Source: a virus. From it: a stretch of DNA of 29,218 bases. The notes beneath the pieces were generated by a model, which saw only the letters and a program-made list of their open reading frames with translations, had not been told where the DNA came from and ran no database searches. Made by a program: the position numbers and the translations under genes. Every line of letters begins with the position of its first letter. Positions within the stretch are counted from its first letter, which is position 1. This document shows, in pieces, positions 1-29,218 of the stretch. The DNA lies in IMG/VR virus record IMGVR_UViG_3300009008_000185, positions 1 to 29,218 of that record. One strand, written 5' to 3'.

Positions 1-1034
1 CACTCGGGCGGGTGGGAGAGGGTGAGCCACTCGGACTGAGCGGCACTGAATGTGCGTTTCTGGCCGATCCTCGTCCCCGTGATGTCCAGGGCGTGCCACC
101 CCTCGGCGACCAGCTCCGGCACCGCCACGCACTCGCAGACGGCGACGCGGGCGCCGGCAGCCTTCCACCGCAGCGCCACCTCGACGACCGAGGCCCGCGG
201 GAACTCGTGGGCGTACCCCGTGATCTTGCGGGACCCGTCGCCGAAGTAGGGCGGGTCAAGGAGTACCACCGTCCCCTCCGGCAGCGGCGGCTCCGGCTCG
301 ATCCCCGCGGCGTCCTCGCCCAGGACCAGCGTGCCGGGCGGGAAGTGGAGGCGGGAGAGGGATAAGCACTCACGGCCGAACGACGCCACATCCTTCTGCC
401 CATCGCCGGTCGGGCGGGTGAACCACGACGGCGTACCATCTCCGCCCTTCTGCACGCTCTGCCCGCTGACGTAGAGCCACCTCGCCGCCGCCTCGCCCTC
501 ATCCGCCGGCACCGGCTCGGCCCGCAGTCGCTCCCACAACGCCCTGGCGTCCTCGCCGATCCAGCCCCGGATGATCTCGGCCACGCGCCGGCAGCCGGCG
601 GGGTCGACCAGCACCCGCCACACCATCGACCACGGCCCCGGGTCGTTGAGCAGGACAGCGTCTGCGCCCTGGCCCTGGCGTAGGCCGAGGGCGTGCAGGA
701 TGGCCGGCGCGTAGCCCGTCTTGGCGCCCATGTAGGACACGGGTGGCCGGGCGTGTCGACCGCCCAGCAGTTTCAGCGTGACGGCGGCGGACCCGCAGCA
801 CAGCTCCACGAACAGCGGGCAGCGGTCACCCACGGGCGCCACCGTCGGGCCGGACAGCGCCTCCACCCGCTCGATCACCTCGGCAGCCGGCGTGGCGAAC
901 TCCTCGCCCCCGAAGGTCGTGCCGCCCTGGCCCTGGTTCTCCCAGCGCCCACCGGAGCCGGTCCAGTCGCAGCAGGTCAAGCGGTTGGCGGCGGACAGCA
1001 CCAGGAAGCGTGCAGCGGTCTCGCATGGGTCCAC
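1..1034 (-). CDS. DNA adenine methyltransferase-like protein (DPPY), 3' end off window
   Basis: The reading frame stays open to the left edge (344 codons visible), so the C terminus is missing. It probably methylates adenine in DNA with S-adenosylmethionine. Visible motifs are a motif I-like stretch FVELCCGSAA at residues 75-84, YMGAK at 101-105, and DPPYFGDG at 260-267, the catalytic motif IV of N6-adenine/N4-cytosine methyltransferases. In the usual D12 (Dam) layout the GGK-type motif comes before motif I; here the similar YMGAK follows it, so this is a variant or a separate family. The GTG start at 1034 lies 6 nt past the stop of the upstream regulator, with GGAGG about 11 nt upstream. It is the last gene seen in the leftward operon. 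Likely role: protecting phage DNA from host restriction (inferred). The methyltransferase assignment is firm; the target base and site are not. Confidence 0.85.
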   Translation of the reverse strand, partial: MDPCETAARFLVLSAANRLTCCDWTGSGGRWENQGQGGTTFGGEEFATPAAEVIERVEALSGPTVAPVGDRCPLFVELCCGSAAVTLKLLGGRHARPPVSYMGAKTGYAPAILHALGLRQGQGADAVLLNDPGPWSMVWRVLVDPAGCRRVAEIIRGWIGEDARALWERLRAEPVPADEGEAAARWLYVSGQSVQKGGDGTPSWFTRPTGDGQKDVASFGRECLSLSRLHFPPGTLVLGEDAAGIEPEPPLPEGTVVLLDPPYFGDGSRKITGYAHEFPRASVVEVALRWKAAGARVAVCECVAVPELVAEGWHALDITGTRIGQKRTFSAAQSEWLTLSHPPE

Positions 1035-1040
1035 CTCGGC

Positions 1041-1313
1041 CTACGCCTCCGGCACCACCAGCCGCTTCCGCATCGCCCGGCAGTGCTCGCACCGCTTCGC
1101 CCGCACGAGCAGCCCGGCGTCCACCAGGGCCTTGAGGGAGCGGTGCACCGAGTTCCGGCTGATGCCGAGCTGGTTCGCCACGTCCCGGTGCTCCTCCATC
1201 GGCACCCAGGGCGTGATGCCGTCGGGGTCAGCGATGGTCCGCAGGTAGCCCAGCACCTTGATGGCGTCGGTGGTGAGGGTGAGGGGGGCGGGGGTGGGCT
1301 TGTCGGCGCTCAT
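1041..1313 (-). CDS. Small winged-helix DNA-binding protein (90 aa)
   Basis: The protein has 90 residues. The middle reads as a winged helix-turn-helix: a helix near 17-28, then a recognition unit around 42-62 (VANQLGISRNSVHRSLKAL), then a wing near 66-88. This resembles MarR/GntR-type or replication-type winged helices and predicts sequence-specific DNA binding. A CEHC motif at 75-78 in the wing could bind a metal or be redox sensitive, but it has only two cysteines. I chose the ATG at 1313 because GGAGGAG sits about 5 nt upstream; a longer frame to 1385 has no such site. It lies between the lysis genes and the methyltransferase and shares the latter's frame across the stop. It may regulate the leftward unit or the methyltransferase (inferred). 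Confidence 0.8.
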   Translation of the reverse strand: MSADKPTPAPLTLTTDAIKVLGYLRTIADPDGITPWVPMEEHRDVANQLGISRNSVHRSLKALVDAGLLVRAKRCEHCRAMRKRLVVPEA

Positions 1314-1590
1314 GGTCTCCTCCGTCAGCAGGTCGTGGCCCGCGCCGGCGCGGACGGAGGCTGCGCTCCACCGGCTCCCAGCCACGGACCGAGCGCCCGG
1401 GTTGCAGGCCCGGACAGATCAAGGGTGGACGGGCGAGGGCCGGAAGGCAAGGGGGACGCGTCGCGGAATCGCTGTCCCCCTCGACCCTCCAGGCGCACGT
1501 GTGGCGTCAGCGGGCCGGGCGAGCGAGGCGAATCTCTGGAGGGGGTTGGGAGAGAGGGGGAGGGACGAAGGGAGGGCTAGCCGGTCAAGG
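1314..1590. other. Intergenic region between lysis cassette and regulator
   Basis: This 277-base stretch is the longest gap in the window and holds no convincing gene on either strand. The end next to the lysis gene (1519-1575) is purine-rich on the + strand, so a leftward transcript would be pyrimidine-rich just after the last lysis stop. It contains the stem-loop at 1451-1480 listed separately. I see no clear sigma-70 promoter for the regulator at 1313. Confidence 0.5.
1451..1480 (-). terminator. Possible stem-loop after the lysis cassette
   Basis: GGGGGAC (1451-1457) pairs perfectly with GTCCCCC (1474-1480), and an inner GCG/CGC pair can extend the stem past one bulged base. In the leftward direction the hairpin is followed only by TTGCC, so the U-tract of a classical terminator is weak. 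It lies about 110 nt beyond the last lysis gene. It could end or weaken transcription before the regulator and methyltransferase. Such stems arise easily in GC-rich DNA, hence low confidence. Confidence 0.3.
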
Positions 1591-1899
1591 TCAGTCGGAC
1601 CGGGCGTCCGCCGCCGTCCAGCCGCCCCAGAACGCCACCAGCGCCACGAGCACGACTGCGACGAACGCGCCCCACTCGTTGCCCTCGCCGGCGTGTTCGG
1701 CGGCCCAGTGGCGGTCCCAGGAATCGGCCTTACGTCGGTAGGTCAGGCCCTCGGCGGCGGGCATGCACAGGCAGTCGTCGCCGACGCCGGTCTCTGACGC
1801 CCTGGACTCGCAGGAGAAGTCGGCCCACGTGGGAGCGTCGACACCGGCGTAGGCGGGCGAGGCGAGCAGGAGCACGAGCAGCAGGGCGACCGACCTCAC
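1591..1899 (-). CDS. Exported Cys-containing protein with C-terminal membrane segment (102 aa), lysis region
   Basis: Residues 1-18 form a Sec signal peptide (hydrophobic LLLVLLL, then AYA|G as a good signal peptidase I site). The exported middle part carries cysteines at 30, 43 and 45. A single hydrophobic segment at about 76-93 lies near the C terminus, followed by a short tail. The predicted topology is extracytoplasmic domain plus C-terminal anchor. The GTG start overlaps the upstream stop in a GTGA junction, so translation is probably coupled. The neighbouring 100-aa protein has the same plan, which suggests a pair working together, perhaps as spanin-like or other envelope-disrupting factors in lysis. 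I do not recognise a family; the function is inferred from architecture and place. Confidence 0.7.
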   Translation of the reverse strand: MRSVALLLVLLLASPAYAGVDAPTWADFSCESRASETGVGDDCLCMPAAEGLTYRRKADSWDRHWAAEHAGEGNEWGAFVAVVLVALVAFWGGWTAADARSD

Positions 1900-2198
1900 C
1901 GGGCCACCAGGACGCCTGACGCCATGCCGATCCCGAACACGCCGCCGATCAGGATCGCCCACCGCCACCAGGGCTCGCCCTCGACGAGCGGCTTGCACTC
2001 CGGGCAGGGCGTCTCGGCCTTCGCCGCACGCGCCCGGTAGTCGGCCACCATCTGTGTCGTCGCCCGGTCCTCGGCCACCGTGTAGCAGACGAGCCCGGCA
2101 GGGCAGTCGACGCCCGCGTCCGGTTCACCCGCCCATGCGCCACCGCTCCAGGTCACGCAGCCGACGATCACGCAGAGCGTCGCGGCCCATGCGGTCAA
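1896..2198 (-). CDS. Small exported protein with C-terminal membrane segment, possible spanin component (100 aa)
   Basis: The N terminus is hydrophobic (residues 3-16) and ends in AWA|G near residue 23, a good Sec cleavage site; an alternative reading of IVGC at 11-14 would be a weak lipobox. The exported part has cysteines at 32, 38, 65 and 68 (CPAGLVC, CPEC). A strong transmembrane segment spans about 80-98 at the very C terminus. If the protein is lipidated at Cys14, this is the architecture of a unimolecular spanin linking outer and inner membranes; if not, it is an anchored periplasmic protein. The start is uncertain: TTG at 2198 keeps the whole signal peptide but lacks a clear ribosome site. 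The gene overlaps the end of the Rz-like gene by 74 nt in another frame, as Rz1 genes overlap Rz. Confidence 0.65.
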   Translation of the reverse strand: MTAWAATLCVIVGCVTWSGGAWAGEPDAGVDCPAGLVCYTVAEDRATTQMVADYRARAAKAETPCPECKPLVEGEPWWRWAILIGGVFGIGMASGVLVAR

Positions 2199-2364
2199 CC
2201 GCGTCCGCGTGGTCGGCCTCGAGCGCGTCGCCCCGGGCCTTCTCGCCCTCGACGGCCCGCTCGAGCTGCTTGCCCCGCTGCCGCTTGCCGCCCGCCCAGA
2301 ACGCGCCGAGCACGAGGGCCACGACGGACAGGACGATCCCGAGAAGCGAGCCACCGTCACCCAC
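2125..2364 (-). CDS. Rz-like i-spanin candidate: N-terminal TM plus charged helix (79 aa)
   Basis: Residues 6-24 form one transmembrane segment. The rest (27-76) is a highly charged, helix-prone stretch without prolines, likely a coiled coil. This N-anchored coiled-coil design is that of the inner-membrane spanin Rz, which joins an outer-membrane partner to fuse the two membranes in the last step of Gram-negative lysis. The GTG start at 2364 overlaps the stop of the upstream 167-aa gene by 8 nt, and the 3' end overlaps the next gene by 74 nt. The family call rests on topology and location only; a small unrelated membrane protein is the alternative. Confidence 0.6.
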   Translation of the reverse strand: MGDGGSLLGIVLSVVALVLGAFWAGGKRQRGKQLERAVEGEKARGDALEADHADAVDRMGRDALRDRRLRDLERWRMGG

Positions 2365-2860
2365 CGAGGATCGAGAGGGCGGTCAGGGCGAAGGCGACGC
2401 CGGCCGCGAAGGTGAGGGCCAGCACGAGCGCCACGACAGCGGCCACGCCCCGGGCGCCACCGTCAGCCGGTGCAGGCACGTCCTCGTCGTCGGTCACGGT
2501 CGGCCCTTCGTGGCGGCGCACCGACTCGCCCACGATGTGCGTAGCGCAGAGCCCGGCGAGCGTGGCCACGACGCCGGCGGGCAGCTCGACGCAGAGCCAG
2601 CCCTTCGCGCAGACGACGGCCAGCAGTGCCGGCACGACCTGCCCGATCAGCATCGCCAGGAAGCGGGAGCTCCCGGCCAGCGACTCGGCGCGCCGGTTGG
2701 CGTCGCTGCCAACCCACGCCACCATGAGGCCCACGAACGCCACGATGTCCTCGCCGGACGGCTGGCCCGCGAAGCGCCACCGGAGGGCGAACAGCAGGCC
2801 CAGAGTCAGCGTCACCCAGACGCGGCGGGACGTTGCGATCTCGGTCAGGCGCTTGATCAT
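2357..2860 (-). CDS. Multi-spanning membrane protein, holin candidate (167 aa)
   Basis: Four to five hydrophobic segments are visible, at about 13-28, 38-51, 67-85, 93-108 and 137-160. An acidic, proline-containing loop (about 117-135) separates the last one. The protein sits one gene from the endolysin, which lacks a signal peptide, so a hole-forming partner is needed; this is the best candidate. It is longer and has more membrane spans than classic class I-III holins. The ATG at 2860 overlaps the stop of the upstream gene (ATGA) and follows AGGAGG by about 5 nt, so initiation should be strong. Holin function is inferred from context. Confidence 0.65.
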   Translation of the reverse strand: MIKRLTEIATSRRVWVTLTLGLLFALRWRFAGQPSGEDIVAFVGLMVAWVGSDANRRAESLAGSSRFLAMLIGQVVPALLAVVCAKGWLCVELPAGVVATLAGLCATHIVGESVRRHEGPTVTDDEDVPAPADGGARGVAAVVALVLALTFAAGVAFALTALSILGG

Positions 2861-3315
2861 CGGGTCCTCCTGCGCCCGCCGCTGCGGACGTCCTTCTGCA
2901 CGTCGTCGAGCTTGTCCATGAGGCGGTCGAAGCGGTGCCGCTGCTCGCTGCGGATCTGCTGCACGTCGTCCTTGACCTCCTGGATCTGGACCGACTGCGC
3001 CCGCTGCTCGACCTTGACGGCGATCACCTCTTCCCGCACGTGCTCGATCTGCGTCTGGGCGACCTTGACGCTGTCCGTCGTGGCGTGCCCCGTGTGCGGC
3101 GCCGGCTGGTCGGCGTGGGCCGCGACGGCTGCCTCGGCGCCCTTTGTCGACGCTGCGGCTTTCGGCGTCCCGGTCCACGTCAGCAGGCCCGCTTGCCAGG
3201 CCACCACGACCCCGACGAGCAGAAGGCCCGCCAGGCCGCCACCAATGACGACGGGTCGCCCCGTCACTTGTCCGAGAGTGATACTGCGCACGCCGTCTTC
3301 TCCTGTCTTCGGCAT
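2857..3315 (-). CDS. Membrane-anchored coiled-coil protein in lysis cassette (152 aa)
   Basis: A transmembrane helix lies at about 21-45, after a short cytoplasmic N terminus. An alanine-rich linker (51-80) follows, then a long charged helix (about 82-140) with heptad-like spacing of Val, Ile and Leu. A basic RRRTR tail closes the protein. Plausible roles are an i-spanin or an XhlA-like holin partner. The ATG follows GGAGG by 8 nt. It is the first gene after the hydrolase in the leftward order and is coupled to the holin candidate by an ATGA overlap. With the 79-aa protein there are two TM-coiled-coil proteins in one cassette, so one may have another job. Confidence 0.65.
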   Translation of the reverse strand: MPKTGEDGVRSITLGQVTGRPVVIGGGLAGLLLVGVVVAWQAGLLTWTGTPKAAASTKGAEAAVAAHADQPAPHTGHATTDSVKVAQTQIEHVREEVIAVKVEQRAQSVQIQEVKDDVQQIRSEQRHRFDRLMDKLDDVQKDVRSGGRRRTR

Positions 3316-3343
3316 GCCGTCTGCCTCCCGGCGCCTGGTTGTA

Positions 3344-3886
3344 CTACGCGGTCACGAACACGTGGTCTCCGACGACCACCGGGTCCTTGTCGGCCTTCGC
3401 CCAGCCCGGGCACCGCTCCGAGTCCCACAGGCGCTGCGTGACGTAGCCCGTCTTGCCCTTGGTCGGGTCAGGGTAGGTGGCGTCCAGGACGGCGGCCGAA
3501 CACCGCAGGATGTCCTGCACCTCGTCCATCTCCGATGGTGCGGCCTTGGGGAATCGCTCGACCGCACGCCGGTGCCGTCCCGGATCGTAGCACGAGAACT
3601 GGCAGATCCAGCGCTTGCGCCTGCGGCTGTAGGTGCGCTGAAAGCAGGCGTCTCGGATGGTCGTGCCCCAGCGGCGCGGGTGCTCGGCGCGGTTGCGGAT
3701 CACCCACCCGATGGCCAGCCACTCCTGCCAGGCGTCCGAGTGGGACCCGCGGGTCTTGGAGTCGTCGCCCCTCGTCGCGCCCCGGGCCTCGCCGAACAGC
3801 GTGCGGGCCATAGCGAACCGCTCCGAGTCCGACGCGAACTCCCGGTGCAGGGCGTGCTGCTCGCCGCGGGCGCCCCGGCCGCTCAC
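3344..3886 (-). CDS. Endolysin, SleB-type cell wall hydrolase (180 aa)
   Basis: It resembles the SleB/Hydrolase_2 family, muralytic enzymes (lytic transglycosylases) acting on peptidoglycan glycan strands. The family hallmark ARTLFGEARG is at residues 27-36, with Glu33 as the expected catalytic acid. It is followed by WLAIGWVIRNRAEHPRRWG, a FSCYD segment, and a C-terminal DPTKG..Y stretch plus GDHVF near the end. There is no signal peptide, so release should depend on a holin, and a holin candidate lies two genes on. The GTG start overlaps the upstream stop (GTGA). The 180-residue length suits a single catalytic domain without a separate cell-wall binding domain. Confidence 0.85.
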   Translation of the reverse strand: MSGRGARGEQHALHREFASDSERFAMARTLFGEARGATRGDDSKTRGSHSDAWQEWLAIGWVIRNRAEHPRRWGTTIRDACFQRTYSRRRKRWICQFSCYDPGRHRRAVERFPKAAPSEMDEVQDILRCSAAVLDATYPDPTKGKTGYVTQRLWDSERCPGWAKADKDPVVVGDHVFVTA

Positions 3887-4404
3887 GGCCCAGCCGGGTA
3901 GGCGTGCGGCCCGGTGCCGGGCTTCGGCGGCGGACCTTCGTCGTCGTCCGTGGGCAGCGGCGGCGGATCGATCTCTGCCAGCACCAGATACGTGCCGGGG
4001 TCCAACTGCGGCCCGAGCGGCCCCGAGTCGCCCGGCGCACGCACCCGGTAGGTGTGGCGCCCGGGCGCAGCTCCGACGAGCAGCACGACGCCGCCCGTCC
4101 CCGTGGCGTCCACGGCGGTCCGCCCGTCCCCGGCGACGTCGACCGTCATCCACCCGCTCCCAGGGGAGCGATGGCCAGCGTCAGGGATGGTCAGGACGGC
4201 GAAGGCGCCGTGCGTGCGGGCCGCCCGCTCGGTGGCGGTCAGTGGCTCCGGCTCCGGCTCGACCACGTGCCGGCGCGTGCAGTCCACGCAGTGCGGACGG
4301 CCGGCGTCGACCGGCTTCCCGCCCCTGCCTGGCGCCAACGCCGCAACCGTCAGACCGAGGGCGAGGCCCGCGACGCCGACCCCAGCAGTTCCCGCCCGCC
4401 TCAT
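3883..4404 (-). CDS. Exported protein with proline-rich C terminus (173 aa), function unknown
   Basis: The N terminus (basic start, hydrophobic stretch about 6-24) is a signal peptide or anchor. It is followed by a CVDC motif near 38-42 and a short EPEPEP linker. The middle (about 65-140) looks like a small beta-rich domain; the last 30 residues are acidic and proline-rich. No family was recognised. The ATG at 4404 overlaps the previous stop (ATGA), and the next gene, the endolysin, starts inside this stop (GTGA), so all three are coupled. It sits between tail-tip and lysis genes and could be a cell-surface or virion accessory protein. An overlapping longer frame upstream of 4404 is discounted because it lies over the next gene. 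Confidence 0.6.
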   Translation of the reverse strand: MRRAGTAGVGVAGLALGLTVAALAPGRGGKPVDAGRPHCVDCTRRHVVEPEPEPLTATERAARTHGAFAVLTIPDAGHRSPGSGWMTVDVAGDGRTAVDATGTGGVVLLVGAAPGRHTYRVRAPGDSGPLGPQLDPGTYLVLAEIDPPPLPTDDDEGPPPKPGTGPHAYPAGP

Positions 4405-5486
4405 CGGATTGCTACCGACCAGGAGGCGACGTTGCCGCTGGCCAGCGTGTCCACGCACGCGGCCGCCCCGAAGTCGGCGCCGTCCGGCATCGCGATATGG
4501 GCGGTGCTCGACGCGGGGGCACCCACCTGCCAGACCACGCTTCCAGCGCAGGCGGCCCCGCCCCAGGCGTCCTTGACGGCTATATCGCAGGCGCCCCCGG
4601 CGCCGCACACGACCGAGACGACGGTCAGCTCGCCGGCCGAGCCCGCGTTCAGCTGAGCGTCGGCCGCCGCTTGCTCGACCGAGTTGCCAGGAGCGCGAGC
4701 GAGTAGCGGGCCATCGTCGCCGTCGATCCGCACCTGGTCGTAGTTCGACCCGTCCCAGCCGTAGAGCATGGCGCCCACCGCCTGGACGCTGGACCCGGGG
4801 TTGTCGCCGATGGTGGTCGCTATCGTCTTGAAGCCGTACTCCGTCGCCACATCGACCCGCTTGCCGATGATCCGCACCCCGTCTACCGGCGTGGCGTCCC
4901 CGCTGGTGCCGCCGACCGTCAAGCCGTCCAGGTCCACCGTGAGCGAGCTCGCGCCGTCGTCGACGGAGACCAGCCCCGTGCTGTCGTTCGCCACCGTCAC
5001 GAGGACCGCCCCCGCCTCGGCCCCGCCTCCCACCGTGATTTTCCCGTCGAGCGAAGTCGTGTCGCCCGCGATGGTCGTCTGGAGCACCTCGATTGCGGCG
5101 AGGTCGACCACCGCCGGATCGTTGTCCGCCAGCGTGGTCGTCTGCGTGCCCGCGTCCCGGTTGCCGCCGTTGACGTTGGTGGCCGTGCCGAGCACCTCGA
5201 TCAGGTTGACGTCCACCGACGCCCCGGCAGGAGTGGCCACCGGGAACGGGTCCGTCGGGCTGGCGACGTTGAGGTTGCCGGCAGCGTCCAGGCCGCCCAC
5301 CGCCTGCACTGCGTCCGTCCCGGCAGTGAACGCCGAACCGTCGACCTGGGCCGACGAGTAGAGCAGTTGCGCCCCCGCTGCCCACGCCTGGCGAACAGCG
5401 TCCGGAGCGAAGGTCACCACGAGAGTCAGGGCGAAGGCGATGCCAGCGATGGCCAGCGCCGCCCCCTTCAGGATTCGTCTCGTCAT
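4401..5486 (-). CDS. Exported beta-rich repeat protein, possible receptor-binding or surface protein (361 aa)
   Basis: A signal peptide covers residues 1 to about 31 (MTRR, hydrophobic core, then QAWA|AG). The body is rich in Gly, Ala, Thr, Val and Asp, with repeated short turns typical of phage fibre or beta-helical proteins. Near the C terminus are four cysteines (VCGAGGAC, AAC, AAC), an oddity for a cytoplasmic virion protein but normal for an exported one. I chose ATG 5486 because GGGAG lies about 7 nt upstream; an ATG at 5513 has no such site. It follows the tail-tip genes, where receptor-binding proteins usually lie, yet the signal peptide suggests the product leaves the cytoplasm. Function unknown. 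Confidence 0.65.
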   Translation of the reverse strand: MTRRILKGAALAIAGIAFALTLVVTFAPDAVRQAWAAGAQLLYSSAQVDGSAFTAGTDAVQAVGGLDAAGNLNVASPTDPFPVATPAGASVDVNLIEVLGTATNVNGGNRDAGTQTTTLADNDPAVVDLAAIEVLQTTIAGDTTSLDGKITVGGGAEAGAVLVTVANDSTGLVSVDDGASSLTVDLDGLTVGGTSGDATPVDGVRIIGKRVDVATEYGFKTIATTIGDNPGSSVQAVGAMLYGWDGSNYDQVRIDGDDGPLLARAPGNSVEQAAADAQLNAGSAGELTVVSVVCGAGGACDIAVKDAWGGAACAGSVVWQVGAPASSTAHIAMPDGADFGAAACVDTLASGNVASWSVAIR

Positions 5487-5541
5487 CGTCGTCTCCCGGC
5501 CCTGTAGGGCCATCGTATCGCCCGCGTGGGCGTCGGGTCCA

Positions 5542-6060
5542 TTAGGGCAAGTCGCCCAGCACGAGGGTGTCGTCTCGGATCAGCAAGCGTCGGAGGTCGA
5601 TCCAGTTGCCGGCGGTTCTCTGGAGCTCCACCGTCACCCGCTGCCGCGTCGGCGGTTGCGTGTTCGTGCAGGCGACCGTCGCCGACTGCTCGTTAGCCGG
5701 GCTCCAGACGCCCGCGAAGTTGAACGTCACGGCCGCAGCCGGCGTAGTGATCCGGACGTCGCCGGTCGACAGCGCCGCGTCGCAGGCGGCGTTGACCCGG
5801 ATCAGCAACCGCGGGATGTGCCGCCGGGGCGTGATCCGGTAGTCGAGCACGGTCACCCACCCGGCGCCGGCAGCCTCCCGGATGTCGGCAGCAATCCACG
5901 ACTGCGTGACGTGTTCCTTCGACCGGACGGCGAGTAGCCGATTGTGTTGCTGGTTGACCGTCTGCTGCCCGCCGCCGCCGTCGAACACGATGGGCGAGCC
6001 GACGTGGGCGAACTCCGCAGGGCCGACGGTGTCGAGGGCAACGGGCAGCGTTTTAGCCAC
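5542..6060 (-). CDS. Putative tail tip / fibre-region protein (172 aa)
   Basis: I recognise no family. The sequence is a compact beta-rich protein with no membrane segment: a Gly/Gln-rich turn (GGGGQQTVNQQHN) near 29-41, and a C-terminal part with alternating hydrophobic and charged residues. The GTG start follows AGGAGG by about 7 nt and overlaps the preceding stop by 8 nt. Its place after the tip proteins and before the exported 361-aa protein suggests a small tail or adsorption protein. Confidence is good for the gene, low for function. Confidence 0.65.
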   Translation of the reverse strand: MAKTLPVALDTVGPAEFAHVGSPIVFDGGGGQQTVNQQHNRLLAVRSKEHVTQSWIAADIREAAGAGWVTVLDYRITPRRHIPRLLIRVNAACDAALSTGDVRITTPAAAVTFNFAGVWSPANEQSATVACTNTQPPTRQRVTVELQRTAGNWIDLRRLLIRDDTLVLGDLP

Positions 6061-6688
6061 GCGGCACCTCCTCGTAGACGAACACGCCCCACACGTCGAC
6101 GTGCGTCTGGACGTTGTTCCACGGCGGCGGGTTCTCCTCGACCTGGACCTGGATGCGCTGCTCGTTACTGTTCGCCAGGTTGGGCTCCCACGGGATCCAC
6201 TTCGACCCGCCGAACAGCTTCCCTACGAGCGGACGATCCGGCGTCAACTGGTGGATGAGGCTGAAGACCTCGAACGCCCGCGCCCAGGGCGTCTCCTCGG
6301 CCGCCAGCGTGTCGGTCTCGGTAGCGCTCGTCACGGGGTCGTTGCCTGCCCCAACGGCAGCCCCACCGCGCTCGCTGTAGAAGGTCAAGTCGATCCCGGC
6401 GGTCGCCCCCGGGTTCGTGTCTATGGCGACCCAGATGATCGTGCCCCAGAGGCGAGTCACGCCCTCCGAGACCGACACGAGGTACTCCGGTTCTGTGCTC
6501 GCCCCGGCGCCCGGCGCGGGCGCCCGGTACCACAGGTCGCAGTCGGCTACGAGCTGCCGGACCCGGGTGCCGTAGAAGTGCCCGACGTTGATCTGCAAGG
6601 CAGCCGCGACCGTCTTGGCCAGCGGCGCCCGCGTGAACGCCGCATCGTCTGGCAGCGCTACGTAATCGTCCCAGTAGTCGTCCGCCAC
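6053..6688 (-). CDS. Putative minor tail / baseplate protein (211 aa)
   Basis: A soluble protein with an acidic, aromatic N terminus (DDYWDDYVAL) and a central stretch compatible with beta-structure. No signal peptide and no recognised domain. It begins with GTG just after the stop of the 266-aa gene (1-nt gap) and overlaps the next gene by 8 nt, so it belongs to the tail-tip block. Position suggests a minor tail or tip attachment protein; the sequence alone does not prove it. Confidence 0.65.
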   Translation of the reverse strand: MADDYWDDYVALPDDAAFTRAPLAKTVAAALQINVGHFYGTRVRQLVADCDLWYRAPAPGAGASTEPEYLVSVSEGVTRLWGTIIWVAIDTNPGATAGIDLTFYSERGGAAVGAGNDPVTSATETDTLAAEETPWARAFEVFSLIHQLTPDRPLVGKLFGGSKWIPWEPNLANSNEQRIQVQVEENPPPWNNVQTHVDVWGVFVYEEVPRG

Positions 6689-6689
6689 G

Positions 6690-7490
6690 CTACACCGCCG
6701 TCAGTTCGTCTTCGTCGATGGCAACCGAGAGCAGCTCGAGTTCCGCCACGGGGCGAGCTCGCCAGACGGAGGCCCCGGAGTCGTCCTCCTCGGCGACGAG
6801 GTCGGGCCACTCGCCCCAGCCGGGCGTGATCCACACCTTGTTGTTCCCCGGTCCGACCTTCCAGATCGGACGCCACATGGACAGCGCCTCGCCGGACGCT
6901 CCGTCTTCGATCCGGATCACCCACCCCTTGCCGATCCAGGCCATGTCGGCAGCGGTCGACGTCACCTCGGCAGGACCGACGCCACTCACCGCCCCCGTCA
7001 CGTCGCCGGCCGCGTCCCCTCGGAGCAGCGGCAAGGCGAAGACCTCGACCAACTCCTGCGCCCCGGCCTCCACCTCGACGCCCGTGATCGTGACGTCCTG
7101 GGCAGCGCCCGTGCCGGTCGTGACCGTCCAGGTCTGCCAGTTGTCGCCGCCTCGCTGCCGCGTCCTGGTTCGATGCGAGCGCACCGCCCACGCCACCTGT
7201 CGCCCCGCCGCCGAGATGATACAGCGCAGCGCCACCGTCACCGTCTGCTGCCCCGGCGACGTCGGCCCGTAGGCGGCTGCCACGCGTGCCCAGACGTGGT
7301 GCTTGTACGTCAGAGGGTTGGTGACGTCCCAACCCCGGTTGAGCAGGCAGCGGCGAGCGTAGGCGTGCAGAAACCGCTCATTGTGCAGCCGCTCACGGCC
7401 CGACCAACTCGAATCCGGGTGGCCGTCGTCGAAGGGCTCGTCGTCGAGCGTGTTGAACACCGACGGGATCGCGTAGTCGAGCAGCGGCAT
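6690..7490 (-). CDS. Putative minor tail / tip protein (266 aa)
   Basis: A soluble protein rich in Trp and beta-forming segments; the central region alternates Val/Thr stretches with short turns. No catalytic motif was recognised. It starts 3 nt after the stop of the large 817-aa tip protein (GAGG just upstream of the ATG) and ends 1 nt before the next start, so the three tip genes are translated together. Role as a minor tail or baseplate component is inferred from order. Confidence 0.65.
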   Translation of the reverse strand: MPLLDYAIPSVFNTLDDEPFDDGHPDSSWSGRERLHNERFLHAYARRCLLNRGWDVTNPLTYKHHVWARVAAAYGPTSPGQQTVTVALRCIISAAGRQVAWAVRSHRTRTRQRGGDNWQTWTVTTGTGAAQDVTITGVEVEAGAQELVEVFALPLLRGDAAGDVTGAVSGVGPAEVTSTAADMAWIGKGWVIRIEDGASGEALSMWRPIWKVGPGNNKVWITPGWGEWPDLVAEEDDSGASVWRARPVAELELLSVAIDEDELTAV

Positions 7491-7493
7491 GCC

Positions 7494-9947
7494 TCAGTCC
7501 CCGTACTGCGCCGTGCGGGACGTAGCGCCCACCGTCTCGGTTGCGGCGTCCACGAAGGCACCGTGCTCCTGCATGCGCGTCGTCCAGGCCGAGACCGGAT
7601 AGACGGCTGCGCCCGTGTCGCCTGCGAAGACGATGATGTCGCCGAGCACCCGCGGCACCTCGACCGCTATGGCATTCCTGAAGACGTCGGACAGGGTGAG
7701 TGTCGTTGCCGTCGAGCCCGTGACCCGCGGCGTGTTGGCGCACCTCACTGCCCCGTCCGAGTCGAGCAGGATCACGAGGTCGCCGGTGCCCACGCCGCCC
7801 GCCTGGAACCCGTCGGTATCGTCGGCCACCGGAGCGTCCCCGCCGTCGCCCGCGTCGCCGTTCGTGAACTCGTTTTGCTCGACCGTGACCGGGTTGCCGA
7901 CCCCGGCGTCCCCGGCCGCCACCTGGGCAGACGGCGCCCACAGGGTCAGGGTCGGCGAGTCCAACCCCACCCAGAACAGCCGCACCTCAAGCCCACCACC
8001 GCCCGATCCGGCGATGATGTCCCGGAACAGCGGCTTCCGACTGACGACGATGGCGCTGACCGCCGACAGGCCACGCGTCCCCGTGACCGGGTTGGGCAGC
8101 ACGGCATGCGTGAGCAACACCGGCGAGCCGATGGCCAGGTGCATGTGGTGCCAGTTGAGCCGCAGCGTGAGCGAGGGCGGCGGCTCCAGGAAGTGGCGCA
8201 GCACGAAGTCCGAGCGCTCCAGGATGATGGCCATCCCGTTGCTGGCAGCGGTGAGGCCGCGAGCCTCCACCACCAATGTGCGATCCTCCGCGTTTTTGTA
8301 TCGCTCTCGCCCCTCGGCTGACAGTATCGTGACGACCCGGCGCGGGTCGCCGTCCGGCCCGGCGTGATCGAACTCCCACGTCTGCGCCAGTACCTGTTCT
8401 GACCAGTCCCAGTCCCACGACTCGGACTCCGGGATGATGTCGTCCGTCGTTAGCGTCGTCGGCGTGACGTACGGGTAGACCTCGGTGATCCGCACTGGCC
8501 TGAATACGCCGTTCTCATCCTGGACGGCCGCAAGGCCGAGCGGGCCGAGCAACTCCTTCTGCGCCCACTCGAGCAGGTTGAACGGACCGTCCCACCCGAC
8601 GACGAGGTTCGGCATACGCGCCATGGGCACACGTTGCCGCATCGACTCCCACGCCGGGATGTCGAAATTGGCGACCGGGATGCCGGCGCCGAACCACTTT
8701 GGCAACACGTCATAGTTCGTCTGGCCGGCTCCGGCGTTTGGTCCGGCCACCGGCCACGGCCCGTCGCCAGTCGACAGGCACAGGCACAGGAAGATGTCGA
8801 TTGGGTGGTCTGACGCCTCGGCCGGCAGCCCGTTTGGCACCGGCTTGAAATAGGTGTGTGGCAACGTCCGGTCAGTGACCAAGATCTCATGAACCGGCAA
8901 CCGCAACGCGTCCGACGTCGGGATGGGCGAGTCCAACACGTTCCAGGCAGTGACCTCGATGTAGGTCAACCCCCCCGTGTAGGCCAGGCCGGAATCCCTG
9001 TCGTATTCACAGACGGCATCACCGAATGCGACGTAGCCGCCGCCGGACGCGTCTGGTACCGGGTCGTACGGCTCTCCGCCCGGCAGGGTGGCTCGCCCGC
9101 CACCGGACGGCTTGATCGTCAAGATCACATCGCGGCCGTCGAAGTGGTCCCGATCTATGCGCTCGGTCTCGCTGGCCCGCGACGAGAAGCGGTTGTGGGC
9201 TTCGCCGTGGAACGCGTGCACCCCGATCTCGGTGTCGAGCAGAGCCTCCATGCCGCGCATGGACAGCTCCCACGTGTGCCCGCGCCGGAACCGAATCCCG
9301 CCCAGCAGGAACGTGCCGATCTGCACGGCGTCCCCGTCGACCTGGCCGTCCGCGTCGAAGTTCAGGAAGAACTCCACCCGCCGGCCCTTCAGGTAGTGGG
9401 GCCTCCACCGCACCTCGCCGTCGCCCTTGTTCGCCGCCGTGTAGTGCGCCTGCGCCGTCGTGCCGTAGTAGGCCCGGGTGACGGTGTAGCGGTCCGAGCC
9501 GCCAACCCCGCCGGCACCAGCAGCGTTCGTGACGCGCATCGCCTCCGGGCCGATGTGGATGATGTCGTTCGCAGCACCGAGACCGCCCGTGCCGCGCGTC
9601 ACATCGACGAAGCCCTGGCCGGCAGTAGCGTCAGCGGCAAGCTGCCCGTCGTGGCTGTTCTCCCGCGTGGCAAACAGGTCCGTCAGCGTCGCCGTCTGCG
9701 GCCCGTCGATGACCGCCGCCGTCAGCCCGCCGATCTGGATCTCGCCCGTCACGAGGTCGATCCGGGTCTCTTGCTGGTCCGGCACGTCCACGAGGTACGG
9801 CAGCCACTGGGCGCCGTAGCCCTCGTCCGGCTCCTTCGTGGCGAAGCGGTGCCGGTCGGCCGTCCCTGCGGCGTCCGTGTACGGGCCGATCCCGGCGATC
9901 TGGAAGTACAGGACGGGCCGCCCGGAGCGGTCTGCTACGCTCGCCAT
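7494..9947 (-). CDS. Large tail tip / hub protein (817 aa)
   Basis: The largest tail-tip protein. It lies downstream of tape measure and a 272-aa distal-tail candidate, the standard place of the tail hub (Tal or gp27-like) in siphoviruses. The N-terminal part (to about 230) has many beta-strand-like segments, including YTVTRAYYGT and an ILTIKPSGG region. The middle carries WDWDWSEQV, and the C-terminal 200 residues are Gly/Ala/Thr/Val-rich and repeat-like. No peptidase or lysozyme motif was seen. The ATG follows GGAGG by 6 nt. It probably forms the central hub that closes the tail tube and carries adsorption proteins. Confidence 0.75.
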   Translation of the reverse strand: MASVADRSGRPVLYFQIAGIGPYTDAAGTADRHRFATKEPDEGYGAQWLPYLVDVPDQQETRIDLVTGEIQIGGLTAAVIDGPQTATLTDLFATRENSHDGQLAADATAGQGFVDVTRGTGGLGAANDIIHIGPEAMRVTNAAGAGGVGGSDRYTVTRAYYGTTAQAHYTAANKGDGEVRWRPHYLKGRRVEFFLNFDADGQVDGDAVQIGTFLLGGIRFRRGHTWELSMRGMEALLDTEIGVHAFHGEAHNRFSSRASETERIDRDHFDGRDVILTIKPSGGGRATLPGGEPYDPVPDASGGGYVAFGDAVCEYDRDSGLAYTGGLTYIEVTAWNVLDSPIPTSDALRLPVHEILVTDRTLPHTYFKPVPNGLPAEASDHPIDIFLCLCLSTGDGPWPVAGPNAGAGQTNYDVLPKWFGAGIPVANFDIPAWESMRQRVPMARMPNLVVGWDGPFNLLEWAQKELLGPLGLAAVQDENGVFRPVRITEVYPYVTPTTLTTDDIIPESESWDWDWSEQVLAQTWEFDHAGPDGDPRRVVTILSAEGRERYKNAEDRTLVVEARGLTAASNGMAIILERSDFVLRHFLEPPPSLTLRLNWHHMHLAIGSPVLLTHAVLPNPVTGTRGLSAVSAIVVSRKPLFRDIIAGSGGGGLEVRLFWVGLDSPTLTLWAPSAQVAAGDAGVGNPVTVEQNEFTNGDAGDGGDAPVADDTDGFQAGGVGTGDLVILLDSDGAVRCANTPRVTGSTATTLTLSDVFRNAIAVEVPRVLGDIIVFAGDTGAAVYPVSAWTTRMQEHGAFVDAATETVGATSRTAQYGD

Positions 9948-9969
9948 GGCCGCCCTCCGTCGCTGCTGC

Positions 9970-9982
9970 TACCCTGGCCGCA
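9970..9982 (+). promoter_or_regulatory. Leaderless-type -10 element (TGCTACCCT) before the + strand regulator
   Basis: An extended -10-like TGcTACCCT ends 6 nt before the ATG at 9982 (TACCCT at 9970-9975). No Shine-Dalgarno sequence precedes that ATG. TAnnnT placed 6-8 nt upstream of ATG is the signature of leaderless transcripts in several high-GC lineages. No good -35 is visible. Confidence 0.45.
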
Positions 9983-10323
9983 TGGCGCTACGCCTGCGAC
10001 TCGCCGAGGTCATGGCCCAACGGGACTTCACGCCCGCCAGCCTGGCCAAGTGCTCACGCGTCCCGACCCGGGCTGTCATGGCTTTGTTGCAACCCGTCAC
10101 GCCGAAGCACGTGCGCCTCGCCCTGATCGACCGCTTGGCCACCGTGCTCGACGTCCACCCGGCCGCTCTGCTCGATCACGAGCCCGACTTGCTGGCCGTC
10201 GCCGTGTCGGTTCGCCCAGCCGGTTCGTTCGCCGCTGCGCTCGAGCGTGAGCCCGACACCCTGGACGACCTCGAAGCAGCGTGGCGTGCCGAGTTCAGGC
10301 CGTGTAGGGACGCACCGGGATGA
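9982..10323 (+). CDS. XRE/Cro-like helix-turn-helix regulator on the opposite strand (113 aa)
   Basis: Residues 5-66 fit the Cro/C1-type HTH fold: a first helix (LRLAEVMAQRD), the turn FTPASLAKCSRVPTRAVMALL near 16-36, and the closing helices RLALIDRLATVLDVHPAALL at 45-64. The C-terminal 45 residues form no known domain. Such proteins bind DNA operators as dimers. It is the only rightward gene inside the tail block: divergent from the 817-aa gene (34 nt between starts) and convergent with the 272-aa gene, whose end it overlaps by 29 nt. Leftward late transcription would therefore make RNA antisense to it. Codon use matches its neighbours. It may be a moron-type regulator or a lysogeny control gene; the family call is fairly safe, the role is not. 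Confidence 0.75.
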   Translation: MALRLRLAEVMAQRDFTPASLAKCSRVPTRAVMALLQPVTPKHVRLALIDRLATVLDVHPAALLDHEPDLLAVAVSVRPAGSFAAALEREPDTLDDLEAAWRAEFRPCRDAPG

Positions 10324-11113
10324 GCACCCGGTAGCGCTCGCCCCGCTCCATCAACAGCGGTGTCGCCTCCCCCTGGTCCCGCCACCACCCCATCTCGTTC
10401 GGGTCGATGACGCACGTCTCAAAGGCCGCGTGGCTGGTCGTGTCCGGGTGCACCTCGAACCGGGTGCCTTGCCGGGCGTTCTCGTAGAAGGTCAGCGCCG
10501 AGCCGGCGAAACTCTCATTGATGGCCGTCGCGTCCACGAACGTCCCATCGATGTCCCGTGACCGCACCTTGGCCGCCGGCACGAAGTCGATCCGCAGCGT
10601 CGTCCGCCAGTCGGTCGCCCACTCCTGCGCGTACTGCTGCGTGCCCATGGACCGGGCGGCACCAGCAACGGCGGTCTCCATCTTGCGGCGCCCGTCGAGC
10701 AGCGGCTTCTCGGGATACCAACCGTAGCGGTGCTGGGCGTCGGACGCGAATGACGTCCCCGGCCCGTCGTCGGCCGTGACGTCGAAGCCGAGGATCGCCC
10801 CGATGGCGCCGGACTCGCCGCCCGCACCCGTCGCCCAGAGTAGCGAGAAGTTCGCCGCACCGGCGCTGCGCGCTATGGCCACGGTCCCGTTGTCGGCAAT
10901 CGTTACGGTGTAGGTATTGGTGACGCCTGGCGCGGCGTTCATGGCCGCTGCGACGTTGTTGGCCATGTCGGTGGCGAGCGGCGCTCCGCCCCGTAGATAG
11001 AAGTCGCCTTGCGTCAGCGTGGCGATCAGGTTGCCGACGCCAGCCTCGTTGAAATCGAGCCGGTCGTTGCTCGCGTCGATGGTCACTTCCCACAGCAGTC
11101 GAGGATCCGCCAC
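10295..11113 (-). CDS. Putative distal tail protein (272 aa)
   Basis: It directly follows the tape measure gene (3-nt gap) and precedes the large hub protein, the usual place of a distal tail (Dit) or first minor tail protein joining tube to tip. The sequence is beta-rich (VTIDASNDRLDF, YTVTIADNGTVAIA) and ends in a LIPVRPYTA strand. The GTG start at 11113 has AGGAGG 6-8 nt upstream. The 3' end overlaps the + strand regulator by 29 nt. The structural role is inferred from order; no diagnostic motif was seen. Confidence 0.7.
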   Translation of the reverse strand: MADPRLLWEVTIDASNDRLDFNEAGVGNLIATLTQGDFYLRGGAPLATDMANNVAAAMNAAPGVTNTYTVTIADNGTVAIARSAGAANFSLLWATGAGGESGAIGAILGFDVTADDGPGTSFASDAQHRYGWYPEKPLLDGRRKMETAVAGAARSMGTQQYAQEWATDWRTTLRIDFVPAAKVRSRDIDGTFVDATAINESFAGSALTFYENARQGTRFEVHPDTTSHAAFETCVIDPNEMGWWRDQGEATPLLMERGERYRVLIPVRPYTA

Positions 11114-11116
11114 GCC

Positions 11117-13375
11117 CTACCTCCTGAACTGCGAGCCGACCGGGATTGACCGCGCCCGGGTGCCCTCTTGCAGCAGCGTCGCCACGTCCCGGGCGATCTC
11201 GCCGCGGGTGGCCAGGCTCTGCCCGGTGTTGAGCACGAGCGTGACGTTCGACGTCGGCGCCTGCTCCTGCCCTCTGTCGCCCGAGCGGAAGGTGTCGACG
11301 GCACGGGAAGGCCCGCCACCGCCGCCGCCCACTGCCCGACTCGGAGCGATGGCAGCCGACGCCGCCCCAAGGGCTGTGCCCAGCGCGACGAGCCCAGCGC
11401 CGGCCACGATGGCTCCAGCAGCCGAGAAGCCCACCGGCAGGGCGGAGAAGCCCGCACCGGCCAGGATGAGCATCGATCCCATCTGCGTTGCGATCTGCCC
11501 GACCGAGCGCAGCATCGCCGCCGCGAGGGCGTCCGCCGCGAACTCGCCAGCGGCCGCCATGTCGAACAGCGAAGACGTCAGCGTCTCGATAGCCGTCTGG
11601 GCCACCAGGACGCCGCCCGCCTTGGCGAAGTCCTCCAGCGCCGTCTCGGCCTTCGCAGCCTCGTCCCGCAGCCTGTCGAGCGCCTCTGCCCGCGCCTCGA
11701 TGCCCGGATCCGGCGGCCCCATCTCCTCGCCCAACTGCCCCTCTGCGGGCAGGAAGCCGGCGATACCGAACGGGTCGCGGGCGTGTTCCTCGCGCAGCTT
11801 CCGCAGCCGGGCGAGGTGCTCGAACTGGATCTCGATCAGACGGGCGGCGGCCTTGCGCTCCTCCTCTGCCTCGCCGATGCCAGCCTCTGCCCTGGCCTTG
11901 CGCCTGGCCTCGCCCTCGGCCGCTATCGCCCTCGCTGCCCGGCGAGCACGATCCTCCTCCGAAAGTTCGCCCGGCGCAGCCATCCCGAAGCCGGTGGTGA
12001 CGGCCGGGCGCAGTAGCTCCTCGTTCGCCTTCTGGACGGCGGCGGCCGCGTCAGACGCTTCCTTGCGGAGCGTCTTCCAGCGAGCGTTGACCTGATCCAA
12101 CAGCGGCACGATACGGGTTCCGGCCCGGTCCAGGCGGTCCCACTCATCGACGAGGTCTCCGTGGCGCTGCAAGGCCCGGGCGAGTTCCTTCTCGCCTGCG
12201 CGTACGGCGACGGCGACGAGCTCCTCCGTCCGGGCGTGCTTCTCTTGGGTCTTGCCGAGGTTCAGGATCACGGCGGCGAGTTGGTCGCCGGCCGCCACCA
12301 TCTCGCCGAGTTCGACGAGCAGATCGCTGGACGCATCACCCAGTGCGCGTGTCGCAGCCTCCGACTGTTGGAGGGCCTTCGCCAGGCGCTGCTGCGCGGT
12401 GTCTGCCACCTTCTGGAAAGCCTGCTTGCTCTCGCCTGCCTTGCCTGCCGAAGCGTCGATACCCTTCGTCAACTCGGCCAGGCCCACTCTCGACGTAGCG
12501 GCGGAGATCACACCCAGCGCTTCCACGGATGGAATCAGGCGGGCCAATTGTGTCTGGTTGCCTTGCGTCGCGGTAGAAAGATCCTCGATCCATCCAATGA
12601 GGCCGCGAGACCGGATCGCTGCGGCGTCCATACCAACGCCCATCTCATCGGCCGCCACTGTCACCTCGGCGGCGGGCTTGAGTACGCCGGCCAGCGCTTG
12701 CCGGAGCGAGGTAAGGACCGTCCGGGTCGAGATGCCCTGCTTCGTCACGCTGGCGACGAAGTTGGTCAACTCGTCGAACGAGATGCCGAGTTGCGACGCG
12801 AGTGGGGCCACTATCGAAAGCCGGGCCGCCAACTCGTCGAAGGTCGTCTTGCCCCGCTTGACCGCCAAGAACATCGCGTCCGAGACGTCGCCCGCCTCGT
12901 CGATGCTCTTGCCGTACGCGTTGATGACGTTCGTCAACCCGTCGACCGCCACCTCCATCGACGTGAAGCCACCGACCGACGCCTGGGCGGCGACCTGCAT
13001 GAACTCGGTCACCTTCGTCGCCTCGATGCCGGCAGACAGCGCCTGGAACATGGCGTTCTGGATGTCGCCGGACGCCTTGCCGTAGGACGCTGCGAGCGAG
13101 GTGACGTCAGCCTCTAGCTGCCGCAGCAACGCCGGCTGCTGGCCGAGCATCGTGTTGACTCGGGCCATGCCGATCTCGAACGTGTGGGCCGCCTGCGCCG
13201 CATCGGAGAAGAACTCGATGATCTGCCGACCGGCGGCGGCGGCAGAGGCAGCAGCGCCCAGTGCGATCAGGTTCGTCTTTAGGTCGGCGAACCCGTCCCG
13301 GACCTTCCGGATCTCCCTCGACGCCCGGTCCCGCGCACGGATCTCGGCCTGGAGCACCTCGGCACTGGTCGCCAT
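11117..13375 (-). CDS. Tape measure protein (752 aa)
   Basis: It sets tail length and is ejected during infection. The N-terminal helical region (to about 60) is followed by a TP901-type core: FSDAAQAAHTFEIGMARV, a MFQALSAGIEATKVTEFM segment and FDELTNFVASVTKQGI, at about 55-250. Long charged coiled-coil stretches (about 330-580) follow, rich in Arg, Glu and Ala. A hydrophobic, Ala/Gly-rich part (about 610-690) may insert in the host membrane. By the usual 1.5 angstrom per residue rule, 752 residues imply a tail near 110 nm (inferred). The ATG follows AGGAGG by about 8 nt. It lies right after the frameshifted chaperone pair, as in most siphoviruses. Confidence 0.92.
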   Translation of the reverse strand: MATSAEVLQAEIRARDRASREIRKVRDGFADLKTNLIALGAAASAAAAGRQIIEFFSDAAQAAHTFEIGMARVNTMLGQQPALLRQLEADVTSLAASYGKASGDIQNAMFQALSAGIEATKVTEFMQVAAQASVGGFTSMEVAVDGLTNVINAYGKSIDEAGDVSDAMFLAVKRGKTTFDELAARLSIVAPLASQLGISFDELTNFVASVTKQGISTRTVLTSLRQALAGVLKPAAEVTVAADEMGVGMDAAAIRSRGLIGWIEDLSTATQGNQTQLARLIPSVEALGVISAATSRVGLAELTKGIDASAGKAGESKQAFQKVADTAQQRLAKALQQSEAATRALGDASSDLLVELGEMVAAGDQLAAVILNLGKTQEKHARTEELVAVAVRAGEKELARALQRHGDLVDEWDRLDRAGTRIVPLLDQVNARWKTLRKEASDAAAAVQKANEELLRPAVTTGFGMAAPGELSEEDRARRAARAIAAEGEARRKARAEAGIGEAEEERKAAARLIEIQFEHLARLRKLREEHARDPFGIAGFLPAEGQLGEEMGPPDPGIEARAEALDRLRDEAAKAETALEDFAKAGGVLVAQTAIETLTSSLFDMAAAGEFAADALAAAMLRSVGQIATQMGSMLILAGAGFSALPVGFSAAGAIVAGAGLVALGTALGAASAAIAPSRAVGGGGGGPSRAVDTFRSGDRGQEQAPTSNVTLVLNTGQSLATRGEIARDVATLLQEGTRARSIPVGSQFRR

Positions 13376-13387
13376 GCGTTGGTCCTC

Positions 13388-14214
13388 CTACGTCAGTCGC
13401 GTCCGCCGAGCGGCCGGGGACAGGCCGCGCACCTTCAGCCGGGCACGCCCCGTGTTCCGGTACTCGGCGGCCGGTGTGCCCGCTGCGGGCGGCTGCGCCT
13501 TCTTCCGTCGGTGCCTGCCGATCTCGCCGGCAAGCAGCCCCATCGCTTCGAGGTAGCGGGCCGGCTGGTCGCCGATACCGCCACCGGCCCACAGGTGGCC
13601 TGCCTCGTAGTGCGAGAACAGCCCCACCCAGCCGAGCGTGTCGGGCGTCAGCCTGGACAGCTCCGCCTCGAGGGCCGGGTTGACTCCGCCGCCGAAAGCC
13701 TGCCGCGCGACGTCGTCGTCGAAGTCCGACCAGCGCGCCTGAAACTCGGCGGCGTCCTTCAGTTTCCCCGCTCGTCCTCCGTGAGCTCGCCACGCCGGAT
13801 CAGGTGGCGGCCGTACTCGGTCACGTCGGCCGGATGGATCTGGGCAAAGAACCGCTCCCGGTCTGCCCGCGTCGACGGACGCGACTCTCCCGACTCCGGG
13901 TCAGCCACCTTGCGCCCCGGAGCGGGGTACTCGAGCGGCGCGCCGTCGGGGCCAGGCCCCTTGACGTCGGTCGTGAGCAGGAGGGCAGAGCGGACCGCGT
14001 TCGCTGCGCCGGTGGAGCACCAGCGGCCGTCGGGCGTGCCCGTGTCCGTGAGGTCGGTCGACAGGTAGCCGGTCCCGTCCTCAAGTTGGGCGCGCTCGGT
14101 AGCGGTCGGATCTCGGTGGTGGAACACCACACACTGATCGGGGGGGAGGTCCCGGTCGGCTTCGAGCACGTACGTGCCGCCGTCCGGGCTGAAGGGCTTG
14201 ACCCAGGTGGGCAT
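13388..14214 (-). CDS. Tail assembly chaperone, -1 frameshift fusion (G-T type, about 275 aa)
   Basis: This is the long product made when ribosomes slip back one base at 13768-13762 in the 151-aa gene. The new frame continues CTG AAG GAC from 13762 for 124 codons to the stop at 13388 without interruption. The extension has an acidic start, a WSDFDDDVARQAF stretch, a GLFSHYEAGHLW segment and a basic C terminus. It has no ATG of its own, and its first GTG (13627) lacks a ribosome binding site, so it is best explained as a frameshift extension. In lambda the equivalent gpGT joins tape measure to tail tube during assembly, and the order here (tube, chaperone pair, tape measure) is the same. Confidence 0.85.
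13687..13768 (-). promoter_or_regulatory. -1 programmed ribosomal frameshift signal (GGGAAAC plus stem-loop)
   Basis: The heptamer G GGA AAC (13768-13762, in zero frame) matches X XXY YYZ and differs from the lambda site GGGAAAG in its last base only. The zero-frame TGA follows at once (13761-13759). After a 7-nt spacer comes a perfect 9-bp stem, CGCCGCCGA (13754-13746) with TCGGCGGCG (13695-13687), whose 50-nt loop can hold a further 5-bp GC stem. Slippery site, spacing and stem are all as expected. Confidence 0.85.
13759..14214 (-). CDS. Tail assembly chaperone, short form (G type, 151 aa)
   Basis: The unshifted product. It lies between the tail tube gene and the tape measure gene, where gpG-type chaperones lie. 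The sequence is soluble and polar, with no membrane segment and an acidic, helix-prone C terminus (RRGELTEDERGN). Chaperones of this kind diverge quickly, so the call rests on position, on the slippery heptamer overlapping its last two codons, and on the open -1 frame beyond. The ATG at 14214 follows AGGAGG by about 8 nt. It would bind the tape measure protein and recruit tube subunits, and it is absent from the finished virion. Confidence 0.85.
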   Translation of the reverse strand: MPTWVKPFSPDGGTYVLEADRDLPPDQCVVFHHRDPTATERAQLEDGTGYLSTDLTDTGTPDGRWCSTGAANAVRSALLLTTDVKGPGPDGAPLEYPAPGRKVADPESGESRPSTRADRERFFAQIHPADVTEYGRHLIRRGELTEDERGN

Positions 14215-14280
14215 CGGTCGATCCTCCTACGCTGAGGGCGACCGGGCTCCGGAGGGCTGTGCCGGGCTCGGTCGGAAGTC

Positions 14281-14337
14281 GACCCGGGCTCCGGGCGTAG
14301 CCCCAAGCTGTCTGGCAGCCGGGCCGGAGCCCGGGTC
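14281..14337 (-). terminator. Strong 14-bp GC hairpin just after the tail tube gene
   Basis: GACCCGGGCTCCGG (14281-14294) is perfectly complementary to 14324-14337, with a 29-nt loop. It starts 7 nt beyond the tail tube stop in the leftward transcript and lies in a 129-nt gap, the second largest between leftward genes. No U-tract follows, so it is more likely a partial terminator, attenuator or 3'-end stabiliser of the tail tube mRNA than a full stop. Confidence 0.6.
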
Positions 14338-14343
14338 TGGGGT

Positions 14344-15300
14344 CTAACTGAAGGCCAGAGAGAACGTGTCCTCGCCGGCGTGGCGTCCCATCGAGAACCC
14401 CATCTCGTGGGTGATGACGCCGTTGTCTTCGCCGCGGGACAGGCTGTCGAACTTCACGCCGCCGATCGTGTTGCCGGCCGGGCGGGCCAACGTGACGATA
14501 TTGCCGGCCGTGCCGCCCCACACCCAGGAGAAGTCCTGTACGGTGCCGGCCTGGAACGGGGTCCACCAGTCCTTCGTCGCGATGGTCTGCTCGGCGAACG
14601 TCCAGCGCCCCTTGACGTCGGCACGGCCGAGCTCGAAGCCGGCGATCCCGTAGGTCTCCGCCATGCTGCGGACGGGGTGGACCTCACGATTGAGGTCCAT
14701 GCTGAACTGCGAACACCGGGCGCTGCTGCCTCCGATGTTGAACGTGAGGCCGCGGGTGGCGACTGGACGGGTTGCCTCGTAGGTCGGCGACGTGACGGCC
14801 CCATCTGTCGGGATCTCGTAGAGGCCCGAGAACTCGAACGACAGCATCGGGGAGCCGGCGATCCCGCTCTCCAGGCTCCACGTCCCGTAGCACCCGTGGA
14901 TCTGCCACTGGTGGACGCCGTCCTCGAGGTAGAGGGTCGCCGACTGGTAGCCGGTCGCAGCGTTGAAGACCGAGTCCGGGGCGTAGGTCACCGACACGCC
15001 AGCATCGACGGTCTCCGACATCCCGCAGGCCTTGAGCAGCGGCCCGATCTCCGGCGCAGTGCCGGCAGCGCCGGACCCCTTCAGCATCGCCGAGAAGGAC
15101 ATCGTCAGGAACAGCGTGCCCTCGACGTGGTTGTAGCCGTCGAGGAAGGCGTCGATAGGGACGATCTCGCCGTTCTCGGTCACCGCCGAGAGGGTGGCGT
15201 CGCCGATCATCGGGACGGCGTCGGTGCCGACTGGCGTCGGGTCGGTGCCGTAGACCGCCTCGACCTTGGCGAGCAGGGACTGCCTGGACTGAACGGCCAT
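14344..15300 (-). CDS. Major tail (tube) protein (318 aa)
   Basis: The N terminus MAVQSRQSLLAKVEAVYGTDPTP is typical of siphovirus tail tube proteins (LLAK.E..YGtdptP). The remainder is beta-rich, with strand patterns such as MSFSAML, SATLYLEDG, FEFSGLYEIP and FNIGG. Tube subunits form hexameric rings around the tape measure. The ATG directly follows the TAG of the previous gene (TAGATG) with GGGAGGAG upstream, so initiation should be strong, as needed for an abundant protein. It is followed by a strong hairpin and the chaperone genes, supporting the assignment. Confidence 0.85.
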   Translation of the reverse strand: MAVQSRQSLLAKVEAVYGTDPTPVGTDAVPMIGDATLSAVTENGEIVPIDAFLDGYNHVEGTLFLTMSFSAMLKGSGAAGTAPEIGPLLKACGMSETVDAGVSVTYAPDSVFNAATGYQSATLYLEDGVHQWQIHGCYGTWSLESGIAGSPMLSFEFSGLYEIPTDGAVTSPTYEATRPVATRGLTFNIGGSSARCSQFSMDLNREVHPVRSMAETYGIAGFELGRADVKGRWTFAEQTIATKDWWTPFQAGTVQDFSWVWGGTAGNIVTLARPAGNTIGGVKFDSLSRGEDNGVITHEMGFSMGRHAGEDTFSLAFS

Positions 15301-15492
15301 CTACTCCTCCCAACCACGGGCCTTGCGGCCGGCGGCGTCGTTCTCGCTGGTGCCGTGTCGGTCGAACCGCACGATCTCGAGCGTGCCGTCCACCAGCGCC
15401 GCCTTGTCGACGGCGTTGGCCGGAGCCCACGACTCGTGCTCGGCGACGTAGATCCGCCGCTGCTCCGGCTTCGGCTTCGGCTTCCGTGGCAT
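15301..15492 (-). CDS. Small basic/acidic protein of unknown function (63 aa)
   Basis: It begins MPRKPKPKPEQRR, a Lys/Pro-rich basic stretch, and continues as a polar, mostly acidic protein ending RGWEE. No domain recognised. The ATG follows AGGAGG closely (4 nt), and the upstream stop lies against that site. The gene ends right where the tail tube ATG begins, so it may serve in tail completion or in setting tail tube translation. Real gene on spacing and codon use; function unknown. Confidence 0.65.
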   Translation of the reverse strand: MPRKPKPKPEQRRIYVAEHESWAPANAVDKAALVDGTLEIVRFDRHGTSENDAAGRKARGWEE

Positions 15493-15500
15493 CCCGCCTC

Positions 15501-16007
15501 CTACGGCCTTGCCTCGATCTCGTGACAGACGATCGACTGAATGACGGCCTGCTCGAGCCCGCCGCCCTCGATCTCCAACAGGGGCGTGTACGCCCAGCCG
15601 GCCAGGTCGACCCGGAAGACCGGGTTCTCGTCTACGCCGTCGCCCTCGACGTACTGCGCCAGGACCCGCCTGAGCGCCTCGTGCGCCTTGTAGAGCTGCC
15701 AGGCCAAGCGGGACTCCCGCGTGTCGGCCATGACGATCACGCAGTCGATCTGGTGACGCAGGAACGTCTGGGCGGTCTGGATGGTCGACTCGTCGCCGCC
15801 CCTCGGCAGCAGCAACAGCGCCGGGTAGTTCTGTAGCGGGAGACTCGGCATCTCCTCGAACCGGATCGTTGCGATGTTGTCGAGCGTGGCAGCAGCGCCG
15901 AAGCGGGTGACCTCGCGGGCCGCATACTCGGCGTCCTCGACGTCGAAGGCAGCAGCCAGGTTCGTGTTTACCGCCGACTCGATCTCGAGCAGGACGTCGA
16001 GGATCAT
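15501..16007 (-). CDS. Tail terminator / tail completion-like protein (168 aa)
   Basis: The N terminus (MILDVLLEIESAVNTNL) and a following alpha/beta pattern, with YPALLLLPRG near 60-70 and IDCVIVMAD near 88-96, resemble small tail-terminator or minor tail proteins that cap the tail next to the head. The order connector, gpG-like protein, this gene, tube protein is the normal siphovirus order for head-tail joining genes. The ATG is 3 nt past the preceding stop and has only a weak ribosome site (GGACGG), so it probably relies on coupling. Confidence 0.65.
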   Translation of the reverse strand: MILDVLLEIESAVNTNLAAAFDVEDAEYAAREVTRFGAAATLDNIATIRFEEMPSLPLQNYPALLLLPRGGDESTIQTAQTFLRHQIDCVIVMADTRESRLAWQLYKAHEALRRVLAQYVEGDGVDENPVFRVDLAGWAYTPLLEIEGGGLEQAVIQSIVCHEIEARP

Positions 16008-16010
16008 CGT

Positions 16011-16592
16011 CTACACCGTCCTGCGGACGCCCCGCACCCCGGCCACGCCTTCGACGTGGCGCTGGATGGCCCGCACCCACCCCATGATGTCCGCTCGCTT
16101 CAGGGCGATGATGCGCCGACGCGGCGTCGGGATCTTGTCGTGCTTCGTGCGGCCGATGCCCTTCTGGTGGCGCACCGCGTACGGGACCCGGGTCCCCATG
16201 GCGAGACGGTCAGGACTCGACTCGAACACGTGCTCCGGGTGAGCAGAGGAGATTAGCGACGGGTAGAGCCGCTCCCGCCCCCGTTGCCACCGCAGGATGT
16301 TCCGCAGTCCGCCGCCAAACTTCGTCTTGATGGCCCGATAGATCGGCTCGTCCTGGTAGCCCTTCCACGGCGTGCCGCCGCGGCGACCCCGTGACTCGAA
16401 CTGCCCCTTCAGGATCGTCGGGAACGACACGCCCCGGCCGCCGGCCAGGTACGGGTGCGAGTTCGGGCCTGCGTGGATGACCTTCCATACGGGGCGGAGG
16501 TCTTCGACGGCGTTGGCGGCGAGCCCGAGCCGGCGGCTGATGGCCTCTTCGCCGATCAGGGTGACGTTGAAGTCGAGCAGGCCGCGGGGCAT
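16011..16592 (-). CDS. Mu gpG-like virion morphogenesis / tail completion protein (193 aa)
   Basis: The layout matches the phage virion morphogenesis (Mu gpG-like) family: N-terminal helices with RRLGLAANAVEDLRP, a central FxxxGxxxGxxWKGY region near residues 65-80, a RLYPSL segment, then VPYAVRHQKGIGRTK and KIPTPRRRIIAL near 137-166. The HQ.G...kiP.R pattern is the family hallmark. Such proteins act in tail completion or head-tail joining. The ATG at 16592 shares one base with the previous stop (TGATG), so re-initiation is likely. A longer in-frame extension upstream overlaps the connector gene and is rejected. Confidence 0.8.
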   Translation of the reverse strand: MPRGLLDFNVTLIGEEAISRRLGLAANAVEDLRPVWKVIHAGPNSHPYLAGGRGVSFPTILKGQFESRGRRGGTPWKGYQDEPIYRAIKTKFGGGLRNILRWQRGRERLYPSLISSAHPEHVFESSPDRLAMGTRVPYAVRHQKGIGRTKHDKIPTPRRRIIALKRADIMGWVRAIQRHVEGVAGVRGVRRTV

Positions 16593-17083
16593 CAGAGGTC
16601 CATGTCGGACGTAAAGACCGGGGCCGGAAGCTCGATGTCCGACGCGTCCCGCTTCGTGTCGCTCGACGCCTGCACGTGCGTGTAAACCGCTCCGGCGTGG
16701 GCACCCGTGAGGGCGTCCGGCAGCAGGAGGCGGATCTTCTCGTCGTTCTCCAACCGCTCCCGCCCCTCGGTCCACTCCCGGCGCCACGTGTCGACGAGCC
16801 CGTCTGCGAGCCGATAGCCCGTGATGGCAGACGACACGTCGACCGCTGCACCGACCGTCACGAGCCGCTGGCACGCGTAGTACGAGAGCGGCTCCCCCGT
16901 CGCGTCGATACTGGCCGGGTCGAGCCCGCGGGCCTGGATTGGGCCACACACGAGAGCGGCCGCCCTGTTGATGATCTCGGTGACCCTCGTCGACGTCGGC
17001 GCACTGGTGGCGTCGAACGTGTACTTCGGGAAGCAGTCATCCCCGAGCGTCGTCACCGTCACGCCGAAGAGGTTGAGGGCCAC
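16592..17083 (-). CDS. Head-tail connector / adaptor protein (163 aa)
   Basis: A mostly helical protein containing TRVTEIINRAAALVCGPIQ and ITGYRLADGLVDTWRREW, as expected for gp6-like or Mu-type head completion proteins that extend the portal ring. Order supports this: capsid genes before, gpG-like protein and tail terminator after. The GTG start follows AGGAG by about 6-7 nt, and the gene is 9 nt from the end of the exported 604-aa gene. The exact connector class cannot be settled by eye. Confidence 0.7.
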   Translation of the reverse strand: MALNLFGVTVTTLGDDCFPKYTFDATSAPTSTRVTEIINRAAALVCGPIQARGLDPASIDATGEPLSYYACQRLVTVGAAVDVSSAITGYRLADGLVDTWRREWTEGRERLENDEKIRLLLPDALTGAHAGAVYTHVQASSDTKRDASDIELPAPVFTSDMDL

Positions 17084-17092
17084 GGGCTGCTC

Positions 17093-18907
17093 CTACTGCG
17101 CGGCCGTGTACTGCCACTCGGCGCCGAGCACGGTCGTTGCCTCGGTGCTCGTGCCGTCGGAGGCGAAGGCAAACAGGATCGTCGCCCCAGCCGTCACCGC
17201 CTCGGTCGTGAAGGTGCAGGTGTAGAGCGTGCCACCCAACGCGCCGCCGTCGCACGTCGTTGTGGTCGTCGTGCCGTTCGTGCCGTTGCCGGTCGTCGGG
17301 GTCGCCGTTGCTACGTCCTCCGCCACGCCGGGCGTCTGGACGAGCGTCGTAACCGTGTACTCGTGATCGTTGGTGGCGGTGTCGAGCATGGTGACGTGGA
17401 ACGTCGAGTCTCCGACGTAGTCCTGCGGAACCGTGAGGGTCCAGCACGACGGGTCGATGTCGAGCTGCCCGCCAACGATGTCCCACTGGAGCACCATCGA
17501 TCCGGCAGTCGCCCCGCCCGATCCCAACTCATAGTCAGGATAGGTGTCAGCACCGCTTGCCCAGTCGATGGCGCCCCCGTCCGTACACTCCTGCGCACCG
17601 GACAGCGGCAACGTGACGGTGCGGGTGATGTCTGCGATCTCGGTCTCGTCGATCTCGCCGGCGTCGAAGGCGATGGTGCCCGTCGAGGCGATACCCGTGG
17701 CGCCCGAGATGGCGCCCAGCGCGCTGACGTCGATGTTCGCCGTGTCCAGGGCGAACGTGCCCAGGCCGGTGCCCACCGTGACGCTGGTAGCCGTCGCGGT
17801 GCCGATCCCGAAGTCGCCGGCTGCCGACGTGTCGACCGTCTGACCGGCCGTGATGGTCAAGCCGGCGTCGAAATCCGCCGTTGCCGTGGCCGTCAGGATG
17901 CCAGTGACCCCGAGAGCGCCACCGAACGAAGACCCGGCAGCGCCGGTGTCGAACGTCGCAGCACCACTGTTCGTCAGCGTGGTCGCCCCAGTGAGGGCGC
18001 CAGCGGTGAACCCCGCAGTGCCGTCCGTGATCGTCCCACCGACTACGGTACCCGTCACGTTGAGGCCGCCACCGAACGACGAGCCGCCGCCGGCGCTGTC
18101 GAGCGTCGCTGGGCCACTTGACCCGATGGTGGTCAGGCCCGCTGCTGCGCCAGCCGTGATCGTGGCTGTCCCGTCCGTGAGAGTCCCGCCGGTGACGGTT
18201 CCGTCGCTGGTGATTGCCCCGTCACATTCGATGGCGCCGGCAGCGGAGATGGAGCAGCCCGTGGCGCCGTAGCCACCACCAACCGCCAGAGTGTCGCTCG
18301 TGGTGGCGCCCGTGACGTCGACCCCTGCCGACGCGTCCACGTTGCCCGCCAGGGTGATTTGCCCAGACCCCAGCACACTCAGTGCTGGGTTGTCCGTCGC
18401 GTTGCCAAGGTTGATCTTCTTGGACCCGACCGAGTAGTCGAGCAGGATCAGATCCTCACCGCCGGCTGCCTGCACGATGTACGCGCTGGCCATGTCGGCG
18501 GTCGTGATCGTGATCGCCTGCGCTGCGTCCATGTCCAGCGTGTAGGCGCCCGTCGGGGCCAGGCCCCAGGTCGTGCCGGTGAAGGCGAACGCTCCCCCGA
18601 TACTCACGCCGCCGGTTGCGGCCAGGATGTCGGAGACCGTGACGGTCGTGTCCGTCGCGCTGTAGATCGTCGGAGACGCGCCGTCGAGGTCGAAGCACAG
18701 GTCGGTGTCGTCCGCCCCCGCCTGACCCTCGAAGCAGATGATGTCGTCCGTGAGGTTGTCGACGGTCTCGTTGAACGGCAACGTCAGGTCGCCGTTGATG
18801 ACCTTCGGCCGGGTCAGCCGGTCGACGTAGGTGGGTGCGGCCAGCGCTGCGCCCGCCACGAGCAGGAGGGCGAGCGTCACCGCCCCTCCGATCAGGAGTC
18901 GTCGCAT
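17093..18907 (-). CDS. Exported repeat protein with four cysteine pairs inside the head operon (604 aa)
   Basis: Residues 1-23 form a clear Sec signal peptide (MRR, hydrophobic core LLIGGAVTLALLLVAGAALA, then A|AP). The body, about residues 100-420, is a chain of Gly/Thr/Ala repeats: VTGGTLTDGTATITAG and VVGGTITDGTAGFTAG, and SSFGGGLNVTG and SSFGGALGVTG, are near copies. Such repeats suit a beta-helix or fibre. Eight cysteines fall in four local pairs (IICFEG/DLCFDL, GCSIS/IECDG, ECTDG/SCWTL, TCDGG/YTCTF), as in disulfide-bonded exported proteins. A different C-terminal domain (about 430-604) is Trp- and Thr-rich. AGGAG precedes the ATG. It lies between capsid and connector genes where head fibres can occur, but a signal peptide is not expected there. 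Function unknown; adhesin or surface decoration is possible. Confidence 0.75.
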   Translation of the reverse strand: MRRLLIGGAVTLALLLVAGAALAAPTYVDRLTRPKVINGDLTLPFNETVDNLTDDIICFEGQAGADDTDLCFDLDGASPTIYSATDTTVTVSDILAATGGVSIGGAFAFTGTTWGLAPTGAYTLDMDAAQAITITTADMASAYIVQAAGGEDLILLDYSVGSKKINLGNATDNPALSVLGSGQITLAGNVDASAGVDVTGATTSDTLAVGGGYGATGCSISAAGAIECDGAITSDGTVTGGTLTDGTATITAGAAAGLTTIGSSGPATLDSAGGGSSFGGGLNVTGTVVGGTITDGTAGFTAGALTGATTLTNSGAATFDTGAAGSSFGGALGVTGILTATATADFDAGLTITAGQTVDTSAAGDFGIGTATATSVTVGTGLGTFALDTANIDVSALGAISGATGIASTGTIAFDAGEIDETEIADITRTVTLPLSGAQECTDGGAIDWASGADTYPDYELGSGGATAGSMVLQWDIVGGQLDIDPSCWTLTVPQDYVGDSTFHVTMLDTATNDHEYTVTTLVQTPGVAEDVATATPTTGNGTNGTTTTTTCDGGALGGTLYTCTFTTEAVTAGATILFAFASDGTSTEATTVLGAEWQYTAAQ

Positions 18908-18954
18908 GTCTCTCTCCTCGCCGCGGGCGCGGCTGGGGTGCTTCGTGTGATGGC

Positions 18955-18984
18955 GACGGCGCGCCCCAGTCGAGACGCGCCGTC
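18955..18984 (-). terminator. Perfect 9-bp GC hairpin between capsid gene block and exported 604-aa gene
   Basis: GACGGCGCG (18955-18963) pairs perfectly with CGCGCCGTC (18976-18984) around a 12-nt loop. In the leftward transcript it begins 10 nt after the stop of the 125-aa gene, inside the 87-nt gap before the 604-aa gene. It has no U-tract, like the hairpin after the tail tube gene. It is best seen as a partial terminator or mRNA 3'-end stabiliser that sets capsid genes apart from downstream genes. Confidence 0.55.
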
Positions 18985-18994
18985 TGTGCTGCTG

Positions 18995-19372
18995 CTACTT
19001 GCCGGCCTCGGCCTCGCGGTCCTCGACCACGCCAGGCCCGACGGCCGCGTTGTGGGCTGCCAGCTTGGCGACCTCGGCCGCCACCGCCTTCGCCAGCGCC
19101 TCCTCGAGGCCCGCCGGCAACTCCACCGGCTGCGCGTCCTCGGGCGGCACGTAGGTGTGCAACGGCGCCTTCACCGGGGACGGCTCCGCCTTCCCGGGCT
19201 TCTCGACGATCCCCTCCGGTCCCAACAGGTGGAGGTTGTTCTCGACGAAGCCCTCGGGCAGCACGTCGCCGGGCTCCCAGCACTCGCCGCGGGTGACCTG
19301 GAGCTTGCCCAGCCCGCGCTGGCCACCCGTCCAGACGTAGTGCGTCTCGATCTTCTTCTTGGAGTAGCCCAT
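18995..19372 (-). CDS. Small protein after the major capsid gene (125 aa), unknown
   Basis: The first half is compact (HYVWTGGQRGLGKLQVTRGE, then PGDVLPEGFVENN), followed by a Pro-rich linker (about 58-85) and an Ala-rich amphipathic helix (about 88-110). No family recognised; such two-part proteins after the capsid gene are often minor head or head-completion proteins. The ATG has GGAGAGG upstream, and the gene starts 10 nt beyond the capsid stop, so the two are cotranscribed. A GC hairpin follows. Confidence 0.65.
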   Translation of the reverse strand: MGYSKKKIETHYVWTGGQRGLGKLQVTRGECWEPGDVLPEGFVENNLHLLGPEGIVEKPGKAEPSPVKAPLHTYVPPEDAQPVELPAGLEEALAKAVAAEVAKLAAHNAAVGPGVVEDREAEAGK

Positions 19373-19382
19373 GGCCCCTCTC

Positions 19383-20342
19383 CTAGTTGGCGGTGTTGAT
19401 CAGGAGGGCGCCCTGGTCGGCATCGATGACGATCTCGTCCCGGTTCTCCTTCACCCGGACGACGTCGTCTTCGGTCTCCTCCCGCCGGAACTGGGTGACC
19501 ACCGTCGGGCCGCCGACCGTGCTCGCGATCTGCGCGAAGGCGGGCGCCTCGAGGTCGCCGTCCGGCACGTTCACCAGGGCGAAGTTGTCCGTCCAGATGA
19601 ACGCGTTCGACTCGGTGTCCCCCTCGACGGCGGTGTTCCGGATCGCTCGGCCGATGAACAGCTTCTCGATCTCGAACGCCTCGCGCAGACGCTGGGCGAG
19701 CTCGCTCAGCGTGATCTGCCCCTGGCGCGTCGCCGACGGCATCAGCGACGTGATGTCGCCGTTCTGGACCGCCACCCGGAAGGTGTCCCAGCCCATGATC
19801 CCCACCTTGGCGTCGGCCGCCGAGGCGAGCTTGATGCCGCGCTTCATGGTCCAGAGGTTGCCGAGCGGGTCGCCGCCCGGGTCGTCCCACTGCGCGGCCG
19901 CGCCGAGCGTGGTCTCCGTGGTCCAGACGCCGGTGACGAACATGGCCGCAGCCACCCGCACCTCACGCCGGATCTGCACCTCGCGCATCGCCCGCAGCGT
20001 CGCGAGACGCTCCAGGCTCATCGGCGCGTCGTGCTCGGACCGGAGGTCGTCATTGACCGGCACCTGCACGCCGTAGCGGCGCGTGGTGTAGGTCGTGGAC
20101 GTCAGGTTGAGCCCGACCTCCTCGTACGGCCCGCCAGCCGCACGGTCGACGGTCTGGTTGCTGAAGGACTTGAAATCCGACGTCGCGAGCCGGATCGTCC
20201 CGGTGGACTCCCCCGGCCGGTGCGTCGGCATGAACGCCAGATCGGCGATGTACGCGTCGTCCTTGTCGGCCTGGACCACCATCCACTGGGTGAGAATGGG
20301 GTTGACGGCCCGGACGCCCGCAGCAGTTGCTCCTCGAGGCAT
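19383..20342 (-). CDS. Major capsid protein (319 aa)
   Basis: It lies right after the protease/scaffold and cement genes, the conserved place of the major capsid protein, and has a suitable size. The sequence fits the HK97 fold: an extended N terminus, a long helical stretch (SLERLATLRAMREVQIRREVRVAAAMF, about 109-135), alternating strands, and a C-terminal beta region (EDDVVRVKENRDEIVIDAD). No long N-terminal delta domain is evident, in line with a separate scaffold. AAGGAG lies 7 nt before the ATG. It assembles the procapsid shell and may be trimmed by the gpI-like protease. Confidence 0.85.
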   Translation of the reverse strand: MPRGATAAGVRAVNPILTQWMVVQADKDDAYIADLAFMPTHRPGESTGTIRLATSDFKSFSNQTVDRAAGGPYEEVGLNLTSTTYTTRRYGVQVPVNDDLRSEHDAPMSLERLATLRAMREVQIRREVRVAAAMFVTGVWTTETTLGAAAQWDDPGGDPLGNLWTMKRGIKLASAADAKVGIMGWDTFRVAVQNGDITSLMPSATRQGQITLSELAQRLREAFEIEKLFIGRAIRNTAVEGDTESNAFIWTDNFALVNVPDGDLEAPAFAQIASTVGGPTVVTQFRREETEDDVVRVKENRDEIVIDADQGALLINTAN

Positions 20343-20367
20343 CTGTTCTCTCCTTGCTCGCTACCCG

Positions 20368-20748
20368 CTACGGGGCGCCGGTGACGGACTCGAAGTCGGT
20401 GACGCGCACGTCGACGAGCTGCCCCGCCCCCGTGGCTGCCTGCTTGGCGCGGGCGATCACGATGTCGTTGGCGGCGTTCGCGGCGATGAGTCGCCCGCTC
20501 GCGTCGGTCGTCAGCATGTCGCCGGCCGAGAAGGCGGCGCCAGCCCGGCCACGGCACGTGTTGCCCGGCAGGGCCACGAGCGCCTGATCGCCGTTGTCGC
20601 GGCCGCCGTCGATGATGATACCGAACAGGTCCGCACCGGCGGCGCCGGCGACGGTTCCCGCGGTCGTGATGCCCAGCCCGATGTTCGTCGCGGCCGACAG
20701 GTCTGCGCCGGTCGTGATGTTGTCGGTGGGTCCGCTGTACTTGGCCAT
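20368..20748 (-). CDS. Capsid cement / decoration protein, DUF2190-like (126 aa)
   Basis: The protein is small and beta-rich. It has the typical pattern AGDMLTTDASGRLIAA..NDIVIARAKQAATGAGQLVDVRV near residues 73-115, seen in head decoration proteins that sit on the capsid and stabilise it after expansion. It lies between scaffold and major capsid genes, as such genes usually do. GGAGGGG precedes the ATG by 6 nt, suiting strong expression. Confidence 0.8.
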   Translation of the reverse strand: MAKYSGPTDNITTGADLSAATNIGLGITTAGTVAGAAGADLFGIIIDGGRDNGDQALVALPGNTCRGRAGAAFSAGDMLTTDASGRLIAANAANDIVIARAKQAATGAGQLVDVRVTDFESVTGAP

Positions 20749-20760
20749 GTCGGTCCCCTC

Positions 20761-21381
20761 CTACTCGGTCGCCGGAGCGGCGCCGCTGTACTGGTCCTGG
20801 TGGGTGCGAGCGAGCGCCTTGCCCTCGTCGGTGGCCAGGACCTCGTCCATCGCCACGTCGTACGCGATCTCCTGGCCCGCTTCCTTGGCGGCCTTGATGC
20901 GCTCGTCGATGGCATGGCCGAGGGTCGTCGGCGTGGCCGGGTCGTCGCTCGGCGTCGGCTCCACGGTCCCGCCGCCCTGCCGGTCGAGGCTGATCTGCTT
21001 CGGCAGATCGGCCGCGAGCGCCTTGAACGTCTCGGGGTCCTTCTTGGCGAGCGCTAGCCACTTGTCCCGCATCGCCGGCACGATCTGCTCGGGATGGGCA
21101 TCCACGAGCGCCTCGGCGTCCCGGTCGGCCTTCTCGGCCTTCAGGGTGGACAGCTCGGTGCTGGCCTCCTCGAACCGGGTGGACAGCGCCTTGAGCTCGC
21201 CGCGGACGGCGTCCATGCTCTCGGGCGCCGGCCGGCTGGCCAACTCCACGATGGTTTCGGGCGTGATGCCCTCGGGTGCGGCGTCACGCAGCGCGAGCGC
21301 CGCAGCAACGTCCTCGACAGGCCGGGCGCCCAGGGCCTCGCCCATGGCCGCCAGCTCGGTCTCGGTGAACTCTCGGGCCAT
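20761..21381 (-). CDS. Nested scaffold protein from internal start, Mu Z-like (206 aa)
   Basis: An in-frame ATG at 21381 (residue 295 of the protease) has a near-perfect ribosome site, AGGAGGGG (21395-21388), 6 nt upstream. This is stronger than the site of the full-length gene. The product MAREFTETEL... has 206 residues: an N-terminal helical part, a coiled coil (about 50-95) and an acidic, proline-containing stretch near 140-152. It ends in a helical C terminus, as capsid-binding scaffolds do. It is expected in large excess over the protease, to fill the procapsid. The start is seen directly; the role follows from Mu-type systems. Confidence 0.75.
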   Translation of the reverse strand: MAREFTETELAAMGEALGARPVEDVAAALALRDAAPEGITPETIVELASRPAPESMDAVRGELKALSTRFEEASTELSTLKAEKADRDAEALVDAHPEQIVPAMRDKWLALAKKDPETFKALAADLPKQISLDRQGGGTVEPTPSDDPATPTTLGHAIDERIKAAKEAGQEIAYDVAMDEVLATDEGKALARTHQDQYSGAAPATE

Positions 21382-22263
21382 GGTAAGCCCCTCCTGTGCT
21401 GGTTGCGGTGTACGTGCCAGCTCGGCTGGCGTGTCGTCCGGAACGAACTCCATCCGCCCGGGCGCGATGTCTCGGATGACGATCTGGCCGTCCGCCTCTT
21501 CGACGGTGGCCGAGTAGTGGCGGCCCTCGCGGTTGTTCTCGACCACGACGCGGGTCCAGTCGGGATCGACGCTGCGGAGCCAGACGTCGCACTGGTAGCG
21601 CTCGGAACCGTCGAGGTAGACGTCGACCGGGCCGAACGCTCCACCGACGGCGAGCTCCTCGACCTTGCCGCGGATGGCCCGGATGACGTCCTTCGCGTCG
21701 TCCATGCCGAAGCGCTGGGCGAGGGCCGTCCACCGCCTCGATGCAGCGATGGCCTCGAGCCCACCCTGCTCCGGCGTGGCCGTCAGGGCGATGAGCGGGA
21801 TGTAGGTCCCAGCCTCCCACTGCCCCGTGTCCAGGTTCTTGTGCGCCTTGTCGCCGCGCAGGATCACCGGCGACGACAGCGGGTATCCGCCCGCCTTGAC
21901 GAGATCCGTCGCCTGCGACGTGAACTCGGCGAGCGCCCAGAGGCCGTTATCCCGGATGTCCCACCCGAGCACGTCGGCCGCCCGAACCTTCTCCTCGGGC
22001 GTCTTGCCGCGGATCATGCCGTGGTTGAAGTCGAAGACCGCATCGTGTCCGTGGGCCTTGTCGTGCTCCCAGAATGCCACGACACTCTCGGCGTCCTCAC
22101 GGGAGAAGGTGAGCTTCTCGGCGTACCCCTCGACCCACTGCTCGCCGAACGGGGCCACGTGGACCCAGCGGCGATACGGCACGTCAGACTCGCCCTCGGC
22201 GAGCTCGGACGCGAGCAGCAGCGGCCGGGCGCAGAGCACCTGCGCGTTCGTCAGATCCTGCAC
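20761..22263 (-). CDS. Prohead protease with C-terminal scaffold, Mu gpI-like (500 aa)
   Basis: The N-terminal 290 residues resemble the Mu gpI-type protease: FDFNHGMIRGK near 96-106 (the family's D.eH catalytic region), KAGGYPLSSPVILRG near 122-137, and a LIALTATPEQGG segment near 156-167. The C-terminal 206 residues are helical and charged, with a coiled coil near residues 345-390, typical of a scaffold. As in Mu (I and Z), one gene seems to make both a protease-scaffold and, from an internal start, the scaffold alone. The GTG start at 22263 follows AAGGGGA by 5 nt, 13 nt after the portal stop. The protease would cleave scaffold and perhaps capsid protein during maturation. Confidence 0.82.
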   Translation of the reverse strand: MQDLTNAQVLCARPLLLASELAEGESDVPYRRWVHVAPFGEQWVEGYAEKLTFSREDAESVVAFWEHDKAHGHDAVFDFNHGMIRGKTPEEKVRAADVLGWDIRDNGLWALAEFTSQATDLVKAGGYPLSSPVILRGDKAHKNLDTGQWEAGTYIPLIALTATPEQGGLEAIAASRRWTALAQRFGMDDAKDVIRAIRGKVEELAVGGAFGPVDVYLDGSERYQCDVWLRSVDPDWTRVVVENNREGRHYSATVEEADGQIVIRDIAPGRMEFVPDDTPAELARTPQPAQEGLTMAREFTETELAAMGEALGARPVEDVAAALALRDAAPEGITPETIVELASRPAPESMDAVRGELKALSTRFEEASTELSTLKAEKADRDAEALVDAHPEQIVPAMRDKWLALAKKDPETFKALAADLPKQISLDRQGGGTVEPTPSDDPATPTTLGHAIDERIKAAKEAGQEIAYDVAMDEVLATDEGKALARTHQDQYSGAAPATE

Positions 22264-22275
22264 GTTGTCCCCTTG

Positions 22276-24798
22276 CTACGCCTGCGTCGGCGTCTCTCGT
22301 GACCCGACGTAGACGAAGATGCAGCGGCAGCGCGACCGCCCGTCGCAACCCTGGAACGGCGGCCGCAGCCGGAAGTACTCGGCCGAGCCGTACGGGAACT
22401 CCTTCCCGTCTTCGGCAGCGCACGGGCTGCACGTGTTGCCGTCGAGCAGCGACGAGAACTGGACGAAGGCGACGCCCTCGACGCCGGCCGCCTCGAACGC
22501 CTCTTGCGCCCCTCGCTCGCGCCCCTGCTGGACGACGGCGGAGACCGGGGCGGCTGCGTGCCTGCGGAACCAACTCGACGCCCTGGCTGTCGCGGCGGCG
22601 TCTGCGTCCGCTACGGCCTCGGCAGCGCCCTCCGGGCCGAGCATCGACGCCCGAGCCCCGGCGTCCCGGATCGATCCCTCGAGTTCGTCCGCCATCTTGC
22701 GGGCCGTCAGCGCGGCTTGCGCCTCCGACGTGGCGGCCAGGTTGGCAGCAGGTACGGTGTCCAGCGGTAGCGCCACGTGGCCGGCGGCAGCGGCAGCCTC
22801 CTGCGTCAGCAGGCCGCCGCGTGCGACCTGGCGCCCAACCTCTCGCTTGACCTCGTCCGATGCCTCAGCGGCCACGTCGGCCAGGTGAGACCGGATGGCC
22901 TCCTGGAGGGCTAGGCGATCCGACGTCCGTAGCGACAGGTCATTGACCAACGCCAGGCGGTCGGCAGCGTCCAGGCCCTCGGCGAACACCGCAGACCGAA
23001 CGTCGGCGGCCATGGCGGCGGCGGCACGCTCGAGCACCGGACGGGTCGCACCCTCGAGGCCGGCGTCGGCCTGCTCGAACAGGCGCTCGATCTTGGCCAG
23101 AGCGAGGCAGAACTCCGCCTCGGTGAGTTGCCGGTGGACGACCACCGCCACGCCCTCGCCGTCGACTACTGCCGTCTCGCTGCCCGGCCTGATGCGGCGG
23201 GCCAGTTGCTGCTCCTCCGGCGGGAGGTCGTCACCGTCGCCGGTGGGCTCCTCGTCCGGGATGTCTTCTTCGGGTTCGGGCTCAGGTGTCGGGTTGGTGC
23301 TGGGGTCTGGGTCGCTTCCCGGCAGCGCTGCCCCGGGGTCTTCTCCTTCGCCAGGCAACATCTCGTCAGCGGCCTTGGGCGCCATGCCGAACACGCTGAC
23401 CAGCATGCTCAGGGCGGCGTCTCGCGGCATCGTGCCTGCGGCCACCGAGACGACAAGGTCCGAGATCGCCTGGATGCCACCAACGCCGATCTTGCCCGCT
23501 AGCGGTTCCTCGACTCGCACGGCCTCATCGCCGCCCGCCCCGTCGTCTTCGTCAGAGGTCGGGTCCAGGTCGACCATGTCCCGGGCCGTGTTGGCGTCGT
23601 CGACCGACCACCCAGGCCCCTCGTCGAACAGCCCGCCCTGCTTGCCCTTGACCATCGTGTCGATGGCGTCGTCAACGTCCCTCGTCGAGATCGTGCCGAT
23701 CCGCAGCCGCGGGTAGCGGCCGGGTTCCATCGGCCCGAAGTTGACGTCCACCAGGCGCTGGATGGCGCCGCTTACCGTCGCCCCGCCCGGGGCGTTCATG
23801 GTGTCTTCGATCAGGTCGGCCAGCCACCGGAGAGCCCCGACGAAGTTGCTGCGCAGGTCCCTCGACAGCGCCTGCGTCCCGGTCGGCCCGAGGCCGAGCT
23901 CCAGAAACGACGCCATGAAGGACGAGACGATCTCCTGGTTGCACAGGCGGACCAGCTCGACCCGGTCAGCGATCGGGATCTTCGGAAAGACGATGTCGAG
24001 GTCGATAGACCCCGGCAGCAGCACGAACGAGTCCTCGTTGGTGCGCCAGTTGATTGACGCTTCCTCGCAGGCTTCCTTGTCTGTGTCCGACCACGCAGAC
24101 TGCTGCTGCGTCTTCCGCCACTTCATGAAGCCGGAACCGCGCTCGACGTCGATGGCCGTCTGGCGCAGCGCCTGGCGCTTGATTAGCCATGGCGTGTACG
24201 CCGAGCGGAGCAGGCTCACGCCCTCGAAGTTGTTGCCCTCTCGGTCGACGCTCAGCAGCGTCAGGTGCTGAGCCTTGATGCGCAGCGTCCGCCAGTCCGT
24301 CCCGTCGACCGGCGTGCGGAACTGCACCTCGGCCAGGTCGTCGTCAGCCAGCCACCACCCCTCGACCGTCGTCTGGTGCAGCGGGGCCAGGGTGCGCCAC
24401 GTCAGCATCCCGTCCGACGCCCGGCGGTAGACCTCCTCAAGCAGGGCGAAGCCGAAGTCCGCGGCCGTCAGGATGTCCCGCAACCACCCTCGGCGCCCGC
24501 CGGCCAACCCCTCGAAGGCCCGGACGATGAAGTCTGTAGCGGCCTGCTCTCGGTCGTCAGCCTCGGCCGGAGGGACAATGTCCTGCGGTGCCGCCAGCAG
24601 CGGCGCTTTGATGGCCCGTAGCAGGCTCCCGGCTCGCGGGTCCTGCTTGCGCATCAGGTCGTAGTCGCCGGGTTCCGTAGGCGTGCCCCGGCCGCCAGTG
24701 TGCTGGAGCTTCCGGTTGGCTTCGACGCCCGTGATGATGCCGGCAGGGATGTAGGTGCCCGCAGCCCCCTGTCGCTTGGTCGACACCTGGGCTGCCAT
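22276..24798 (-). CDS. Portal protein fused to MuF-type minor head protein (840 aa)
   Basis: Residues 1 to about 410 look like a DUF935/Mu gp29-type portal: DYDLMRKQDPRAGSLLRAIK near 45-64, a FGFALLEEVY segment near 115-124, ERGSGFMKWRK near 219-229 and a helical IADRVELVRLCNQE near 276-289. The portal ring is the DNA gateway and binds the terminase. An acidic Pro/Glu linker (about 480-530) follows. The C-terminal 300 residues match MuF/SPP1 gp7-type minor head proteins, ending in a cysteine-rich FSSLLDGNTCSPC (781-793) and GCDGRSRCRC (817-826). Portal and MuF are usually separate genes; here no start or stop divides them. AGAGG lies 5 nt before the ATG, and a promoter-like TTGACA lies just upstream. 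Confidence 0.85.
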   Translation of the reverse strand: MAAQVSTKRQGAAGTYIPAGIITGVEANRKLQHTGGRGTPTEPGDYDLMRKQDPRAGSLLRAIKAPLLAAPQDIVPPAEADDREQAATDFIVRAFEGLAGGRRGWLRDILTAADFGFALLEEVYRRASDGMLTWRTLAPLHQTTVEGWWLADDDLAEVQFRTPVDGTDWRTLRIKAQHLTLLSVDREGNNFEGVSLLRSAYTPWLIKRQALRQTAIDVERGSGFMKWRKTQQQSAWSDTDKEACEEASINWRTNEDSFVLLPGSIDLDIVFPKIPIADRVELVRLCNQEIVSSFMASFLELGLGPTGTQALSRDLRSNFVGALRWLADLIEDTMNAPGGATVSGAIQRLVDVNFGPMEPGRYPRLRIGTISTRDVDDAIDTMVKGKQGGLFDEGPGWSVDDANTARDMVDLDPTSDEDDGAGGDEAVRVEEPLAGKIGVGGIQAISDLVVSVAAGTMPRDAALSMLVSVFGMAPKAADEMLPGEGEDPGAALPGSDPDPSTNPTPEPEPEEDIPDEEPTGDGDDLPPEEQQLARRIRPGSETAVVDGEGVAVVVHRQLTEAEFCLALAKIERLFEQADAGLEGATRPVLERAAAAMAADVRSAVFAEGLDAADRLALVNDLSLRTSDRLALQEAIRSHLADVAAEASDEVKREVGRQVARGGLLTQEAAAAAGHVALPLDTVPAANLAATSEAQAALTARKMADELEGSIRDAGARASMLGPEGAAEAVADADAAATARASSWFRRHAAAPVSAVVQQGRERGAQEAFEAAGVEGVAFVQFSSLLDGNTCSPCAAEDGKEFPYGSAEYFRLRPPFQGCDGRSRCRCIFVYVGSRETPTQA

Positions 24799-24828
24799 TG
24801 GGGCCTCTGCGCACTACTGCGATGATGT

Positions 24829-24860
24829 CATATATTTGGCGGTTTCGGACGCGGTGTCAA
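24829..24860 (-). promoter_or_regulatory. Sigma-70-like promoter ahead of the portal gene
   Basis: A consensus TTGACA -35 (24860-24855) is followed 17 nt on by the only AT-rich tract nearby, AAATATATGACAT (24837-24825), which offers AAATAT at 17 nt spacing or TATATG at 20 nt. The stop codon of the preceding gene is inside the -35 box. A short inverted repeat, ATGA-N2-TCAT (24831-24822), lies just downstream and could be an operator. It would re-start leftward transcription at the head genes. Confidence 0.6.
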
Positions 24861-25645
24861 GTGGGCGCCGCCGACTCGCGATCTCGGAGCGCCACAGTGA
24901 TCCTCCGCAGACCTCGCTGAACCGTCCGCCCGGCCCTGCGCTCTGCGGCACCGTCGTCTTCCCAGCCGAGCCCTTGCGCCACCCGGCGCCACGTGTGGCC
25001 GTGCACCTCTCGCAGCAGCAGGGCGCCCCGCTCGACCTCCGACAGCCCAGCCTCCCGCACGACCGACGCAGCCGCCACGATCTCGAGGGCTGTCCGCTCG
25101 ACCGACGCCCGGAACGCCACACCGCCGGAGCCACCGCTGCCCGGAGATCCTAGACGACGGGCAGGGTCGATGCCGCCGCCACCGAGTTGCCACGTCTCGG
25201 CCCGGAAGTAGGCGTGTACAACGGCGCGCGCCCCGCTGAACCCGTCCCCGGTGGGCACGGCAGCCGGAGCACCACGATCCCGCACGGCCCGCCCGGCCGC
25301 CTCAAACTCGGCCACGTGCCGCTGGTCCAGGACGTCGACCGCTATGCCGGCCCGGGTCGCCACAGCCACATCGGCTGGCGCCTCCTGGCCAACCCGCCAC
25401 ACCTTCGCCACCCGGGCGAGGCGCTGGACCCGGTCAATCCACCCGGGGCCGAGCGGGCCAACCGGGTGCTGCTGCGGGCACTCGTCGCCGAGGATGAGGC
25501 GAGACCGCGCCTGCGACCCGTCACCAGGGCGCGGGTGCCGTACGTCGGAGAGACCGTGCAGGGCGTGAACGCCGTCAGCCACGAGGGACAGGCGGGCGAG
25601 GTCGCCCAGGGTCTCGACCCTGGCGGCCAGGTAGACAGCCGTCAC
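24857..25645 (-). CDS. Protein with sigma region 4-like C-terminal HTH, between terminase and portal (262 aa)
   Basis: The C-terminal part (about 195-250) reads LSEVERGALLLREVHGHTWRRVAQGLGWEDD..AERRAGRTVQRGLRRI. This is the ER.ll.L....G.tw..IA..LG....TV.R.l.Rl pattern of sigma-70 region 4 and RinA/ArpU-type phage activators. The N-terminal 180 residues have no recognised domain. The GTG start overlaps the upstream stop (GTGA). It could activate late transcription, perhaps at the promoter that overlaps its own stop codon, or act as a small terminase subunit, since none is otherwise seen. The HTH reading is fairly good; both roles are inference. Confidence 0.7.
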   Translation of the reverse strand: MTAVYLAARVETLGDLARLSLVADGVHALHGLSDVRHPRPGDGSQARSRLILGDECPQQHPVGPLGPGWIDRVQRLARVAKVWRVGQEAPADVAVATRAGIAVDVLDQRHVAEFEAAGRAVRDRGAPAAVPTGDGFSGARAVVHAYFRAETWQLGGGGIDPARRLGSPGSGGSGGVAFRASVERTALEIVAAASVVREAGLSEVERGALLLREVHGHTWRRVAQGLGWEDDGAAERRAGRTVQRGLRRITVALRDRESAAPT

Positions 25646-25872
25646 TTTGACAGCTTCGTCATCAACTGGACGAACTTCGTCTTCGGCCGTGGCCCCAGAA
25701 TGTCGCCCCGCCCGTCCCGGACCATGAGGCCGTCCGTGGCGCCCTGGACGACGGCGAGCCGCGCGGGGGCGCCCGACGTTGGAATGCTCACCGCGCCATC
25801 ACCCAGCGCCTGCCCGTACGCCGCCAGGTATGCTCCCCAGTGCTCGCCCCAGTCCGTCTTGCTCTCCGCCAC
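25642..25872 (-). CDS. Small protein downstream of terminase (76 aa), unknown
   Basis: Starting at GTG 25872, it has GGAGG about 4 nt upstream, just after the terminase stop. The sequence begins AESKTDWGEHWGAYLAAYGQ and ends in a basic, amphipathic KTKFVQLMTKLSK. No domain recognised. An earlier in-frame start at 25926 lies inside the terminase gene and is less likely. Its end overlaps the next start (GTGA). It might be a small terminase-associated or packaging protein, but nothing shows this directly. Confidence 0.6.
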   Translation of the reverse strand: MAESKTDWGEHWGAYLAAYGQALGDGAVSIPTSGAPARLAVVQGATDGLMVRDGRGDILGPRPKTKFVQLMTKLSK

Positions 25873-25882
25873 GCTCCCTCCG

Positions 25883-27679
25883 CTAGAAGATGTCCCGGCG
25901 GCCCCGCTTGCGCCGCCCTCCACCACCGTCGATCACATCGAGCCCGCCGCCGCCGAGGTCTCCCACCTGGCGGGCGCGTCTCGCCTTCTTCGTCCGCGTC
26001 GGCATGGTGCTCGCCCCGGTCACCCGCAGCCGCGTCGCCAGCATCTCGACCGCGTCCGGGAAGTCATCGTGGTCCACCGAGTCGCCATCGTCCCGCACGG
26101 CAAGCACCTGGTCACGGGGCAGGCCGTACATGGAGCGGTGCAGGACCACGTCGCCCGAGCGGTAGAGCGGCTGCATGGCCCGCAGCCTGTGCCCCTTCTT
26201 CGCGCTCGGCGGCTTCGGCCCGGCGTCGCCATCCCTGTCGCTCTTCTTCGTCGGCCACCACTCCTCGACGGCGACCGTCAGCCCGCGCCGGCGGACTTCA
26301 CGGGTGATCGGCCCGGTCAGCAGCCCGAAGCCACCGACCGTCTCGACCTGGAGGAACGTCCCGTCAACCGCCTCGACCACATCGACCGACCGCGGCGGCA
26401 GCTCGTGCTCACGCATCCGGGCCATGTCGTGCCGGCGGAGGAAGATGCGACCGTCGGGCGCCCTGGAGCCACCCAGCGCTACCGAGAAGTCGGCCCCCTT
26501 CTTCGCCGTGCTCGCCGGGTCCAGGACGCCGCCGCTCTCCGCCCACGACTCGGGCGGCTCGACCAACACACCCTCAGGCGGCGTCCAGTCCGTGCCGGGC
26601 TCGGTCCACCAGTGGAGCTCTCCGGGCATCACCAGGGCGTCCTCGGACGACCGCGGGTCCTGCTGCTTCTCCGCCCCGAAGGCGCCAGGCCCCATCGACG
26701 CGTACGCCTCCATAAGCTCGTACAGCGGCTCGCCGTCCGACCACAGCACCTCGGCCCCGGCGTCCATCTCCTCGCGGTGGTCCTCGTAGAAGGCGAGGGC
26801 GAGCAACTTGCCGGGCGAGTTGTCCCGCCGCCAGACGTCCTCCCACTGCCGCCAGAGCCCCTCCCGCTCGTCCGGCCATCGCTCCATCGCCTGGTACGTC
26901 CGACCAGCGAAGGCCGGGTTCTCGTCGGCGAGCCAGTGAATCACTGTGTCGTAGTCGATGCACGTGCCGGCCGCCAGGGCGTGCATGGGGCGCCCCACGC
27001 CCTTCATGCCGAGCACGGCGCCCGAGAGCCAGACCTTGGCCTTGCGGCGCACCGCGGGCCCCTCGGCGTCCTTGTCGACGTCGTCCACCACGACGGCGTC
27101 GGGCCGGTCGCCCGTCTCGGGGTCACGTAGACCACGGTTGCCCTGGTCGGCGCCGGCCGCCTGGACCCGCACGCCGGTCGACGTCACGAACACGCCCTGC
27201 TTCCAGATCCGCCCCCGGAGGTCGCCGTAGTACCGCTGCACCGGCTCGCTCACGCACAGGTTGCGGACGGCCAGGACGTCCTCTTCGGCGAGCCCATAGC
27301 GGGTCCGGACGAGCACGAGGAACCGCAGATCGAACAGGTCCGGCATGCATGCCGCGGCCACCGGCAGCAACGTGCAGAAGAACGTCGACTTCGCCCCGCC
27401 GCGTGGCGCCTTCCATGCCGTCCGGATCGAACGGGTCGCCCCGCCCATCTCCCGGAAGGTGTCGAGCACGTCGAGGTGGAACCGGCTCGGCCGGATCGCC
27501 CGGTCGAAGTGGTCCGGCAGGCAGTCGTACGCGAACTCAAGCAGGTCCTCCCGGTGGGCACGGCGGCGGGCCTCCAGGTCCGACACCTCGCCGATCCGCC
27601 GGACGCTGGCGTGCGCAGCGGCGAGTTCGTCCGCCGGTATGCCCTGGAGGGCGGCGAGCACGGCGGGGTCGACGGTCAC
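25883..27679 (-). CDS. terL: Terminase large subunit (598 aa)
   Basis: It packages DNA into the prohead, using an N-terminal ATPase motor and a C-terminal RuvC-like nuclease that cuts the concatemer. The Walker A-type loop APRGGAKST is at 91-99, Walker B VVVDD at 196-200, and a coupling motif-like AGTCID at 237-242. Nuclease acidic residues are visible at D387 (VLDPAS) and D397, in VAVEEWW near 469-475, and in HDDFPDAVEML near 537-547. The C-terminal tail is Gly- and Arg-rich (LGGGGLDVIDGGGGRRKRGRR), perhaps for portal or DNA contact. The GTG start overlaps the upstream stop (GTGA); frame upstream of it lacks support. The length is typical. Confidence 0.93.
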   Translation of the reverse strand: MTVDPAVLAALQGIPADELAAAHASVRRIGEVSDLEARRRAHREDLLEFAYDCLPDHFDRAIRPSRFHLDVLDTFREMGGATRSIRTAWKAPRGGAKSTFFCTLLPVAAACMPDLFDLRFLVLVRTRYGLAEEDVLAVRNLCVSEPVQRYYGDLRGRIWKQGVFVTSTGVRVQAAGADQGNRGLRDPETGDRPDAVVVDDVDKDAEGPAVRRKAKVWLSGAVLGMKGVGRPMHALAAGTCIDYDTVIHWLADENPAFAGRTYQAMERWPDEREGLWRQWEDVWRRDNSPGKLLALAFYEDHREEMDAGAEVLWSDGEPLYELMEAYASMGPGAFGAEKQQDPRSSEDALVMPGELHWWTEPGTDWTPPEGVLVEPPESWAESGGVLDPASTAKKGADFSVALGGSRAPDGRIFLRRHDMARMREHELPPRSVDVVEAVDGTFLQVETVGGFGLLTGPITREVRRRGLTVAVEEWWPTKKSDRDGDAGPKPPSAKKGHRLRAMQPLYRSGDVVLHRSMYGLPRDQVLAVRDDGDSVDHDDFPDAVEMLATRLRVTGASTMPTRTKKARRARQVGDLGGGGLDVIDGGGGRRKRGRRDIF

Positions 27680-27897
27680 GGGCCGAGCACGTATCCGAGC
27701 CCTTTCGCCATGATGATCTCGCCAGGGTCTTCCGGCAGCAAAGGGCCAGGCACTATGAGCACCGGATCCCCGACGGACGCCGGGCATACCGTGTACCCGA
27801 TAGCCGGGGCGCTGCCGTCTATCGGTCGCACCGCTATCGGCGACACGGCGTAGACCAGTTCATGCGCCGGCATGTCGACGGCGGCGAGCATGGTCAC
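27676..27897 (-). CDS. Small protein before terminase (73 aa), unknown
   Basis: It starts at GTG 27897 (or ATG 27891) and runs to a stop that overlaps the terminase start (GTGA). The sequence is hydrophobic-rich but without a true transmembrane helix (IAVRPIDGSAPAIGYTV, PVLIVPGPLLPEDPG). No HTH typical of a small terminase subunit is visible. GGGGG lies about 8 nt before the GTG. Position alone hints at packaging; function unknown. Confidence 0.55.
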   Translation of the reverse strand: MTMLAAVDMPAHELVYAVSPIAVRPIDGSAPAIGYTVCPASVGDPVLIVPGPLLPEDPGEIIMAKGLGYVLGP

Positions 27898-28148
27898 GGC
27901 GCGCACCCCCTCACGACGCACACCCGCTCGTACCCGTCGTCGTCGGTGCAGACCCAGCGGCCGGCGTCGTCGCGTGCGAGGTGGCCGATGCAGCGGGCGG
28001 TGACGAGGTCGAGCGGCGGCTTGTCCCCGTCCAGGCAGACGACGCAACCCCGGTCCTCGACGGCGTAGCGGTGCGTGGACGTCCAGCCGCAGGCGGTGAG
28101 GGCGAGGGCGAGGGCGAGGGCCGCCACGAGCAGGGCCAGGCGGATCAC
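27894..28148 (-). CDS. Small Cys-rich lipoprotein (84 aa)
   Basis: A signal peptide with a lipobox is evident: MIRLALLVAALALALALTAC, with Cys20 as the lipidation site. The mature part has six further cysteines (35, 38, 53, 67, 77, 82) in about 64 residues, probably disulfide-bonded in the periplasm or on the surface. The GTG start overlaps the upstream stop (GTGA), with GAGGGG nearby. It sits among the first late genes, next to the terminase. Possible roles are superinfection exclusion, an o-spanin-like role, or another envelope function; none is proven. The lipoprotein call is sound. Confidence 0.75.
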   Translation of the reverse strand: MIRLALLVAALALALALTACGWTSTHRYAVEDRGCVVCLDGDKPPLDLVTARCIGHLARDDAGRWVCTDDDGYERVCVVRGCAP

Positions 28149-28270
28149 CGCTCACCCCTCGCTGCCGCCAGCCGCTCGTCGAGCGTGCGGGCCTCGGTCC
28201 AGTCTTCGAGCCCGTCCCACAGCGTCGGTAGGGCGTCTGCGGCGGTCTTTGTGCTATCCTTGCTTGGCAT
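28145..28270 (-). CDS. Very small protein, first gene of leftward operon (41 aa)
   Basis: ATG 28270 is preceded by GGAGG at 8 nt, an excellent site. The product begins MPSKDSTKTAADALPTLWDG and is polar and helical, ending in LDERLAAARGER. No family recognised. The stop overlaps the lipoprotein's GTG (GTGA). It lies about 65 nt downstream of the leftward promoter candidate and is the first coding unit of the operon. The strong ribosome site and the overlap make it a likely real gene. Confidence 0.65.
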   Translation of the reverse strand: MPSKDSTKTAADALPTLWDGLEDWTEARTLDERLAAARGER

Positions 28271-28336
28271 GGCCTGTACCTCCGTGCTGGCCGTGCATGC
28301 GCCGGGGTCTCAGACAGCCTCGGCGCTTCCGCGTCT

Positions 28337-28365
28337 AGGGTAGCGCTACGGCGTCCCCGGGCCAA
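28337..28365 (-). promoter_or_regulatory. Leftward sigma-70-like promoter for the late operon
   Basis: TTGGCC (28365-28360), a 17-nt spacer and TACCCT (28342-28337) face the 41-aa gene. Only the TTG and the final C (-35) and TA...T (-10) fit the consensus, but the spacing is ideal. It is the best candidate in the divergent region for the start of the terminase operon. Confidence 0.45.
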
Positions 28366-28425
28366 GGGGGCGGAGGGCCTGGGGCGGGGCACCCAATCTT
28401 TTTTGCAACTAATGCGCTTTTACCC

Positions 28426-28454
28426 TTGACCTTTCAGGCGGGCGCTGCTAGTAT
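28426..28454 (+). promoter_or_regulatory. Rightward sigma-70 promoter TTGACC-N17-TAGTAT
   Basis: TTGACC (28426-28431), 17 nt, then TAGTAT (28449-28454). Both boxes are near consensus and the spacer is ideal. A T-rich stretch (28399-28420) just upstream could act as an UP-type element. Transcription should begin near 28461, about 35 nt before the ATG of the zinc protein. Confidence 0.75.
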
Positions 28455-28494
28455 TCTACTCACGATGAGGGACACGGAACACGGAGCGAACACG

Positions 28495-28917
28495 ATGGAC
28501 GACGCAACCGAGACCTGCACCCGCTGCGGCGGCACCGGCGACCTTCCCCAGTTCCGGCACATCGACGGCGGCGTCTGCTACGAGTGCGACGGACTCGGGC
28601 TCGTCCCCGCCGGCCACGTCTACCGCGGCGAGAGCACCAGTTGCACGCAGGGAACACCCGCAGCGCCCCGGCCCTGCAAGGTCATCGAAGTCCACGGGTG
28701 CAGGGCCGAGGTCTACGCCCTCAAGTGCGGCACCGCCTACCGTGTCAGCCTGGACGATGGTGGGTTCCTGGACATCGACCGGGCGGCTGCCAAGGCCGGG
28801 CGCATCATCATTTCCCGCGACGCCGACGGCGACAAGATCGTAAGTGACGGCATCGAGTACCACCCCCGCGGCACCCATGGCGCCGTCGCCGACCTGCGGG
28901 CCGCCCTCCGGGCCTAG
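28495..28917 (+). CDS. Small DnaJ-type zinc-motif protein (140 aa)
   Basis: Two CxxCxGxG-type units lie near the N terminus: CTRCGGTGDL (8-17) and CYECDGLGL (28-36), with a short loop between. Together they can hold one zinc ion, as in half of the DnaJ zinc domain. The rest is a small alpha/beta part with GCRAEVYALKCGTAYRV near 68-84 and no recognised fold. I chose ATG 28495 because GGAG lies 8 nt upstream; the earlier ATG 28465 would sit at the predicted transcript start. It is the first rightward gene, probably early expressed. A role in protein or nucleic-acid contact is likely but unspecified. Confidence 0.75.
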   Translation: MDDATETCTRCGGTGDLPQFRHIDGGVCYECDGLGLVPAGHVYRGESTSCTQGTPAAPRPCKVIEVHGCRAEVYALKCGTAYRVSLDDGGFLDIDRAAAKAGRIIISRDADGDKIVSDGIEYHPRGTHGAVADLRAALRA

Positions 28918-29001
28918 CCCGCCCGCCCCCTTCCGCCGCCGCCCCGTACCGCCAGGTCGGGGTTGCGGCGCTGAGAGCGACGACACACCGGAGGACACGA
29001 C

Positions 29002-29218
29002 ATGGACACCTGGACCCTGGACAAGACGAACGGCACCAACGCCGCGGACGGCTACTCGCTGAACGTGGGCACACCCGACGGCCCGCTGACCATCGCCTAC
29101 GTCATCATCGACCTCGACGCCGCCGTCGGCCCCCGCGTCTGGTACGCGGACGGCGTGGACGCCGAGGAGGTCGACGCGGTCATCCCCGATGGGTGGGAGG
29201 TCGACTACAGCAACCAGG
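29002..29218 (+). CDS. Unknown protein, 3' end off window (72+ aa)
   Basis: ATG 29002 is preceded by GGAGG at 7 nt. The open frame runs past the right edge (72 codons seen). The sequence begins MDTWTLDKTNG and has a beta-rich centre (LTIAYVIIDLDA, then RVWYADGVDAEEVD). No domain recognised. It follows the zinc protein in the same direction after an 84-nt gap and is likely in the same early unit. Confidence 0.65.
   Translation, partial: MDTWTLDKTNGTNAADGYSLNVGTPDGPLTIAYVIIDLDAAVGPRVWYADGVDAEEVDAVIPDGWEVDYSNQ

Follow-up and report, generated by a model that had tools for sequence, protein, structure and literature searches.

In tailed phages the cytoplasm is the site of head assembly, and the structural proteins of these phages are taken to fold and assemble there. 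A gene in a virus record of 29,218 bases (the window, the whole stretch of DNA analysed here) raises the question why a protein encoded in a head operon should begin with a signal for export, and where such a protein would act. Because heads are built in the cytoplasm, an exported virion part would need an extra step. A preliminary description of the locus had offered two options, display of the protein on the infected cell or delivery of a virion part by an unusual route.

Head operon position and predicted signal peptide

The coordinates and the length of the gene product, P0001, given in the preliminary description were correct, and the strand, unstated there, is minus (Table 1). The ATG at 18907 is preceded by a ribosome site with a good match (GAGGAGAG), and the stop is at 17093. 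Threonine, glycine and alanine make up 48% of the residues, and the protein is strongly acidic (64 D+E versus 8 K+R). Pfam and PHROG profile searches with P0001 gave no match; tblastn of P0001 and its orthologues P0002 and P0003 against phage records gave none either, with low-complexity masking as a possible cause of hidden matches. AlphaFold models of P0001 and P0003 had pLDDT values of 37 and 41, too low to be read. The sole PDB row for P0001 in a sequence search, a gasdermin (E = 0.4), was discarded as a chance match. Promoter and terminator scans yielded nothing above chance, an Rfam search gave no match, and genome scans detected neither a host nor a prophage.

In the order of transcription, terminase, portal (Portal_Mu), protease (Mu I-like), capsid and a small gene precede P0001, and a connector gene (named from its position), a morphogenesis-type gene, tail tube, tape measure and tail tip genes follow on the tail side, in line with the capsid and connector neighbours described earlier. 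Like head fibre genes, that of P0001 is located close to the capsid gene within the head operon.

Table 1. Coordinates of P0001, its parts, neighbouring and other genes in the window, and slot proteins of the Tedan-capsid group
Feature	Location	Strand	Remarks
P0001, 604-aa predicted exported fibre-like protein	17093..18907	-	orthologues at same position in three IMG/VR contigs
Putative Sec signal peptide, residues 1-23, A-x-A cleavage motif	18839..18907	-	shared by P0002 and P0003 at low sequence identity
Conserved N-terminal module, residues 24-100, Cys58/Cys71	18608..18838	-	54 and 47% identity to relatives
Second module common to P0002, residues 119-190, TGAYTLDMDAAQ...	18338..18553	-	from alignment
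GYGATGC...C block, Cys218/Cys228	18203..18280	-	10-residue spacing as in P0002 (368/378)
Two tandem 50-aa repeats, residues 240-339, shaft-like	17891..18190	-	30/50 identity
C-terminal region, residues 425-604, last two Cys pairs, variable tip	17096..17635	-	no Pfam/PHROG match
Major capsid protein	19383..20342	-	phrog_1005, E = 7e-42
Small conserved gene between capsid gene and P0001	18995..19372	-	homologues in G003 and G001
Connector gene, 9-base gap downstream of P0001	16592..17083	-	52 and 45% identity to relatives' counterpart
P0004, second predicted exported protein, 361 aa, near lysis region	4404..5486	-	signal peptide in three lineages
Slot protein with signal peptide	L043:4507-5001		
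Slot protein with signal peptide	L045:8881-9378		
Slot protein with signal peptide	L046:9158-9658		
Slot protein with signal peptide	L050:5099-5584		
Slot protein with signal peptide	L066:8196-8699		
Slot protein without signal peptide	L049:8891-9310		
Slot protein without signal peptide	L051:4517-4939		
Slot protein without signal peptide	L052:3958-4374		
Slot protein without signal peptide	L058:8903-9319		
Slot protein without signal peptide	L060:9085-9534		

The leader of P0001 (MRRLLIGGAVTLALLLVAGAALA, with predicted cleavage before APTY) consists of an RR n-region, a 12-residue hydrophobic core with a mean Kyte-Doolittle value of 2.65 and an A-x-A site; positive n-region, hydrophobic core and small residues at positions -3 and -1 are the features of Sec signal peptidase I substrates. 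Among 20 scored genes of the window, leader hydrophobicity exceeded 2.1 only in P0001, the gene for P0004 and two lysis-region genes. This type of leader, recognised as a Sec signal from the outset, is common to the three distinct lineages (P0001, P0002 and P0003), though sequence and length differ. The leader ends in A-x-A in P0001, in P0002 and in members of the P0004 family, but in L-E-A, which is no strict A-x-A, in P0003. Beyond the leader P0001 has no second hydrophobic segment, it has no lipobox, and no cysteine lies at or beside the cleavage site; a membrane or lipid anchor, as expected of a superinfection-exclusion or surface-display protein, was not recognised. We infer that P0001 is actually exported and cleaved.

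Modular architecture and cysteine pairs

A terminase search of IMG/VR identified three related contigs, two of them near-identical, and IMG/VR scans with the capsid gene, the tail tube, the exported module and the tail-tip protein returned those three contigs or none; the distinct lineages of the P0001 gene known are three only. Gene order is kept in all related contigs, and the products of most genes in the block are 36-69% identical. The slot always follows the order capsid, small gene, exported gene, connector, and is occupied by P0002 (643 aa), P0003 (204 aa) or a near-identical twin of P0003. In all orthologues the signal peptide directly precedes a conserved module of 76 aa that spans YxDxLxRPKxxNGxLTxP to TDDxIxxxGxxGxxxTDxxxDLDG. 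The internal Gly/Thr repeats noted earlier were recovered as a tandem repeat, the two units of which (residues 240-289 and 290-339) are 60% identical, compared with a maximum of 17/50 (34%) after shuffling.

The C-terminal region of P0001 could not be aligned to P0003 and had no convincing match in P0002. The C terminus of P0003 (residues 121-196) matches Pfam PF25692 (Phage_depo_C), the C-terminal beta sandwich of phage depolymerases, near the cut-off of 25 bits: the score was slightly below it when the protein was scanned (24.4 bits) and above it when the genome was scanned (25.9 bits). Profile searches did not detect this domain in P0001 or P0002; P0003 carries it without the catalytic part, and no catalytic domain was recognised in any orthologue. 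Phage fibres usually combine a conserved base with a swapped tip, and the pattern of fibres and adhesins, a conserved N-terminal module with exchangeable C-terminal tips, is present here, the ends of the orthologues not being homologous. The predicted export and the fibre architecture of P0001 are well supported at the sequence level.

P0001 contains eight cysteines at positions 58/71, 218/228, 441/488 and 552/564. Their description as four close pairs has to be amended: three pairs are 10-13 residues apart, whereas the third (441/488) spans 47. When cysteines were placed at random, the maximum pair gap was this small in 3.7% and the sum of gaps in 1.7% of the trials; by itself, the spacing is only mildly unusual. 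The first two pairs recur in P0002 with identical spacing (13 and 10), one as C-x12-C in the N-terminal module, the other as GYGATGC-x9-C. At the two columns of the first pair, D and R are found in P0003 and in an internal second copy of the module in P0002. Joint replacement of the two cysteines by an oppositely charged pair is consistent with contact between the two residues, and hence with a disulfide in P0001 and P0002. P0003, lacking this first pair, has one pair of cysteines left and keeps the signal peptide. Of relatives without signal peptide and cysteines, named earlier as evidence against the proposal, P0003 is an example only in part, with respect to its cysteines; the signal peptide occurs in all lineages. 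The virions of phage Milano contain many disulfides (PMC10811340), so disulfides alone do not prove export. As in the reading proposed for P0001, parts of a tailed virion carry covalent disulfides in the Milano network; it differs in that contractile-tail sheath and baseplate parts are involved and the network runs between subunits (PMC10811340). The designation of P0001 as exported, fibre-like and disulfide-bonded gained support for each of its three parts, from the conserved signal, the depolymerase C-terminal domain and the Asp-Arg swap, respectively, and stays a prediction throughout.

The P0004 family has a conserved AWA cleavage site and variable C-terminal regions with cysteines, and relatives of P0004 were found beside lysis genes (G003:C1:25579-26490 and G001:C1:1381-1995). 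The window phage and its relatives are thus predicted to export at least two modular protein families. A third putative exported protein, at G003:C1:26491-27492 (L022:13491-14492), shares a Cys-rich C-terminal domain with the C-terminal end of P0002 (E = 4e-10), suggesting that tips may be exchanged between exported fibres.

The slot between capsid and connector genes in other phages

Large genes between capsid and connector genes are also present in distant phages: the Synechococcus phages S-CBS1 (gp07) and S-CBS3 (gp06), S-LBS1 (A11), Arthrobacter phage LiSara (gp27) and Ruegeria phage Tedan. The products of S-CBS1 and S-CBS3 match the major tropism determinant, Mtd (PF21916, E = 5e-24 and 2e-20), that of S-LBS1 a tail fibre (phrog_9942) and that of LiSara a minor tail protein (phrog_6614); the Tedan slot holds a 545-aa gene without a database match. 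A signal peptide is absent from all five slot proteins, the N-terminal hydrophobicity of which reaches at most 1.12, compared with 2.65 for P0001; they have few or no cysteines and no sequence similarity to P0001. The position of the Mtd genes of S-CBS3 (L035:7835-8995) and S-CBS1 (L036:7610-8671) hints at receptor binding by a head-associated Mtd in these two phages.

The head fibres and host-adhesion decoration proteins phi29 gp8.5, SPP1 gp12 and T4 Hoc are understood as cytoplasmic. Like P0001 they are encoded in the head operon next to the capsid gene, and as elongated or modular surface proteins they have a reported role in adhesion (PMC7602432); the text of that review does not mention signal peptides. 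No sequence relation of P0001 to any of the three was found.

A screen of 248 reading frames in the slot region of related contigs flagged four, all of one family, referred to as the slot protein of the Tedan-capsid group. The mature protein comprises about 140 aa, and its ten distinct versions are divided equally into those with and those without a signal peptide (Table 1). The signal is placed exactly before the shared N terminus, and the phages are otherwise similar. In three of the five signal-less versions (L049, L052 and L058) a stop codon immediately precedes the start codon. The tree of the protein requires at least two changes of state with an unsure root, and the signal may have had a single origin within the group. 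The two signal-bearing versions that were scanned had no match in Pfam or PHROG. The protein occupies the same slot after the capsid gene as P0001 and has a Sec-type leader in half of its distinct sequences, but it is unrelated to P0001, short, without fibre repeats and without a database family.

The existence of this protein with and without the signal indicates that a slot protein can acquire export, and its signal-bearing versions that exported slot proteins are not unique to the window, the signal having been gained or lost. The search for exported genes at the same place in other phages, suggested in the preliminary description, was thus successful, whereas the expectation that only cytoplasmic virion parts are encoded there did not hold: the position is a recurrent fibre slot, with putative exported proteins in a second, unrelated group.

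Predicted route to the virion and alternative readings

We give an even chance to the reading that P0001 is a modular, Sec-exported fibre of the head-operon slot that stays soluble in the envelope and docks on the virion at lysis. The beta-type fibre would be exported via the host Sec pathway, lose its signal peptide, and fold and form its disulfides outside the cytoplasm. Having neither a second membrane segment nor a lipobox, the mature protein would remain soluble in the envelope until the cell lyses, when the conserved N-terminal module would attach it to the virion, most likely to the head or neck; the variable C-terminal tip could then bind the next host or another surface. In short, P0001 is best read as a Sec-exported, oxidised fibre of the trimeric type, which would probably decorate the virion and join it at or after lysis. 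The signal peptide, the slot, the conserved N terminus with swapped tips, the repeats and the change from Cys pair to Asp-Arg are read directly from the sequences; disulfide formation, trimerisation, attachment to the virion and its timing we infer for P0001. Searches of the open-licence literature found no account of tailed virions with a Sec-exported fibre.

More generally, and put forward tentatively, some tailed phages may complete their virions outside the cytoplasm, with slot proteins that are routed through Sec, oxidised, held in the envelope and added at lysis, the signal being gained or lost in unrelated groups. If true, virion assembly can include an envelope-routed step, which would allow disulfide-stabilised adhesins on virions. 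Pairs of relatives that differ in the presence of the signal open the question to a direct test.

That P0001 is exported and stays on the infected cell, where it would mask receptors, block rival phages or make cells stick, appears unlikely. The signal peptide would serve this purpose as well, and the second exported family near the lysis region and the third exported protein with its P0002-like Cys-rich domain count in its favour. However, lipobox, second membrane segment and any other recognisable anchor are all absent, and in other phages the slot carries genes of the fibre type. The location of the P0001 gene, within the head block, points to late expression, whereas most exclusion proteins are small and are made early or during lysogeny. 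Of the two options considered at the beginning, the virion-part route is the likelier in view of the fibre slot, the conserved N terminus with swapped tips, the lack of a retention anchor and the Tedan-capsid group proteins with and without signal; neither option is proven.

It is rather improbable that the leader only resembles a signal peptide and that P0001 is a cytoplasmic fibre on which the leader either stays or is removed by the prohead protease of the phage. Signal-peptide calls on capsid proteins have been proposed, for Porphyromonas gingivalis phages, to reflect processing by a prohead protease (PMC10367356), and the window encodes a Mu I-like protease. On the other hand, all three lineages retain n-, h- and c-regions and an A-x-A-type end although the residues themselves differ, with the lack of a strict A-x-A in P0003 as a qualification for the c-region. 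In the same phages, two unrelated exported families have similar leaders, as does the Tedan-capsid slot protein, and the slot fibres of other phages have no such leader at all. Secretion of a soluble P0001 away from the virion before or at lysis, for instance as a decoy or as an agent that binds or cuts sugars, would suit its acidity, the missing anchor and the depolymerase-type domain of P0003, but is highly doubtful given that no orthologue has a recognised catalytic domain and that conservation of the N-terminal module points to a fixed partner for docking.

A minor observation concerns positions 1896-2364 (minus strand) of the window, where overlapping frames with unconvincing start codons contain a lipobox-like VIVGC motif and a coiled-coil membrane protein, an arrangement reminiscent of overlapping spanin genes.
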